A stretch of 64,000 nt of DNA from Deltaproteobacteria bacterium RBG_16_64_85 (GTDB lineage: Bacteria > Desulfobacterota > Deferrimicrobia > Deferrimicrobiales > Deferrimicrobiaceae): NCBI GenBank assembly GCA_001798885.1, contig MGQW01000092.1, positions 1 to 64,000 of the forward strand, in the 5' to 3' direction. A program made the position numbers and the translations under genes. How positions within the stretch are numbered: the stretch's first letter is position 1; every line of letters starts with the position of its first letter. The notes beneath the pieces were generated by a model, which did not search any database, was not told the DNA's origin, and saw only the letters and a list, made by a program, of their open reading frames with translations. This document shows, piece by piece, positions 1 through 64,000 of the stretch.

Positions 1-9
1 ATTGTGAAG

Positions 10-58
10 CCGCCACGAATGAAAAGCCCCCTTGCGGGGGCTCGGGCATTCGTGGCGG
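10..58. repeat. 12-bp perfect inverted repeat around the tRNA-Glu 3' end
   Basis: Bases 10-21 are the exact reverse complement of bases 47-58. The right arm contains the CCA end of tRNA-Glu (53-55) and its discriminator; the left arm lies just past the terminator. In a read-through transcript the two arms would pair and bury the tRNA 3' end. The arms are inverted, not direct, so this is not the att duplication left by tRNA-targeting integrases. Confidence 0.8.
22..43 (-). terminator. Rho-independent terminator after tRNA-Glu
   Basis: Minus-strand stem-loop: a seven-base stem (25-31 with 36-42), a four-base loop, then four U. It lies about 10 nt downstream of the tRNA-Glu CCA and plausibly ends the amrB-gltX-glnS-tRNA transcript. 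Confidence 0.75.
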
Positions 59-128
59 TCCCAGCGGGGTTCGAACCCGCGTTTTCGCCGTGAGAGGGCG
101 GTGTCCTGGGCCACTAGACGATGGGACC
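53..128 (-). tRNA. tRNA-Glu (anticodon CTC)
   Basis: A 76-nt cloverleaf with encoded CCA. The acceptor stem pairs GGTCCCA with TGGGACC, the T arm has the TTCGAAC loop, and the anticodon loop CTCTCAC gives anticodon CTC, which reads GAG. The outermost anticodon-stem pair (27-43) is a C-A mismatch; the other four pairs are intact. It lies 9 nt after tRNA-Gln and downstream of gltX and glnS on the same strand. A TTC-anticodon tRNA-Glu for GAA should exist elsewhere in the genome. Confidence 0.95.
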
Positions 129-137
129 GCAAAAAGT

Positions 138-211
138 TGGCTGAGGAGCCAGGATTCGAACCTGGAAAACCTGGTCCAGAGCCAGGTGTGATGCCGTTTC
201 ACTACTCCTCA
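138..211 (-). tRNA. tRNA-Gln (anticodon CTG)
   Basis: A 74-nt cloverleaf with encoded CCA. The acceptor stem pairs TGAGGAG with CTCCTCA. The anticodon stem CCTGG/CCAGG encloses the loop CTCTGGA, so the anticodon is CTG and reads CAG. The T-arm loop is TTCGAAT. The weak U-A first acceptor pair suits the known preference of glutaminyl-tRNA synthetase for an easily opened 1-72 pair. The gene starts 52 nt after the glnS stop, so it may be co-transcribed with its own synthetase. Confidence 0.95.
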
Positions 212-263
212 ACGGAAAAGCAGGTTAACCGATGCCGTGGCGGAGCGTCAAGAGCCAATCCGG

Positions 264-2636
264 CTAACCAAGCCTCTGTTTGAGCAGCTCCTGCACCGCG
301 CGCGGAACGGCCTTGCCGCCCGTGGCTTTTATCACCTGTCCCATGAAAAGACCCAGCAGGCTGGTCTTCCCGGTGCGATACGCTTCCACCTTGTCCGGCA
401 GCCTGGCCAGGACCGCGTCGACCGCTGCCGCCAATTCGGCGGCGGATAACGCCTGATCAAAACCAAGCCGCGCGACGATCTCTCGTGGCTTTCCGCCCCT
501 GGTCAACATCTCCCCGAAGATGGTTTTTGCCGCCGGGTTCGTGATGGCCTGCCGATCGACCAGTTGGATCAGTTCCGCCAGCTCCGAAGCGGTAAACGGC
601 AACTCGTCGATGCGGAGTCCCTTGAGCTCCCGCAGGACGTCGTTGGCCATCCAGTTGGCGACGGCCCTGGCGTTGGGGTAGGCCGCAACGGCCGCGTCGA
701 AGAAATCGGCGACTGCCGATTCGCCCGTCAGCACATCGGCCAGCTCCGGGGTCAACCCAAGGACTTTGATGTAGTCGTCGTAACGGCGGGAGAGGGAAGC
801 ATTTGCGGCACGCGCACGCGAGCGCTCGTCCGAAATCGTGCCTGCGGCAACCGCGGGGGTGTCTTTCGCCTTCTCCGCCCGGCGGGCGGGCTTTGTGCCG
901 CTCGTGATCCCACGGGGGGTATCGATGCCCTTGTCACTCTTGTAGGTGTCCCGCAGTTCGATGATGCGGTTGAACACGGGAGCGCCTGGTCTCGAGTCGA
1001 CGGCATCGGCGATAAAGTAGCCGTGGCGCACGAACTGGAAGCGTTCGCCGGGCGGCGTGTCCGCCAGGCCGGGCTCGAGGAGGCAACCGCGTAAAATTTC
1101 CACCGAATCCGGATTCAGATAATCCTTGAAGGTCTTTCCATCCTCCGCCTCCTCGGGGTTGGCGACGGTGAACAACCGGTTATACAGGCGGATCTCGGCC
1201 GGCACGGCGTGCGCTGCCGACGCCCACTGGATGGCCGCGCTTTTCCTGCGCTTCGCTCCGGCCGCCTTGCCCAGCGAACCCGGATCGTATGTGCAGTGAA
1301 GTTCGATGACGTTCCCCGTGGCCGGGTCCTTGACGATCTCCTCGCACCGGATAAGGTATGCGCTCAACAGGCGCACCTCCCCCCCCGGCCGCAGCCGCAT
1401 CCAATCGGCTGGAGGGTTCTCGCTGAAGTCGGTTCTTTCGATAAAAATCTCGCGGGTCAGCGGGAGACGGCGGGAGCCTTCCCGATCGATATCATGCGGC
1501 CAGTAGGGAGCTTCCAGCCACTCGACATTTCCCGCCGGGTAATTGGTGATCGTCACTTTCAGGGGCCGCAATACGGCCAAGACGCGCGGAGTGCGCGGGT
1601 TTAGGTCGTCGCGGATCGCGTCTTCGAACAGTTCCATGCTCACGCGGCTGTTGGCCTTGTCGACGCCGATGCGCGCCGCAAAAAGGCGGATGCCTTCCGG
1701 TGTGTAGCCCCGCCGTCGCATACCGGCGATCGTCGGCATGCGCGGGTCGTCCCAGCCGGAGACCAGGCCCTCTTCCACGAGCTGGAGCAACTTGCGCTTG
1801 CTCATGACCGTAAAGTCGAGGTTGAGCCGCGCGAATTCGTACTGGCGAGGCCGCGGTTCAGGGAACAGGTTGCCGACCAGCCATTCGTAGATCGCACGGT
1901 TGTTTTCGAACTCCAGCGTGCAGATCGAATGCGTGATGTTCTCGACGGCGTCCGACAGGGGGTGAGCGAAATCGTACATCGGATAGATGCACCAGGCTTC
2001 GCCTCTCCGGTAGTGCGACGCATGGCGGATCCGGTAGAGCAGCGGGTCGCGCATCTTCATGTTCCTGGCCGCCATGTCGATCTTGGCGCGAAGGACGTGC
2101 GCTCCGTCCGGAAACTCGCCTGCGCGCATGCGGGTAAAGAGGTCCAGGTTCTCCTCCACGGAACGGCTGCGCCAAGGGCTTTCGCGGCCCGGTTCGGTAA
2201 TGGTGCCGCGGTAGCGGCGGATCTCCTCTTCGCTCTGGCTGTCCACGTAGGCATTGCCGTCCCGGATCAGCCGGATCGCAAACTCGTAGAGCTGCTCGTA
2301 GTAATCCGAAGCGAAAAAAAGCTTGTCCTGCCAGTCGAAGCCCAGCCAGCGCACGTCGCGCAGAATCGACTCGACGTACGACATGTCCTCGGTTTCCGGG
2401 TTCGTGTCGTCGAACCGCATGTGGCAGACGCCGCCGAACTCCCGCGCGATGCCGAAGTTCAGGCAGATGGATTTGGCATGGCCGATATGCAGATAGCCGT
2501 TCGGCTCTGGGGGGAAGCGCGTCACCACTCGGCCGTGGTAGAGGCCGGAGAGGGTGTCGCGTTTGACGATCTCACGGAGAAAATCGAGGTTCTCCCTGCC
2601 CTCGTGCCCCTGTGGATTCGATGTGGAATTCGGCAT
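264..2636 (-). CDS. glnS: Glutaminyl-tRNA synthetase with C-terminal YqeY-like domain
   Basis: Cytoplasmic class I synthetase that charges tRNA-Gln. The 790-aa protein carries the ATP-binding signatures PPEPNGYLHIGHAKS near residue 42 and VMSKRKL (the KMSKS loop), followed by the beta-barrel anticodon-binding part. E. coli GlnRS has about 554 residues. The extra ~175 residues (about 615-790), after a low-complexity linker rich in Ala, Lys and Thr, resemble the GatB/YqeY tail domain that binds the tRNA elbow; a comparable YqeY extension is known on Deinococcus GlnRS. The gene begins 13 nt after gltX and is followed by tRNA-Gln. A full-length GlnRS suggests direct glutaminylation, whether or not GatCAB is also present. 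Confidence 0.97.
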   Translation of the reverse strand: MPNSTSNPQGHEGRENLDFLREIVKRDTLSGLYHGRVVTRFPPEPNGYLHIGHAKSICLNFGIAREFGGVCHMRFDDTNPETEDMSYVESILRDVRWLGFDWQDKLFFASDYYEQLYEFAIRLIRDGNAYVDSQSEEEIRRYRGTITEPGRESPWRSRSVEENLDLFTRMRAGEFPDGAHVLRAKIDMAARNMKMRDPLLYRIRHASHYRRGEAWCIYPMYDFAHPLSDAVENITHSICTLEFENNRAIYEWLVGNLFPEPRPRQYEFARLNLDFTVMSKRKLLQLVEEGLVSGWDDPRMPTIAGMRRRGYTPEGIRLFAARIGVDKANSRVSMELFEDAIRDDLNPRTPRVLAVLRPLKVTITNYPAGNVEWLEAPYWPHDIDREGSRRLPLTREIFIERTDFSENPPADWMRLRPGGEVRLLSAYLIRCEEIVKDPATGNVIELHCTYDPGSLGKAAGAKRRKSAAIQWASAAHAVPAEIRLYNRLFTVANPEEAEDGKTFKDYLNPDSVEILRGCLLEPGLADTPPGERFQFVRHGYFIADAVDSRPGAPVFNRIIELRDTYKSDKGIDTPRGITSGTKPARRAEKAKDTPAVAAGTISDERSRARAANASLSRRYDDYIKVLGLTPELADVLTGESAVADFFDAAVAAYPNARAVANWMANDVLRELKGLRIDELPFTASELAELIQLVDRQAITNPAAKTIFGEMLTRGGKPREIVARLGFDQALSAAELAAAVDAVLARLPDKVEAYRTGKTSLLGLFMGQVIKATGGKAVPRAVQELLKQRLG

Positions 2637-2649
2637 GGATGCGGCTTCC

Positions 2650-4053
2650 TCAGTGCACGCGGATCCATTTCGCCGCCGTGGAAAGGCGTTTGACCACCTC
2701 TTCTCGGCCGAGGACCTCCATGACGTCGAAGAGTCCGGGGGAGGCGGTGCCCCCCGTAAGTGCCACGCGCATCGGCTGGGCGATCTTTCCGAGTTTGCCC
2801 CCGACCCGCTCGACGACTCCGGCGATCGCCGCCTCCATGGCGGCGGGGGTGAACTCCTTCACCGGAGAAAGCGCCTCGATGATCTCCTCGAAGATGGGAG
2901 CCATTTCCGGGGTGAGGAATTTCGCTGCTGCTTTCGGGTCGACCTCCTTCTCCCGGAAGTAATACTCGGCCGAATCGGCCATCTCCACGAGGGTCCGGGA
3001 GCGCTCCTGCAGGGTCAGGACTGCCGAGACCAGCCAGGAGGAGTGGGTTGCCTCGATCCCTTTTCGCTTCAGGAAGGGAATGAGAAGGCGGGCCAGCCGG
3101 TCCGGATCTCCCGCCTTGATGTAATGGGCATTCAGGTGGAGCAGTTTGTCCGGGTTGAACTTCGAAGGGGATTTCCCCACGTTCTCCAGGGTGAAGATGC
3201 GCTGCAGTTCCTCGGCGGAGAAGATTTCCTGGTCGCCGTGCCCCCAGCCGAGACGGACCAGGTAGTTGATCATCGCCTCCGGCAGGAACCCCTTTTCCTG
3301 GTACGCAATCACGGACACGTCGTCCTGGCGCTTCGAGAGCTTCCCCCCCTCCATTCCGTGAATCAGCGGGAAGTGGCCGAACGCAGGCAAGGGAACCCCG
3401 AGCGCCTCGTAGAGAAGGACCTGCTTCGGGGTGTTGTTGAGGTGGTCATCCCCCCGCAGGACGTGGGTGATCCCCATCGCGGCGTCGTCGACGACAACGA
3501 CGAAATTGTAGGTCGGGGAGCCGTCCGACCGAAGGAGGACGAGGTCGTCCAGCTCGGTATTCTCGTACGTCACATCCCCGCGGAGGATGTCGTGGACGGA
3601 GGTCTTGCCGGACTGCGGTGCCTTGAAGCGGACGACGTGGGTCTTCCCTTCGGTTTCCGCGGAAGGGAGGTTCCGGCACCGTCCGTCGTACCGGGGCTTC
3701 TCCCCCCGGGCTCTCATCGCCTCGCGGCGCGAATCGTGATTCACCGGATCGCAGACGCAGCGGTACGCCTTTCCTTCGAGCAGAAGACGCCCGGCCTCCT
3801 TGCGATAGAGCTCCGTGCGTTCGGTCTGGTAATAGGGGCCCTCATCCCACGTCATCCCGAGCCATCGCATCCCGTCCAGGATCGCCTGTACCGACTCCGG
3901 CGTCGACCGCTCCTGGTCGGTGTCCTCGATCCGCAGGATGAACTTACCCCCGGTCCGCCGCGCGTAGAGCCAATTGAAGAGGGCGGTGCGGGCGCCTCCG
4001 ATGTGGAGGTAGCCCGTCGGGCTGGGGGCAAAACGGGTGACGACGGAAGACAT
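2650..4053 (-). CDS. gltX: Glutamyl-tRNA synthetase
   Basis: Class I synthetase charging tRNA-Glu, 467 aa, the usual length for the family. The HIGH-type motif APSPTGYLHIGG starts at residue 9, and the KMSKS loop appears as GGKLSKRQDD. The ATG at 4053 was chosen because the signature motif must begin near residue 8; the reading frame stays open far upstream, but that stretch overlaps amrB. It lies 41 nt downstream of amrB and 13 nt upstream of glnS, so the three genes probably form one operon ending in the two cognate tRNAs. Confidence 0.97.
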   Translation of the reverse strand: MSSVVTRFAPSPTGYLHIGGARTALFNWLYARRTGGKFILRIEDTDQERSTPESVQAILDGMRWLGMTWDEGPYYQTERTELYRKEAGRLLLEGKAYRCVCDPVNHDSRREAMRARGEKPRYDGRCRNLPSAETEGKTHVVRFKAPQSGKTSVHDILRGDVTYENTELDDLVLLRSDGSPTYNFVVVVDDAAMGITHVLRGDDHLNNTPKQVLLYEALGVPLPAFGHFPLIHGMEGGKLSKRQDDVSVIAYQEKGFLPEAMINYLVRLGWGHGDQEIFSAEELQRIFTLENVGKSPSKFNPDKLLHLNAHYIKAGDPDRLARLLIPFLKRKGIEATHSSWLVSAVLTLQERSRTLVEMADSAEYYFREKEVDPKAAAKFLTPEMAPIFEEIIEALSPVKEFTPAAMEAAIAGVVERVGGKLGKIAQPMRVALTGGTASPGLFDVMEVLGREEVVKRLSTAAKWIRVH

Positions 4054-4094
4054 TCTTGCCTCGTTTGCGGCCAACGAAGGTTGCGGATCTCCTG

Positions 4095-4898
4095 CTACAG
4101 GACGGCCAGGCCCGCGTATCCGACGACCTGACCGTAATCCCCGCTGACATCGCCGGAGGTGGCATATTTTATCAGACGGGCTTCGGTGGCGCCAAGGGAA
4201 AGGACGGCGAACAGCATCACCGTCGTGGGAATCGCCCCGCACATGGTGATCCGCTCCGAACGGACCGTCCGGTAGAGGCCCTCGGGGTCGAGTGCAAGGA
4301 TCCGCGAAATGGCTCTCTCGTCCTTTTTCCGTGCGGTTGCGTAGGGCTCGTAATGGGTCATGTCCGAACTCGCGATCAGCAGGGGCGGCGAGGGGTCGTC
4401 CCGGATGACGTCCGCAACGGCCTCCCCCAGCGTCCGGCAGTCGATCAGGGAGAGGCGGCCGAGAGCGATGGGCACGAACCGGAATGCCCCCAGGAATCTC
4501 CTCAGGAACGGGAGCTGCACCTCGAGGGAATGTTCCCTGCTGTGCGCCGACCGGTCCTCCGTGAGGAGGGGGGAGGCGGCGAGGAGCCGCCCCGCCAGGT
4601 CCTCGGCGATCGGGACCTCTCCCCAGGGCATCCTCCATGCCCCCCGGGTCATGACGGCGGCCTCCGCTCCCATCCCCGTGTGATTGGGGCAGAAAATGAT
4701 CTGGCGGTCGGGGATTTCCACCGAGGAGAACACTTCCCCCGCCACAGCGCCCGAATAGACATATCCAGCATGCGGGACGACGATCCCCCTGGCACGGATC
4801 TTTCCAGGGATGTCCCGGGTCAGGCGCCGGACTTCCAGGTCCAGCTCTCTCTGTGTGCCGGGGTAGAATTGGCCTGCGACAGCGGGGGCCCGTATCAT
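4095..4898 (-). CDS. amrB: AmmeMemoRadiSam system protein B (MEMO1 family)
   Basis: 267 aa, covering the whole MEMO domain. Family features visible are the N-terminal RAPAVAGQFYP, the segment VVPHAGYVYSG, FCPNHTG, the EHSLEVQLPFL block and SSDMTHYEPY. The MEMO1 fold resembles nonheme iron dioxygenases. Bacterial copies usually occur with an AMMECR1 protein and a radical-SAM enzyme, but neither is adjacent here; the neighbours are gltX and glnS. No clear Shine-Dalgarno precedes the ATG. It is divergent from yceD across 94 bp. The biochemical role of this family in bacteria is not settled. Confidence 0.85.
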   Translation of the reverse strand: MIRAPAVAGQFYPGTQRELDLEVRRLTRDIPGKIRARGIVVPHAGYVYSGAVAGEVFSSVEIPDRQIIFCPNHTGMGAEAAVMTRGAWRMPWGEVPIAEDLAGRLLAASPLLTEDRSAHSREHSLEVQLPFLRRFLGAFRFVPIALGRLSLIDCRTLGEAVADVIRDDPSPPLLIASSDMTHYEPYATARKKDERAISRILALDPEGLYRTVRSERITMCGAIPTTVMLFAVLSLGATEARLIKYATSGDVSGDYGQVVGYAGLAVL

Positions 4899-4932
4899 AT
4901 AAACATGTTACCATAACAAGGAATATTCGCGA

Positions 4933-4961
4933 TTGACAGGCATCGGAGGGTTTTCTATAGT
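4933..4961 (+). promoter_or_regulatory. Sigma-70-type promoter for the yceD-rpmF-plsX-fab run
   Basis: A perfect -35 TTGACA (4933-4938), an exact 17-bp spacer and a -10 TATAGT (4956-4961). Transcription would start near 4968, about 25 nt before the TTG start of yceD. This is the best promoter match seen in the window and lies in the amrB/yceD divergent gap. Confidence 0.8.
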
Positions 4962-4992
4962 ATCCTTTTGAATTTTCGGGGAAGTTCGTCCT

Positions 4993-5535
4993 TTGTACAT
5001 AAAAATTTCCGAGATTCCCCGCAAGGGGCTCGACGTCGTAGCAAACAGGGGAAAGGCCTTTATTCCCCGGATCCTGGAGGGGATGGACCCGTATCCCCTG
5101 CGGACGTGCCGGTTGGTTTCCGCCGGCCTGATCCTGACGCCTGAGGGACGAAATCTTTTTGCAAACGGGTCGTTTGTGGCTGAGGGGGAGGCTTCCTGCG
5201 ACCGCTGCGCCGAGGCGTTCACGGTCACGCTGGAGAAGGAGTTCTCCGCGATCCTCGTTCCCCGCGACAGGGGCCCCGCTGGGGCCTCGAACGTTGAACT
5301 GCACGAGGACGACCTCGACATCGGTTATTACGACGGGGCCGGGATCGAGTTGAACGATCTTATCTGGGAACAGGTTGCGCTGACCTTGCCGGTCAAGCTC
5401 CTTTGTTCGGAGGAATGCCGGGGGATTTGCCCGAAGTGCGGCGGCAACCGCAACCGGGAGGAGTGCAACTGCCCCGAACCTCAAGCCGCGGGGCTGTTCG
5501 ATATTTTGAAGAGCCTGAAGAAAGAAAAGGAGTAG
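4993..5535 (+). CDS. yceD: YceD/DUF177 family protein
   Basis: 180 aa, DUF177 (YceD). The family is almost always encoded just upstream of rpmF and is linked to 23S rRNA accumulation and ribosome assembly. A central C-D-R-C pair (ASCDRCAEAF) and a C-terminal CRGICPKCGGN...ECNC cluster look like metal-binding cysteines. The translation begins at TTG with MYIKIS; no better start is seen. It is the first gene after the promoter at 4933-4961 and ends 3 nt before rpmF. Confidence 0.88.
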   Translation: MYIKISEIPRKGLDVVANRGKAFIPRILEGMDPYPLRTCRLVSAGLILTPEGRNLFANGSFVAEGEASCDRCAEAFTVTLEKEFSAILVPRDRGPAGASNVELHEDDLDIGYYDGAGIELNDLIWEQVALTLPVKLLCSEECRGICPKCGGNRNREECNCPEPQAAGLFDILKSLKKEKE

Positions 5536-5538
5536 AGG

Positions 5539-5715
5539 ATGCCGAATCCCAAACGACGGGGATCGAAATGCCGCAGGGACAAGCGGCGGACCCACAAGAA
5601 GCTCGCCAATCCCGCACGGAGCACGTGCCCACAGTGCAAGCAGGTCAAACGGCCCCACGCCGTGTGCCCGAATTGCGGGACCTACAACGGCCGGGAAGTC
5701 ATTGCACAGGACTGA
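5539..5715 (+). CDS. rpmF: 50S ribosomal protein L32
   Basis: 58 aa, beginning MPNPKRRGSKCRRDKRR, the hallmark N-terminus of L32. Four cysteines as two CxxC pairs (CPQCKQV...CPNCGTY) mark the zinc-binding (C+) form. The conserved yceD-rpmF-plsX order supports the call. The start sits 3 nt after the yceD stop, with GTAGAGG just ahead. Confidence 0.95.
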   Translation: MPNPKRRGSKCRRDKRRTHKKLANPARSTCPQCKQVKRPHAVCPNCGTYNGREVIAQD

Positions 5716-5737
5716 CGGTCTTTAATACCATCCTCCG

Positions 5738-6760
5738 ATGAAAATTGCCGTTGACGCGATGGGAGGGGATCACGCCCCGCTGGAGGTGATCCGGGGGGCG
5801 GTGCAGGCCTCGCAGGAGATGGACCTTCCGATCGTGCTGGTGGGCCGCGAAGAGCTGCTCCGGGACGAACTGCGTTCCCTCGGTGTCGGCATCGGCAAGA
5901 TCGAGGTGGTGCATGCATCCGAGGTCGTCGAAATGTGCGATGTGCCGGGCGTGGCCTTCCGGAAGAAGAAACACTCCTCCATCCGCGTGGGGTTGAACCT
6001 GGTAGCGGAGGGGAAGGCCTCCGCATTCGTGAGCGCGGGGAATTCGGGGGCCGTGATGGCCGGAGCGCTCTATGTGTTACGGAAGATCCGGGGGATCGAC
6101 CGGCCCGCGATCACGGCGACGATCCCCACCCCATCGGGGCCGATCGTCCTGATCGACGCGGGGGCGAACGTCGGCTGCAAGCCCGCTCACCTGCTGCAGT
6201 TCGGATTCATGGGGGATGCCTACGCCAAAAAGATTCTCGGAATTTCCCGTCCCCGGATCGGCCTGGTGAGCATTGGCGAGGAGGATTCGAAGGGGACGGA
6301 CCTGACGCGCGAGACGGGCGCGCTCTTCCGCAGGACGGGCCTGAACTTCGTGGGAAACGTCGAGGGGCGCGACTTTTTCATCGGAAAGGCGGACGTCTTC
6401 GTCTGCGACGGATTCGTGGGGAACGTCGCCCTGAAGACGATGGAGGGGATGGCCTCCGCGCTGGGCCAATTTCTGAAAAACGAGATCGAAAAATCCGCCA
6501 TGGCGAAGCTGGGGGTCCTCCTGGCGGGTGGGGCGATCCGCCAGGTAAAAAAGCGCATGGATTATACGGAGTACGGGGGGGCGCCGCTGCTCGGAGTGAA
6601 GGGAGGTGTGGTGATCTGCCACGGCTCATCCGACGCGAAGGCGATGAAGAACGCGATCCGATCCGCCGGATCGCTCCATCGGTGCGGCGTCGAAGAGGAG
6701 ATCGCCGTTTTGGTCGCGCGGGGCGGTTACGTGCGGGACGAGGAAGCGGCCGCGGAATAG
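5738..6760 (+). CDS. plsX: Phosphate acyltransferase PlsX
   Basis: 340 aa, the family's usual size. PlsX converts acyl-ACP to acyl-phosphate, the donor for PlsY in phospholipid synthesis, and acts as a peripheral membrane enzyme. The N-terminus MKIAVDAMGGDHAP is diagnostic, and GNSGAVMAGALYVL is also typical. It follows rpmF by 22 nt and leads into fabH, the classic plsX-fabH-fabD order. No strong Shine-Dalgarno is seen, so translation may be coupled to rpmF. Confidence 0.96.
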   Translation: MKIAVDAMGGDHAPLEVIRGAVQASQEMDLPIVLVGREELLRDELRSLGVGIGKIEVVHASEVVEMCDVPGVAFRKKKHSSIRVGLNLVAEGKASAFVSAGNSGAVMAGALYVLRKIRGIDRPAITATIPTPSGPIVLIDAGANVGCKPAHLLQFGFMGDAYAKKILGISRPRIGLVSIGEEDSKGTDLTRETGALFRRTGLNFVGNVEGRDFFIGKADVFVCDGFVGNVALKTMEGMASALGQFLKNEIEKSAMAKLGVLLAGGAIRQVKKRMDYTEYGGAPLLGVKGGVVICHGSSDAKAMKNAIRSAGSLHRCGVEEEIAVLVARGGYVRDEEAAAE

Positions 6761-6795
6761 GGCGGATGCCCACGCGGCGGGAGGGGGAGAAAAAG

Positions 6796-7773
6796 GTGGG
6801 ATCCAAGATCATCGGTGTGGGGGGCTACGCCCCGCCGAAAATCCTGAACAACGACGACTTCGAAAAGATGGTCGACACGAACGACGAGTGGATCTCGACG
6901 CGTACGGGGATCAAGGAGCGCCGGATCGCCGAACCGGGGTCGGCGACCTCCGACCTGTGCCTGGAGGCCTCCCGCTTGGCGCTGGCGGACGCCGGCGTGG
7001 ACGCGGGGGAGCTGGACATCGTTGTGGTGGGGACCTGTACCCCCGATATGCCTTTGCCCTCCACGGCCTGCTTTCTCCAGATGAAACTGGGGGCAATCCG
7101 CGCGTTCGCGCTGGACCTCAACGCGGCGTGCTCCGGGTTCGTCTATTCCCTCACCGTGGCGGATGCCTTGATCCGGGCGGGGCGCGGGAAAAAGGTCCTG
7201 GTCGTGGGGGCGGAAATATTGTCTTCCCTCACGGACTACACCGACCGTTCCACGTGCATCCTCTTCGGGGACGGGGCGGGGGCGGTGGTGCTCTCCGAAT
7301 GCGGCGACGGGGAGGGGGTCTTGAGCTGCCACCTCCACTCGGACGGGAACCTGTGGGAGATGATTCACTGCCCGGGCGGGGGAACCGTCGACCCCTGCGA
7401 TCCGATGACGATGAAGAAACGGACGAACTTTATCCGGATGGCGGGCAACGAGACGTTCAAATGCGCCGTGAATCGGATGGCCGAGGTGAGCCAGGAAGCG
7501 CTGGCCCGGAACGGCTTCACGGTCGCGGATATCGACCTTTTCATTCCCCACCAGGCCAATCTGCGGATCATCACCGCGGTGGGGAAACGGCTGGGGGTCC
7601 CCGAGGGAAAGGTGTTCGTCAACCTGGAACGTTACGGAAACACCTCCGCGGCTTCGATCCCGATTGCGCTCGCGGAGGCGCGGGAGAAGGGGCGTTACTC
7701 GAAGGGCGACCTCGTGCTCCTGGCGGCGTTCGGCGGCGGGCTCACCTGGGGCTCCGCGCTTCTGCGGATGTGA
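6796..7773 (+). CDS. fabH: Beta-ketoacyl-ACP synthase III
   Basis: Condenses acetyl-CoA with malonyl-ACP to start fatty acid synthesis. 325 aa from the GTG at 6796. The catalytic triad is visible: Cys in NAACSGFVYS, His in IPHQANLRI, Asn in RYGNTSAASIP. An in-frame ATG at 6766 would add ten poorly conserved residues; the GTG is preferred because GGGAGGGGG lies 8 nt ahead and the protein then begins with the family-typical GSKIIGVGGYAP. Confidence 0.96.
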   Translation: MGSKIIGVGGYAPPKILNNDDFEKMVDTNDEWISTRTGIKERRIAEPGSATSDLCLEASRLALADAGVDAGELDIVVVGTCTPDMPLPSTACFLQMKLGAIRAFALDLNAACSGFVYSLTVADALIRAGRGKKVLVVGAEILSSLTDYTDRSTCILFGDGAGAVVLSECGDGEGVLSCHLHSDGNLWEMIHCPGGGTVDPCDPMTMKKRTNFIRMAGNETFKCAVNRMAEVSQEALARNGFTVADIDLFIPHQANLRIITAVGKRLGVPEGKVFVNLERYGNTSAASIPIALAEAREKGRYSKGDLVLLAAFGGGLTWGSALLRM

Positions 7774-7784
7774 GAGGGACGACG

Positions 7785-8744
7785 GTGGGGATCGGTCTCC
7801 TTTTTCCCGGGCAGGGCTCGCAGTTCGCGGGGATGGGGAAGGAGCTGCACGAGGCGTATCCGGCCGCTCGCGCCGTGTTCGAGGAAGCGTCCGACGCTGC
7901 TGGGATGGACTTGGCGGCGCTCTGCTTTCGCGGCACCGAGGAGGAATTGCGGCTGACCGAAAACACGCAACCGGCGATTTTCACCGTCAGCGTTGCGGCG
8001 TTCCGAGCGCTCGAGGCGGAAACCGGGATCCAGCCGCTCTGCGCCGCGGGGCACTCCCTGGGGGAGTACTCGGCTCTGGTTGCGTCGGGCGTGCTGTCCG
8101 TGGGAGATGCGGCGCGCGTCCTGCGTTCCCGGGGAAGGTACATGCAGGAGGCCGTGAAGGTGGGGGAGGGTGCGATGGCTGCTCTGATCGGCCTCGCTCC
8201 CGAGGGGGTGGCCGCGGCCTGCCGGTCGGGCGCCGCGAAGGGCGTCGTCGAGCCGGCGAACTTCAACGGCGGGGACCAGGTCGTGATTTCCGGGAGCGCG
8301 GAGGCGGTGTACGCCGCCTGCGAGGCGGCCAAATCGGCGGGCGCGAAGAGAGCGATGCCGCTGCCGGTCAGTGCGCCCTTTCACTGCTCCCTGATGCAAC
8401 CGGCCGCCGATCGACTCGCCCCGGAGCTTCGCGCCCTGGCGCAGGGACCGTTCCGGTTCCCGGTGGTGGCGAACGTCACCGCGGATCCGTATCCTCCCGC
8501 CGCCCCGGCTGCCGAATGGCTCATCCGCCAGATCGTCGCCCCGGTCCGCTGGGAGGAATGCATCCGGAACATGCGGGGGATGGGCGTCGCCGCATTCCTG
8601 GAGGTGGGGCCGGGAAAAGTGCTCTCCGGGCTGCTCCGTCGGATCGATCGGGACGCTGTCGTGGCGGCTTTCTGTGCGCCCGTCGACTTGACCGGGGTCC
8701 GCGGCCTCCCCGGATGGAGTTTTCTCTTGAACGATTACCGGTAA
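7785..8744 (+). CDS. fabD: Malonyl-CoA:ACP transacylase
   Basis: Moves malonyl from CoA to ACP for chain elongation. 319 aa from a GTG start giving VGIGLLFPGQGSQ. The nucleophile motif GHSLGEYSAL and the catalytic histidine segment VSAPFHCSLM are present. It lies 11 nt after fabH. The last ~15 residues (PVDLTGVRGLPGWSFLL region) are less family-like. Confidence 0.95.
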   Translation: MGIGLLFPGQGSQFAGMGKELHEAYPAARAVFEEASDAAGMDLAALCFRGTEEELRLTENTQPAIFTVSVAAFRALEAETGIQPLCAAGHSLGEYSALVASGVLSVGDAARVLRSRGRYMQEAVKVGEGAMAALIGLAPEGVAAACRSGAAKGVVEPANFNGGDQVVISGSAEAVYAACEAAKSAGAKRAMPLPVSAPFHCSLMQPAADRLAPELRALAQGPFRFPVVANVTADPYPPAAPAAEWLIRQIVAPVRWEECIRNMRGMGVAAFLEVGPGKVLSGLLRRIDRDAVVAAFCAPVDLTGVRGLPGWSFLLNDYR

Positions 8745-8779
8745 TGAGGATATGAACTTCGGGAAGGGGGGCTAAGGCG

Positions 8780-9523
8780 ATGCGGCTTGCGGACAAGGTC
8801 GCTCTGGTCACCGGCTCTGCGCGGGGGATCGGGAAAGCCATTGTGGAGCGGTTCGCCGCCGAAGGGGCCGTCGTGGTGATCAGCGACGTGGCCAACGAGA
8901 CCGCCGCCCGGGAAACCCTCGCCGGCCTCGAGAAGAACGGGAGCAAGGGGAGGGTGGAGATGTTCGACGTCGGGGACGCCGCCCAGGTCGATGCCGCCGT
9001 TGCCAATATCCTCGCTGCGCAGGGGAGGATCGACATCCTGGTGAACAACGCGGGGATCACCCGGGACAACCTCCTGATGCGGATGTCCGAGGAGGATTTC
9101 GACGCGGTCGTCCGGACCAACCTGAAAGGGACCTTTCTCCTCACCAAGGCCGTGTCACGGCACATGATCAAGCAGCGGGGCGGCCGGATCATCAACATGA
9201 GCTCGGTCGTCGGGTTGATGGGGAACGCGGGGCAGTCGAACTATTCGGCGGCGAAGGCGGGGATCGCGGGCTTCACCAAGTCGATGGCGCGCGAGCTCGG
9301 CTCGCGGGGGATCACGGTGAACGCCATCGCGCCCGGGTTCATCCAGACAGCCATGACGGCGAGCCTGCCGGAGGCGGTGCAGAAATCGTTCATGGAGCAG
9401 ATTCCCCTGAAGAGGTTTGCCGCCCCGGAGGAAGTCGCGGAGCTTGCGCTTTACCTGGCAACGGATGGCGCGGGTTACGTCACCGGGCAGGTGATCGGGA
9501 TCAACGGCGGGCTGTACATGTGA
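8780..9523 (+). CDS. fabG: 3-oxoacyl-ACP reductase
   Basis: 247-aa short-chain dehydrogenase that reduces beta-ketoacyl-ACP with NADPH. TGSARGIGKAI gives the cofactor glycine motif, NNAGITRDNLLM is FabG-typical, and the Ser-Tyr-Lys catalytic set lies in MSSVVG and YSAAKAG. It ends with the family-typical TGQVIGINGGLYM. AAGGGGGGCTAAGGCG precedes the ATG. Confidence 0.96.
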   Translation: MRLADKVALVTGSARGIGKAIVERFAAEGAVVVISDVANETAARETLAGLEKNGSKGRVEMFDVGDAAQVDAAVANILAAQGRIDILVNNAGITRDNLLMRMSEEDFDAVVRTNLKGTFLLTKAVSRHMIKQRGGRIINMSSVVGLMGNAGQSNYSAAKAGIAGFTKSMARELGSRGITVNAIAPGFIQTAMTASLPEAVQKSFMEQIPLKRFAAPEEVAELALYLATDGAGYVTGQVIGINGGLYM

Positions 9524-9553
9524 GAGTATATCAAAAGGAAGGGAGGACCACAG

Positions 9554-9787
9554 ATGTCGGTTGAGAAAAAAGTGAAGGAGATCGTGGCGGAGCAACTGGG
9601 GAAGGACGTGAACGACGTTACGATCCAAGCGTCGTTCATCGACGACCTGGGTGCGGATTCGCTCGATATCGTGGAGCTGGTGATGAAGATGGAAGAGGAG
9701 TTCGGGATCGAGATCCCGGACGAGGATGCCGAGAAGATCAAGACCGTGAACGACGTCGTGGAGTACATCAAGGCCCACGCGAAATAA
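9554..9787 (+). CDS. acpP: Acyl carrier protein
   Basis: 77 aa, acidic. The phosphopantetheine attachment serine is Ser36 in [11 protein letters not shown]. It carries acyl chains to the Fab enzymes here and later to LpxA, LpxD and the late acyltransferase encoded downstream. AAGGGAGGACCACAG precedes the ATG. Placement between fabG and fabF is the common arrangement. Confidence 0.97.
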
Positions 9788-9858
9788 CGATGGATCCGCG
9801 GGGTCCGGCGGCGGAAAGGACGCCTACGGAACGCGGTCCGCGATGGGAAGGGAACCGG

Positions 9859-11097
9859 ATGCGGAGAGTGGTCGTAACTGGGTTGGGGGCGGTGACGCCG
9901 CTGGGGATCGGTGTGGAGCCGACGTGGGAGGCGCTCCTCGCCGGCCGGTCGGGCGTTTCGCTGATCACCAAGTTCGACGCGGCGGAATTCCCGACCAGGA
10001 TTGCCGCCGAGGTCAAGGGGTTCGTCCCCGAGGACTTCGTCGACAGGAAAGAGATCAAGCGGATGGACCCGTTCATCCAGATCGCCATGGCGGCCGCCCA
10101 TCTCGCCGTTACCGATTCCGGATTGACGATCGACGAGAGGCTCGGTCCCCGCATCGGGGTCTACGTGGGGAGCGGGCTGGGGGGGCTCACCACGCTCGAG
10201 CATTACCACAAGGCGTATCTCGAGGGGGGAGCCCGCAAGATCAGCCCCTTCTTCATCCCGATGCTGATCTCCAACCTGGCTCCCGGCCACATCGCGATGA
10301 AGTACGGGGCGAAGGGGCCGAACATCACGACCACCACGGCCTGCGCGGCCTCGAGCCACGCGGTCGGGGAGGCGCTCGAGGCGATCCGGCGGGGAGCCTG
10401 CGACGCGGTGATCGCGGGCGGGTCGGAGGCCACCATCACCGTGATGGGCCTCGGTGGATTCTGCGCCATGAAGGCGCTCTCCACCCGGAACGGAGACCCC
10501 GCCGCGGCGTCCCGGCCCTTCGACAAGGATCGCGACGGCTTCGTGATGGGGGAAGGCGCGGCCATGCTCATCCTGGAAGAGCTGGAATTTGCGAAGCGGC
10601 GCGGCGCGAAGATCTACGCGGAGCTGCTCGGCTACGGGGCATCGGCGGACGCCTACCACGTCACCGCCCCCGCTCCCGGCGGGGAAGGAGCGGTCCGCTG
10701 CATGCAGGCGGCGCTCGCGGACGGGCGGGTCAACCCCGAGGAGGTGGAGTACATCAACGCCCACGGGACCTCGACGCCCTACAACGACCTTTATGAAACG
10801 ATGGCCATCAAGACCGTTTTCAAGGGTCACTCCTCCCGCCTGATGGTCAGCTCCACCAAGTCGATGACCGGCCACCTCCTGGGAGCGGCTGGCGCCATCG
10901 AGAGCGTCTTTTCCGTATTGGCGCTGCGCGACGGGATCGTCCCGCCGACGATCAACTACACGACGCCGGACCCGGAGTGCGACCTGGACTACGTGCCCAA
11001 CACGTCGCGTAACCGGCCGATCCGTTATGTCCTTTCGAATTCGTTCGGGTTCGGCGGAACCAACTCGTGCCTGCTGTTCGGCAGGTTCCCTGGGTAG
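9859..11097 (+). CDS. fabF: Beta-ketoacyl-ACP synthase II
   Basis: Elongating condensing enzyme, 412 aa from the ATG at 9859, which gives MRRVVVTGLGAVTPLG and has GGGAAGGGAA 4 nt ahead. A longer frame from 9790, directly after acpP, would add 23 residues unlike the family. The catalytic Cys is in TTACAASSHAVGEA, the two His in INAHGTSTPYND and SMTGHLLGAAG. Confidence 0.96.
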   Translation: MRRVVVTGLGAVTPLGIGVEPTWEALLAGRSGVSLITKFDAAEFPTRIAAEVKGFVPEDFVDRKEIKRMDPFIQIAMAAAHLAVTDSGLTIDERLGPRIGVYVGSGLGGLTTLEHYHKAYLEGGARKISPFFIPMLISNLAPGHIAMKYGAKGPNITTTTACAASSHAVGEALEAIRRGACDAVIAGGSEATITVMGLGGFCAMKALSTRNGDPAAASRPFDKDRDGFVMGEGAAMLILEELEFAKRRGAKIYAELLGYGASADAYHVTAPAPGGEGAVRCMQAALADGRVNPEEVEYINAHGTSTPYNDLYETMAIKTVFKGHSSRLMVSSTKSMTGHLLGAAGAIESVFSVLALRDGIVPPTINYTTPDPECDLDYVPNTSRNRPIRYVLSNSFGFGGTNSCLLFGRFPG

Positions 11098-11101
11098 GCG
11101 G

Positions 11102-11572
11102 ATGGACCGCATGACGCTGACCGTGGCGGTTGCGTCGGATCACGCCGGCCTGGAAATGAGACGGCGCCTCCGGGACGCTCTTGAGGAGTGGGGCTATGCC
11201 GTCCTGGACCTGGGCCCCGACGCCACCGACGCGGTGGACTACCCCGACTATGCGGAGGCGGTCGCCTTGCGCGTCTCCGGCGGCCAGGCGGCCCGGGGGG
11301 TCCTGGTCTGCGGGACCGGCGTCGGGATGTCGATCTCCGCCAACAAGTTCCCCAACGTCCGCGCGGCGCTGTTGTACGACGACTTCACGGCACGGCATGC
11401 CCGCCTGCACAACGACGCCAACGTGGCGGTCTTCGGCTCCCGGACGATGAAGGTCGACGCCGCGGTGGCCCGTCTCCGGATCTTTCTCTCCGAGCCTTTC
11501 GAGAAGGGGAGGCACGCCCGGAGGGTGGAGAAAATCAACGGCATCGAGAAACGCCTCGGCCTGCAGGCGTGA
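11102..11572 (+). CDS. rpiB: Ribose-5-phosphate isomerase B
   Basis: 156 aa, LacA/LacB/RpiB family; interconverts ribose-5-phosphate and ribulose-5-phosphate. [13 protein letters not shown] opens the protein and [15 protein letters not shown] holds the catalytic cysteine. Four nt after fabF and 19 nt before glyA. Its neighbourhood (glyA, nrdR, rib genes) draws on pentose phosphates: ribulose-5-phosphate is the substrate of the RibB domain of RibBA. Confidence 0.93.
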
Positions 11573-11591
11573 GATAAGGAGCGAAGCGCGC

Positions 11592-12854
11592 ATGTCTATC
11601 CTGAAGACGGTGGATCCCGAGATCTACGAAGTCATCCGGCGGGAGACGGAGCGGCAGGCGTTCGGCTTGGAGCTGATCCCCTCCGAGAACTTCGTGAGCG
11701 AGGCCGTGCTGGAGGCGACCGGCTCCGTGCTGACGAACAAGTACGCGGAGGGGTACCCAGGGAAGCGGTACTACGGCGGATGCGAGTTCGTCGACCAGGC
11801 CGAGACGCTGGCCATCGAGCGGGCGAAGAAGATCTTCGGAGCCGAGCACGTAAACGTCCAGCCGCATTCCGGCTCCCAGGCCAACATGGCGGTCTACTTG
11901 GCCGCGATGACTCCCGGCGACACCATGCTGGGGATGAACCTCTCCCACGGCGGGCACCTGACGCACGGCAGCCCGGTCAACTTTTCCGGAAAGCTGTTCA
12001 ACGTCGTTTCGTACGGCGTGCGGCCGGACACGGAGACGATCGACTTCGACCAGGTGCGCGACCTGGCGATTCAGCACAAGCCCAAGATGATCGTCATCGG
12101 CGCGTCCGCATATCCCAGGATCATCGACTTCGCCCCCTTCCGGAAGATCGCGGACGAGACGGGCGCAATGCTGATGGCGGACATTGCCCACGTGGCGGGG
12201 CTCGTGGCCGTCGGCCTGCACCCCAATCCCGTCCCCTACTGCGAGTTCGTGACCACCACAACGCACAAGACGCTGCGGGGGCCCCGGGCGGGGATCATCC
12301 TGTGTCGCGAGGAGATGGCCAAGAAGCTGAACTCGTCGATCTTTCCCGGCACCCAGGGCGGGCCGCTGATGCACGTCATCGCGGCGAAGGCGGTGGCGCT
12401 CAAGGAGGCGATGACTCCGGAGTTCAAGGTGTACCAGGCGCAGATCGTCCGCAACGCCCGGGCCATGGCGGGGGCGATCGCCGGGCGGGGTTTCCGGCTC
12501 GTTTCCGGCGGGACGGACACCCACCTGTTCCTCGTCAATCTCAAGGATACCCCCCTGACCGGGAAGGACGCGCAGGAGGCACTCGACCGGGTGGGGATCA
12601 CCGTCAACAAGAACACCGTTCCGTTCGAGACGCGCAGTCCGTTCGTCACCAGCGGCATCCGGGCCGGGACACCGGCAGTTACCACGCGCGGGATGAAGGA
12701 GCGCGAGATGGAGCGGATCGGGAATATGATCGCCGATATCCTCACGGCGCCCGGCGACTTCACCGTGGAGAAACGGGTGATGGCGGCCGTCCGCGACATC
12801 TGCGAGGCGTTCCCCCTCTACCCCGAACGGCTGGCGGCTTATGCGGGAAGCTAA
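11592..12854 (+). CDS. glyA: Serine hydroxymethyltransferase
   Basis: 420-aa PLP enzyme that turns serine and tetrahydrofolate into glycine and methylene-tetrahydrofolate. The PLP lysine lies in [14 protein letters not shown], and family blocks include [24 protein letters not shown] and [11 protein letters not shown]. Full length. ATAAGGAGCG lies ahead of the ATG. Confidence 0.97.
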
Positions 12855-12857
12855 ACG

Positions 12858-13328
12858 TTGAAGACGGCGGCGCGCGTGCGGCCTGACTGGGACACCTATT
12901 TCATGGACATGGCGAAGCTGGCGTCCCGGCGATCGTCCTGCCTGCGGCGCGCGGTGGGCGCGGTGCTGGTCAAGGACCGCCGTCTTTTGGCCACGGGGTA
13001 CAACGGTGTCCCGTCCGGAGTCACCCATTGTGAGGTGACAGGATGCCTCCGGGAGAAGCTGAACGTCCCGTCGGGAGAGCGGCACGAGCTGTGCCGCGGG
13101 CTCCACGCGGAGCAGAACGCGATCATCCAGGCGGCGTTCCACGGCGTTTCGATCCGCGACGCCGTCCTCTACTGCACGAACCTTCCCTGCATCATCTGCG
13201 CAAAGATGCTGATCAACGCCGGCGTCCGGCGGATCGTCTACCTGGAAGGCTACGCCGACCCGCTCACCGAGGAGATGATCCGGGAGGTGGGCATGGAGCT
13301 GGTCCGCCTGGAGGAGCGCGATCCTTGA
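12858..13328 (+). CDS. dCMP deaminase / ComEB-family cytidine deaminase
   Basis: 156-aa zinc deaminase; the zinc site is HAEQNAI plus LPCIICAKM, and the [14 protein letters not shown] stretch is typical of deoxycytidylate deaminases, which make dUMP for thymidylate synthesis. It begins at TTG 3 nt after glyA and its stop overlaps the nrdR start by 4 nt. The pairing with glyA (methylene-THF) and nrdR (ribonucleotide reductase control) fits dTMP supply. Often named comEB. Confidence 0.9.
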
Positions 13329-13801
13329 AGTGCCCCCGGTGTGGCCATGTCGACAACAAGGTGGTCGACTCCCGCGCGGGCAAGGAAGGAGACGTCATAC
13401 GGAGGCGGCGGGAGTGCCTCTCCTGCCGCAAGCGGTTCACCACCTACGAACGGATCGAGGAGGAACTCCCCCTGGTTATCAAGCGCGACGGGCGCCGGGA
13501 GTCCTTCGACCGCCAGAAGATCCTCAGCGGCATCCTCAAGGCGTGCGAGAAGCGGCCGATCAGCTACGCCACCATCGAAAAAGTCGTGGAAACCCTGGAA
13601 GGGGAATTCCAGGCTTCCGGGGAGAAGGAGATCTCCTCGGTGGAGATCGGGGGGCGCGTCATGGCGGAGCTGTTGAAGCTGGATGACGTGGCGTACGTCC
13701 GGTTCGCCTCGGTGTACCGCCAGTTCAAGGATCTGAGCCAGTTCGTGGAGGAGATCAAGACGCTCATCTCCGAACCGACGGACCGCCCGACGAAGCCGTA
13801 A
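13325..13801 (+). CDS. nrdR: Transcriptional repressor NrdR
   Basis: 158 aa, full length. N-terminal zinc ribbon CPRCGH...CLSCRKRF (residues 2-36), then an ATP-cone (about 46-140) opening with [17 protein letters not shown]. NrdR senses ATP/dATP and represses ribonucleotide reductase genes. Starts at TTG overlapping the preceding stop (TTGA). No nrd gene or obvious NrdR-box pair is nearby. Confidence 0.96.
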
Positions 13802-14427
13802 GGGGCCCGCGCGATGCGACACCGTCAATCGTCCGCTCAGATCTCCCTTCGGCTGCGCCGCCTCGGAGGGGGACTCCGTTCGTGGCTCGCCGTGCGGTGG
13901 ATCCGCACGGCTGCGCACCGGCCTCCAGGGCTCCATTCCCTCAGATCCCGGCATTCGAGGGCCGCTGCATCCGCCCCGGCTTCGTTGCCCTCCCTCACCG
14001 TACCGCAGCGGTACGCTTCGGTCGGGCGCCTCGCCGGACGCGGCGCATCGACCCTCTCAGTGCACGGCCTCTGCGGGAACGGAACCCTGAAGGCCGGTCT
14101 CACTGCGCCCCCCTCCTGCGGCGGCTCCGCCGGACCTTCCCGCGGCGTGTGCCTTCCGTCGATGGCGCGTACCGCCCGCACGGAAGGTGCAGCCGAAGGG
14201 GGGCCTCGCGCAGCGAGCAGCCACAATCGCGGAACCGGCGTAGGCCACGCGTTCCTGGCAACGGAGAGCTTGGCGGTCGGTTACGGGAGACCGAAGGCCG
14301 GGGATAGGAAATTGGGGCACGTTTGCTGGACGAAGCCGGGGAGCCATGGCGGATCGCCAGCGAGGTCCCCCCTGAGGCGCAGCACCTTACGTGCCTGGCG
14401 TCTCGTTTCACCGGGGGAGGGCCTGAC
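13802..14427. other. 626-bp gene-free spacer between nrdR and ribD
   Basis: No convincing gene: frames stay open on both strands only because stops are rare in this GC-rich stretch, and their products are Arg/Pro/Gly-rich and low in complexity. It contains the decayed repeat copy at 13951-14063, an 8-bp perfect inverted repeat (14152-14159 with 14180-14187) and a 6-bp one (14355-14360 with 14395-14400). No FMN riboswitch core was found. It interrupts an otherwise tightly packed run, so ribD may have its own promoter here. Confidence 0.6.
13951..14063 (-). repeat. Decayed copy of the 113-bp repeat core
   Basis: In reverse orientation this matches the interior of the element at 15511-15672 (core 15536-15648) over exactly 113 bp with roughly 80% identity. 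Both copies have a palindrome at the centre: stem CGTACCG here, CGTACT there, and the changed stem pair is compensated on both sides. The terminal inverted repeats of the intact copy are not recognisable here beyond short remnants (CCTCA and CTGA/GGC). Confidence 0.75.
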
Positions 14428-15591
14428 GTGACCTTCCCGCGGCCCGAGTTCATGCGGATGGCCCTCCGGCTCGCCCGAAAGGGCGTCGGGCGGACCTCGC
14501 CGAACCCCGCGGTGGGAGCGGTCCTCGTCCGGGGCGGGAAAGTCGTCGGCTGCGGTGTTCACCGGGCCGCTGGACTGCCCCACGCGGAAGTGGAGGCGAT
14601 CCGGGACGCCGGATCCTTGGCTACGGGGGCCGACCTTTACGTGACCCTGGAGCCGTGCTGCCATGTCGGTCGCACGGGTCCGTGCACCGAGGCGATCCTG
14701 TCCGCGGGAATCCGGCGGGTCGCGGCCGCCATGAAGGACCCGAACCCGCTGGTCTCCGGCAAGGGGCTTTCGGCTCTCCGAAGGGCGGGTGTTGCGGTGG
14801 CCGACGGCCTTCTCGAGGAGGAGGCGCGGTCTCTCAACCGCCCCTATTGCCGGTGGGTGGTTTCCGGGAAGCCCTACGTCACCCTGAAACTCGCAATGTC
14901 GCTGGATGGACAGATTGCCTCCTCCACGGGAATGTCCCGATGGATCAGCGGGGAGGAGTCCCGCAAGAGGACCCACCGGATGCGTGCGGAAACCGACGCC
15001 GTGCTGGTCGGGGGGGGGACCTTCCGAAAGGACGATCCGCTGCTCTCTTCCCGCATCCCGGGAGGAAGAGATCCCCGGCGTGTTATCCTCACCTCGCGCC
15101 TGTCGGATATTTCCGGTCGTCGGCTTTTCCGACAGGGGCAGGGAAAGATCCTCTTTGTCTGCCCTCGGGGCGTTTCCGACCGCGACATGAAACGGGTTGT
15201 TTCCCTTGGGGGGAGGGTGCTCCGGCTCCCATCCCGGGGAGGGCGTATTCCCGCGGAGGTTTTCCTTCGGGCATTGGGGAAGGAAGGTGTGACGTCCCTC
15301 CTGGTGGAGGGAGGGGGGAGGACCGCCGGGTGGCTGGTCTCCGCCGGAGCCGTCGACCGGTTCGTATTCTTCCTCGCCCCGCTGCTGCTGGGGGAAGGGA
15401 TGCGGGCGGTGACGGGATTCCGGGCACGATCTGTGGCCGGAGGCAGGAAACTGGCGATCACGGATGTCCGCCGCGCGGGGGACGATCTTGTGGTGACGGC
15501 GGAGCCCCAAGTGCCTCAGTTCACAAATACGGTCAGCACCGAGAGCGTCGATGCGCCGCTCCGGCAAGGCGCGCGACTGAGGCGTACTTAG
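14428..15591 (+). CDS. ribD: Bifunctional riboflavin deaminase/reductase RibD (3' end replaced by inserted repeat)
   Basis: Second and third steps of riboflavin synthesis. The N-terminal deaminase (about 1-145) has the zinc site HAEVEAI and EPCCHVGRTGPC. The C-terminal reductase (about 150-361) includes KLAMSLDGQIA and LLVEGGGRTAGW. The GTG at 14428 is supported by GGGGGAGG 7 nt ahead. The protein is 387 aa, but its last 26 codons and TAG stop come from the inserted element starting at 15511. Without it the frame would run into TAA at residue 362, close to the usual family length. The added tail looks harmless. Confidence 0.93.
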   Translation: MTFPRPEFMRMALRLARKGVGRTSPNPAVGAVLVRGGKVVGCGVHRAAGLPHAEVEAIRDAGSLATGADLYVTLEPCCHVGRTGPCTEAILSAGIRRVAAAMKDPNPLVSGKGLSALRRAGVAVADGLLEEEARSLNRPYCRWVVSGKPYVTLKLAMSLDGQIASSTGMSRWISGEESRKRTHRMRAETDAVLVGGGTFRKDDPLLSSRIPGGRDPRRVILTSRLSDISGRRLFRQGQGKILFVCPRGVSDRDMKRVVSLGGRVLRLPSRGGRIPAEVFLRALGKEGVTSLLVEGGGRTAGWLVSAGAVDRFVFFLAPLLLGEGMRAVTGFRARSVAGGRKLAITDVRRAGDDLVVTAEPQVPQFTNTVSTESVDAPLRQGARLRRT

Positions 15592-15672
15592 ATAGTACGG
15601 CGTAAGGAGCGCAACGCAGCAGGGGCGGATGCAGCGGCGTTCGAATGCGACTGTATTTGTGAATTGAGGTAC
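15511..15672 (+). mobile_element. 162-bp miniature inverted-repeat element (MITE-like) at the ribD stop
   Basis: Terminal inverted repeats: the left end (15511-15537) and the reverse complement of the right end (15672-15647) agree at 21 of the first 24 positions, starting GTGCCTCAGTTCACAAATAC and GTACCTCAATTCACAAATAC. There is a palindrome at the centre (CGTACT-TAGAT-AGTACG) and no coding capacity. A related core lies inverted at 13951-14063. The left flank ends CAA, in ribD frame, and the right flank begins TAA, so removal gives CAA-TAA. No target duplication longer than an ambiguous A/T is visible. The right end lies 20 bp before ribE. Confidence 0.8.
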
Positions 15673-15692
15673 TAAAGGGGACGGGGGGATAA

Positions 15693-16328
15693 ATGTTTAC
15701 GGGCATCGTGGAGGAAGTCGGAACGGTCGTTTCTTTCGCGCCCGAAGGGACCGGCGCCGTCCTGGAAGTGTCCACGGGGCTGCCTTTGGAGGAGATCCGG
15801 GCGGGCGACTCCATTTCGGTTTCCGGCGCCTGCCTTACGGTCACCGGAAAGGGGCCCGGACGGTTCCTGGCGGATGTCTCCCCAGAGACGCTGAACCGTA
15901 CGACGTTCCGTTCGCTGGCGGTAGGGAGGCGGGTGAACCTGGAGCGGGCGATGGTAGTTTCCGGACGGCTGGACGGTCACCTGGTGTACGGCCACGTGGA
16001 CGGCACCGGAACGGTCCGCGAAATGCGGCCCGCGGGGGATTCCCGGGTATTCCATATACGGACCGATTCCTCTATAATGAAATACGTTGTTTTCAAGGGA
16101 GCCGTGGCTGTGGACGGCGTGAGCCTCACGGTCAGCACGGTCCATCCGGACGGGTTCGAGGTGACGTTGATTCCGTTTACCCTGAATCGGACCACCTTTG
16201 GCGGTGCCCGACCTGGGGACAGGGTCAACGTGGAAACGGACATCGTCGGGAAATATGTCCTCCGGTTCCTGGAACGCAAGGATTCGGGGATCTCCAAGGA
16301 TTTTCTCAAAAAACACGGGTTCGCGTGA
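15693..16328 (+). CDS. ribE: Riboflavin synthase, alpha chain
   Basis: 211 aa. It dismutates two 6,7-dimethyl-8-ribityllumazines into riboflavin. The N-terminus [12 protein letters not shown] is diagnostic, and two homologous lumazine-binding repeats follow (about 1-97 and 98-200), each with a [13 protein letters not shown]- or [12 protein letters not shown]-type block. GGGGGGA precedes the ATG. The inserted element now lies in its leader, so transcription must cross it or start beside it. Confidence 0.96.
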
Positions 16329-16341
16329 AAAGGTCGTCCAG

Positions 16342-17547
16342 ATGACGCTTGCCAGGATCGAGGACGCGCTCGAGGACATCCGGTCCGGGAAGATGGTGAT
16401 CCTCGTCGATGACGAGGACCGCGAAAATGAAGGAGATCTGACCATCGCGGCCGACCATGTAACCCCCGACTCCATCAATTTCATGGCGCGGTATGGCCGG
16501 GGGCTCATCTGCCTGAGCATGACGGAAGAGCGGGCGCGCCAGCTCCAGCTTCCCCCCATGGTCCACGACAATTCCTCTCCCTTCGGGACCGCTTTTACCA
16601 TTTCCATCGAGGCGCGCAGGGGGGTGACCACGGGAATCTCGGCCTACGACCGGTCCACCACCGTCCGCACGGCCATCGCGGAAAATGCCAGGCCCGAGGA
16701 TCTCGTGCGGCCGGGGCATGTGTTTCCGATCGTTGCGAAGAAGGGCGGGGTCCTTGTCCGAACCGGCCAGACCGAGGGCTCCGTCGACCTCGCCCGGCTG
16801 GCGGGGTGCACTCCCGCGTGCGTGATCTGCGAGATCATGAAGGAAGACGGGACGATGGCCCGGATGCCCGACCTGAAGGTCTTCGCCGCCGAGCACGGCC
16901 TCAAGATCGTGTCGATCCAGGATCTTGTCGAGTATCGGATGATGAGGGAGCGCCTTGTCACGCGCGTCGCGGAGACCCGGATGCCGGTCCGGGAGGGCGG
17001 GGAATTCGTCGCGATCGCCTACCGGAACGAGATCAACGACGATACCCACATGGCCCTGGTCAAGGGAGAGATCAGGCCGGATGTCCCCGTACTGGTCCGC
17101 GTCCATTCCGAGTGCCTGACCGGCGACGTATTCCGGTCGCTACGGTGCGACTGCGGCGAGCAGCTCCGGAATGCCCTGCGGATGATCGAGAGGACAGGCG
17201 CGGGGGTCCTCCTCTACATGCGGCAGGAAGGGCGGGGGATCGGGCTGAAGAACAAGATCCGCGCCTACAACCTGCAGGACAAGGGGTTCGACACGGTGGA
17301 GGCAAACGAGCGTCTCGGGTTCAAATCGGACCTGCGGGATTACGGAGTGGGCGCGCAGATCCTGGTCGACCTCGGCATCCGGGACATCCGCCTTCTCACG
17401 AACAATCCGAAGAAGATCATCGGCCTGGAGGGATACGGCCTGCGGGTGGTCGAGCGGGTCCCGATCGAGGTGGCCCCGAACTCGGCGAACGTGAAGTACC
17501 TCAAAACCAAGAAGAAGAAGCTCGGACATATCCTGAACGTCGAGTGA
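16342..17547 (+). CDS. ribBA: Bifunctional DHBP synthase / GTP cyclohydrolase II
   Basis: 401 aa. Residues 1-200 make 3,4-dihydroxy-2-butanone-4-phosphate from ribulose-5-phosphate ([27 protein letters not shown]). Residues 205-401 open the GTP ring (zinc site [27 protein letters not shown]). Both active sites look intact. The ATG at 16342 gives the family-typical start; upstream in-frame sequence overlaps ribE. Confidence 0.97.
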
Positions 17548-17559
17548 GGGGGCGAAGCG

Positions 17560-18021
17560 ATGGTGCGGATGATCGAGGGGGACCTCCAGGGACAGGGATT
17601 GAAGGTGACGATCGTCGTGGCGCGGTTCAACAGCTTCATCACCGACCGCTTGCTGGAAGGGGCGATGGACGCCCTCCGGCGGCATGGCGTGGAGGACAAG
17701 GACATCTCCGTGATGAAGGTTCCCGGCTCGTTCGAGCTCCCGTTGGGAGTCCGCAAGGCGGCCAAGGGCAAGGTGGATGCCGTGATCGCCCTGGGCGCGC
17801 TGATCCGCGGGGGGACTCCGCACTTCGATTACCTGAGCGCCGAAGTGACCAAGGGGGTTGCGCAAGTGACTCTCGACACGGGGATCCCCGTGGCCTTCGG
17901 CGTGCTCACCACCGATACGGTCGAGCAGGCGATCGAGCGCGCCGGTGCCAAGGCGGGAAACAAGGGGTTCGAAGCCGCGCTGTCGGCCATCGAGATGGCG
18001 AAGCTGCTGCGCCAGATGTAA
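17560..18021 (+). CDS. ribH: 6,7-dimethyl-8-ribityllumazine synthase
   Basis: 153 aa. It condenses the RibD and RibB products and forms the icosahedral or pentameric lumazine synthase shell. Family blocks: [32 protein letters not shown] and [16 protein letters not shown]. Twelve nt after ribBA; GAGGGGGCGAAG ahead of the ATG. Confidence 0.96.
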
Positions 18022-18046
18022 GGGGGGCCCGGGGGCGAAAGAAGAA

Positions 18047-18460
18047 GTGCGCCGGGAATCGAGGGAAAAGGTCTTTCAAACGCTTTTCATGATGGATGTC
18101 CTGGGGGTTGGCCCTGACGAGGCCATCCCCCTTTTTGCATTGACGTCCGAGCCGCCCTCCGATCCGGAGTACTACGGCGATGCGGTGCGGGGTGTCTGGG
18201 AACACCGGGAGGAGGTCGACGGTTTCATCCGGCAGGCCGCCGAACACTGGCGACTGGAGCGGATGGCCCTGGTCGACCGGAACATCCTTCGCCTGGGCGC
18301 CTACGAGATCTGTCACTCCACCGACGTTCCTTACGTGGTGGCGATCAACGAGGCGGTGGACCTGGGAAAGAGGTACGGCTCGGAGGAATCCGGTGCTTTC
18401 ATTAATGGAATACTTGATAAAATAGCTGAGATCTCGCTGAAAAAGAAGGAAATATCATGA
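18047..18460 (+). CDS. nusB: Transcription antitermination factor NusB
   Basis: 137 aa from a GTG at 18047, opening VRRESREKVFQTLFMMDV. The C-terminal half has the NusB consensus VDRNILRLGAYEI and VPYVVAINEAVDLGKRYGSE. It binds boxA RNA with NusE in rRNA antitermination. Its stop overlaps leuS by 4 nt. The ribH-nusB pairing is widespread. Confidence 0.94.
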   Translation: MRRESREKVFQTLFMMDVLGVGPDEAIPLFALTSEPPSDPEYYGDAVRGVWEHREEVDGFIRQAAEHWRLERMALVDRNILRLGAYEICHSTDVPYVVAINEAVDLGKRYGSEESGAFINGILDKIAEISLKKKEIS

Positions 18461-21039
18461 AGTATCAACCGCAGGCGATCGAAGCCAAGTGGCAGATGCG
18501 GTGGGATGCGGCCGCGGTCTCCCGCTGCCCGGACGAGATCACCGCCCCCAAGTTCTACTGCATGGAGATGTTCCCTTATCCGTCGGGTCGCATTCACATG
18601 GGACACGTGCGCGTGTACACGATCGGGGATCTGCTCGCGCGGTTCAAGCGGATGCGGGGGTACCAGGTCCTTCACCCCATCGGATGGGACGCCTTCGGTC
18701 TTCCGGCGGAGAACGCCGCCCACCGTCACGGAACGCACCCCGCCAAGTGGACCTACGAAAACATCGGCTTCATGCGCCTGCAGCTAAAAGAGCTGGGGAT
18801 CTCCTACGACTGGGACCGTGAGTTCGCCACCTGCTCCCCGGAGTATTACCGCTGGGAACAGCTCTTCTTCCTGTGGATGATCCGGGACGGACTCGCCTAC
18901 CGGAAGAGGGCTCAACTCAACTGGTGCGAGGAGTGCCAGACCGTCCTTGCCAACGAACAGGTCAACCGGGACGGGACGTGCTTCATTCACGACCAGACGC
19001 GCGTCTCCCAACGCGAGCTGGAGCAGTGGTTCCTCGGCATCACGAAGTACGCGGACGAGCTTCTCTCCGGCCACGAGGAGCTGCGGGGGGGGTGGCCGGA
19101 AAACATCCTGGAGATGCAGCGGAACTGGATCGGGCGCAGCGAAGGGGCGGAGATCGACTTCCCGCTGGCCGATGGCGGCGGCAAGATCAAGGTGTTCACG
19201 ACCCGGCCGGACACGGTCTACGGCGCCACCTTCATGAGCATGGCCCCGGAGCACCCCCTGGTGATGGAATTCGCGAAGGAATCGGGCCGCGAAAAGGAGG
19301 TTCGCGAGTTCGTCGACCGCGTAGCGGTGCAGGACAAGCTGGTCCGTTCGAGCGGGGAGATGGAAAAGGAGGGGATCTTCACCGGCGGATATTGCGTCAA
19401 TCCGCTGACCGGCGGGAAGATTCCCATCTTCGCCGCGAACTTCGTCCTGTACGAGTACGGAACAGGCGCGGTGATGGCGGTCCCCGCGCACGACCAGCGG
19501 GATTTCGAGTTTGCGAAAAAGTACGACCTTCCCGTTGTGGTGGTCATCCAGCCGGAAGCGGAGGATGCGATTTCCGCCGGGTCGATGACCTGCGCGTACG
19601 AGGGAACAGGCCGGATGGTGAATTCGGGTCCTTTCACGGGGCGGGAGAGCGAAGCGGGAAAACGCGAGATCACCCGGTATTTCGAGAGGGAGGGGATCGG
19701 CCACGGGAAGGTTCGGTACCGCCTCCGCGACTGGGGGATCAGCCGCCAGCGCTACTGGGGATGCCCGATCCCTGTGATCCATTGCGGGAAGTGCGGCGTC
19801 GTGCCCGTCCCGGAAAAGGACCTCCCCGTGGTGCTTCCCGAAGACCTTCCCTATACCCGGGAGAAAGGGAATCCATTAGCGGCAGCCGAGGAATGGGCCT
19901 CCGTATCCTGTCCCTCCTGTGGGGCGAAGGCGCGTAGGGAAACCGACACCTTCGACACGTTCTTCGAGTCGAGCTGGTATTTCCTGCGGTACATCGATCC
20001 TCGGAACGACAGGGAACCGCTCGACCGGGGAAAAATTCGGGCGTGGATGCCGGTCGACCAATACATCGGCGGCGTCGAGCATGCGTGCATGCACCTGATC
20101 TACGCCCGGTTCTTCCATAAATATCTTCGCGACCGCGGCCTTGCCCCGGGGAACGAGCCGTTCCTGCGGCTCCTCTCCCAGGGGATGGTGTGCATGGCGA
20201 CGCTGGAGTGCCCCAAGCACGGGTGGCGCTATCCCGAAGAAGTCGACGCCGAAGGGCGTTGCCGGCAGTGCGGCGAGAAGGTCGATGTGGGGCGTTCGAT
20301 GAAGATGTCGAAGTCCAAGCGCAACGTCGTCGAGCCGTCCACGCTCGTCGAGCGGTACGGCGCCGACACGGCACGGCTTTTCTCCCTCTTCGCGGCACCT
20401 CCGGAGAAGGATCTCGACTGGAGCGAGCAGGGGGTGGAAGGAGCTTTCCGGTTCCTTGGCAGGGTATACCGCTTGATCGCGCAGAAGGGGAAAGCGATCT
20501 GCGCCGCCGGCCGAGTTTCCGGAAGACCCGGCGAAGCGGCAAGGAGGATCCGGCAGATTACCCATCGCACGCTGAAGAAGGTGACCGGAGACATCGAGGA
20601 TCGGCATCACTTCAACACGGCCATTTCCGCCATCATGGAGATGGTGAATTTCCTCTATCTCGTCGAGGAATCCGCTTGGGAATCCCCGGAAACCGCCCCT
20701 GCGCTTCGCGAGGCGGTGGAGATCCTGCTCCTCATGCTTTCCCCTTTCGCGCCGCACGTTTCGGAGGAGCTTTGGGAGAAGATCGGCTGTACAGGCATGG
20801 TCTGTCGGCAGGCCTGGCCGAAAGCGGAGGAGGAAATGGCCCGCGCCGAAGAGATCCTGGTCGTCGTGCAGGTCAACGGGAAGCTTCGCTCGAGGATTAC
20901 GGCAAACGCCGATGCGACCGAGGAGGAAATCCGGTCGATGGCGCTTGCCGATCCGCGTGTCAGGGAATATACGAAGGGGAAAATCCTGAAAAAATTGGTC
21001 GTTGTCCCCAAGAAGCTCGTGAGCATCGTCGTATCGTGA
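18457..21039 (+). CDS. leuS: Leucyl-tRNA synthetase
   Basis: 860 aa, standard bacterial length. HIGH motif in PYPSGRIHMGHVRVY near residue 40, KMSKS loop in MKMSKSKRNVVEP, and the CP1 editing domain with TTRPDTVYGATFM. A CxxC pair in ASVSCPSCGAKARR and another in CPKH...CRQCG suggest zinc modules. Starts in an ATGA overlap with nusB. Confidence 0.97.
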   Translation: MKYQPQAIEAKWQMRWDAAAVSRCPDEITAPKFYCMEMFPYPSGRIHMGHVRVYTIGDLLARFKRMRGYQVLHPIGWDAFGLPAENAAHRHGTHPAKWTYENIGFMRLQLKELGISYDWDREFATCSPEYYRWEQLFFLWMIRDGLAYRKRAQLNWCEECQTVLANEQVNRDGTCFIHDQTRVSQRELEQWFLGITKYADELLSGHEELRGGWPENILEMQRNWIGRSEGAEIDFPLADGGGKIKVFTTRPDTVYGATFMSMAPEHPLVMEFAKESGREKEVREFVDRVAVQDKLVRSSGEMEKEGIFTGGYCVNPLTGGKIPIFAANFVLYEYGTGAVMAVPAHDQRDFEFAKKYDLPVVVVIQPEAEDAISAGSMTCAYEGTGRMVNSGPFTGRESEAGKREITRYFEREGIGHGKVRYRLRDWGISRQRYWGCPIPVIHCGKCGVVPVPEKDLPVVLPEDLPYTREKGNPLAAAEEWASVSCPSCGAKARRETDTFDTFFESSWYFLRYIDPRNDREPLDRGKIRAWMPVDQYIGGVEHACMHLIYARFFHKYLRDRGLAPGNEPFLRLLSQGMVCMATLECPKHGWRYPEEVDAEGRCRQCGEKVDVGRSMKMSKSKRNVVEPSTLVERYGADTARLFSLFAAPPEKDLDWSEQGVEGAFRFLGRVYRLIAQKGKAICAAGRVSGRPGEAARRIRQITHRTLKKVTGDIEDRHHFNTAISAIMEMVNFLYLVEESAWESPETAPALREAVEILLLMLSPFAPHVSEELWEKIGCTGMVCRQAWPKAEEEMARAEEILVVVQVNGKLRSRITANADATEEEIRSMALADPRVREYTKGKILKKLVVVPKKLVSIVVS

Positions 21040-21572
21040 TGGACTCTTTTGATCCTCGCTCGGGAAAGCGGATTGCGGCTTGTCTCCTGTTCGTGGTCCT
21101 TGCGTCCTGCGGCTATCGTTTCCAGTCGGAACCCGGGTCGCGGTTCGCCGATCCCTCCCTCCGCGTGGACCTTCGGCCCTTCGCCAACGCCTCCGTTGTC
21201 CCGGATGCGGGAGTTTTTCTCGCGGCGCGGCTGCGGGAGGAGTTCCGGCGCATGGGTTTCCGTGGCGTCTTCGAGCGGATCGGGGCGGATACCCTGATCG
21301 AGGGAACCGTCAAGGAGATCCGCGAGGAAGTCGTTTCCCACGGCACGGACCTCTTCGCTCTTGAACACCGGCTGACGCTGTTCGTCGACGTGCGGGTCGC
21401 GGAAGTCGTCCAGGGCCGTCTCCTATGGAAGGAAGAGGGAATGACCGAATCGGCCTCCTATTTCGCCGAGGCGGATTTCCAGTACGCGGAATCGAACCGC
21501 CGGGCGGCGATCGAAGAGGTGTGCCGAAGGATGGCACGAAGGATCGGCCAGACCGTACGGGTCGTCCTGTGA
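21039..21572 (+). CDS. lptE: LPS-assembly lipoprotein LptE
   Basis: 177-aa lipoprotein. The signal sequence ends in the lipobox LASC (acylated Cys near residue 24), followed directly by GYRF, the hallmark of LptE. LptE plugs the LptD barrel that inserts LPS into the outer membrane. Length and the leuS-lptE-holA order match the E. coli arrangement. Overlaps leuS by one base and holA by 4 nt. Confidence 0.85.
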   Translation: MDSFDPRSGKRIAACLLFVVLASCGYRFQSEPGSRFADPSLRVDLRPFANASVVPDAGVFLAARLREEFRRMGFRGVFERIGADTLIEGTVKEIREEVVSHGTDLFALEHRLTLFVDVRVAEVVQGRLLWKEEGMTESASYFAEADFQYAESNRRAAIEEVCRRMARRIGQTVRVVL

Positions 21573-22495
21573 AACCGTTCCCCGTCCCTCCGCTGTTTCA
21601 GCCCTGGTTCTCCCATTCCCCTGCGCCGGCCTATCTCCTTTCCGGAGAAGGGGGAGGGCTTGCCGATCTCGTCGCGGAGCTCTGGCTGGACAGGTTCCGG
21701 GCGGAAGGGATCACGGCGGAGCTCATCCGGTGGACACCCGCGGACATCGAGCGGGAATCCATGGACGCCGTTTTCCGCACACCGTCCTTCTTCTTTCGTT
21801 TCCGCATGTTCATTCTTCCCGACCTCGGGGATCTGAAGAAAGGACCCCGGGATGTGCTCCTCGGCTACCTGGGCGCACCCGATCCGTCCGTGATCCTCGT
21901 TCTTCCCTGTTCGGACAAGGCAACGGCGAGGTCGTTTTCAGCCATCCCCGGCGTTCGGTCCACCGCTCCCAGGGAGGAGCAGGTGGTTTCCACATTGGCG
22001 CGGGCGGCCGTGTCGAGGATGCGGGAAACCGGGAAAGAGCTCTCCGAGGACGCCGCGGCTTTCCTGGTACGGTGGGTGGGGATGGACTTCGCGCGCGTAA
22101 AGGAGGAGCTGGGGAAATTGCTTTCTTATTCAGCCGGACTTCGAGAGATCGGGGAGGAGGAGATCCGGGCGGTCTGCATCTCGGGCGGCGCGGTGGATCC
22201 TTTCCGTCTCGCCGAGAAGCTGGTGCACAGGGATAAAAAAGGATGCCTGACCCTGTTCCGGCGATTCGCCGCCGGGGCGGAGGCTGCCGATTACCACGGA
22301 CTGGTGGGCGCGATCGCGTGGTTCGTCCGGAGGCGGCTCGCGGACAAGGGGACGGCACTGGCCCCGCACCGGGGAGGAGAGATCCTCGCGGCGCTCTCCA
22401 GGATCGACAGGGGAATGAAAGGAGAGAGCAGGCTCTCCCCCGAGCAACTGTTCGAAATCCAGTTGTTGAAGCTCCTCAGGGACGGTCCTGGATAG
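21569..22495 (+). CDS. holA: DNA polymerase III, delta subunit
   Basis: Clamp-loader subunit that opens the beta sliding clamp. 308 aa from a GTG overlapping the lptE stop. Recognised from FFRFRMFILPDLGDL, the middle-domain pattern DAAAFLVRWVGMDFARVKEELGKL, and its position after lptE. Divergent sequence is normal for HolA. The last four codons (RDGP) and the TAG come from the palindromic element at 22477-22575; without the element the frame would end at TGA after LLF, so little would change. Confidence 0.85.
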   Translation: MKPFPVPPLFQPWFSHSPAPAYLLSGEGGGLADLVAELWLDRFRAEGITAELIRWTPADIERESMDAVFRTPSFFFRFRMFILPDLGDLKKGPRDVLLGYLGAPDPSVILVLPCSDKATARSFSAIPGVRSTAPREEQVVSTLARAAVSRMRETGKELSEDAAAFLVRWVGMDFARVKEELGKLLSYSAGLREIGEEEIRAVCISGGAVDPFRLAEKLVHRDKKGCLTLFRRFAAGAEAADYHGLVGAIAWFVRRRLADKGTALAPHRGGEILAALSRIDRGMKGESRLSPEQLFEIQLLKLLRDGPG

Positions 22496-22575
22496 GGACC
22501 TGGCAGGACCACAAATGGATCGCAGTTAAACAACCGAGGTTGACGGGACGAAAGAGGATGACAGGACCGTCCCTG
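22477..22575. repeat. 99-bp palindromic element with 14-bp perfect terminal inverted repeats
   Basis: CAGGGACGGTCCTG (22477-22490) is the exact reverse complement of 22562-22575. A third arm, CAGGACC at 22504-22510, can also pair with the left arm, giving a short hairpin that competes with the long one. Five T follow the right arm, so in the plus direction it could end the holA transcript. It resembles REP/MITE-type intergenic repeats. Confidence 0.7.
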
Positions 22576-22585
22576 TTTTTGACGG

Positions 22586-22852
22586 CTACTTCGCGGCCTT
22601 GTGGACGGCCTTGGAGAGGCGGGCCACTTTCCGGGCGACCGTCTTCTTGTGCAGCACGCCTTTGGATCCGGCCCGTGCGATGATCGATACCGCTTTCGAG
22701 AGCGTTTCCACGGCATGGGCGGCGGCACCCTCTGCCACGACCGCGCGGACTTCTTTGACGGCCGTCTTCACCGTCGAACGGATGTGCCGGTTCCTTATCC
22801 TTTTCTTCAGGCTCTGCTTGTGCCTTTTTGCGGCTGACTTCGACTTGCCCAA
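22586..22852 (-). CDS. rpsT: 30S ribosomal protein S20
   Basis: 88 aa, lysine-rich, opening (M)GKSKSAAKRHKQSLKKRIRN and continuing IRSTVKTAVKEV, both family-typical. The start is TTG at 22852, chosen because GGGAGGAG lies 4 nt ahead and the conserved N-terminus begins there; upstream in-frame sequence is not S20-like. A non-ATG start also occurs in E. coli rpsT, where it helps autoregulation. Convergent with holA, with the palindromic element between them. Confidence 0.95.
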   Translation of the reverse strand: MGKSKSAAKRHKQSLKKRIRNRHIRSTVKTAVKEVRAVVAEGAAAHAVETLSKAVSIIARAGSKGVLHKKTVARKVARLSKAVHKAAK

Positions 22853-22856
22853 CGGA

Positions 22857-22864
22857 CTCCTCCC
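22857..22864 (-). promoter_or_regulatory. Shine-Dalgarno fixing the TTG start of rpsT
   Basis: Minus-strand GGGAGGAG 4 nt before the TTG at 22852. There is no ATG in reach that would give the S20 N-terminus. Confidence 0.7.
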
Positions 22865-22918
22865 TGCAGGATTCTTAGTATTTACACGAATATAAAATGT
22901 TATACGGGAGGAATTCAC

Positions 22919-23107
22919 ATGTCAAAGGGAAAACGATTGGAAGCGGAAAGCGTGGAAACCACATCCGTTACCTTTCCTCTTCCGGTTTCCCTGCCCTTCG
23001 GATGGGCGAGCGTCGTAATTTCCGGCGGGCGGCTGGTCTCGGTGGGGTGGGAGAATACGAGCGGTTCGAGGTGCGGAACCTCCGGCTGCGGGAAAGTTGC
23101 ACAATAA
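22919..23107 (+). CDS. Putative small protein, 62 aa
   Basis: Not confidently recognised. It opens MSKGKRLEAESVETT and ends with a Cys-Gly cluster (CGTSGCGK). A very good Shine-Dalgarno, GGGAGGAA at 22906-22913, sits 5 nt before the ATG, which is why it is listed. The middle stretch (LPFGWASVVISGGRLVSVGW) faintly recalls the N-terminal domain of Ogt/Ada-type DNA methyltransferases, so it could be a remnant; this is a guess. It lies divergent to rpsT in a 357-bp gap. Confidence 0.4.
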   Translation: MSKGKRLEAESVETTSVTFPLPVSLPFGWASVVISGGRLVSVGWENTSGSRCGTSGCGKVAQ

Positions 23108-23149
23108 AAGGGCAAAATGTATAACCTGTAAAAACTACGCGAGGGGGGG

Positions 23150-23200
23150 AAGATATCCACAAGGACTTCCACAGCCTTTCCACAGCGGGTGTGGAGAAAG
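23150..23200. other. Cluster of DnaA-box-like sequences
   Basis: Against TTWTNCACA: ATATCCACA (23153-23161) and CTTTCCACA (23176-23184) have one mismatch each; ACTTCCACA, between them, has two; and TTCTCCACA on the minus strand (around 23190-23198) has one. Four such sites in 50 bp of non-coding DNA are unusual for this base composition. Functional status unknown. Confidence 0.3.
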
Positions 23201-23209
23201 GGAGGAATC

Positions 23210-23998
23210 TTACGGGGTGGTCTTCTTCGCTCTTTCCCAGAAGTGGTCGAGCGTAGCGAGATCGGACTCTTCGATAGAACTCCCCGATTCCGCTGCGATT
23301 TTTTCCATAGCCTGAAATCGGCGTACGAAGCGCTCGTTGGCGGTCATCAGGGCTACCTCGGGGTTGATATTGAGGAATCGGGCCAGATTCACCAGCGCGA
23401 AGAGGACATCTCCCAGTTCGTGCTCCTTCTCTTCGGGGGTGCCCCGCGACACGGCCTCGGTTAGCTCCCTCATCTCCTCTTCGACCTTCGCCAGCACCTG
23501 TTCTGTGTTCTCCCAGTCGAACCCCACGCGCGCCGCCTTCTTGGTGAGCTTGGATGCCCTGAGAAGGGAGGGGAACTTTTTCGGGACTCCGCCGATCAAC
23601 GAGGAGGGGTTTCTTTTTTCGATGTTTCGTTTGATGTGATCCCATTGCAGGGAGACGGCCTCCGGGGAGTCGGCCGTTGCACTGGAGAATACGTGCGGGT
23701 GCCTTCGAACCATCTTCTCCGAAATCGAGGAGATGACGTCGGAAATTTCGAAGTGTCCGTTCTCCTTGGCGATCTGGGCATGGAAAAGGATCTGGATCAG
23801 CAGGTCGCCAAGTTCCTCGCACAGGAAAGAGGGGTCCTTCCGGGTGATGGCGTCGAGGACTTCGTGCGTTTCCTCGAGCAGATACTGGCGGAGGGAGGCA
23901 TGGGTCTGGGCCCGATCCCATTCGCATCCGCCTTCGGCCCGGAGACGGGCCATGATGCCGACCAGCTTGCGAAAATCGTCCATGGCGGTTTTTCCCAT
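23210..23998 (-). CDS. mazG: Nucleoside triphosphate pyrophosphohydrolase MazG
   Basis: 262 aa with two MazG domains (about 10-115 and 150-250). Metal-binding acidic motifs are visible in each: EETHEVLDAI with EELGDLLIQ, and EEEMRELTEAV with EHELGDVLFALVN. It hydrolyses NTPs to NMP and pyrophosphate, clearing aberrant or excess nucleotides. ATG 23998 was chosen; an ATG at 23983 is possible. Divergent from the next gene with only 24 bp between starts. Confidence 0.92.
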   Translation of the reverse strand: MGKTAMDDFRKLVGIMARLRAEGGCEWDRAQTHASLRQYLLEETHEVLDAITRKDPSFLCEELGDLLIQILFHAQIAKENGHFEISDVISSISEKMVRRHPHVFSSATADSPEAVSLQWDHIKRNIEKRNPSSLIGGVPKKFPSLLRASKLTKKAARVGFDWENTEQVLAKVEEEMRELTEAVSRGTPEEKEHELGDVLFALVNLARFLNINPEVALMTANERFVRRFQAMEKIAAESGSSIEESDLATLDHFWERAKKTTP

Positions 23999-24022
23999 GA
24001 AGAATGATAACATGTAAGGTTG

Positions 24023-25933
24023 ATGAGCCGGCGGATTCTCATTCGTTGCTGCTTTGGCCCCTCGGCGGCACTTGCGTTTTTCCTGTTGGTTCCGCTGGTG
24101 TTTCCACGGGCGGCCGACGCCGGGGGCCTGTTTCCCGGATATCCGGACGCCGTGCGGACGCAGGCGGAACGGGTAGTGGCCCTCGCGGGGCCGGGGAAGG
24201 AAACGGCCCTGGCGAAGGAGGTGCGGCTGCTTCGGATCCGGATGCATGGTCTGGGGATCCTGTCCATGAACGCTGTTCCCGAACTCCTTTTCGAGCGGGC
24301 CGTCCTGGAGGGGTGGAAAAAAGACCTGGGTCCTCTCATGCGGGCGGTGCGGGAGGTTGCCCCCTTTTCGGTTCCGATGTGGGTGTGGCTGGTAAAGGAG
24401 GACCTTCTCCACCTCAGTCTGCCTGAACTCACTCAGGATCTAAACGGTTTGTCGGGTTCGCTGGAGCGGTTCGCCCCGGCATTGATCGGGTACTCGGCAT
24501 GGCTGATCTCGTTCTTTTCCGCCGCGGGCTGCTGGTTCGTCGTCTGGGGTTCCATCTCTCTTTTCCTCCGGGCGCGGCCGTCGCTGGAATCGGATTTTCT
24601 GCGGTTCCTCCGAGTTCCTTTCCGTGAATATCTCGCTCCCGTCCTGACCGTCCTCGTTTTTGTCGTGCCCCTCCTGGCGGGCTTCGGCCTTGCGGTTGCG
24701 GCCTGCATCTGGCTCATGTTGTCGGCGGGATATCTCCGCCGGGGCGAACTTGTCATCCTGTCAGCGGGAATCCTGATCCTTGGTGCACTGTTGCTGGGTG
24801 GCGGGATCCTCCACTCCCTGAGGATGTTCGGGGGAGACGGCGGACGCGGGGGATGGCTGGGGGGAGAGGGCAGCCTTGCCGTCGTGCGCCATAAGGAAGC
24901 GGAGGAAGCACAAGGCCTCCTCTTCGCCGGTACGCTTTCCTGGATGGTGCGATTCGAGAAGGCACGGACGGAGATGCAGGCCGGGCATGCCGCCGCTGCG
25001 GAAAGGCTGTGGACGTCGCTGGCCGAGGAGGGGAGGGATCTTCCCGCGGTCCTGAACAACCGGGGAATTGTCCGGGCGCAGCAGGGGAAGATGGACGAGG
25101 CCCTGTCGGATTTCGAGGCGGCGGTTTCGAAGCGTCCGCACGATGGGCCGGCCCTCTGGAACGCCTACCAGGTCCACCTGCAGGAGTTCAACCTGGAGCG
25201 GGCGAGGAAGATCCAGCCGGAGGCCTGGGAACGGGTCCAGAAGATGACGCCGTTCCTGTTCCGCCCTTTCGATATGGAGCAGGAGGAATGGATCGCAACC
25301 GCCCTTCCCGTGGGCGGGATCTGGAAGGCGATCTTCCAGTTCCGCGGGGAGTGGGTCCGGTCGGCGGGAGAGAGTGATTACTTCGGCCTGTTTTTCCACC
25401 CCCTTTCGCCCCGGGCCGCCCTCCTGTTCCTCGCCGTTGTCTGGCTGTCCTCGGGAGCCTGGAAACTTTTATCGAGAAAGCTTTGGGTCCACGGCACCTG
25501 CCGGGCCTGCGGGAGCCACGCGCTGGTCGTGCGCAGCAGGGAATCTTCTGACATCTGTACCCCGTGCCGGGTCAAGATCGGGGGAGGGATCCGTGCGGGA
25601 GCGGAGAGAAATCGCCGGGTGCAGGGCATCGTGATGCACCGTTGGTATGTAAAAGTCACCTCCCTGCTGGTGCCCGGGTCGGGGGCGTTATGGGCAGGGA
25701 AAGAGGTCCGAGCCCTGGTCTACGGGGTGGTGCTTTCAATAGCCCTCGGGGCCGTCACGGCGTCCCTGGGCGGAGCGCGCGCGGGGGATCCGCTCGTTTC
25801 CGAACTGCAGGCGACGATGGCCATCTGGGCGACGTTTCTGGCGGGATTGCTTTGGGCGGCAGGTGCGGCATGGGGGATGCGGTCCTTCTCCATGCTGCAG
25901 CGTGCCTATAACATTGCGGGAGAACGGATATAG
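24023..25933 (+). CDS. Membrane protein with TPR and zinc-ribbon segments, unknown function
   Basis: 636 aa, not recognised as a named family. In order: a signal-like N-terminus ending near RAADA (about 1-33); an extracytoplasmic helical stretch; transmembrane segments at about 152-180, 202-235 and 242-266; a soluble part with a TPR-like repeat (about 335-375, LNNRGIVRAQQGKMDEALSD); a transmembrane segment at about 465-483; a CxxC-15-CxxC zinc ribbon (Cys 493, 496, 512, 515); and two or three transmembrane segments at about 545-619. TAAGG precedes the ATG at 24023. It ends 2 nt before the DUF4388 gene, so they are probably co-transcribed. The TPR and ribbon suggest a scaffold, but no activity can be assigned. 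Confidence 0.75.
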   Translation: MSRRILIRCCFGPSAALAFFLLVPLVFPRAADAGGLFPGYPDAVRTQAERVVALAGPGKETALAKEVRLLRIRMHGLGILSMNAVPELLFERAVLEGWKKDLGPLMRAVREVAPFSVPMWVWLVKEDLLHLSLPELTQDLNGLSGSLERFAPALIGYSAWLISFFSAAGCWFVVWGSISLFLRARPSLESDFLRFLRVPFREYLAPVLTVLVFVVPLLAGFGLAVAACIWLMLSAGYLRRGELVILSAGILILGALLLGGGILHSLRMFGGDGGRGGWLGGEGSLAVVRHKEAEEAQGLLFAGTLSWMVRFEKARTEMQAGHAAAAERLWTSLAEEGRDLPAVLNNRGIVRAQQGKMDEALSDFEAAVSKRPHDGPALWNAYQVHLQEFNLERARKIQPEAWERVQKMTPFLFRPFDMEQEEWIATALPVGGIWKAIFQFRGEWVRSAGESDYFGLFFHPLSPRAALLFLAVVWLSSGAWKLLSRKLWVHGTCRACGSHALVVRSRESSDICTPCRVKIGGGIRAGAERNRRVQGIVMHRWYVKVTSLLVPGSGALWAGKEVRALVYGVVLSIALGAVTASLGGARAGDPLVSELQATMAIWATFLAGLLWAAGAAWGMRSFSMLQRAYNIAGERI

Positions 25934-25935
25934 GC

Positions 25936-26820
25936 ATGCAGGGAAAGATTTCCGACTTCAGCATCCCCGACATCTTCCAGCTTATCGCCAGCCAAGGGAA
26001 AAGCGGCTCGCTCAATATTTGCGGCGAAGATCGGGAGACGATATTCCTTTTCGCGGAAGGCTTGATCGTGGATGTCCGTCCCGACCGGCGCGACCCGGCG
26101 GGGATGCTCGGCGCCATGCTGGTGGATGCGGGACTCCTCACCGGGGAGGAGTTGCGCCGGATCCTGGCAGGCCAGGAAAAGGGAGGGAAGAAGCTCGGGG
26201 AGTTCCTCGTGGAGAAAAGGGTGATCTCGGCGGAGACGCTCGCCCGTTATCTTGCCTTGCAGATCAAGGAAAGCCTTTTCGAGACCTTGAGACTCCAGGA
26301 AGGGGAATACCGGTTTGAGGGATTCGCCGTCCGGCCGCCCTCCTGGATGAAGGATCCGGTCCGTGCCGACGTGCTGTTGATGGAGGGAATGCAGTTCCTC
26401 GACGAATATCCCATTTACCGGGAAAAGTTCCCTCCGGGCGACTTCCGCATCGCCCGCACGCGCGGCGAGAGGGTCGACCCCACCGCCCTGTCCGCCGAGG
26501 AACGAAAGGTCTGGAAGGCGACGGAGTTCTCGACGGAGCCGCAGCGAATTTTCCGCAAGGCCTGCATGACCTGGTTCGAAGGGGTCAAGGCGTTGTGGCT
26601 TCTGGTCGACCGCGGCTTCGTGGAGATTTCCGTGGCGGAGGAGCGGCCCGAGGACCCGGAGCGTGGTATCAGGGAGGATTTCGTTCGGCGCAGGAAGGTC
26701 GGATATCTGCGGGCGGCGACCTGGTTGGTCGCAGCCGCCGTGACCGCTATTTGGGCTTACACGCTCCTGTTGTCCCCTGCCGCGACGAACGCATTCGCGG
26801 TTTGGGTCCGATTCTTCTAA
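25936..26820 (+). CDS. DUF4388 domain protein with C-terminal membrane anchor
   Basis: 294 aa. The N-terminus MQGKISDFSIPDIFQLIASQ is the DUF4388 (PATAN) signature, found in deltaproteobacterial and cyanobacterial signalling proteins. A segment at about 60-100 (LGAMLVDAGLLTGEELRRIL, then KLGEFLVEKRVIS) resembles the paired helical repeats of type II secretion GspE N-domains. One transmembrane helix near 252-275 anchors it, with the bulk in the cytoplasm. Follows the 636-aa membrane protein by 2 nt and precedes phoH by 25 nt. Probably regulatory; partner unknown. Confidence 0.75.
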   Translation: MQGKISDFSIPDIFQLIASQGKSGSLNICGEDRETIFLFAEGLIVDVRPDRRDPAGMLGAMLVDAGLLTGEELRRILAGQEKGGKKLGEFLVEKRVISAETLARYLALQIKESLFETLRLQEGEYRFEGFAVRPPSWMKDPVRADVLLMEGMQFLDEYPIYREKFPPGDFRIARTRGERVDPTALSAEERKVWKATEFSTEPQRIFRKACMTWFEGVKALWLLVDRGFVEISVAEERPEDPERGIREDFVRRRKVGYLRAATWLVAAAVTAIWAYTLLLSPAATNAFAVWVRFF

Positions 26821-26845
26821 AAGGAGGAGGTTCCGGGGAGGCGGG

Positions 26846-27817
26846 ATGGAAGCGGTGGAAAAACGGGAAGAGGTGATCCGGTTCGACGATTCTTCCGTGC
26901 TGTCGGAGCTGTTCGGAAGTCACGACGACCAGCTGAAGATCGTGGAGCGGGCGCTCGGAGTGTCGGTTCACCCGAAAGGGAACGAGGCGACCGTGGCGGG
27001 AGACCCTCTGCAGGTGGAGCTGGCGGTCAAGGTCCTCGGGGGACTTTACCGGGTGCTGCGCAAGGGGATTCCGATCACGTCGAACGACGTGATCGCGGCG
27101 GTGCGGATCGTCTGCTCCGACAGGAACGCCGACGTCTTTACGGTGTTCCAGGACGTGGTCTTCAAGTCCTCTCGGAACAAGATCATCACGCCCAAGAGCG
27201 TCGCACAGAAACGGTACCTCGACGCCATGCGGGACTACGACATCGTCTTTGGCGTCGGACCGGCGGGGACGGGCAAGACATTCCTCGCGATGGCGATGGC
27301 CGTGGGCTTCCTCCTCCGAAAGGAGGTAAAGAGGATCATCCTCGCCAGGCCGGCGGTAGAGGCCGGCGAGAAACTGGGATTTCTGCCGGGGGACATGGCA
27401 GAGAAGGTCAACCCGTACCTGCGGCCGCTGCACGACGCGCTCTACACGATGCTGGAGTACGAGCAGGCCGCGAAGCTGATGGAGCGGGGCACGATCGAGG
27501 TGGCCCCCCTCGCTTTCATGCGGGGCCGGACGCTGAACGATTCGTTCGTCATCCTCGACGAGGCGCAGAACACGACCTCGGAGCAGATGAAGATGTTCCT
27601 TACACGGATCGGGTTTGGGTCCAAGGCAGTGATCACGGGAGACATTACGCAGACCGACCTGCCGTCGGGCCGCGTGTCGGGCCTGAACGAGGCGCTGTCG
27701 ATTCTTGACGGGGTGGAGGGGATCCGGTTCAGCTACTTCACCGAGATCGACGTGGTGCGCCATCCGATCGTCCAGGAGATCATCAAGGCGTATGAACGTT
27801 ACGAAAAACGCGGATAG
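26846..27817 (+). CDS. PhoH family ATPase (PhoL/YbeZ type)
   Basis: 323 aa. The N-terminal part (about 1-110) resembles a KH-like RNA-binding segment and the C-terminal part is the PhoH P-loop ATPase: Walker A GPAGTGKTFLA near 138, ARPAVEAGEKLGFLPGD, Walker B FVILDEAQNTT, and TRIGFGSKAVITGD. Clusters with ybeY across bacteria, consistent with rRNA maturation and RNA quality control; the intervening HD gene is also a usual member. Strong GGAGG sequences precede it. Confidence 0.93.
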   Translation: MEAVEKREEVIRFDDSSVLSELFGSHDDQLKIVERALGVSVHPKGNEATVAGDPLQVELAVKVLGGLYRVLRKGIPITSNDVIAAVRIVCSDRNADVFTVFQDVVFKSSRNKIITPKSVAQKRYLDAMRDYDIVFGVGPAGTGKTFLAMAMAVGFLLRKEVKRIILARPAVEAGEKLGFLPGDMAEKVNPYLRPLHDALYTMLEYEQAAKLMERGTIEVAPLAFMRGRTLNDSFVILDEAQNTTSEQMKMFLTRIGFGSKAVITGDITQTDLPSGRVSGLNEALSILDGVEGIRFSYFTEIDVVRHPIVQEIIKAYERYEKRG

Positions 27818-29303
27818 GGAACCCCGCGGGCCGGAAACCGCGGAGGGACAGAAGGGTCGTTCCTTCCGGGAGGCCTCCATCGGCCTCCTCTCCGCCGCCG
27901 TCTTCGCGGTCCTGTTCTACCTGTGGGGGGAGGAGCTTCTTCCCCGTGCAGCGGGGCATCTGGGAGGCTACTTTCCCTTCGTCGGGGCGGTCGCGCTGAC
28001 GCTTGCCGTTGCGCTGTTCCTCGTGGAATGGTTCCGTTTCGCCGGGCGCGAGGTGCGCAAGGTTCGCCTTGCCGCGAGGGATTTTCTCTTCCTTTGCACC
28101 CTCTCGTTCATCCTGTTTTTCCTGGCGAAGGGGGTTGTGGAGGTGCTTCCGGAGGTGCCGTCGTGGAACCGTGCGGTGCCCGCACGCCTCTACGTTTACC
28201 TGATTCCTCTCCCTGCGTTCGCCATGATCGTCCGCGTTCTCCTGAATTCGGAAGTCGCGATTCTCTTCACCGTCGCCGCATCGGTGCTTTCGGCCGCGGC
28301 GGCCTCCGGAAGATGGCCCGCGCTCCTGTTCCTGCTTCTTTCGGGGACGGCGGCTGCATCGCGTTCGGGGCGGGTCCAGGACCGGTACCGGATGCTTCTC
28401 GCGGGCGTCACCACGGCCCCCATCTGCGCGTTAGGCGCCATCGCGCTCGAGCTGGCGTTTCAGGGCGCGGATGGGATCTGGTGGGCCGGTCTTCTGGCGG
28501 CGATCAACGGCCTTGTTGCGGGTCCGATTGCACTGGCGCTCTTGCCGCTGGCGGAATATGTGTTCGGCTATGCGAGCGACATCCGGCTGATGGAGCTGGC
28601 CAGCACCGGCCACCCGCTGTTGCAGCGCCTGATGCTGGAGGCGCCGGGAACCTTCCACCACAGCGTCGTGGTCGGCACGCTGGCCGAGGCGGGCGCCGCC
28701 GCCATCCATGCAAACCCTCTGCTGTGCCGGGTCGCCTCGCTCTTCCACGACGTGGGGAAGGTCGGCAAGCCGCAATACTTCTCGGAGAACCAGGCGGGAA
28801 CGGTGAATGTCCACGATATCCTTTCCCCCGGAATGAGCCGCGTCGTCATCCTCTCCCACGTCAAGGAAGGACTGAAGCTGGCACAGGAATACCGTCTCGG
28901 CGACCGGGTTGCGGAAATCATCGCCCAGCACCACGGGACCAGCCTCCTGTATTGTTTTCTCGAAAAGGCCCAGTCCCTCATTCAGGAGAGGCGGGCCTCG
29001 GAGGAGACCTTTCGGTACCCGGGACCGCGGCCAAGGACTCGGGAGGCGGCGATCATCATGCTGGCGGACACGGCCGAGGCGGCCGCCCGGAGCCTGAAGA
29101 ATCCCACCCAGGGCGGTCTCGAGGAGTCGGTCACCCGGATCGTGAACCGCGCCTACCTGGATGGACAGCTGAATGAATGCGACATGACGTTGCGCGACCT
29201 CCACGCGGTCGAGCAGGCCTTCATCAGGGTCCTGTCGGCGGTGGTGCACGCCCGGGTCGATTATCCCGAGAGCGGGAGAGGCCCCCTGGGCCAGGTCCCG
29301 TGA
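27792..29303 (+). CDS. Membrane HD phosphodiesterase (PgpH/YqfF-like) lacking the sensor domain
   Basis: 503 aa. It has seven or so transmembrane helices (about 28-265), then an HD domain (about 285-440) with metal-site residues in PGTFHHSVV, SLFHDVGKVGKPQYF, LSHVKEGL, AQHHGTSLLY and LADTAEAAA. The family hydrolyses cyclic di-AMP to pApA. Usual members are about 700-850 aa because of a large extracellular 7TMR-HDED domain after the first helix; here only a short loop is found. ATG 27792 lies inside phoH's 3' end (26-nt overlap). Name uncertain for a truncated member. Confidence 0.88.
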   Translation: MNVTKNADREPRGPETAEGQKGRSFREASIGLLSAAVFAVLFYLWGEELLPRAAGHLGGYFPFVGAVALTLAVALFLVEWFRFAGREVRKVRLAARDFLFLCTLSFILFFLAKGVVEVLPEVPSWNRAVPARLYVYLIPLPAFAMIVRVLLNSEVAILFTVAASVLSAAAASGRWPALLFLLLSGTAAASRSGRVQDRYRMLLAGVTTAPICALGAIALELAFQGADGIWWAGLLAAINGLVAGPIALALLPLAEYVFGYASDIRLMELASTGHPLLQRLMLEAPGTFHHSVVVGTLAEAGAAAIHANPLLCRVASLFHDVGKVGKPQYFSENQAGTVNVHDILSPGMSRVVILSHVKEGLKLAQEYRLGDRVAEIIAQHHGTSLLYCFLEKAQSLIQERRASEETFRYPGPRPRTREAAIIMLADTAEAAARSLKNPTQGGLEESVTRIVNRAYLDGQLNECDMTLRDLHAVEQAFIRVLSAVVHARVDYPESGRGPLGQVP

Positions 29304-29304
29304 C

Positions 29305-29784
29305 GTGACCGCCCGACGGCACCTCCAGCGCATCAGCATTCTGCAGCACCTCCGCCCGGTCCCGTTTCGGAGGGACCGGTTGCAGGCGCTGGTTCGGAAG
29401 GCGCTGGCGCAGGTCGCCCCCGGCGCGGCGGACCTCCGGATCCTCGTGGTGGATGACGGGGACATGCGGGCATGGAACCGGCGGTTCCTCCATCGCTTCC
29501 GGACGACGAACGTCATCTCCTTCCCCGAGGATGAACTGCGCGATGCCGCTCCCGAAAGGCTCTCGGGAGATATCCTGATCTCCGCCCCGACCTGCCTTCG
29601 GCAGACGCGGGGCTGGCCGGGATCCCCCGAGGAACGGGTTTTCTTTTTTATCGTCCACGGTCTCCTTCACCTCGCGGGGTACGACCACGAACGCGGCGGG
29701 GAGGAGGCCAGGAGGATGCGCAGGGCGGAGATGAAAATATATCTTTCGGCCCTGGGCAGATCATCGGCGGGGGCACGCGGTTGA
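29305..29784 (+). CDS. ybeY: Endoribonuclease YbeY
   Basis: 159 aa from a GTG 1 nt after the preceding stop. The metal-binding signature HGLLHLAGYDHE is exact, and TTNVISFPEDE is the other family block. Needed for 16S rRNA 3'-end maturation and ribosome quality control. Stop overlaps the lnt start. Confidence 0.94.
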   Translation: MTARRHLQRISILQHLRPVPFRRDRLQALVRKALAQVAPGAADLRILVVDDGDMRAWNRRFLHRFRTTNVISFPEDELRDAAPERLSGDILISAPTCLRQTRGWPGSPEERVFFFIVHGLLHLAGYDHERGGEEARRMRRAEMKIYLSALGRSSAGARG

Positions 29785-31349
29785 ACCTGCCGGAACGGGC
29801 GGTACCCTGGGGTCTTGGCGCCCTTTTCGCGGCGTCGTATGCGCTGGGGATGCCGGGATACGACATCCCGGCGCTTCCCTTCTTTTGCTGGATACCGTTT
29901 TTCCTGCTCTCCGTTTCCGCGAAAAGTTTCCGGCGGGCTGCGATCCGGGGGTTCCTTGCCGGCATTGCGGCGAACCTGCTGCTTTTTTACTGGATCGCCT
30001 ACACCGTGGCGGTGATGGGAAAACTCGGCTGGCCGCTGGGCTGCCTGGCCGCGCTTCTGGTGTCCGCCTACGTGGGGATGTATTTCTCCGCCGGCGGGTT
30101 CATCGCGTTGCGCCTGGTCCGACGGTTCGGGTTCGCCGGACTCTGGGCCTTTCCGTTCGCGTGGATCGGCCTGGAATTCGCCAGATCGGTCCTGTTGTCG
30201 GGTTTCCCCTGGGTGCTCTTCGGCTACAGTTTGGCCGGAAGTACGACCCTTATGCAGGCGGCGGACCTGGCAGGTGTTTTCGGATTGGGATTTCTCCTGG
30301 TCACGGCAAACGTCTCCCTGTACCGGGCCGGGGAATGTCTAATGCGGAGAGAATACCGCGTTGGAGCGATTTTTATCGCAGGTCTTGCCGCCATCCTGCT
30401 CTTCTTGGCCGCCTACGGAACGCATCGGATCGGCGAGCTGGGAGCGCGTCCTTCCGGCGGAAGCCTGCGCGTGGGAATTGCCCAGGGGGGGATCGACCAG
30501 AACAGGAAATGGGACCCCGACTTTCAGGGCGAGACATTGGCGATCTATAAGGAACTGTCCAGGGAGGCGAGGTCGAAAGGCGCCGAGGTGATCGTCTGGC
30601 CGGAAACCGCCGCGCCGTTTTTTTACGGATGGGAGCGAGAGCAGAGCCGGGAAGTCGATCGGGTCGCATTGGAAGGGGGGATCCCCCTGATTTTCGGCGC
30701 CCCGTGGTTCAGTCCCTCGGAAGGGGGAAAATATTACAACAGCGTCTTCATCCTGAACGGCAGAAGCGTTCCGGAGGGGCGCTACGACAAGCGGCACCTC
30801 GTTCCGTTCGGCGAGTACGTGCCGCTGAAATCCATCCTCTTTTTCGTACGGAAGCTGACGGAAGGAGGGGAAGACTTCTCGGCCGGGACGGTTCCCGCGC
30901 TGCTTCCCGTCGCGGGGGGGCTGGCAGGCGCCTCGGTCTGTTACGAGGCGGTCTTTCCGGGGATCATCCGGGAAAGCGTCCTTTCGGGGGCGCAGTGGCT
31001 GGTGAACGTCACCAATGATGCGTGGTTCGGTGACACGGTGGCTCCGCTCCAGCATCTGGCGATGGCCCGGATGCGCGCGGTGGAGTTCCGGCGACCGATC
31101 GTTCGGGCGGCCAACTCAGGGGTAAGCGCCCTGATCGACACACGAGGCGTGGCGACAGAAACCCTTGGCCTCTTCCGGGCAGGGACCTTGGTCGGGGAGA
31201 TCGTTCCCCGGAGCGGGGAAACGCTGTATGCGAAAACAGGTGAAATCTTTGCAATATCTTGTACTATAATAGCTTTTTTAATTCTGTTGATCCCATTGCG
31301 AGGCTCTGATGGCGTCAGGAATGCTCGAAGAAAAATTCGCCGAACTTGA
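29781..31349 (+). CDS. lnt: Apolipoprotein N-acyltransferase
   Basis: 522-aa inner-membrane enzyme adding the third acyl chain to lipoproteins. Several N-terminal transmembrane helices (about 1-215) precede a periplasmic nitrilase domain whose Glu-Lys-Cys triad is visible: Glu in [11 protein letters not shown], Lys in [15 protein letters not shown], Cys in [15 protein letters not shown] start overlaps ybeY (TTGA). Its 3' end overlaps prfB by 41 nt. Substrates include the LptE and DUF3108 lipoproteins encoded here. Confidence 0.95.
31265..31270 (+). promoter_or_regulatory. Possible -10 element ahead of prfB
   Basis: A perfect TATAAT inside the 3' end of lnt, about 40 nt before the prfB start, in an unusually AT-rich stretch. 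No good -35 lies at 16-18 nt, so support is weak. Confidence 0.3.
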
Positions 31350-32434
31350 ATCGCGCTGCCGCGCGCTCCGGGGTTACCTTTGAAGTAGAACGCAAGAAGT
31401 CCCGACTTGCCGAGCTCGAGGCCGCCGCCGCGCGGGAGGGGTTCTGGGATTCTCCGGAGAACGCCGAAACGCTCCTCAAAGAGCGGAAGGTCCTCGAAAC
31501 GTTCCTTTTGAAATGGTCCGGCCTGGAGAGGTCCCTGGAGGACCTGCGGGCCTGCCTCGACTTGCACGACGAGTCGGGCGATTCCTCCCTGGTCTCGGAG
31601 ATCGACTCGCACGCCCTGAAGGTCGCGAAGGACCTCGACGAGATCGAACTGGACCGGATGCTCTCGGGGGAGGACGACGAGCGCAATGCGATCCTGACGA
31701 TCCACGCCGGCGCCGGAGGGACGGAATCCCAGGACTGGGCCGAGATGCTCCTGCGGATGTTCACGCGCTTCGCCGACCGGAACGGATTCGACGTGGAGCT
31801 CCTCGAGCAGCAGGAGGGCGAGGAAGCGGGGATCAAGAGTGCAACGATTCTCCTGAAGGGGGATCACCCCTATGGATATCTGAAGGCGGAGCGGGGGGTC
31901 CACCGCCTCGTCCGGATCTCCCCTTTCGACGCCAACAAACGGAGACACACCTCCTTCGCCTCGGTCCTCGTTTCCCCCGAGGTCGATGATGCCGTGGAGA
32001 TCCAGATCAACGAGTCGGACCTCAAGGTGGACACCCTCCGTTCGGGGGGGGCCGGCGGCCAGCACGTGAACAAGGTCGAGTCCGCCGTCCGGATCGTCCA
32101 TGTGCCTACCGGAATCACGGTCCTGTGCCAGCAGGAGCGTTCGCAGCACAAGAACCGCGCGACGGCGATGAAGATATTGCGGTCCAAGCTCTACGAGCTT
32201 GAAATGCGCCAGCGCGCCGAGAAAGCGGCCGAGGCGCATAAGACGAAGAAGGACATCGCCTGGGGGTCCCAGATCCGCTCCTATGTCCTGGCCCCATATC
32301 GGCTGGTGAAGGATCACCGGACGGGCTATGAAACCGGGAACGTGGATGCCGTCCTCGACGGGGACCTGATGGAGTTCATCCGGCGGTTCCTGCTCGCCGG
32401 AGGGGAAGAGGAAGCCAGGGGAGGAGCAGCGTGA
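31309..32434 (+). CDS. prfB: Peptide chain release factor 2 (programmed +1 frameshift)
   Basis: Terminates at UGA and UAA. The zero frame runs from ATG 31309 for 24 codons to an in-frame TGA at 31381-31383; skipping T 31381 continues for 350 codons, giving about 374 aa. The product has the GGQ loop ([14 protein letters not shown]), the SPF anticodon-like tripeptide ([16 protein letters not shown]) and a normal N-terminal helix domain across the shift. The ATG at 31309 has GCGAGG 4-5 nt ahead; a second in-frame ATG is at 31321. Begins inside lnt and its end overlaps lysS by 4 nt. Confidence 0.95.
31369..31384 (+). promoter_or_regulatory. RF2 autoregulatory frameshift site
   Basis: CGG GGT TAC CTT TGA A matches the known prfB signal: a Shine-Dalgarno-like GGGGT, slippery CTT and a UGA stop followed by a purine (E. 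coli has AGG GGG TAT CTT TGA C). Low RF2 slows UGA reading and favours the +1 slip, so RF2 controls its own synthesis. Confidence 0.9.
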
Positions 32435-33918
32435 ACGAGGACTGGAACGATCTGATCCACGAGCGGATCCGAAAGGCCGAGGAGGCACGAAAGAGCGGAA
32501 CGGACCCCTACCCCAATGACCAGAAGGTCGGATGGACGACGGCCGCTGCCCGCCGGGCGGCGGGAGAGTTGGGCGCCGAGGAGCTCGAGCGGAAGGGGAT
32601 CCGCGTGGACGTCGCGGGGCGGATCGTGGCGGCGCGCAACTTCGGGAAGGCGACGTTCGTGGTGATCGCGGACCGCGCAGGCCGCCTGCAGGCCTACATC
32701 CGGAAAGACAGGGTGGGGGACGAGGCGTATTCCCTTTTCAAGAAGGCAACGGACGTCGGCGATATCGTCTGGGTCGAGGGGTTGCTCTTCATCACCCGGA
32801 CGAAAGAGCTGACGGTACTGGCGGAGCGGTTCCGGCTCCTTTGCAAGGGGATCCGGCCGCTCCCCGAGAAGTGGCACGGCCTGGTCGACGTGGAGACGCG
32901 GTACCGCCAGCGGTATGTCGACCTGATCGTCAACGAGAAGGTCAGGGAGGTGTTCCGCCGCCGTGCCCGGATCATCGCGTACATCCGCTCCTTCCTCGCG
33001 GAGCGGGACTTCCTCGAGGTGGAGACCCCGATGATGCAGCCCGTAGCGGGGGGCGCCGCCGCAAAGCCGTTCGTGACCCACCACAACGCTCTGGACATGG
33101 ACCTTTACCTGAGGATCGCTCCCGAGCTTTACTTGAAGCGGCTGCTTGTGGGGGGGTTCGAGCGCGTCTTCGAGATCAACCGGAACTTCCGGAACGAGGG
33201 GATCTCCACGCAGCACAACCCCGAGTTCACCATGGTGGAGTTTTATCAGGCCTATGCGACCTACGAGGACCTGATGCGGCTGACCGAAGAGATGATTTCC
33301 AGCCTCGCCCTCTCCCTCTTCGGGACGACGGCAGTGGAGGTCCAGGGGAAAACGATCGACTTTACGCCTCCGTGGGAGCGCATCACGGTGGCCGGGGCGG
33401 TCGCCCGGTACGCCGGCGTCCCGGAGGAAAAGCTTTCCGATCCGGAATTTCTCCGCCGGATGGCGATTTCGCTGGGCATCGCCACCAGGGAGGATTGGGC
33501 CCCGGGCCGGCTCCTGTTCGAGATTTTCGAGGAAGTCGCCGAAAGGAAGATCAAGGGACCGGCCTTCGTCACGGAATATCCCATCGAGGTGTCGCCGTTG
33601 TCGCGGAGAAACGATCTGCGTCCGGGGATCGTCGACCGGTTCGAGCTGATCGTCCTGGGCCGGGAGATCGCCAACGCGTTTTCCGAGCTGAACGACCCCC
33701 TGGACCAGAGGCGCCGGCTCGAGGAGCAGATGGTTCAGCGCGAACGGGGGGACGAGGAGGCCCACGCGATGGACGAGGATTTCCTCCGCGCGCTGGAGCA
33801 TGGCATGCCGCCCGCCGCCGGGGAGGGAATCGGGATCGATCGGCTGGTGATGCTCTTCACCGATTCGCCCTCCATCCGGGACGTGATCCTTTTCCCCCAA
33901 CTGCGGAAAGAGGGGTAG
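32431..33918 (+). CDS. lysS: Lysyl-tRNA synthetase (class II)
   Basis: 495 aa. N-terminal OB-fold anticodon domain (about 60-150), then the class II core with motif 2 [13 protein letters not shown] and motif 3 [14 protein letters not shown]. Blocks [17 protein letters not shown] and [13 protein letters not shown] are LysRS-specific. GTG start overlapping the prfB stop. The prfB-lysS adjacency is also found in E. coli. Confidence 0.97.
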
Positions 33919-33925
33919 CTCCGCC

Positions 33926-35161
33926 TTGAGGCTTCCCGTCGAATATTACATCGCACTGAAATACCTCCTCGCCAAGCGCAAACAGACGTTCATCTCCATC
34001 ATCTCCATCATCTCCGTTGCGGGGGTGGCCGTCGGCGTCACCGCGCTGATCATCGTCCTTGCCGTCATGAGCGGGTTCGAGAAGGAGCTCAAGGACCGCA
34101 TCCTGGGCGCGACCGCCCATGTCCACGTGACGAGCCTCGACGGCAGCATCGCCGACCCGTTCTCCGTGGCGAAGCGCGTCCGGCAGGTTCCGGGCGTTGT
34201 CGGAGCCAGCCCTTACATCTTCTCCCAGATGATGATCTCCTCCGGGGTCACCGCGGCGGGCGGGGTGCTGCGAGGCGTGGACCTTGCGACCGTCGGGGAC
34301 GTCACGCGGCTCCCGAGGGACATCCATCGGGGAAGCATCGAGGCATTGAGGGAAAAGGGTCCCGTCGGCATGCCAGGCGTGATCCTGGGGAAGGAACTGG
34401 CCGGCAACCTCGGGGTATCGGTCGGGGATGTCGTGGAGATCCTGGTGCCGGGGGGGAACGTGACACCGCTGGGGATGTTTCCGCGCGTTATGCGGTACCG
34501 CGTGGGGGGAATTTCCGAGTCGGGGATGTACGAGTACGATGCCACGTTCGCGTACGTTTCGTTCCCGGAAGCGGGCAAGCTGCTCGGGATGGACGGGAGG
34601 GGAACGGGGATCGAGGTGAAGGTCGACGACATCTATGCCGCCGGGAAGGTGGCCAACCGGATCCGATCGTCTCTCGGGTACCCCTTTTGGGCGAAGGACT
34701 GGATGCAGAGCAACCGCAACCTCTTCTCGGCGCTCAAGCTCGAAAAGGTGGTGATGTTCATCATCCTGGTCCTCATCGTGCTGGTCGCGGCCTTCAATAT
34801 CATCAGCACGCTCATCATGGTCGTGATGGAGAAAACGAGGGACATCGCGGTCCTGATGACGATGGGGGCCACACGGAAGACGATCCGCAGGGTGTTCGCC
34901 CTCGAGGGGCTGCTGATCGGGATCACGGGGACAGCCTTGGGAACGGCGCTGGGCACGGTCCTGTGCGACCTTCTGCGCCGGTACCGGTTCATCCACCTCC
35001 CGAGCGACGTTTACTACATCACCACCCTCCCCGTTCTCCTGGATCCGTTGAACATTCTGCTGGTCAGCGGAAGTTCCGTCCTGATATGCTTCCTGGCGAC
35101 CCTCTACCCGTCCAGGCAGGCAGCGCGCATCGATCCGGCGGAGGCGATCCGCTATGAATAG
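33926..35161 (+). CDS. Lipoprotein-releasing ABC transporter permease (LolC/LolE type)
   Basis: 411 aa. One N-terminal transmembrane helix (about 25-50), a large periplasmic MacB-like domain (about 50-265) and three C-terminal helices. The start LPVEYYIALKYLLAKRKQTFISIISIIS and the segment MVVMEKTRDIAVLMTMGATRKTIRR are LolC/E-like. It extracts lipoproteins from the inner membrane for LolA. Only one permease gene is present, so a homodimeric LolF-type complex is possible. TTG start; overlaps lolD by 8 nt. Confidence 0.92.
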   Translation: MRLPVEYYIALKYLLAKRKQTFISIISIISVAGVAVGVTALIIVLAVMSGFEKELKDRILGATAHVHVTSLDGSIADPFSVAKRVRQVPGVVGASPYIFSQMMISSGVTAAGGVLRGVDLATVGDVTRLPRDIHRGSIEALREKGPVGMPGVILGKELAGNLGVSVGDVVEILVPGGNVTPLGMFPRVMRYRVGGISESGMYEYDATFAYVSFPEAGKLLGMDGRGTGIEVKVDDIYAAGKVANRIRSSLGYPFWAKDWMQSNRNLFSALKLEKVVMFIILVLIVLVAAFNIISTLIMVVMEKTRDIAVLMTMGATRKTIRRVFALEGLLIGITGTALGTALGTVLCDLLRRYRFIHLPSDVYYITTLPVLLDPLNILLVSGSSVLICFLATLYPSRQAARIDPAEAIRYE

Positions 35162-35834
35162 CGGCGAGCGGATCCGCGTCGAAAATCTCCGGAAGTCGTT
35201 CCACAAGCGGGGCGGATCGCTGGAGGTTCTCAAGGGAATCACCCTCTCCGTCGCGCGGGGCGAGACGCTTGGCGTGGTGGGGGTCTCGGGGGCGGGGAAG
35301 ACCACTTTCCTTCAGATCATCGGGACTCTGGACCGGGCAACGTCGGGAACGGTATCCTACGACGGACACGAACTGACCGTCCTGCCGGAGGATCAATTGG
35401 CGTCTTTTCGCAACCGGACGATCGGGTTCGTCTTCCAGTTCCATCACCTTCTTTCGGAGTTCACCGCACGCGAAAACGTGATGCTTCCCTGTCTGATCTC
35501 CGGGATGGGCCGGTACGACGCGGGTCTTCGGGCGGACACGCTCCTATCGGAAGTGGGGCTTTCGGAGCGGCTCACCCACCGCATCGGGGAGCTCTCCGGC
35601 GGGGAGCAGCAGCGCGTGGCGATCTGCCGGGCCCTGGCGATGGAGCCCGCCGTCCTGCTCGCCGACGAGCCGACGGGGAATCTGGACAAGGAGACGGCGG
35701 GAGGCGTGATGGAGCTGATGCTCGCACTCAACCGGACGCGTGGACTCACCCTGGTGATGGTGACGCACAACGAGGAATTGGCCGGCCGACTGCACAGGGT
35801 CATCCGGATCGATGACGGGCGGGTCGTTTCTTGA
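35154..35834 (+). CDS. lolD: Lipoprotein-releasing ABC transporter ATPase LolD
   Basis: 226 aa. Walker A GVSGAGKTT, Q-loop FQFHHLL, signature LSGGEQQR and Walker B LLADEPTGNLD are intact. It drives the adjacent permease; the 8-nt overlap supports coupled translation. Confidence 0.95.
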   Translation: MNSGERIRVENLRKSFHKRGGSLEVLKGITLSVARGETLGVVGVSGAGKTTFLQIIGTLDRATSGTVSYDGHELTVLPEDQLASFRNRTIGFVFQFHHLLSEFTARENVMLPCLISGMGRYDAGLRADTLLSEVGLSERLTHRIGELSGGEQQRVAICRALAMEPAVLLADEPTGNLDKETAGGVMELMLALNRTRGLTLVMVTHNEELAGRLHRVIRIDDGRVVS

Positions 35835-38104
35835 CGCACCGGGCAAGGGCCTCGGCCGTCGTTGCGGCGGTGTGGGTGCTTGCGGCGCTGTTTGCCGCCG
35901 GAGCCCTCTCCGCCGGTTTTCGCGTGGTGACCGTCGACGTGCAGGGGGCCCAACGGGTCGGTCCTGAAACCATCCGGGCGGCGATGAGCACCAAGGTCGG
36001 GGGGGAGTTCGACCTGGCGCGGATCCGGGAAGACGTCAAGGCGATCTACCGGATGGGATATTTCATCGACGTCAGGTTCGACGCCGAGGAGGTGCCTGGG
36101 GGGCACCGGCTCACCGTGATCGTGACGGAAAAGCCGATCGTCTCCTCGGTCAAGATCGAAGGGAACAAGGAGGTCGAGGCCGCCGACATCCGTCAGGCGA
36201 TCACCCTCAAGGACCGGTCGCTTTTCAAGGAAGAGCAGGTGAAGGAGTCCTCCCGCAAGATTTTGGACCTGTATCAGAACAAGGGATTCTTCGACGCCAC
36301 GGTGGACTCGAAAGTGGAGGAGGAGGCCGACGGCTCGATCCGGGTGGCTTTTCGCGTTGTGGAAGGGGAGAAGCTGAAGATCACGAAGATCCGCGTTACC
36401 GGGAATCTCTATCTCTCCGAAAAAGCTGTCCTGAAAGTGATGGACACCAACGAGAAAGGATTCTTCTCCTTCATCACCGATTCGGGAACCTTCAAGAAAG
36501 ACGTCCTGGAAAACGACATCCGGAAGATCGAGGCGCTCTACCAGAACAGCGGATTCCTCGACTCGAAGGTGTCCGATCCGGAATTCCGGCGGGGCCCCAA
36601 GGGGCTCGAGATGACGATCCACGTGTTTGAAGGGCGGCAATACCGCGTGGGAAACCTGCGTTTCTCCGGCGAGAGCGATCTTCCGGAGGCGGAGCTCCGG
36701 AAAGCGATCCGGCTGAAGCGGGGAGAGATTCTCAACCGCGAGACGCTCCTGGCCGACCTCCTGGCATTGACGACGCTCCAGAACGACAAGGGGTACGCCC
36801 AGGCGCTGGTTTCCCCGATCGTGGAGAAGCGGAAGGAGTACCCGATCGCGGACGTGACCTACAGGACGGAGCGCGGCGGGAAGTTCCGGTTCGGGAAAGT
36901 GGAGATCACGGGGAACACCAAGACCCTCGACCGCATCATCCGCAGGGACCTCGAAGTCAAGGACGGCCAGATCTATACGGCGACCGGCCTGAAGGACAGC
37001 AAGGAAAACCTGGCCCGGCTCTCCTATTTCAAGGACGTCAAGATCACCACGGCTCCTTCCAGGATTCCGGGGGAGATGGACGTCAAGGTGGATGTGCAGG
37101 AGGGTCCAACGGGGACCTTGTCGGGGGGGGCTGGGTACAGTTCGCTGGACAAGATCTTCGGCGTCGTGCAGGTGAACGAGAACAACCTGTTCGGCAAGGG
37201 CTGGAAAGCGTCGCTCAGCTCGCAGTTCGGTGCGAGAAGGACGGTGTTCAGCCTGGATTTTCGAGATCCCCATTTCCTGGACACGGATTACAGCCTCCTC
37301 CTGAGCGCCTACAAGGTCGACACGAGATACACGGATTTCCATCGCAAGTCGACGGGGGGGAGGGCGGGCGTGGGGTACCAGTTCACGAAGTACACGTCCG
37401 CCAGCCTCATGCTGCGCATCGACGAAACCCGGATCACGGACGCGGGTGCGGCGATCTCCCAGATCCTGAAGGACGAGTTCAGCAAGGGGGTCCAGAAGAC
37501 GCGAGGCGTTTCTTACGGCATCGTGCGGAACACGACGGACAAGCTGTTCGACCCCTCCAAGGGGTCGATCGGGTCCGCGACGGTGGAGTACGCGGGCGGG
37601 CCCCTGGGGGGGGACAGCCAGTTCGTGAAATACTTCCTGAACGCCAAGGGCTACTATCCGATCCTGGGATCGACGGTCCTGAGCGGGAACCTTCTTTGGG
37701 GGCACACGATCAGTACCGTGGGGGGAAGGGTGCCGATCTTCGAACGGTTCTTCCTGGGAGGGCCTTACAGCATCCGGGGGTTCCCGTCGCGCACCGTGTC
37801 GCCGAAGGATTCGAACACGGGGGAGCTCATCGGCGGCAACAAAGAACTGATCGCGAACATGGAATACATCTTTCCGCTGTTCAACGAGATCGGCTTCAAG
37901 GGGGTCGTGTTCTTCGACGCGGGCAACGCCTACCGCCAGGGGGATTGGCCCTGGAACGGTCCGCAGTTAAAATATTCCGCGGGGGTGGGAGTGCGGTGGT
38001 ATTCGCCCATGGGCCCCCTCCGCTTCGAGTGGGGATGGAACCTCCATCCGGCGCCTGGAGAGAACCGGAGGGTGGCGGAGTTCACGATAGGGACGGCATT
38101 CTAA
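35831..38104 (+). CDS. bamA: Outer membrane protein assembly factor BamA
   Basis: 757 aa. Signal sequence about 1-28, five POTRA domains (about 29-365) and a 16-strand Omp85 barrel. Visible hallmarks: barrel-lid motif SIRGF, repeated GGAGYSS/YRVGNLRFSGE-type segments, and a terminal phenylalanine (GTAF) expected of outer-membrane proteins. Inserts beta-barrel proteins, including LptD and TolC-type channels. TTG start overlapping lolD. Confidence 0.96.
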   Translation: MTHRARASAVVAAVWVLAALFAAGALSAGFRVVTVDVQGAQRVGPETIRAAMSTKVGGEFDLARIREDVKAIYRMGYFIDVRFDAEEVPGGHRLTVIVTEKPIVSSVKIEGNKEVEAADIRQAITLKDRSLFKEEQVKESSRKILDLYQNKGFFDATVDSKVEEEADGSIRVAFRVVEGEKLKITKIRVTGNLYLSEKAVLKVMDTNEKGFFSFITDSGTFKKDVLENDIRKIEALYQNSGFLDSKVSDPEFRRGPKGLEMTIHVFEGRQYRVGNLRFSGESDLPEAELRKAIRLKRGEILNRETLLADLLALTTLQNDKGYAQALVSPIVEKRKEYPIADVTYRTERGGKFRFGKVEITGNTKTLDRIIRRDLEVKDGQIYTATGLKDSKENLARLSYFKDVKITTAPSRIPGEMDVKVDVQEGPTGTLSGGAGYSSLDKIFGVVQVNENNLFGKGWKASLSSQFGARRTVFSLDFRDPHFLDTDYSLLLSAYKVDTRYTDFHRKSTGGRAGVGYQFTKYTSASLMLRIDETRITDAGAAISQILKDEFSKGVQKTRGVSYGIVRNTTDKLFDPSKGSIGSATVEYAGGPLGGDSQFVKYFLNAKGYYPILGSTVLSGNLLWGHTISTVGGRVPIFERFFLGGPYSIRGFPSRTVSPKDSNTGELIGGNKELIANMEYIFPLFNEIGFKGVVFFDAGNAYRQGDWPWNGPQLKYSAGVGVRWYSPMGPLRFEWGWNLHPAPGENRRVAEFTIGTAF

Positions 38105-38122
38105 ACCAGGGGGATAAGAAAA

Positions 38123-38659
38123 ATGAAGAGCGGGAAAGCGTGGAGGATGGCGGCGGTTTTCACGACGGCGTTGATGATCACGGGCGCTGCCTATGCTTCG
38201 GACCTCAAGGTCGCGGTGATCGACGTGAACAAGATATTGAACGAGTCCGCCGCGGGAAAGGTCGCGAAGAAGAAGATCGAGGACCGCTATGAGGAGCTGA
38301 AGAGGAAGATCGAGGAGAAGCAGGAGGAGGCAAAGAAAATCAAGGACGAGATCGACAAGCAGAAGATCCTCCTGGGGAAGGAGAAGCTCAAGGAGAAGGA
38401 GGATGCATTGAACGGCAAGGTCGCCGAACTGCGCCAGCTGACCCAGGAAGCAGAGAAGGAGATGCAGACCCGGCAAGGGGAGCAGACGCGGGAGGTGCTC
38501 AAGATCGTCGAGGCCCAGCTGGACAAGATGGTGGCCACGGAGAAGATCGACCTGGTGCTGGACCGGACGCAGGGCGGCGTGGTCCACTTCAATCCCGCTC
38601 TCGACATTACCGACCGGGTGCTGGAAATGGTGAACAAGGAGAAGGCCGGTGGAAAATGA
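38123..38659 (+). CDS. skp: OmpH/Skp family periplasmic chaperone
   Basis: 178 aa. Signal peptide ending near AYAS (about 1-26), then a Lys/Glu-rich coiled coil (about 45-135) forming the tentacles, flanked by trimerisation strands (LKVAVIDVNKIL and DLVLDRTQGGVVHF). Holds unfolded outer-membrane proteins for BamA, encoded just upstream. GGGGGATAAG precedes the ATG; its end overlaps lpxD. Confidence 0.93.
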   Translation: MKSGKAWRMAAVFTTALMITGAAYASDLKVAVIDVNKILNESAAGKVAKKKIEDRYEELKRKIEEKQEEAKKIKDEIDKQKILLGKEKLKEKEDALNGKVAELRQLTQEAEKEMQTRQGEQTREVLKIVEAQLDKMVATEKIDLVLDRTQGGVVHFNPALDITDRVLEMVNKEKAGGK

Positions 38660-39683
38660 GATCCGTCTGTCCGACCTGGCGGCGCGCATAGGGGCGCGCT
38701 TGACGGGGGAAGGCGATGCGATGGTGACCGGGGTTGCACCCATCGAGGAGGCCGGGCCCGGGCAGGTGACGTTCCTCGCGAATCCGAAGTACATGCGCTT
38801 CGCCCGCGAGTCGATGGCTTCCGCGATCATCGCGAAAGACCGCGTCGAGGGGGCGCGTGCGGCCTTCCTCCTTTCCGAGAACCCGTATCTCACGTTTGCT
38901 TGCGTGGTTGAGCTGTTTCACCCCCCGGTACGCCGGCCCGCGGGGATTTCACCCGCTTCCAGCGTCCACTCCGGGGCGCGGCTGGGAAAGGACGTGACCG
39001 TTTCCCCCTTCGTCGTCGTGGAGGAGGGAGCCGTCGTCGGCGACCGGACCGTCCTGTACCCGGGCGTCATTGTGGGCGAAGGTGCTGTCGTGGGGGAGGA
39101 TTGCCTGTTCTACCCGCACGTCGTTCTCTACCACGACGTGCGCGTAGGGTCCCGCGTGATCCTCCATGCGGGGTGTGTCATCGGGTGCGACGGGTTCGGT
39201 TTTGCACCTTCCCGTGAGGGATACCGGAAGATTCCCCAGGTAGGGACGGTGGAAATCGGGGACGACGTCGAGATCGGGGCCAACACCACCGTGGACCGGG
39301 CGGTCCTCGGCGTGACGCGAATCGGCAGGGGGACCAAGCTCGACAACCTGGTGCAGGTGGGGCACAACGTCACGATCGGGAAGGACACGGTGATCGCCGC
39401 GCTGACCGGAATCGCTGGCAGCTGCAGGATCGGCAACCGCGTGATGATCGGCGGCCAGGCGGGTCTGGCGGGGCACCTCGAGGTGGAGGACGGGATCCTG
39501 CTGGGAGCAAAGTGCGGAGTTGCACACACGCTACGCGCGTCGGAGGCGCGGGTCTGGTCGGGGATTCCCGCGATTCCGCATCCGACGTGGCTGCGGATGG
39601 CGATGCTGTTGCCGAAGCTGCCGGAGCTGTTCCGGCGGGTGAAGCGCCTGGAGGATGCCAAACTTCCGAAGGGGGAGAAATAA
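38649..39683 (+). CDS. lpxD: UDP-3-O-acylglucosamine N-acyltransferase
   Basis: Third lipid A step. 344 aa: an N-terminal uridine-binding domain (about 1-100, ending near PPVRRPAGISP), then a left-handed beta-helix of hexapeptide repeats and a C-terminal helix. The catalytic histidine region is in VGHNVTIGKD/IGGQAGLAGH. Uses hydroxyacyl-ACP. GTG start 11 nt inside skp. Confidence 0.95.
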   Translation: MENEIRLSDLAARIGARLTGEGDAMVTGVAPIEEAGPGQVTFLANPKYMRFARESMASAIIAKDRVEGARAAFLLSENPYLTFACVVELFHPPVRRPAGISPASSVHSGARLGKDVTVSPFVVVEEGAVVGDRTVLYPGVIVGEGAVVGEDCLFYPHVVLYHDVRVGSRVILHAGCVIGCDGFGFAPSREGYRKIPQVGTVEIGDDVEIGANTTVDRAVLGVTRIGRGTKLDNLVQVGHNVTIGKDTVIAALTGIAGSCRIGNRVMIGGQAGLAGHLEVEDGILLGAKCGVAHTLRASEARVWSGIPAIPHPTWLRMAMLLPKLPELFRRVKRLEDAKLPKGEK

Positions 39684-39684
39684 G

Positions 39685-40146
39685 ATGTTCACCATCCAGG
39701 AGATCATGGATCTCTTACCGCATCGCTATCCGTTCCTTCTGGTGGACCGGATCGTCGAGTGGGAGCCCGGAAGGCGTATCGTAGGGCTCAAGAACGTCAC
39801 GATCAACGAGCCGTTTTTCGTCGGCCATTTTCCCGGGCATCCGATCATGCCCGGCGTCCTGATCGTGGAGGCGCTGGCGCAGGCCGGGGGAATCCTCGCC
39901 CTGAAGGCGCTCGGCGGAGAAAAGAAGCTCGCCTACTTCGCCGGGATCGACAACTGCAGGTTCCGGCGGCCGGTGGTCCCAGGAGACCAGATCCTGCTGA
40001 ACGTCACGATCACCGCCCACAAGGGGCCCGTGTGGAAGATCCACGGGGAAGCGCGGGTGGGGGACGCCCTGGTTGCCGAGGCCGACTTGACCGCAACGAT
40101 CCGCGAGTCCTTCGGCGACCCCACCCAGGAGGGAGCGGTGAAATGA
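39685..40146 (+). CDS. fabZ: 3-hydroxyacyl-ACP dehydratase FabZ
   Basis: 153-aa hot-dog enzyme. [16 protein letters not shown] contains the catalytic His, and [20 protein letters not shown] the catalytic Glu. It competes with LpxA for hydroxyacyl-ACP, and its position between lpxD and lpxA is the classic arrangement. One nt after lpxD; ATGA overlap with lpxA. Confidence 0.97.
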
Positions 40147-40925
40147 TTCATCCCACGGCAATCATCGATCCGGATGCACGCCTGGGAGAAGGCGTGGAGG
40201 TGGGCCCCTACACCGTGATCGGCCCGAAGGTGACGATCGGCGACGGGTGCTCGATCAGCTCCCACGTCCAGATTGCCTCGCACGTCCGCATGGGGAAGAG
40301 GAACCGGGTGTCCTCGTTCGCATCGATCGGCGCCCCCCCGCAGGACCTGAAGTTCAAGGGAGAGGACACCTGGGTGGAGATCGGGGAAGGGACTACGGTC
40401 CGGGAGTATGTGACGGTGAACCGCGGGACTGCGCAGGGTGCGGGGGTGACCCGGGTCGGGAACAACACGCTGCTCATGGCCTACTGCCACCTCGCGCACG
40501 ACTGCCAGGTGGGGAGCCGCGTGGTGATGGCGAACGCCGCCACGCTGGGCGGGCACGTGGAGGTCGGCGACGGGGCGATCATCGGCGGGCTCGTCGGGGT
40601 TCACCAGTTCGTCCGCATCGGGGAATATGCGATCGTGGGTGCGCTTTCCGGGATTCCGCAGGACGTTCCGCCGTACGTGATCGCCGTTGTTGCCCGCCCC
40701 CAGAAGGCGCCATCTCTCTACGGACTGAACCACATCGGCCTCAAGCGGAACCAGTTCACGGAAGAGGTCATCTCCGCGCTGAAGAAAGCCTATCGGATCC
40801 TGTTCCGTTCCGGGGCCCCGATGCGGGACGCCGTAGCGAAGGTGGAGGCGGAGGTGGAGCTCCTTCCCGAGGTGCGGCGCCTCCTCGACTTCATCCGGTC
40901 GAGCAAGCGCGGGGTCCTGAGGTAA
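40143..40925 (+). CDS. lpxA: UDP-N-acetylglucosamine O-acyltransferase
   Basis: First lipid A step. 260-aa left-handed beta-helix, opening [22 protein letters not shown]. The catalytic His is in MAYCHLAHDCQVG, and GVHQFVRIGEYAIVG and the C-terminal FRSGAPMRDA are family-typical. It accepts hydroxyacyl-ACP and UDP-GlcNAc, or UDP-GlcNAc3N where GnnA/GnnB act. Six nt before the oxidoreductase gene. Confidence 0.96.
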   Translation: MIHPTAIIDPDARLGEGVEVGPYTVIGPKVTIGDGCSISSHVQIASHVRMGKRNRVSSFASIGAPPQDLKFKGEDTWVEIGEGTTVREYVTVNRGTAQGAGVTRVGNNTLLMAYCHLAHDCQVGSRVVMANAATLGGHVEVGDGAIIGGLVGVHQFVRIGEYAIVGALSGIPQDVPPYVIAVVARPQKAPSLYGLNHIGLKRNQFTEEVISALKKAYRILFRSGAPMRDAVAKVEAEVELLPEVRRLLDFIRSSKRGVLR

Positions 40926-40931
40926 ACCGCC

Positions 40932-41879
40932 ATGGCGGGGAGCGGGCCGATACGGGTCGGGGTCATCGGCGTGGGGTATCTTGGCCGCCTGCACGCGCAG
41001 AAGATCGCCTCGTTCTCCGACCATCGTTTCGTGGGGGTGTGCGACGCCGACCCCGGCCGCGGAAAGTCCGTGGCGGAAGAGTGCAGGACCGCCTTTTTCG
41101 CCGACCGCAAGGAGCTCCTGGCGGAAGTGGACGCCGTGTCCATCGCGGTCCCGACGACCGCCCATTACCGCGTGGCGATGGACGCCATGCGGGCCGACGT
41201 CCACGTTCTTCTGGAGAAGCCGATCACCGCGAACGTCCGCGAGGCGCGCGCCCTTGTCCGGGAAGCCGCGAAACGGAAGCTGGTGTTCCAGATCGGCCAT
41301 GTGGAGCGGTTCAACCCGGCGGTCCGGGAGGCGGCGACTCTCCTCACGGAGCCCCGGTTCATCGAGTGCCATCGTTTGGGACCCTTCGGAGGACGCGGGA
41401 CCGACGTCGACGTCGTTCTCGACCTGATGATCCATGACCTCGACCTGATTCTTTCCTTCGTCCGCTCGCCCGTCCTGCGCATCCACGCGGTCGGTATTCC
41501 GGTGATTTCCCCCAACATCGACATCGCCAACGCGCGGCTTTCCTTTGCCAACGGGTGCGTGGCCAACGTGACGGCGAGCCGGGTGTCGGCGCGCAAGCAG
41601 CGGAAGATCCGGATCTTCCAGAAGGACACCTACATGTCGATGGATTTCGTGGAGGGCACGATCCAGATCTTCCGGAGGACCTACCCCCAAGGCCTCCAGA
41701 GCCCTCCGGAAATATCCGGCGAGCTCCTGGAGACCGAAAAGGGGGATTCGCTAAGGGACGAGATCCGCTCCTTCCTGGACTGCGTCCGGGACGGGGCTGC
41801 GCCGCGGGTCTCCGGCGTGGAAGGGCTGGCGGCGCTGGAAGCCGCGTTTCGGATCCTGCGCAACATGAGGAGAAATTGA
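40932..41879 (+). CDS. Gfo/Idh/MocA family oxidoreductase in the lpxA-lpxB gap
   Basis: 315 aa. N-terminal Rossmann domain with VGVIGVGYLGRLHAQK, the EKPITANVREA block that holds the family lysine, then a C-terminal alpha/beta domain with HVERFNPAV and MIHDLDLILS. The site between lpxA and lpxB implies a sugar-nucleotide substrate in lipid A synthesis. GnnA, which oxidises the 3-hydroxyl of UDP-GlcNAc in organisms with GlcN3N lipid A, belongs to this family. No GnnB-like aminotransferase is adjacent, so that role is inference. Overlaps lpxB by 4 nt. Confidence 0.85.
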   Translation: MAGSGPIRVGVIGVGYLGRLHAQKIASFSDHRFVGVCDADPGRGKSVAEECRTAFFADRKELLAEVDAVSIAVPTTAHYRVAMDAMRADVHVLLEKPITANVREARALVREAAKRKLVFQIGHVERFNPAVREAATLLTEPRFIECHRLGPFGGRGTDVDVVLDLMIHDLDLILSFVRSPVLRIHAVGIPVISPNIDIANARLSFANGCVANVTASRVSARKQRKIRIFQKDTYMSMDFVEGTIQIFRRTYPQGLQSPPEISGELLETEKGDSLRDEIRSFLDCVRDGAAPRVSGVEGLAALEAAFRILRNMRRN

Positions 41880-43030
41880 GCCCTGCGCCCAAGACCCTTT
41901 TCATTATCTGCGGCGAGCCGTCGGGAGAAACTTATGCGGCGAGCGTGGCGCGCGCTTTCCGCCGGCGCTTCCCGCTCGCCCCGATGGAGGGGATCGGAAG
42001 CTCCGGGCTCGCGTCGGAAGGAGTCCGGCTCCTGCTGGATTACGGGTCGATCTCGGTAGTCGGAATTCTCGAGGTGGCGCGGCATCTCCCGGCGGTCGTT
42101 TCCGCGCTGCGGGACGCGAAGCGCCGCGTCGGCCGTCCCGACGTGGGAGCGCTGCTCCTCGTCGATTTCCCGGACTTCAATTTCCGGGTCGGCAGGGAGG
42201 CGCATCGGAGGAACGTCCCGGTGATCTACTACATCCCCCCGCAGCTGTGGGCGTGGAGAAGGGGAAGGGCACGGGAACTCGCGGCCTTCACGAAAGGGGT
42301 CGTGGTCCCGTTTCCGTTCGAGGAAACGATCCTCAGGGAACAGGGAGTGAACGTCCGGTTCGCAGGACATCCGCTGCTGGAGGAGCTGGCTCCGTATCTG
42401 GACGCGGCGCCGGATCCCGCCCGGTTCGGCATCCCGGCGGGGAAAAGGGTCGTGGGGCTGCTGCCGGGGAGCCGGACCGGGGAGATCCGCGCCCATTTCC
42501 CGGTCCTGGCGGACGCGGCGCGGCGGATCGCGGGGGAATTTCCCGACGTCCATTTCGCGGTTCCCTTGGCGTCGCCTCGTTTTCGCGGCGCAATCGAGCA
42601 GGAGCTGCGCGGGGAAGAACTTCCCCTGACCGTCGTCGAGGACGGGCGCTATCTCCTTTTCCGCGGGATGGCCGCGGCCGTCGCCGCTTCCGGCACGGCG
42701 ACGCTGGAACTCGCGCTCCTGGGCGTGCCGCACGTCATCGTGTACCGTACGTCGGAGGTCACTTACCGGATCGGGAAGCGCCTGGCGAAGGTCTCGTCCA
42801 TCGGGCTGCCGAACATCGTCGCGGGCGAGCCGTTTCTGCCCGAGCTGATCCAGGGGGAGTTCCGCCCCGAACGGGTCGCGGCGGAGCTTCGCGCCCTGCT
42901 GTTGGAACCTGCGCGCAGGGAATCCCTGGCTGCCCGCTGCAGGTCCCTTCGGGAGAAGCTATCGGGCTCCGGCCCTTCGGAGGCGGTCGTCGATCTGCTG
43001 GCGAACGCAGCGGGGGAATCATGGGGATGA
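41876..43030 (+). CDS. lpxB: Lipid-A-disaccharide synthase
   Basis: 384 aa, GT19. Joins UDP-diacylglucosamine and lipid X. Family blocks: IICGEPSGETYAA, YYIPPQLWAWRRGRA, GLLPGSRTGEIRAHFP and ASGTATLELALLGVPHVIVYR. TTG start overlapping the oxidoreductase stop. LpxC and LpxH/LpxI are not in this window. Confidence 0.95.
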   Translation: MSPAPKTLFIICGEPSGETYAASVARAFRRRFPLAPMEGIGSSGLASEGVRLLLDYGSISVVGILEVARHLPAVVSALRDAKRRVGRPDVGALLLVDFPDFNFRVGREAHRRNVPVIYYIPPQLWAWRRGRARELAAFTKGVVVPFPFEETILREQGVNVRFAGHPLLEELAPYLDAAPDPARFGIPAGKRVVGLLPGSRTGEIRAHFPVLADAARRIAGEFPDVHFAVPLASPRFRGAIEQELRGEELPLTVVEDGRYLLFRGMAAAVAASGTATLELALLGVPHVIVYRTSEVTYRIGKRLAKVSSIGLPNIVAGEPFLPELIQGEFRPERVAAELRALLLEPARRESLAARCRSLREKLSGSGPSEAVVDLLANAAGESWG

Positions 43031-44787
43031 CGATCTACCGGCGGATGCTGGAATACGTCCGTCCGTACACGCCGCGGCTGCTCCTGGCAATGCTGTTCAT
43101 GGTGTGCGTGTCGGCATTCCACGGCTCGATCGCATTCCTCGTCAAACCCGCACTGGACGACATCTTTATCAAGAAGGACGCATCGCGGCTCGTCCTCATT
43201 CCCTTCCTGGTACTCGCGGTCTACCTCCTGAAGGCCGTTTTCGAGTTTTCCCAGGGCTATCTCATGAGCGGCGTCGGCCAGCGGGTCATCCGGGACATCC
43301 GGGAGCGCCTGTATCGGCACCTGCAGTCGCTCTCGCTGTCCTTCTACACGCGACACCCCACGGGCGTGCTCATGTCCCGCGTTCTGAACGACGTGGCGCT
43401 CATGCAGGGTGCGGTCACCGAGGCCGTCACGGGACTCATCAAGGACTTCTTCACGGGATTGTTCCTGATCGGGGTGGTCTTCTACCGGGACTGGCAGCTG
43501 GCCCTCATTGCCCTCGTGGCTTTCCCGCTGGCCTTCTGGCCGATCGCGAAATTCGGCCGGAAGCTGCGCAGGACCAGCATCAAGACCCAGGAGGTCACCG
43601 GCGTCTTGACGTCCCACCTCCAGGAGACGATCAGCGGGGCCAAGCTGGTGAAAGCGTTCGGCGCGGAGGAATACGAGGTGGAGCGTTTCGCCGCGCGGAA
43701 CACCGACCTCTTCCGGCTGAGCATGAAGATCGTGAAAGTGCAGGCGCTCACCTCGCCGATGTCGGAAACCTTTGCCGGGATCGGTGCGGCCGCGGTGATC
43801 TTCTACGGCGGCTACAGCGTGGTGAACGGCCACAGCACCCCCGGAAACTTCTTCTCGTTCATGACGGCGCTCTTCATGTTGTACGAGCCCGTCAAGCGCC
43901 TCTCCCGCGTCAACAACGTCATCCAGCAGGGGATCGCCGCCGCGACGCGGGTCTTCGAGGTGATGGACACCCTGCCCGAGGTGGAGGAAAAGCCAAACGC
44001 ATCGGCGCTTCCCCCCGTGAGCCGGGAAATCGAGTACGACCAGGTCGATTTCCGCTACCAGGGGGAAGGGGACTATATCCTGAAGGACATTACGCTGCGG
44101 GTGCCGGCGGGCACCATGGTGGCCATCGTCGGTTCCAGCGGCGCGGGCAAGACGACGCTCGTCGATCTCCTTCCCCGCTTCTACGATCCCCAGAACGGCG
44201 CGATCCGAATCGACGGCGTGGACATCCGGGACGTTTCGTTGTTGTCCCTGCGCGCGCGAATCGGCGTCGTGAGCCAGCACACGATCCTCTTCAACGACAC
44301 GGTCCGGGCCAACATCGCATACGGCATGCCGGATGCACCTCTCTCGAAGGTCGAAGCAGCAGCGCGGCAGGCGAACGCGGACGGTTTCATCTCCCGGCTG
44401 CGCGACGGGTACGACACGGTGGTCGGGGAGCAGGGCCTGAAGCTCTCCGGGGGTGAGCGGCAGCGCTTGGCCATCGCCCGCGCCCTGCTGAAGGACGCCC
44501 CGATCCTCATCCTGGACGAGGCCACTTCCGCTCTCGATTCGGAGTCCGAAGGCGTCGTCCAGGAGGCGCTGGATACGCTCATGCGGGGTCGGACCACGTT
44601 TGTCATCGCCCACCGTCTCTCCACGGTCAGGAACGCGAGCATGATCGTCGTCGTGGAGGAGGGGAGGATCGTGGAGAAAGGGTCCCACGAGGAATTGCTC
44701 TCCGGGGATACGCGATACCGCTCGTTCTACCTGAAACAGTTCGAGGAGCGGAAGTCCGGGGCCGCGACCGGCGCCGGACCGGCTTGA
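43021..44787 (+). CDS. msbA: Lipid A export ABC transporter MsbA
   Basis: 588 aa, one half-transporter: six transmembrane helices (about 1-310), then an ATPase with Walker A GSSGAGKTT, signature LSGGERQR and Walker B ILILDEATSALDSES. Flips core lipid A across the inner membrane. Position between lpxB and waaA supports MsbA over other exporters. Overlaps lpxB by 10 nt. Confidence 0.93.
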   Translation: MGMTIYRRMLEYVRPYTPRLLLAMLFMVCVSAFHGSIAFLVKPALDDIFIKKDASRLVLIPFLVLAVYLLKAVFEFSQGYLMSGVGQRVIRDIRERLYRHLQSLSLSFYTRHPTGVLMSRVLNDVALMQGAVTEAVTGLIKDFFTGLFLIGVVFYRDWQLALIALVAFPLAFWPIAKFGRKLRRTSIKTQEVTGVLTSHLQETISGAKLVKAFGAEEYEVERFAARNTDLFRLSMKIVKVQALTSPMSETFAGIGAAAVIFYGGYSVVNGHSTPGNFFSFMTALFMLYEPVKRLSRVNNVIQQGIAAATRVFEVMDTLPEVEEKPNASALPPVSREIEYDQVDFRYQGEGDYILKDITLRVPAGTMVAIVGSSGAGKTTLVDLLPRFYDPQNGAIRIDGVDIRDVSLLSLRARIGVVSQHTILFNDTVRANIAYGMPDAPLSKVEAAARQANADGFISRLRDGYDTVVGEQGLKLSGGERQRLAIARALLKDAPILILDEATSALDSESEGVVQEALDTLMRGRTTFVIAHRLSTVRNASMIVVVEEGRIVEKGSHEELLSGDTRYRSFYLKQFEERKSGAATGAGPA

Positions 44788-44794
44788 CCGTTTC

Positions 44795-46129
44795 ATGAAG
44801 GCGTTCCTCCCCCGGACCGGGGCGCACCTTCTCTACAATCTGGCGCTGGGAAGCGCTCTCCTCCTTGCCGCGCCTGCCTGGGGCCCATGGGTTCTGGCAT
44901 CCCGGAAGCGGAGGAAGAATTTCCTGGACCGGCTGGGGGTCCGGATGGACCGCGTGCCGCCCCCCTCCGGGAAAGAGAGAATCTGGATCCACGCGGTCTC
45001 CGTCGGCGAGACCCTTTCCTCCGCGCCGCTGGTCCGCCTGCTCCGCGGACATCTTCCCGAAGCCGAGCTTCTTCTTTCCACGGTGACGATCACCGGCCAG
45101 GAAACAGCGGAAAAAATCCTGAGCGGAGAGACGGACGCGCGATTCTACTTCCCCTTCGACCTCCCGGGAATCTCCGGGAGATTCCTCGATCGTGTCCGTC
45201 CCGACGTCGTGGTGATTCTCGAGACCGAGATCTGGCCGAACTTCCTTGCGGAATGCGCGGGACGGAAGATCCCCGCCATTCTTCTCAACGGAAGGATCTC
45301 GGAGCGCTCGTTCGGCGGGTATGGACGGCTCCGGTTCCTGTTTTCCAGGGCCCTCCGCTGCTTCACCGCCATCGCGGTTCAGACGGAAGAGGACGCCCGG
45401 CGGTTCCGCTTTCTCGGAGCGCCGCCCGGATCGGTCGCGGTGACGGGAAACATGAAGTTCGACGTCACCCCCCCCTCGCAGGATCTGTCGCCCCTGCACT
45501 CCTTTCTCATGGGGGAAAAGAACGGCGGGACGGCGTGGTTCGTCGCCGGGTCGACCCACGAGGGAGAAGAGGAGGAAGTGCTGCGCGCATTCGCGAAGGC
45601 AAGAGAAGTCAACGGTTCGGTGAAGCTGCTGCTGGCGCCGCGGCACCCCGAGCGGTTCGATTCGGTGGAGGAGTTGTGCCTTCGCGAGGGATGGGAGACG
45701 GTCCGGAAAACCCGCGCGGCCCGGGAGGGCGGCGCAAGGCTTCCTCCCGTGATCCTGCTCGACACGGTGGGGGAGCTCCGGTCAGCCTATGCAGCCGCTG
45801 ATATCGCATTCGTCGGCGGCAGCCTGGTTCCCAAGGGGGGGCACAACATCCTGGAACCGGCCTTTTTCGGCGTACCGACGCTCGTAGGGCCCCACATGGA
45901 GAATTTCCGGGAGATCGCCGAGATCTTCGGGGACGCCGGGGCCGTCGTAAAGGTGAAGGACCCGGCGGAGCTTGCGGATCGGCTCGAGCGCTGGGCGGCG
46001 GACCCGTCGGGAATGTCGGAGACGGGTTTGCGGGCGAAGGAGCTTCTGGCCGCTTTCCGGGGAGCCACGGAGAGGAATGCGGCGATCGTGGAGCGCGAGC
46101 TAGCGCGGCGGCGGAGGATCGGATCGTGA
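44795..46129 (+). CDS. waaA: Kdo transferase WaaA
   Basis: 444 aa, GT30, with an N-terminal membrane anchor (about 12-35). Transfers Kdo from CMP-Kdo to lipid IVA. Blocks: IWIHAVSVGETLSSAPL with the catalytic Glu, ETEIWPNFLAEC, GSTHEGEEE and GGHNILEPAFFGVPTLVGPH. Seven nt after msbA; overlaps lpxK by 4 nt. Confidence 0.95.
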   Translation: MKAFLPRTGAHLLYNLALGSALLLAAPAWGPWVLASRKRRKNFLDRLGVRMDRVPPPSGKERIWIHAVSVGETLSSAPLVRLLRGHLPEAELLLSTVTITGQETAEKILSGETDARFYFPFDLPGISGRFLDRVRPDVVVILETEIWPNFLAECAGRKIPAILLNGRISERSFGGYGRLRFLFSRALRCFTAIAVQTEEDARRFRFLGAPPGSVAVTGNMKFDVTPPSQDLSPLHSFLMGEKNGGTAWFVAGSTHEGEEEEVLRAFAKAREVNGSVKLLLAPRHPERFDSVEELCLREGWETVRKTRAAREGGARLPPVILLDTVGELRSAYAAADIAFVGGSLVPKGGHNILEPAFFGVPTLVGPHMENFREIAEIFGDAGAVVKVKDPAELADRLERWAADPSGMSETGLRAKELLAAFRGATERNAAIVERELARRRRIGS

Positions 46130-47115
46130 TTGGGCCGTTCTCGAGCCTGAGAAGGGCGATGTACAGGCGGGGGATCCTGCGGTCCGAATCGCTTCCCCGT
46201 CCCGTGGTGAGTGTCGGCAACCTCGCGGCGGGCGGATCCGGCAAGACGCCGCACGTCCGGTTTCTCGCGTCGTGGATGACCGGACTTGGCCTGAAGGTTG
46301 CGGTGCTGACCCGTGGATACGGGCGGGAGAGCCGGGGGATCGTCTGGGTCTCGCGCGGAGGCGGTCCGCTCGTTTCCGCGCGCATGGGCGGTGACGAGCC
46401 GGTCCTTCTTGCGGGATCCCTCCCGGGAGTCCCCGTGCTGGCCGGCGAGGCCCGCGTGCAGGCGGGGATGGAATGTCTCCGCAGGCAGGAGGTGGACGTC
46501 TTTCTCCTGGACGACGCTTTCCAGCATCTTTCCCTCCGGCGGGACGCCGACATCCTGCTGGTCGATGCCGGGCGAGGGCTGGGGAACCGACTTACCTTAC
46601 CGCTCGGCCCTCTCCGCGAGCCGGCCGGGAACGCGCGCTTCGCCGACGCTCTCGTCGTGACCAAGTGCGCCGGCTTGGCGCAGGGGGAGGGCGTGGCGGC
46701 GACCGTCCCGTTTCCCGCAGATCGCCCCCGGGCATTCTCGCGCCTGGTCGCCCGGTCGCTGGTGGAACGCGGAGGAGCGGAATCGCCCCTTCCTTCTCCG
46801 GGGGTGGAAGTGGTCGCTTTTTGCGGGCTGGCCCGCAACGACCAGTTTTCGGCGACCCTGCGGGAGTCTGGATTCGTCATACGGAAATTCATGGGTTATG
46901 CCGACCACCACTGGTACCGGACCTCGGAGATCGGGAAGATCGCGTCGGCCGCGGGAGGCCTGACGGTGCTGACGACGGAGAAGGATCTCGTGCGGCTTCC
47001 CGATCGACTCCCCTTCGACGTAAAGGCGGTTCGCGTCGGCGTGGAGTTCCTGGCCGGCTGGGATTCCCTGTCGCGTTTCCTCCTTGAAAGGATGCGTTTC
47101 GCGGGGGGCGCATGA
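46126..47115 (+). CDS. lpxK: Tetraacyldisaccharide 4'-kinase
   Basis: 329 aa. Phosphorylates the 4' position of the lipid A disaccharide. The P-loop is NLAAGGSGKTPHV, with LTRGYGR, DVFLLDDAFQHLSLRRD and LTTEKDLVRLP also diagnostic. GTG start overlapping waaA (GTGA). Confidence 0.95.
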   Translation: MIGPFSSLRRAMYRRGILRSESLPRPVVSVGNLAAGGSGKTPHVRFLASWMTGLGLKVAVLTRGYGRESRGIVWVSRGGGPLVSARMGGDEPVLLAGSLPGVPVLAGEARVQAGMECLRRQEVDVFLLDDAFQHLSLRRDADILLVDAGRGLGNRLTLPLGPLREPAGNARFADALVVTKCAGLAQGEGVAATVPFPADRPRAFSRLVARSLVERGGAESPLPSPGVEVVAFCGLARNDQFSATLRESGFVIRKFMGYADHHWYRTSEIGKIASAAGGLTVLTTEKDLVRLPDRLPFDVKAVRVGVEFLAGWDSLSRFLLERMRFAGGA

Positions 47116-48017
47116 AGGAGAAGGTGATCCGGCTGTTCCTGAGGGTCCTCGAAGCGATTCCGCTGTCGTTGCGGGCCGCGATTTTCGAGGTGGCCATGCT
47201 GGGGGTCTGGGCGCTGGACGCGAAGCACCGGCGGATCGCGCGAATCAACCTCCGGATCGCGTTCCCGGAGATGGGGGACAAGGAAATGTCGCGGATCGTC
47301 CGGCTCTGCTTTACCCGTATGGGGACCTTCGCCGCGGAATTCATCCATATCCCCAAAATGGACGCCCGGTACATAGCGGAGCATTTCCGGATCGAGGGCG
47401 CGGAGCACGTCATAAAAGCGACGGAGGAGCGGGGGATCGCCCCTATCGGGATGACGGGGCATTTCGGGAACTGGGAGCTTTTCGCCTTCGTCCACGGGGT
47501 AGTCGTGGCCCCGATCGCGTTCATCGTGCGGCCGCTGAAAAACCCCGTTCTCGACCGCATCGTGACGGAGCGGAGGGAGTGGGCCGGCAACAGGGTGATA
47601 CGGAAGGAGGACTCGGCAAAGCTCATAATGCGCGAGATCCGCAGGAAAACGCTCGTCGGGATCCTGATCGACCAGAACGTGGACACCTACAGGGGGGTGC
47701 TCGTCGATTTCTTCACCCGGAAGGCGTACACCACCTTCGGCATCGCACGGCTTGCCTTGGCGATGCAGGCAACCGTCCACCCGGGGTTCATCTTCCGTGA
47801 CCCGGAAAGGAAATTTCACCATACCATCCGGTGGGGGCCGCCCATCCGGATGGACCCGGAGGCCCCGCGGGAGGAGGAGGTCCTCTGTCTGACCCGCAGA
47901 TGCAACGAAGAACTGGAGAAGGCGATCCGTGAGGATCCGACGCAATGGTTCTGGTTCCACCGGCGGTGGAAGACCCGCCCACCGGGAGAGCCCGGCATTT
48001 ACGGGGAGGCGCATTGA
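47112..48017 (+). CDS. Late lipid A acyltransferase (LpxL/HtrB family)
   Basis: 301-aa membrane-associated acyltransferase. The HxxxxE motif is in TGHFGNWELF near residue 117; LIDQNVDTYRGVLVDFF is the second conserved block. Adds secondary acyl chains to Kdo-lipid A from acyl-ACP. Only one family member here, so the number of late acyl chains cannot be judged. ATGA overlap with lpxK. Confidence 0.92.
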   Translation: MKEKVIRLFLRVLEAIPLSLRAAIFEVAMLGVWALDAKHRRIARINLRIAFPEMGDKEMSRIVRLCFTRMGTFAAEFIHIPKMDARYIAEHFRIEGAEHVIKATEERGIAPIGMTGHFGNWELFAFVHGVVVAPIAFIVRPLKNPVLDRIVTERREWAGNRVIRKEDSAKLIMREIRRKTLVGILIDQNVDTYRGVLVDFFTRKAYTTFGIARLALAMQATVHPGFIFRDPERKFHHTIRWGPPIRMDPEAPREEEVLCLTRRCNEELEKAIREDPTQWFWFHRRWKTRPPGEPGIYGEAH

Positions 48018-48592
48018 AAGGGATCGTCTTCCTGGACAGAGACGGCACTCTGATCGAGGAGATGGGGTATCTCTCCGACCCGTCGCTCTTGAAGGAAATC
48101 CCCGGGGCGGCGGAATCCCTCTATCGCCTGGCCCGGGAAGGCTATGTTCTTGCTGTGGTATCCAACCAGGCGGGGGTTGCCAGGGGGAAGTTCCGTGAAG
48201 ACCAGATGGAAGCGGTCCACCGGGCGTTCGTCGAATATTTCCGGGCGCGTGGCGTCGAGTTCGACGCGGTGGAATATTGCCCCCATCACCCGGAAGGGGT
48301 CGTGGAACGGTACCGGAGGGTCTGCGGCTGCAGGAAGCCCGCCTCAGGAATGGCCGAGAAGGTTCTTCAAAGGCTTGGCATTTCGGCCTCCTGCAGAATT
48401 TGGGTGGTCGGTGATAAAATGTCGGATATATTGATGGGGAAACGGTTGCGGGCGACAACAATCCTGGTCGCGACCGGGCATGGAGAGGAAGAAAACCTGA
48501 AAGGCGAGCGTCTGGGGGAGCGCCCCGACAAGTTCCTTCCCAGCATCCGGGAGGCGACGGCGTGGATAGAGTCCAGGGGGAAGGTGGAGTGA
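48014..48592 (+). CDS. gmhB: D-glycero-D-manno-heptose 1,7-bisphosphate phosphatase
   Basis: 192-aa HAD phosphatase. Nucleophile motif FLDRDGTLIEE, SNQAGVARG, and a zinc loop CPHHPEG...CGCRKP typical of GmhB; VGDKMSDI is the last HAD motif. It works after HldA in heptose activation. TTG start overlapping the acyltransferase stop. Confidence 0.93.
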   Translation: MKGIVFLDRDGTLIEEMGYLSDPSLLKEIPGAAESLYRLAREGYVLAVVSNQAGVARGKFREDQMEAVHRAFVEYFRARGVEFDAVEYCPHHPEGVVERYRRVCGCRKPASGMAEKVLQRLGISASCRIWVVGDKMSDILMGKRLRATTILVATGHGEEENLKGERLGERPDKFLPSIREATAWIESRGKVE

Positions 48593-49662
48593 GCCGGGAA
48601 TCGGGACGCGGCACTCTCTCTTCCGGATTCTCCATTTTTTTCGCCTTGTCGGTTCTGCTGGTTTCGGGAGCAGGGTGCCTTTGGGGGGGAACGAAAAAGG
48701 GTCCTCCACCATTGCCGCCCGAATCCCAGGACTCGTTGGCGTCCGGCTCGGCGACAACCTCTTCGTCCGGCGCGGAAGAAAGACACGAGGAGACTGGGAT
48801 TGCAGGCGACTCACCGGCAGGGGCCGAAGCCGTTGCCGCGCAGGAAAGCGCGCCCCCGTCTAGATCCGCCGGAGAGGCTCCACTCGCGGAATCCGGAGAA
48901 CCCGCGCCCAAACCTAAACCGCCTGGCGCGGCACCGCCGGCCGGCGGGAAGATCTTCACTTCTCCCCCCACCGAAGTGCCCGCGTGGGCCGAAGGGAAAG
49001 AGGTGCTGGTCTACCGGGTCGAGTTTCTCGGCCTGACGATGGGGTATGCCCGCTTTACCTTCCAGGGGAAAGTGTCGCTGCACGGGAGGGAAACGTACCA
49101 CTTGAATGTCCGGGCGTGGACATCGGATTTCCTCTCCGTGATCTACCCGATCAACGACAATATCGATTACTACCTGGATGTGAAGACGCTGGCCCCCCTC
49201 CGCCAGGAGTTCACCCACATCGGAAAAGGCAAGGACGACGTTGCCATCTTCGACCAGGAGAACGGGAAGATCGTTTACCGCTACAAGGATACGGGGAAAA
49301 TCCGCAAACAGGTCGATGTGACCCCAGGTGTCCACGATCCGGTCTCTGCCGCCTACTATTTCCGGGTGCGGGACCTGGGTGTTGAGGAGCGCCCCCGCCA
49401 CGTCTATGCCGGCCGCAAGCTGTGGCAGATCTCCTCGAGGCTGCTGGGACAGGAAAGGATCGACACCTCCGGAGGGCCGGTAGACACCGTCGTCATCCAG
49501 CCGGTCATCAAGCGGGAAGGCCAGCTGGAGAACAAGGGAGATCTGCGGATGTGGATGACCAACGATGCCCGGCACGTCCCCGTACGCCTCTACGCGAAGT
49601 TCAGGAAGATCAAGGATTGGACGCTGGTTGCGGAGCTGATGCCTCCGCGGGAAGGGGGATGA
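48589..49662 (+). CDS. DUF3108 lipoprotein
   Basis: 357 aa. From the GTG at 48589 the signal sequence ends in SGAGC, so Cys30 would be lipidated. A disordered Pro/Ala/Ser-rich spacer (about 35-125) leads to a DUF3108 domain (about 130-355), recognised from VYRVEFLGLTMGYARFTF, YPINDNIDYYLDVKTLAPL and YYFRVRDL. Function of the domain is unknown. Placement inside the heptose/lipid A block suggests an envelope role. GTGA overlap with gmhB. Confidence 0.82.
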   Translation: MSRESGRGTLSSGFSIFFALSVLLVSGAGCLWGGTKKGPPPLPPESQDSLASGSATTSSSGAEERHEETGIAGDSPAGAEAVAAQESAPPSRSAGEAPLAESGEPAPKPKPPGAAPPAGGKIFTSPPTEVPAWAEGKEVLVYRVEFLGLTMGYARFTFQGKVSLHGRETYHLNVRAWTSDFLSVIYPINDNIDYYLDVKTLAPLRQEFTHIGKGKDDVAIFDQENGKIVYRYKDTGKIRKQVDVTPGVHDPVSAAYYFRVRDLGVEERPRHVYAGRKLWQISSRLLGQERIDTSGGPVDTVVIQPVIKREGQLENKGDLRMWMTNDARHVPVRLYAKFRKIKDWTLVAELMPPREGG

Positions 49663-49666
49663 CGCG

Positions 49667-49831
49667 ATGGACGAGGAACTTCTGGAGATCCTGGCGTGCC
49701 CGAAGTGCAAGGGGGACCTCAAGATGACCACCGACGAAACCGAGCTGCGCTGCGAGAAGTGCCGCTTGAGCTACCGCATCGACGACGGGATTCCCATTCT
49801 CCTGATCGATGAGGCGTCCCCCCTTGATTGA
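49667..49831 (+). CDS. Trm112/YcaR-family zinc-ribbon protein
   Basis: 54 aa: MDEELLEILACPKCKGDL, then CEKCRLSYRIDDGIPILLI, the YcaR/Trm112 pattern with two CxxC pairs. Eukaryotic Trm112 activates methyltransferases; the bacterial role is unclear. In E. coli ycaR lies between lpxK and kdsB, so linkage to LPS genes is usual. Overlaps hldA by 23 nt. Confidence 0.9.
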   Translation: MDEELLEILACPKCKGDLKMTTDETELRCEKCRLSYRIDDGIPILLIDEASPLD

Positions 49832-50882
49832 TCGAAGCTTCACCGCCCGCGCTTTCGAAATCCTGAAGAGGTTTCCGTCCTGCAGGATCCTCGTGGTCGG
49901 GGACATCATGCTGGATGAATACGTCTGGGGGGACGTGGGACGGATCTCCCCCGAAGCGCCCGTTCCCGTCGTCGCGGTGACGCGTGACACGCGGGCGCTG
50001 GGAGGGGCCGGAAACGTCGCGGTCAACCTCTCGGGGCTCGGGGCGGGCGTCGTCCTTGCCGGCCTCATCGGCGCGGACCCCCCGGGGCGGGAGATCGTCC
50101 GGATGCTTAAGGCGCACCGTATCGGCATCTCCGGCATCGTTATCGACCGGAATCGTCCCACGACGACCAAGACGCGCGTGGTTGCGCACAGCCAGCAGGT
50201 TGTCCGCGTCGACCGGGAGAAGAAGGAGCCCCCGGATGCACGCGCCAGCGACACCCTCAGGAAAAACGTCCGCTCCGCCATCCGGGAGGTCGACGGGGTG
50301 GTTCTTTCCGACTACCGGAAGGGAGCCTTGTCCCGAGAGCTGGTCGAGGACACTCTAGTTGCCGCGAGACGAAGCGGTGCTTTCGTCGTCGTCGATCCGA
50401 AGCAAACCGACTTTTCCTTTTATCGCGGATGCACGCTGATCACCCCCAACAAGCCGGAAGCGGAGGCGGCCCTCGGGGGCCGGGAACTGTCCGGGGACAC
50501 GGAGATCATGGAAGGGGGGAAAGCGCTTCTCCGCAAGAGCAACGCGAGGGCCATCCTGATCACGAGGGGGAAGGAGGGGATGAGCCTGGTCGAACGCGGG
50601 CGCAAGGCCTTCTTCCACATTCCGGCGCAGGCCCGGCAGGTCTTCGACGTCACCGGCGCCGGGGACACGGTGATCGGGACGGTCGCGGCGGGGATGGGGG
50701 CGGGGGCTTCGCTGCGCGACGCGGCCCTTCTGGCCAACCTTGCCGCCGGCGTTGTCGTCGGGGAGGTCGGCACCGCCCCGATTACGCGCGAGAAGCTCGC
50801 GCGGGCCCTCCGCCTCCAGGAGCGGGAGAGGGATGTTGCGAAGGAAGAGCGGCAGGTCCCGCGTCTCCGGGGGAAGCGATGA
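49809..50882 (+). CDS. hldA: D-glycero-beta-D-manno-heptose-7-phosphate kinase
   Basis: 357-aa PfkB-family kinase: VVGDIMLDEYVWGDVGRISPEAPVPVV at the start and the catalytic VTGAGDTVIGTVAAG at the end. Corresponds to the kinase half of E. coli HldE; the adenylyltransferase half (HldC) is absent and should be encoded elsewhere. ATG 49809 lies in the Trm112 gene; a TTG at 49824 is an alternative start. Confidence 0.92.
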   Translation: MRRPPLIDRSFTARAFEILKRFPSCRILVVGDIMLDEYVWGDVGRISPEAPVPVVAVTRDTRALGGAGNVAVNLSGLGAGVVLAGLIGADPPGREIVRMLKAHRIGISGIVIDRNRPTTTKTRVVAHSQQVVRVDREKKEPPDARASDTLRKNVRSAIREVDGVVLSDYRKGALSRELVEDTLVAARRSGAFVVVDPKQTDFSFYRGCTLITPNKPEAEAALGGRELSGDTEIMEGGKALLRKSNARAILITRGKEGMSLVERGRKAFFHIPAQARQVFDVTGAGDTVIGTVAAGMGAGASLRDAALLANLAAGVVVGEVGTAPITREKLARALRLQERERDVAKEERQVPRLRGKR

Positions 50883-50892
50883 GCCCTGCAGG

Positions 50893-51441
50893 ATGAGCTC
50901 TCGGAAGATTCCTCCGTCCGCCAGGCTTCTGGTTTCCGCGATCTACCGGGAGGAGGGACGCTTCGAGGAAGTCCTGTCGAATCTTGGGACGCGGCTTGGC
51001 CCCGTGGAGCGGACAAGCGGGCCGTTCCTCTTCGATCGGACGGATTACTACGAGAGGGAGATGGGCGCACCCCTGTACCGGCGTTTCGTGGTGATGGAGC
51101 GGCTGGTTCCCCGCGATCAGCTGGCGGCCGTGAAGATCGAAGCCGAGGAATTGGAAAGGATGTTTTCCGTGAACGGAATGCGCACGGTGAATCTCGATCC
51201 GGGCATCCTAACGGAGGAGAGCTTTCTTCTCGCCACGGGAAAGAATTACAGCCACCGGGTGTACCTGCGGGACGGGGTGTTCGCGGACCTGACCCTGGTG
51301 TACCGAAAAGGGGAGTACCGTCCGCTGCCCTGGACCTACCCCGATTTCACCGCTCCGGGGGTCCGAGCGTTCCTGGCGGAGGTGCGGGAAGAGCTTCGGA
51401 AGGCCAGGAAAAGGGAAGGGAGGCAGTCCCGATGTGGATGA
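50893..51441 (+). CDS. DUF4416 family protein
   Basis: 182 aa, cytoplasmic by appearance. PFLFDRTDYYEREMG, NLDPGILTEESFLLATGKNYSHR and LPWTYPDF match the DUF4416 family, which is common in Deltaproteobacteria and lacks an assigned function. Eleven nt after hldA; its end overlaps yicC by 10 nt. Confidence 0.8.
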   Translation: MSSRKIPPSARLLVSAIYREEGRFEEVLSNLGTRLGPVERTSGPFLFDRTDYYEREMGAPLYRRFVVMERLVPRDQLAAVKIEAEELERMFSVNGMRTVNLDPGILTEESFLLATGKNYSHRVYLRDGVFADLTLVYRKGEYRPLPWTYPDFTAPGVRAFLAEVREELRKARKREGRQSRCG

Positions 51442-52316
51442 GCATGACGGGATTCGGCCGGGGCGAGGCACACCGGGAGGATGTCGCCGTCACGGCGGAG
51501 ATCCGGTCGATCAACCACCGGTTCCTGGATGTCCACGTCCGCTGCCCAGCGAAATTCCTTTCCTGGGAGCCCCGGATCCGCGGGCTGGTCCGGGAGTCGC
51601 TGAGGCGGGGGAAAGTGGACGTCTTCCTGAACGTCCGGGAGTGGGGGAAAACCGGTACGGTCGTCCGGGTGAACCGCCCCGTCCTGGATTCCTTCCTGGC
51701 GGAAGCCGCACGCATCCGGGAGGATTGCGGCATACCGCTCGAGTTGACGTTTCGGGACCTGCTGGGGGTCCCGGACATTTTCGTATTTGTCTCGGAGGGG
51801 GCTGATCCCGCAGAGGAACACTGGGGTATTGCCGAGGCCACCATGCGAAACGCCCTCTCCATGCTGCAGGCGTCCAGGCGGGAAGAGGGAGAGAGGCTCC
51901 GCCAGCACATCGGGGAAGCGGTCGCGGGGCTGGCATCGGTCGCGGAGCAGATTGAAGGCTTATTCAAAGAAAACAAGGAACTTGCAATTGCCAAATTCAA
52001 GGAAAGGATTCAGTCTCTTTCGGGTGAGCCCGGCGTGGATCCGATCCGCATTCAGCAGGAAGTGGCTTTTCTTATTGACCGGCTCGACATCACGGAGGAA
52101 TGCGTCCGCCTGCGCTCCCACCTTGCGGGTCTGGCGAAATTGCTGGGTGGGCACGGTGAGGCGGTCGGGAAGCGGTTCGATTTTCTCGTCCAGGAAACCT
52201 TCCGGGAGCTGACCACCGCATCCAACAAGTCCGCCCATGCTGGGATTTCGGAGCTGGCGGTGACGGCGAAGACCGAGATGGAAAAGATCCGGGAACAGAT
52301 ACAGAACGTGGAGTAG
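51432..52316 (+). CDS. yicC: YicC family endoribonuclease
   Basis: 294 aa, full length. SMTGFGRGE at the N-terminus, EIRSINHRFLDVHVRCP, and the C-terminal GKRFDFLVQETFRELTTASNKS are diagnostic. YicC is an endoribonuclease linked to sRNA decay in E. coli. Precedes gmk, a common arrangement. Confidence 0.93.
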   Translation: MWMSMTGFGRGEAHREDVAVTAEIRSINHRFLDVHVRCPAKFLSWEPRIRGLVRESLRRGKVDVFLNVREWGKTGTVVRVNRPVLDSFLAEAARIREDCGIPLELTFRDLLGVPDIFVFVSEGADPAEEHWGIAEATMRNALSMLQASRREEGERLRQHIGEAVAGLASVAEQIEGLFKENKELAIAKFKERIQSLSGEPGVDPIRIQQEVAFLIDRLDITEECVRLRSHLAGLAKLLGGHGEAVGKRFDFLVQETFRELTTASNKSAHAGISELAVTAKTEMEKIREQIQNVE

Positions 52317-52319
52317 GTG

Positions 52320-52925
52320 ATGGAACAAGGCGACGTGTTCGTGATATCGGCCCCTTCGGGCTCGGGGAAGACCACCATCTGCCGTTATCTCCTTCAAAGG
52401 GTGGAAGGCCTCGAGCTTTCCATCTCCTATACGACGCGCCCTCGGAAACCGGGTGAGACGGACGGGAAGGATTATTTCTTCATAAACGAGGAAAAATTTG
52501 ATAGTATGTTAATTTTGAAGGAGTTTTTAGAATACGCCTCGGTCTACGGCAACCGGTACGGCACCTCGCGAGCGGGGGTGCGGTCCATCGTATCCCGCGG
52601 GGTCGACGCCGTGCTGGAAATCGACGTGCAGGGGGGGGCGAAGGTCAAGGAGACGCTCCCCGAAGCCATCCTCGTGGGGATCTTCCCGCCTGACTGGGAG
52701 ACGTTGGCACGGCGCCTGACCGGAAGGGGACGCGACAGCCGCGAGGAGATGGAGACACGCCTCGAGGCGGCGGGCCGGGAAATGCGGGAGCTCCTGGCCT
52801 ACGACTACCTCTTGGTCAACGACGACCTCGAAAAGGCGGTCACACAGGCGGAATGGATCGTGCGGGCACATCGCCTCCGCAGGGAGCGCGTCCGAGCGCG
52901 GATGGAAAAGATTCTCAATCGGTAA
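52320..52925 (+). CDS. gmk: Guanylate kinase
   Basis: 201 aa. P-loop SAPSGSGKTTI, GMP-binding SYTTRPRKPGETDGKDY and EIDVQGGAK are intact. Phosphorylates GMP to GDP. The ATG at 52320 is preferred over an adjacent in-frame GTG. Codons around 52490-52530 are notably AT-rich compared with the rest of the gene. Confidence 0.96.
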   Translation: MEQGDVFVISAPSGSGKTTICRYLLQRVEGLELSISYTTRPRKPGETDGKDYFFINEEKFDSMLILKEFLEYASVYGNRYGTSRAGVRSIVSRGVDAVLEIDVQGGAKVKETLPEAILVGIFPPDWETLARRLTGRGRDSREEMETRLEAAGREMRELLAYDYLLVNDDLEKAVTQAEWIVRAHRLRRERVRARMEKILNR

Positions 52926-52940
52926 TAGGAGAGGGGAACA

Positions 52941-53135
52941 ATGGCGCGAGTAACGGTGGAAGATTGTCTGCGTCACGTTGGCAGCCATTTCGAGCTGACC
53001 GTGGTGGCGGCAAAACGGGCCATGCAGCTCCTGGGCGGAGCGGGCGCGTCGATCGACACGTCCCAGCGAAGGGATAAACCGACCGTAGTGGCGCTCCGGG
53101 AGATCGCACAGGGGACGGTGCGGGTCAAACACTAA
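52941..53135 (+). CDS. rpoZ: RNA polymerase omega subunit
   Basis: 64 aa: [27 protein letters not shown] is omega-like, followed by [13 protein letters not shown]. Omega stabilises the beta' subunit and forms part of a ppGpp site; the ppGpp synthetase is the next gene. AGGAGAGGGG precedes the ATG. Confidence 0.94.
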
Positions 53136-53149
53136 TCCCGGAGCGTTTC

Positions 53150-55294
53150 ATGCTCCGCCTCAATGACATCGTTGAGCGGGTCCAGGCCGGAAGGCCTTCC
53201 GCCAACATCGAGCTCATCCACAAAGCCTACGTCTTCACGGCGAAGGTACATCACGGACAGCTGCGCCAGTCGGGGGAACCCTACCTCATCCACCCCCTGA
53301 ACGTGGCATTCCTCCTTGCCGAATGGAACCTCGACGAGGAGACCGTGGTTACCGGGCTGCTCCACGACACGGTGGAGGACACGGTGGCGACCTCCAGCGA
53401 GCTCCGGGAGCTGTTCGGGGACACCGTGTCCCAGATGGTGGACGGCGTCACGAAGATCAGCCGCGTCGTGATCTCCGACGTCGCCGACCAGAAGGCCGAG
53501 TCCCTGAGGAAGATGATCCTCGCCATGGGGAAGGACCTCCGGGTCATTCTCGTGAAGCTGGCCGACCGGCTCCACAACCTGAGGACGATCGGCCACCTCC
53601 CCCCGGACAAGCAGGGTTCCGTCGCCCGCGAGACCCAGGAGATCTACATCCCCATCGCCAGCCGCCTCGGCATGTCCCGCGTCAAGATGGAGCTCGAGGA
53701 CCGGTGCCTCGAGGTGCTCCACCCCGAAGACTACCGGGAGCTGGCCCGGCTCGCCGACGAACGGAAGCGCGACCGGGAGAGCCACATCCGGGGCGTCGTC
53801 GAGCTGCTGGAAAAGAAACTTTCGGAAGCCGGAGTCGACGCGACGGTGACCGGCCGGTCGAAGCACATCGCGGGCGTTTTCCAGAAGATGGCCCGCCAGG
53901 GGATCGAGTTCGCCCACGTCTACGATTTCATCGGGTTCCGCATCATCGCCCGGTCGATTCGGGATTGCTACGAGGCTCTGGGCATCGTGCACAGCCTGTG
54001 GAGGCCCGTCCCCGGGCGGTTCAAGGACTACGTCGCGATGCCGAAGCCGAATCTCTACCAGTCCCTGCACACGACGGTGTTCGGGCCGAGCGCGGAGCTG
54101 ATGGAAATCCAGATCCGGACGGAGGAGATGCACGCCATCGCGGAATACGGCGTGGCGGCCCACTGGAAATACAAGGAGGGGCGCCCGGTGATCGGGAAGG
54201 GCGATCAGATGTTCCTCTGGCTGCGACAGATCCTCGAGCTCCAGCAGGAAATGAAGGATCCCCGGGAGTTCCTTAACACGGTCAAGGTAGAGCTCTTTCC
54301 GGAGGAGGTCTACGTCTTCACCCCGCGGGGCGACGTAAAGGAGCTGCCGCAGGGCGCGACGACCATCGATTTCGCCTATGCCATCCACTCGGAGGTGGGG
54401 AACCACTGCGTGGGGGCGAAAGTGAACGGGAAGATGGTCCCCCTGAAGACCGTTTTGAAGAACGGCGACGTGGTCGAGATCATCACCCATCCTTCCCACA
54501 AGCCGAGCAGGGACTGGCTCAAGATCGCAAAGACAAGTCGTGCCCTGAACAAGATCCGCGTTTACGTGCGGCAGGAGCAGCAGGAACATAGCCTCGCCCT
54601 CGGGCGCCAGATCCTGGAGCGGGAGCTCCGGAAGTACGCCCTGTCCGTGAACAAGGTCCTCAAGGCCAAGGAGTTCGAGGAGGTCCTCCAGGAAACCCGG
54701 CTGAAGACAGCGGACGATTACTGCATCGCGCTGGGTTACGGGAAGATGTCGCTCCTGCCCCTTTTGCGGCGCCTGGTCCCGCCCGAGCAGCTTGAAGAGA
54801 AGGTCAAGGAAACCCGGCTGGGGGCGCTGATCAAGCGCGTCACCACCAAAAAGCCGAGTGCGGTCGTCGTGAAGGGGATGGACGACATCTTCATCCGGCT
54901 GGGGAACTGCTGTCACCCGGTGCCCGGGGACCCGATCGTCGGGTTCATCACCCGCGGGAGGGGGGTGACGATCCACGCGAAGGATTGCCCGAAAGCGCTG
55001 GAAAACGATCCCGCCCGCGCGATCGAGGTGGCGTGGGAAGCGGGGAGCAAGGCCGTTCACCCGGTCAAGCTGAAGGTGGTGTGCGCCGACAAGCCCGGAC
55101 TTCTTGCCGATATCTCCCGAACGATCACCGCCAGCGACGTCGACATCCGCCGGGCGGTCGTCATGACCACCCGGGACCAGCGGGCGATCTGCAACTTCGA
55201 GGTTTCGGTCAACGACGCGCAGCACCTGGCGGTGCTGATCAAGTCGATCGAGAAGGTGAAGAACGTCTATTCCGTGGAGAGAGGGAAGGGCTAA
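53150..55294 (+). CDS. Bifunctional (p)ppGpp synthetase/hydrolase (RelA/SpoT)
   Basis: 714 aa. Hydrolase HD domain (about 25-180, GLLHDTVEDTVATS), synthetase domain (about 220-345, YDFIGFRIIARS and MPKPNLYQSLHTTV), TGS (about 385-445), a linker with a Cys-His pair (LGNCCHPVPGD) and a C-terminal ACT domain (about 640-714). Both catalytic domains look intact, so it is a Rel/SpoT-type bifunctional enzyme. Fourteen nt after rpoZ. Confidence 0.95.
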   Translation: MLRLNDIVERVQAGRPSANIELIHKAYVFTAKVHHGQLRQSGEPYLIHPLNVAFLLAEWNLDEETVVTGLLHDTVEDTVATSSELRELFGDTVSQMVDGVTKISRVVISDVADQKAESLRKMILAMGKDLRVILVKLADRLHNLRTIGHLPPDKQGSVARETQEIYIPIASRLGMSRVKMELEDRCLEVLHPEDYRELARLADERKRDRESHIRGVVELLEKKLSEAGVDATVTGRSKHIAGVFQKMARQGIEFAHVYDFIGFRIIARSIRDCYEALGIVHSLWRPVPGRFKDYVAMPKPNLYQSLHTTVFGPSAELMEIQIRTEEMHAIAEYGVAAHWKYKEGRPVIGKGDQMFLWLRQILELQQEMKDPREFLNTVKVELFPEEVYVFTPRGDVKELPQGATTIDFAYAIHSEVGNHCVGAKVNGKMVPLKTVLKNGDVVEIITHPSHKPSRDWLKIAKTSRALNKIRVYVRQEQQEHSLALGRQILERELRKYALSVNKVLKAKEFEEVLQETRLKTADDYCIALGYGKMSLLPLLRRLVPPEQLEEKVKETRLGALIKRVTTKKPSAVVVKGMDDIFIRLGNCCHPVPGDPIVGFITRGRGVTIHAKDCPKALENDPARAIEVAWEAGSKAVHPVKLKVVCADKPGLLADISRTITASDVDIRRAVVMTTRDQRAICNFEVSVNDAQHLAVLIKSIEKVKNVYSVERGKG

Positions 55295-55297
55295 GCG

Positions 55298-55678
55298 ATG
55301 CGAGAGACGGTGAAGACCGACAAGGCTCCGGCGGCCATCGGGCCGTATTCCCAGGCGGTCCGGTCGGGAGGCTTCCTGTTCTGCTCGGGGCAGATCCCCC
55401 TGGATCCCGAGACGGGAAAGATGGTGGAAGGAGGGATCGAGGCGCAGGCGGAACGGGTCCTGAAGAATCTCGAGGCGGTGCTTGCGGCAGGGGGCGCGTC
55501 TCTCACCGCGGTGGTAAAGACCACCGTCTACCTGGCGGACCTGGGCGACTTTCCCGTGATGAACGCGGTTTACGGAAGGTTTTTCCCGGGAAGCCCGCCG
55601 GCCCGGGCCACCGTCCAGGTTGCGAAGCTGCCGGCGGGGGCGCTGGTGGAGATCGACGCGATCGCGAAAGCGGACTGA
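55298..55678 (+). CDS. ridA: RidA family enamine/imine deaminase
   Basis: 126 aa. PAAIGPYSQAV, GQIPLDPETG, and the C-terminal arginine in SPPARATVQVAKLP are family hallmarks. Hydrolyses reactive 2-aminoacrylate-type enamines. Three nt after the relA/spoT gene; its stop abuts the rpmB stop with no spacer. Confidence 0.94.
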   Translation: MRETVKTDKAPAAIGPYSQAVRSGGFLFCSGQIPLDPETGKMVEGGIEAQAERVLKNLEAVLAAGGASLTAVVKTTVYLADLGDFPVMNAVYGRFFPGSPPARATVQVAKLPAGALVEIDAIAKAD

Positions 55679-55867
55679 TTAGACGGCTTTGACGACTCGC
55701 CCGGACTTGATGCACTGCGTGCAGACCTGGAGGTGCCGCACGGTGCCGCCCTGGATCGCCTTTACGCGCTTGATGTTGGGCTTCCAGACCTTCCTGGTCT
55801 TGTTGTTGGCGTGGGAAACATTGTGTCCGAAGTTGGGTCCCTTGCCGCAGATTGTACACTTGGCCAT
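55679..55867 (-). CDS. rpmB: 50S ribosomal protein L28
   Basis: 62 aa, opening MAKCTICGKGPNFGHNVSHA; CxxC at the start and CTQC near the end mark the zinc-binding form. CGGAGGAA (55871-55878) precedes the ATG. An AT-rich stretch at 55880-55900 provides possible -10 sequences for both rpmB and the divergent gene. Confidence 0.96.
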   Translation of the reverse strand: MAKCTICGKGPNFGHNVSHANNKTRKVWKPNIKRVKAIQGGTVRHLQVCTQCIKSGRVVKAV

Positions 55868-55909
55868 GCGTTCCTCCGTAAAAATAACCTATAATATCTA
55901 TCACGTTTC

Positions 55910-56515
55910 ATGAAGATCAAGCAAGATCAAAATCTTTTCCGGCCGCGGAAGAGGAAGGGTCTGCGAAACGCGGCGCTGGTCCTTTCCCTGCTCCTGGCGG
56001 GGGGGGCAGGGATTCCGCATCTTCTCGCGAATAGGCTGCCGGGACCGCAGCAGGCGCAGGCCGACGCTATCCTCGTCCTGACCGGCGACGAGAACCGGAT
56101 TCCCGAAGGGTACCGCGCCTGGAAAGAGGGGAAGGCAAGGGAGTTGTTCATTCTCGGGGCGGGAGGGGGCGCGAGGATCGAGAGGATCCTGCCGGGACGC
56201 CCGGCTCTCTCTCCGGCGGAACTCCGCCTGCTTCATGTCGAAGGATGGTCCGAAAACACCCTGGAGAACGCCTTTTCCGCTAAAGGCGTGGTCGCGGAAG
56301 GGCAATTCCGCAAAGTGATCCTCGTAACCTCGGATTACCACATGCCGCGGGCGCACCTGGCCGTCCGGACGGTCCTCCCGGCGCCGGTCTCGATCGAAGT
56401 GATCGCCGTGCGGTCGGAATGGAAAGAGCTCGGCGCTTTTCTCCGCACGCTCCGGCTTTTCTTCGTAGAAAGCTGGAAATACTGGGGATACCGGATCTTT
56501 CTCTATTGGGAATAG
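55910..56515 (+). CDS. YdcF/SanA/ElyC family (DUF218) membrane protein
   Basis: 201 aa. N-terminal transmembrane helix (about 20-40), then the DUF218 domain: ADAILVLTGDENRIPEG, ARELFILGAGGG, ENTLENAF and VILVTSDYHMPRAHL. Members are tied to envelope polysaccharide metabolism or vancomycin sensitivity, but the reaction is not established. A TATAAT (55890-55895) lies 14 nt before the ATG. Convergent with purN, 1 nt apart. Confidence 0.85.
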   Translation: MKIKQDQNLFRPRKRKGLRNAALVLSLLLAGGAGIPHLLANRLPGPQQAQADAILVLTGDENRIPEGYRAWKEGKARELFILGAGGGARIERILPGRPALSPAELRLLHVEGWSENTLENAFSAKGVVAEGQFRKVILVTSDYHMPRAHLAVRTVLPAPVSIEVIAVRSEWKELGAFLRTLRLFFVESWKYWGYRIFLYWE

Positions 56516-56516
56516 G

Positions 56517-57173
56517 TCATGCGTCGGGGTTCCGGTGAAAGAACTCCGGAATCCTCGGCTCTCCCTCGACCCGGACGCGCCTCCCCTCGACCTTGAGCCT
56601 TCCCTGAAAGAACAGCCGGATCGCCATAGGGTAGATCCTGTGCTCCTGGACCAGGATCCGCGCAGCGAGCGTCTCCTCCGTGTCGTCGCCGTACACCGGG
56701 ACCACCGCCTGGACGACGATCGGGCCGGTGTCCACCCCCTCGTCGAGGAAATGGACGCTGCACCCGGAGAAACGGACGCCGTAGTCCAGCGCTTGCTTCG
56801 GCCCGTGCGTCCCCGGGAAGGAGGGGAGCAGCGCCGGGTGGATGTTGAGGATCCGGTTCGGGAACGCGCGGACGAACACCGGCGTAAGCACCCGCATGAA
56901 CCCGGCCAGGCAGACAAGCGCCGCCCCGCTCTTCCGGAGGATCTCCACGAGCCGCTGGTCGAACTCCTCCCTGCTGGAAAAATCCCGGTGGCTGATCACC
57001 TCGGTAGGGATGCCGTGCTTCTTCGCGCGGACGAGGCCGTAGGCGTCCGCCTTGTTGCTGATGACGAGCCCGACGCGGCAGGGGATCTCTCTCTTCTCCG
57101 ACGCGTCGATGATGGCCTGCAGGTTGGATCCGCTCCCAGAGACGAGAACCGCGATGACCGGTCGATCGCTCAT
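56517..57173 (-). CDS. purN: Phosphoribosylglycinamide formyltransferase
   Basis: 218 aa. Purine step 3, using formyl-THF. AVLVSGSGSNLQAIID at the start and NIHPALLPSFPGTHG with the catalytic His, then HFLDEGVDTGP. Start overlaps the purM stop (ATGA). Confidence 0.96.
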   Translation of the reverse strand: MSDRPVIAVLVSGSGSNLQAIIDASEKREIPCRVGLVISNKADAYGLVRAKKHGIPTEVISHRDFSSREEFDQRLVEILRKSGAALVCLAGFMRVLTPVFVRAFPNRILNIHPALLPSFPGTHGPKQALDYGVRFSGCSVHFLDEGVDTGPIVVQAVVPVYGDDTEETLAARILVQEHRIYPMAIRLFFQGRLKVEGRRVRVEGEPRIPEFFHRNPDA

Positions 57174-58225
57174 GATTTTCCTCCCGTCAGCAGCACTTGC
57201 GGGGCGCTTCTGCGCCTTTTTTGCACTTCCCCGATGAGACTGGCCGGCTGACCGGCCTTCCGGAGGAGACGGAGGGCCCGATCGGCGTCCGCAGCTCTCA
57301 CGACGAGAACCATTCCGATCCCCATGTTGAACGTTCGGAAGGCTTCACCCTCCGGAAGCCTGGCTGCCCGGACGAGCGTCCCGAACACCGGCGGCACCGG
57401 CCACGTCCCTTTCCGGATCACGGCGGCCACTCCGACCGGCAGCGTCCGCGGGACGTTCCCGGTAATCCCGCCCCCGGTGATGTGCGCCATAGCGCGGATC
57501 TTAACCTTCCTCGCGAGAGACAGCACCGGGCGGACGTAGATCCGGGTGGGACGGAGCAGCTCCTCGCCTACCGTCGCTCCCCACTCGGGCATGCTCGAGC
57601 CCACCTTTTTTTTAAGGAGTTCGAATACGACCTTGCGCGCCAGCGAATAACCGTTGCTGTGCAGCCCCGAGGAGGGAAGCCCCAGGAGGACGTCGCCAGG
57701 CCGCACGGTTCGCCCGTCGACGATTTCGCGGCGGTCGACGGCGCCCACCGCGAACCCCGCCAGGTCGAACTCCCCGGGGGCGTACACCGAGGGCATTTCG
57801 GCGGTTTCGCCGCCGAGAAGGGCGCACCCGGCCTGCCGGCAGCCCTCCACGATCCCCGATACAACCTCGGCGCCCTCCTTTGCGGACAACTTTCCCGTTG
57901 CGTAGTAGTCGAGAAAGAACAGAGGCTCGGCGCAATGGACCAGGATGTCGTTCACGCACATCGCCACCAGGTCGATCCCGATCGTGCCGAGATTCCCCGT
58001 CATGGAAGCGACCTTGACCTTCGTCCCCACCCCGTCGGTCCCAGCCACGAGCACGGGATCGCGGTACCGGTGCGCCGGGAAGCGGAAGAACCCGGCGAAC
58101 GATCCGATGTCGCCCAGGACCTCCTTCCGGTGGGTGGCGCGGACCATCGGCCGGATGAGGAAGACCATCCGGTCCCCTTCGCGGATGTCCACTCCGGCGG
58201 CGGCGTAGGTGATGGTTTTTCTCAC
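57170..58225 (-). CDS. purM: Phosphoribosylformylglycinamidine cyclo-ligase
   Basis: 351 aa. Purine step 5 (AIR synthetase). ITYAAAGVDIREGDRMV, VAGTDGVGTKVKVA, LLGGETAEMPSVY and HITGGGITGNVPR are diagnostic. First gene of a purM-purN pair; the 130-bp divergent gap upstream (58226-58355) should hold its promoter. Confidence 0.96.
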   Translation of the reverse strand: MRKTITYAAAGVDIREGDRMVFLIRPMVRATHRKEVLGDIGSFAGFFRFPAHRYRDPVLVAGTDGVGTKVKVASMTGNLGTIGIDLVAMCVNDILVHCAEPLFFLDYYATGKLSAKEGAEVVSGIVEGCRQAGCALLGGETAEMPSVYAPGEFDLAGFAVGAVDRREIVDGRTVRPGDVLLGLPSSGLHSNGYSLARKVVFELLKKKVGSSMPEWGATVGEELLRPTRIYVRPVLSLARKVKIRAMAHITGGGITGNVPRTLPVGVAAVIRKGTWPVPPVFGTLVRAARLPEGEAFRTFNMGIGMVLVVRAADADRALRLLRKAGQPASLIGEVQKRRRSAPQVLLTGGKS

Positions 58226-58355
58226 GATGATTCTCCGGTTCGGAATCCGATCCCATGTTACTTGTAACTTATCTGTGTACGGTTATGCCAATGATTTTTC
58301 CCCCCGCATCCGCTAATATAGTTTCGCCGCGGCCCGCAGATAGGAAGGGAAACGG

Positions 58356-59114
58356 ATGGCAAAAAGGGTGGGGGTCGTGATCCTCGGCGACGAGGTCCTC
58401 AAAGCCGAGATCCGGGAGTCCAATCTCGCCTTCCTCCTGCCGCTCCTCAACGAGTGGGGGGCGGAGGTCGCTTTGTGCGCCATCCTTCCGGACGACATCG
58501 ATGTGGTGGTCCGGCACCTCCGGGCCTATCTCAAGGAGGTGGACCTCCTGGTGCTCACCGGCGGAATCGGGCCCACCCCGGACGACATCACCCGGGAGGC
58601 GGTAGCGAAGGCGGCGGGCGTTCCTCTGATCGTTCATCCGGAAGCGAAGGCCCAGCTCTCGGAGTATTACAAGGACCGGATGAACGAGCATCGGATGCGG
58701 ATGGCCCAGGTCCCCGAGGGAGCCGTGCTGATCCCCAACCCGATCAGCGTTGCGCCGGGATTCTGCATCGCGAGGATGGCCGCCTTTCCGGGAATTCCCC
58801 GCCTCCTCCACGAGATGATCGGGTGGCTCCGACCCCTCGTGGAAGGAAGGAGGAAGAGCCGCGTGACGCTGTACAGCAAGACGCCCGAGTCTTCCTACGC
58901 CGGCATCATGAAGGAGGCCATGGACGCCTTCCCGGACGTGAGCGTGGGGTCGTACCCGATGATCGAGGAGGAATACCGCGTCCGGGTCGTTTTCCGGGCC
59001 GACGGTTTCTCGCGCGCGTCCGGCTGCGCGGATTTCTTCGCCGCCGGACTGCTAACGGCCGGCTGGGACGTTTTCCGGAGGGAAGAGGAAAGGGGAGAAG
59101 ATGAAAAAAGCTGA
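58356..59114 (+). CDS. CinA-like molybdopterin-binding domain protein
   Basis: 252 aa. The MoCF_biosynth domain (about 1-170) shows VGVVILGDEVLKAEIRESN and LVLTGGIGPTPDDITREAV, as in the N-terminal half of CinA. The C-terminal nicotinamide-mononucleotide deamidase domain of full CinA (over 400 aa) is absent, so it is a short-form member; substrate unknown. AGGAAGGG precedes the ATG. An AT-rich TAATATAGT lies upstream near 58313. Confidence 0.82.
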   Translation: MAKRVGVVILGDEVLKAEIRESNLAFLLPLLNEWGAEVALCAILPDDIDVVVRHLRAYLKEVDLLVLTGGIGPTPDDITREAVAKAAGVPLIVHPEAKAQLSEYYKDRMNEHRMRMAQVPEGAVLIPNPISVAPGFCIARMAAFPGIPRLLHEMIGWLRPLVEGRRKSRVTLYSKTPESSYAGIMKEAMDAFPDVSVGSYPMIEEEYRVRVVFRADGFSRASGCADFFAAGLLTAGWDVFRREEERGEDEKS

Positions 59115-59820
59115 CGCCCGCCACCCGATCCTTCACGCGCTTCTCGTAGCGTTCTTCCTGCTGGTCCTTCCCGTTCCCTCGCCCGGAGCGGACCCCGCAA
59201 GCCCCCTCACTGCCGCCGGATGGGAAGAATCCACGCACGGGAGGTGGAACAGCCTTCCGGAGCGAAAAGTGGAAGCGCGGGACAAGGTGCTGTCGGCCGG
59301 GTTCGTCCTTTTTCCGGGGAGCGGTGTGGCCTGGGAGAAGAAGGGGACCTGGGACCTGGCCGCTAGGGCTCTGTTGTCGTTCGAGTTCAGCTCCGACGGC
59401 ACGAACCTGTCGTCGGAGGACTACCGGGAGTTCGATGCCCGCTTTCCGATCTCCGTGACCGCGGTATTCGGAAGGGACTCGCAGGATCTGACGTGGAAGA
59501 GGAGGTTGGCCGATTTTTTCCGGAGGATATGGAGCGGATTTCCCCCCGCCGGGATCCGGCTGACCTACGCTTACGGCAACCGCGTGCCGGTAGGGTCGAT
59601 GTACCGAACGGACGAGGAGGAAACCGTCTTCATCCTGGCAGGGGAGGAAGAGAAGGGGAAAAAGATCCAGGCAAAAAGGGATTTAAAGGAGGATTTCCTC
59701 GCTGCATACAGCCGTTCTCCAAAGGGCCCCGTGACCCGGATCATCGTCCGGGCGGAGCGACCCTCGAAGGAGAAAGGAAATTTGAAGGGCAGCATCTCCC
59801 TCACCCTGCCGGGGGCGTAA
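59101..59820 (+). CDS. Exported protein of unknown function (weak DUF3047 resemblance)
   Basis: 239 aa. Signal peptide ending near SPGA (about 1-30), no further membrane segments. The layout of a mature half with DLAARALLSFEFSSDG, then AVFGRD..., an aromatic-rich stretch (LTYAYGNRVPVGSMYR) and LKEDFLAAYSRSPKGPVT loosely recalls DUF3047 proteins, without the usual tryptophans. The ATG lies 14 nt inside the CinA-like gene, so the two are translationally linked. Convergent with the ABC permease, 13 nt apart. Confidence 0.6.
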   Translation: MKKADARHPILHALLVAFFLLVLPVPSPGADPASPLTAAGWEESTHGRWNSLPERKVEARDKVLSAGFVLFPGSGVAWEKKGTWDLAARALLSFEFSSDGTNLSSEDYREFDARFPISVTAVFGRDSQDLTWKRRLADFFRRIWSGFPPAGIRLTYAYGNRVPVGSMYRTDEEETVFILAGEEEKGKKIQAKRDLKEDFLAAYSRSPKGPVTRIIVRAERPSKEKGNLKGSISLTLPGA

Positions 59821-59833
59821 AGGAGCGGCGGGG

Positions 59834-61060
59834 CTATTCGTGCCGGAGCGCCTCGATGGGGTCCAGGCGAGACGCCTTGCGGGCCGGGTAGAAACCGAAA
59901 AAGATCCCGACGGCGGCGGAAAAACCGAAGGCGAGAAAGACGGCGCCGGGCGAGATCAGCGTCGACCATTTCGCAAACAGGGAAATCAGCGAGGATCCTC
60001 CCACTCCCACCAGGATGCCGATGGCGCCCCCCGTCACCGCCAGGACCAGCGCCTCGATCAGGAACTGCAGAAGGATGTCCTTCTCCCTGGCCCCGACCGC
60101 CATCCGGATTCCGATTTCGCGCGTTCGCTCGGTGACGGAGACGAGCATGATGTTCATGATGCCGATCCCTCCCACGAGGAGCGAGACGGAGGCGATGGCG
60201 CCGAGCAGGAGGCTCATGATTCGAGTGGAGGCTTCCGCCACGGCGAGCATCTCCGAAAGATTGCGCACGGAAAAGTCGTTCTCCTGCCCCGGCCCGATCC
60301 GGTGCCGCTGCCGGAGCAGTTCGTTGATCTGGTTCTCGGCTTCTTTGACAGACTCCCCGTCGACGGCCTGGGTGAGAATGACCCCCACCGTTCCGATGTG
60401 GGCGCTGCCGAAGAGTTTCTTCTGGGCGGTGGTCACCGGAACGATGATGATGTCGTCCTGGTCCTGCCCCTGCGGCGACTGCCCCTTTCGCTCCAAGAGC
60501 CCGACGATCGTAAACGGCACCCGCTTGATGCGGATGACCTTTCCGATCGGGCTCTCCTCTCCGAAGAGATTGCCCGCGACGGTCTGCCCCAGCACCGCGA
60601 CCTTGGACGAGGCCTCCACGTCCGCGCCGGTGAAGTACCGTCCGGCGGTCAGCATCCAGTCGCGGATCTGAAAGAACTCCGGGGTCACCCCCTGGATGAT
60701 CGTGCTCCAGTTCTGGTTCCCGTAGACGACCTGGGCGGTGGAGCGGACCGACGGGGTGGACAGGCGCACCGCCGGCAGTTCCTTTCCGATGGCCTTGGCG
60801 TCTCCCATCGTCAGGGTGGGGACTCCGCCGAACCCCGACCGCAAGCCTCCCGACGTCGTGCTCCCGGGAAGGATGAGGATCAGGTTGGAGCCGACGGAGG
60901 CGATCTGCGCGGAGATCCGCTCGTTGGCGCCGGCGCCGATCGCCACCATGGCGATCACCGCCGCGACGCCGATGATCATCCCCAGCATCGTGAGGATGGA
61001 GCGCATCTTGTTCGCCCGGAGCGAACGGTAGGCGACCTTGGACGCGGCGTAGAGATTCAT
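59834..61060 (-). CDS. MacB-type ABC transporter permease
   Basis: 408 aa. N-terminal helix (about 18-45), MacB periplasmic domain (about 45-270), three C-terminal helices. Blocks MLGMIIGVAAVIAMVAIGAG, GIGIMNIMLVSVTERTREIG and the end SRLDPIEALRHE are typical. Unlike E. coli MacB, the ATPase is a separate gene. Overlaps the ATPase by 4 nt. Confidence 0.92.
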   Translation of the reverse strand: MNLYAASKVAYRSLRANKMRSILTMLGMIIGVAAVIAMVAIGAGANERISAQIASVGSNLILILPGSTTSGGLRSGFGGVPTLTMGDAKAIGKELPAVRLSTPSVRSTAQVVYGNQNWSTIIQGVTPEFFQIRDWMLTAGRYFTGADVEASSKVAVLGQTVAGNLFGEESPIGKVIRIKRVPFTIVGLLERKGQSPQGQDQDDIIIVPVTTAQKKLFGSAHIGTVGVILTQAVDGESVKEAENQINELLRQRHRIGPGQENDFSVRNLSEMLAVAEASTRIMSLLLGAIASVSLLVGGIGIMNIMLVSVTERTREIGIRMAVGAREKDILLQFLIEALVLAVTGGAIGILVGVGGSSLISLFAKWSTLISPGAVFLAFGFSAAVGIFFGFYPARKASRLDPIEALRHE

Positions 61061-61755
61061 GGCGTACGGACGGGGTCGTCCGCGATGATGCGGCCGTCGC
61101 GGAACCGCACGATCCGTTTGGAATACCGTGCGATGTCGGTTTCGTGAGTCACCAGCACCAGCGTGATCCCCCGTTCGTCGGCAAGTCCCTGGAAGATCCG
61201 CATGATTTCGATGCTGGTGGCCGAGTCGAGGTTACCGGTCGGCTCATCGGCAAGCAGAAGGGAAGGGGTGTTGACGATGGCCCGCGCGATGGCCACTCGC
61301 TGCTGCTCCCCTCCGGACATCTGGTTGGGGAGGTGGCGCTCCCGGTCCAGGAGACCGACGGAGCGGAGGGCCTCCAGTGCGCGCGCCCTGCGTACGGAAG
61401 AAGCGATGTTCTCGTAGATCATGGGGAGTTCGACGTTCTCCAGCGCGGTCATCCGGGAAAGCAGATTGAATCCCTGGAAAACGAACCCGATCTTCTTCCT
61501 CCGGATGCCGGCCAGGGCGTCCCTGGGGAGGATTCCGACGTCGTCGCCGTCCAGGCGGTACGTTCCGCTGGTGGGCCGGTCCAGGCACCCCAGGAGGTTC
61601 ATGAGCGTCGATTTCCCGGATCCGGATGGGCCCATGACGGCGATGAACTCCCCCCGTTCGATGGTGAGAGTGACGTCCCGCAGGGCTTCCACGTTCACCT
61701 CGCCCAGCCGGTACGTCTTGCAAAGGTTTTCGATTTCGATCGCGGGAATTCCCAC
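61057..61755 (-). CDS. MacB-type ABC transporter ATPase
   Basis: 232 aa from a GTG. Walker A GPSGSGKST, Q-loop FQGFNLL, signature MSGGEQQR and Walker B LLLADEPTGNLDS intact. Energises the adjacent permease. Three nt after the adaptor gene. Confidence 0.94.
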   Translation of the reverse strand: MGIPAIEIENLCKTYRLGEVNVEALRDVTLTIERGEFIAVMGPSGSGKSTLMNLLGCLDRPTSGTYRLDGDDVGILPRDALAGIRRKKIGFVFQGFNLLSRMTALENVELPMIYENIASSVRRARALEALRSVGLLDRERHLPNQMSGGEQQRVAIARAIVNTPSLLLADEPTGNLDSATSIEIMRIFQGLADERGITLVLVTHETDIARYSKRIVRFRDGRIIADDPVRTP

Positions 61756-61758
61756 GAG

Positions 61759-62943
61759 TTACCGGAAGCCCCCCATCCCTGGCGGACTTCCTCCCCCTGT
61801 CGCACCCTGGTTCTTCCGGATTTCTGCGACGATGAGGGCGTCTCCCGCCTTCAGGTTCCCGTCCACGAGCTGGGTAAATGTCCCGTCGCTGGTCCCGGTC
61901 TTTACACGGACCGCCTCGGGCTTCCCGTCCTTGCCGACGACGTAGACGCGTGCCCCCGCAGGCTCCTTTTCCCCCTCGGTTTTTTTCTTCTCCGTGGAAG
62001 GCCGGTACCGAAGGGCGGCGTTGGGGATCTTCAAAACGTCCTTGAAGTCCCGGATCCGGATCGACACGTTGGCGGTCATCCCGGGCTTGAGCGAGAGGTC
62101 CTTGTTGTCCACCTGGATGACGACGTCGTACGTCACGACGTTCTGCGTCACGATCGGCGAGTTCCGTACCTGGATGACCGTGCCGGCGAAGGACTTCCCG
62201 GGATACGCGTCCACGGTGAAAGTGGCCTCCTGCCCGGCCTTCGTCCTGCCGATGTCGGACTCGTCGACGTTGGTGTCGATCTGCATCTTCGTCAAGTCCT
62301 GCGCGATGGTGAAGAGAGTCGGGGTCTGGAAGCTGGCCGCCACCGTCTGGCCGACGTCCACGTTCCGGGAGATCACGATCCCGTCGACCGGGGAGACGAT
62401 CGTCGTGTATCGGAGGTTCGTTTCCGCGACGGAGAGCGCCCCCCTGGTCTGATCGAGCTGGGCCTCCGCGCTTTTCTGCTGCGACGCCGCGGAATCGTAC
62501 GCCGTCTCCGCAGCGTCGACGTCCGCCTGTGCCACGTACCCGTCCTTGATGAGCTCCTGGTTCCGCCTCAAGGTCCGCAAGGCATCCGCCGTGACGATCT
62601 TCGCCTTCTCCACCACGGCGGTTGCGTTCGCCACGCTCCCCCTGGCCTGGACGACCGACGCTTCGAAGATCTGGGGGTCGATCTTCGCGATCACCTCCCC
62701 CTTTCGCACGCGGGAGTTGAAATCCGCGTAGATTTGCTGGATCGTCCCCGACACCTGGCTCCCCACCTGCACGGTGGTCACGGCATTGATGTTCCCCGTC
62801 GCGGAAACGGTGTCGGAGATTTCTCCCTTCTCCACCTTCACGGTCCGGTACGGGGGAGCCTTTCCATTGCTTCCCGCGAAGTAGAAATAACCTGCAGCGC
62901 CGAGCACTGCGACCACGAGGGCGGCGATGAGGATACGCTTCAT
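61759..62943 (-). CDS. MacA-like periplasmic adaptor subunit
   Basis: 394 aa. N-terminal membrane anchor (about 4-22), lipoyl/barrel-sandwich halves (VGSQVSGTIQQIYADFN and VDGIVISRNVDVGQTV) around a helical hairpin (about 95-175), then beta-barrel and membrane-proximal domains. A Gly/Pro/Met-rich tail ends the protein. Links the ABC pair to the TolC-type channel. ATGA overlap with the channel gene. Confidence 0.93.
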   Translation of the reverse strand: MKRILIAALVVAVLGAAGYFYFAGSNGKAPPYRTVKVEKGEISDTVSATGNINAVTTVQVGSQVSGTIQQIYADFNSRVRKGEVIAKIDPQIFEASVVQARGSVANATAVVEKAKIVTADALRTLRRNQELIKDGYVAQADVDAAETAYDSAASQQKSAEAQLDQTRGALSVAETNLRYTTIVSPVDGIVISRNVDVGQTVAASFQTPTLFTIAQDLTKMQIDTNVDESDIGRTKAGQEATFTVDAYPGKSFAGTVIQVRNSPIVTQNVVTYDVVIQVDNKDLSLKPGMTANVSIRIRDFKDVLKIPNAALRYRPSTEKKKTEGEKEPAGARVYVVGKDGKPEAVRVKTGTSDGTFTQLVDGNLKAGDALIVAEIRKNQGATGGGSPPGMGGFR

Positions 62944-64000
62944 CGGAGTTCCTTCCAGGCCAGGGTTTCGATTTCGTTATCCTCGATCCGGATTCCGTGC
63001 CGCTCGAGGAGTTCGCCGGTGCTCTTCCAGAACTGGGTGATGGCGACCTGGAAGTCGGACCGGGCGCCGGAGAGGCCCTCCCGGGCAACGGTCAGGTCCG
63101 ATTCCACTTGCAGGATGTCCTTGGTGGTGGCCAACCCCAGCTTGCCCCGTTTCACGTAGGAGTCGAAACGCGCTTCCGCCAGCTCCACCCCGCGCGTGGT
63201 GACGCCGATCTGCTTTTCACGGGTCTCCAGGTTGCGGATCGCGGAGCGGACATCCAGGCCCGCGACCTCTTCCAGGCTTTGGATCTGTACCCTGGACTGG
63301 CCGGCCTGCAGGCGGTTTTTCGCCAGATCGGCCTCCGCGACGTCGTTCCCCAGCGGGTAGGACAGCTCGAGACCGATCGACCACGAAGGGGACTTCCCGG
63401 ACTTCAAGTCGTCGATCGCGTTCCCGTAATCGGGTGCCAGCCCGGTGAGTCCCGCGCTCCCTTTGAGAGAGAGGGATGGGAGCAGGAGGTTCCTGCCGAC
63501 CTTTGCGCTGAACTCCTGGCTCTTCAGGCTGGTCCTCGCCTGCTGGAGGTCGGGCCGCATCGAGAGCGCTTTCCGGACCGCATTTTCCTCCGACCGGTCG
63601 ATCGCCGCTTCGGGGAAGGACCGGGAAAGGACCAGCTCTGTATGGGGTGGCAGGTGGAGCAGCACGAGAAGCTTGTCCGCCTCGTCGAGGGCGTTTTTCT
63701 CCGCATCCAGAAGGTCTTTTTCCCGCTGGGCGACCCCGAGCTGGGAATCTAGCAGCTCGACGGACGCCAGCACGCCCGCTCGTACCCGGGCTTCGTTGCC
63801 GGCGTGGATTTCCCGCGCCAGGGCCAGGGAAGCCCTGCGCGTCTGCAGATTATCACGCGCCTTGATCACGGCGTAGTACTGGTCCCGCGTGTTCCCGGCA
63901 ACGGAAAGTGCTTGCGCGCGCCAGCCGGCCAGTGCCGATTCCGTCGCGAAGGAGGCCACCGTGATTCCCCGTTCCGTGACCTCCCTGCCGAGCCCCTGAA
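62940..64000 (-). CDS. TolC family outer-membrane efflux protein (5' end outside window)
   Basis: At least 353 C-terminal residues; the frame is open to the right edge. Long amphipathic helices with Ala/Leu heptads and TolC-type features: ARVRAGVLASVELLDSQ, VGRNLLLPSLSLKGSAG, SIGLELSYPLGND and AEARFDSYVKRGKLGLATTKDILQ. First gene of a channel-adaptor-ATPase-permease export operon; cargo unknown. Confidence 0.9.
   Translation of the reverse strand, partial: QGLGREVTERGITVASFATESALAGWRAQALSVAGNTRDQYYAVIKARDNLQTRRASLALAREIHAGNEARVRAGVLASVELLDSQLGVAQREKDLLDAEKNALDEADKLLVLLHLPPHTELVLSRSFPEAAIDRSEENAVRKALSMRPDLQQARTSLKSQEFSAKVGRNLLLPSLSLKGSAGLTGLAPDYGNAIDDLKSGKSPSWSIGLELSYPLGNDVAEADLAKNRLQAGQSRVQIQSLEEVAGLDVRSAIRNLETREKQIGVTTRGVELAEARFDSYVKRGKLGLATTKDILQVESDLTVAREGLSGARSDFQVAITQFWKSTGELLERHGIRIEDNEIETLAWKELR

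Follow-up and report, generated by a model that had tools for sequence, protein, structure and literature searches.

IS630 prefers CTAG as its target (Tenzen and Ohtsubo 1991, as cited in PMC2170065), and IS630/Tc1/mariner elements duplicate the dinucleotide TA on insertion (PMC2170065). The window that we analysed (the whole stretch of 64,000 nucleotides from Deltaproteobacteria bacterium RBG_16_64_85) carries a miniature inverted-repeat element (MITE) at the 3' end of ribD, and its family has two main end-types. Type 1 MITEs have ends that match those of IS630-family insertion sequences (IS630, ISY100; IS630-Tc1-mariner group), and their target, TA within CTAG, is the one reported for IS630. 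That group duplicates TA, whereas type 2 elements, the window copy included, duplicate TWA at CTWAG. MITEPsy1 of Pseudomonas syringae is likewise a small MITE, with CTAG or YTAA as its target (PMC3189936); it differs in being 100 nt long and IS5-like, with a 4-nt duplication and ends that begin GGAAGGTCTG (PMC3189936), and by eye it shares no sequence with our element. Chunjie of Geobacter uraniireducens, as the work of Chen et al. 2008 is related in PMC10969869, is a deltaproteobacterial hairpin MITE of 178-235 bp that lies between operon genes, and we liken it to ours by that description only. Rickettsia palindromic elements (~150 bp) also add residues to host proteins; by the account in PMC10969869 they insert as a rule in frame inside ORFs, whereas here a single element among 101 extends a gene, through the loss of a duplicated stop codon. 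In a limited search of openly licensed papers, the family with its exchangeable ends, the 3-bp duplication, the stop-codon preference and the ribD read-through all appear to be new, in line with the initial annotation, which had called the family apparently undescribed.

The window element is 162 bp long and occupies positions 15511-15672 on the forward strand, exactly the bounds first proposed for it; it is recognised from its sequence, from other copies of the family and from its absence between ribD and ribE in relatives. Its left terminal inverted repeat (15511-15534, forward strand, GTGCCTCAGTTCACAAATACGGTC) agrees at 21 of 24 positions with the reverse complement of the right one (15649-15672, reverse strand, GTACCTCAATTCACAAATACAGTC when reverse-complemented), the same agreement as had been reported. 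Compared with the type 2 consensus, the left end shows no mismatch over 15511-15533 and the right end shows three. Positions 15536-15648 (forward strand) form a fold-back core of ~113 bp that is common to all end-types, as seen from BLAST matches to core copies in the same genome and in relatives and from paired changes that keep the structure. The whole element folds into one long hairpin (predicted RNA minimum free energy -99.1 kcal/mol, z -11.8; DNA z -7.8), and none of 200 shuffled sequences was as stable. It is non-coding, shorter than ~500 bp, multi-copy and bounded by terminal inverted repeats, and target-site duplications and empty sites accompany the family (TA for type 1, TWA for type 2), all of which are general features of bacterial MITEs. 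It is a mobile MITE, of a kind already known.

We sampled 24 genomes of the host's family and 395 genomes of the phylum, took in ~100 further loci and located the ends of 101 elements. Full elements were present in 20 of the 24 family genomes, and nearly all matches among the 395 phylum genomes fell within the host's family; among the element-bearing records are Deltaproteobacteria bacterium CSP1-8 and several assemblies from groundwater and soil. Within the window's own genome, BLAST finds about ten copies of the core, some of them truncated. With up to three mismatches allowed, the end pattern was found in 15 of the 30 genomes that were searched, and a control search with the pattern reversed gave no match; together with the repeated core, this shows that the element is not a chance pattern. 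The initial annotation had suggested a search of this genome and its relatives with the ends and the whole element, and had held that a lack of further copies would count against its reading; many were recovered. Two end-types account for the 101 elements, type 1 (GTGYMSCGTCTCRYAAATA) and type 2 (GTGCYYCANTTCAYAAATACGGT, the window's own), and core identity is similar under both. The window element is not isolated but represents one end-type of a larger family, the other end-type of which is tied to IS630-family insertion sequences.

The two end-types differ in the flanks that they generate. Among type 1 elements (n = 55), TA flanks the left end in 46 and the right end in 42, mostly as CTA...TAG, that is, with TA duplicated inside CTAG. 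A clean empty site for this type exists in the window's own genome, where the occupied copy reads CAGAAC-TA(element)TA-GGACG and the empty one CAGATC-TAG-GACG, the TAG being a stop codon. Type 2 elements (n = 44) are flanked by TAA or TTA on the left in 31/44 and on the right in 27/44, usually as CTWA...TWAG. Their left and right 3-mers agree at 97 of 132 bases compared to 80.6 in shuffled pairings (p < 0.0005), and the same comparison with 2-bp and 4-bp flanks is marginal (p ~0.04). These flanking sequences strongly support a 3-bp duplication (TWA) at CTWAG as a property of type 2 ends. Duplications that have mutated are frequent in the family; two type 2 elements, for instance, have CCAA on the left flank.

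At the window locus, ribD (14428-15591, forward strand) reads ...GAG CCC CAA / GTG CCT ... ACT TAG across the left boundary of the element. TIGR00326 matches residues 9-356 of the 387 only and leaves the tail unmatched. The element supplies 26 codons and a TAG (15511-15591, with the TAG at 15589-15591), as the initial annotation had read from the frame; with the CAA codon added, RibD gains 27 residues. The ancestral part of the gene would be 14428-15507, followed by the read-through tail QVPQFTNTVSTESVDAPLRQGARLRRT and TAG (15508-15591, forward strand). The next gene, ribE (riboflavin synthase, 15693-16328, forward strand), has an undisturbed start, and the gene order is the same in relatives. 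Both triplets described earlier are present, the in-frame CAA at 15508-15510, just before the element, and the TAA at 15673-15675, just after it. Because type 2 elements duplicate 3 bp, we read these triplets as two copies of one ancestral TAA. The left target-site duplication (15508-15510, forward strand), now CAA, would once have been TAA, the ribD stop codon, and the right one (15673-15675, forward strand) would be the original copy of that stop. Removal of the element then gives GAG CCC TAA. The initial annotation had restored the empty site as GAG CCC CAA TAA; its placing of the ancestral TAA stop at the insertion point holds, but its CAA is better taken as the mutated left copy of the duplication than as an ancestral codon, so that the restored gene is one codon shorter.

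Comparison with relatives points the same way. The 26-residue tail is absent from every RibD locus examined in the family and from more distant genomes, so the conservation of these residues that would have spoken against an insertion is not seen. Empty ribD-ribE junctions were found as anticipated: the RibD loci of relatives lack the element and end at or near the same place as the inferred ancestral ribD. In a relative of the same genus (RibD protein ~83% identical), the junction is GAG TTC CTT TAA AAGGCGGGTGGAGCC ATG(ribE), compared to GAG CCC CAA(element)TAA AGGGGACGGGGGGATAA ATG in the window. The stop codon of this relative lies at the position aligned with 15508-15510, in agreement with a pre-insertion GAG CCC TAA; the CAA-TAA that the initial annotation expected is not what it shows. 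As this nearest empty site comes from a genome whose RibD is ~83% identical, the exact bases before insertion can only be inferred. Two features of the window copy count against the 3-bp reading: its flanks, CAA and TAA, are an inexact duplication, and the right TAA is followed by A, whereas the usual base is G.

Taking these data together, we consider it very probable that a type 2 MITE inserted at the ribD stop codon with a 3-bp duplication of TAA, and that the left copy later mutated and allowed read-through. A non-autonomous MITE, acted on in trans by a transposase whose gene lies elsewhere, would have entered a CTWAG-like site at the stop codon (C-TAA-A) by DDE-type cut-and-paste insertion, and a 3-bp staggered cut would have duplicated the TAA. 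As the duplication placed the same stop codon at the new junction, ribD would at first have been unchanged. A later T-to-C change would have converted the left TAA to CAA, after which translation would continue for 26 further codons to the TAG within the element.

A different ancestry of the stop codon would follow if the window element were simply an IS630 MITE of the ordinary sort, duplicating the 2 bp TA. In that case the empty site would read GAG CCC C-TA-AAG GGG ACG GGG GGA TAA ATG, and the ancestral ribD stop would be the TAA at 15690-15692 that abuts ribE. TA at CTAG is indeed the target of the family's type 1 members, and ribD stop codons abut the ribE start in several relatives (L063, L064 and L065). 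We nevertheless regard this origin as unlikely, given that the window ends are of type 2, for which the 3-bp duplication is strongly supported, that the left flank of such elements is usually AA where TA would be needed, and that the stop codon of the same-genus relative stands where a 3-bp duplication predicts it. It is also improbable that the CAA at 15508-15510 arose through an error of assembly or sequencing and that ribD still stops at TAA there. The read-through hinges on one base in a metagenome-like assembly of 96 contigs, and apart from the window copy none of the 101 elements has had an in-frame duplicated stop turn into a sense codon; on the other side, there is no positive sign of an error at this base, and mutated duplications are common in the family. 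It seems very improbable that selection maintains the 26 residues as a C-terminal addition to RibD and that the hairpin, far from being a passive insertion, serves the rib operon as a regulatory RNA or a processing element. In favour of such a role, a very stable hairpin lies between two rib operon genes, and the family core is conserved with paired changes. Against it, the tail occurs in no relative, the same sequence lies at unrelated loci, positions 13700-16000 contain no Rfam family above the gathering score, and no promoter- or terminator-like site was seen in the region.

The insertion at the end of ribD fits a preference of the family for inserting into stop codons and regenerating them. 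Using a codon model that had learned from known genes and passed 198 of 198 self-checks, we compared occupied sites with CTAG and CTWAG sites that carry no element, taken from the vicinity of elements in the same genomes. In 38 of 101 elements the target triplet or junction coincides with the neighbouring gene's stop codon, compared to 15 of 106 unoccupied sites (Fisher p = 9e-5); as the unoccupied sites were drawn from around elements, selection and target choice are inseparable in this excess. When sites shared between genomes were merged, the count was 38 of 99 independent sites (p = 6e-5). At two orthologous gene ends, genomes differ in which end-type occupies the stop-codon region: one has type 1, another type 2. 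CTAG itself is ~30-fold rarer in the lineage than its composition predicts (54 occurrences in 525 kb, 1706 expected), and the window contains 6 compared to ~70 in shuffled sequences. A scarcity of CTAG, a share of stop codons among the sites that remain and a target duplication that restores the stop would together provide a concrete and testable reason why compact genomes tolerate some small mobile elements. Moreover, a single base change in a regenerated stop codon offers a route by which a transposon could give a protein a new C-terminal tail.

The fold of the family also appears to be maintained. Among 51 aligned elements, 26 of the 53 predicted pairs are preserved through changes in both partners. 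Such changes occur inside the core as well (columns 73-105, 74-104 and 81-97), and those in the core speak more strongly for a maintained fold, since changes in the ends could also reflect recognition by a transposase. Between nrdR and ribD, at 13851-14134, lies a palindromic repeat of ~284 bp that has the same fold-back core in its middle, under different outer arms; at least five similar copies are present elsewhere in the genome, and no clear duplication was seen.

Several observations tie type 1 ends to the IS630 family. These ends match the ends of IS630-family insertion sequences on plasmids (Methylibium RPME01 and Methylocystis), and both annotated plasmid matches adjoin genes annotated as IS630 family transposase. 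In fragments at contig ends, the C-terminus of an IS630-family transposase runs into a type 1 end, and most related insertion sequences of the phylum carry TAGTG...CACTA as their ends, at CTAG. PF13358 was detected in two family genomes only: the copy in the window's own genome is without similar ends, and an intact IS630 in the relative G014 has ends that resemble type 1. For an autonomous partner within the host's family, no inward-facing pair of type 1 or type 2 ends 0.7-2.5 kb apart read as an insertion sequence. The initial annotation had suggested looking for transposases with the same ends as the window element, and none with type 2 ends was found; plasmids gave chance matches only, and viral contigs gave one chance match, inside a phage gene. 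ISAzo13 (Zator-related) was considered as the driver of type 2 elements and dropped, as PF07592 had no match over the cut-off in the 24 genomes. Type 2 ends share with IS630-type ends only the layout GTG-N7-TCRYAAATA, and the duplication length differs. For this reason, and because no transposase with type 2 ends was found, we do not classify the window element as an IS630-derived MITE with a 2-bp TA duplication; type 2 shows a 3-bp TWA, and it is type 1 that shows TA. The window element probably works by cut-and-paste like IS630. Tentatively, one conserved core may pass between several unrelated or diverged sets of ends (TA at CTAG, TWA at CTWAG and the long palindrome). Type 2 elements would then be moved by an unrecognised transposase, perhaps one related to IS630 that makes a 3-bp cut, and its choice of target would land the element in stop codons and regenerate them. 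With one core shared by different sets of ends, the exchange of ends between MITEs can be tested.

Some individual loci deserve mention. One element (L262, G017:C96) combines a type 2 end with a type 1 end and lacks a matching duplication; it may be a recombinant, and no conclusion here draws on it. In genomes of another genus of the family, two loci (L045 and L048) carry the core under a third set of ends (GGATCCCCTCCCC-like). Elements of ~162-164 bp with type 1 ends and a different interior are found in an assembly labelled Actinomycetes and in Pseudomonas syringae GAW0119 (L125 and L161), and parts of this interior (GGCAAGGCG ... CAACGCAGCC) resemble the core by eye. Finally, one stop-codon insertion is common to the window's genome and the same-genus relative (L235, G000:C39, and L298); in the window's genome only ~40 bp of its two ends are left, which indicates that this insertion is old and decaying.
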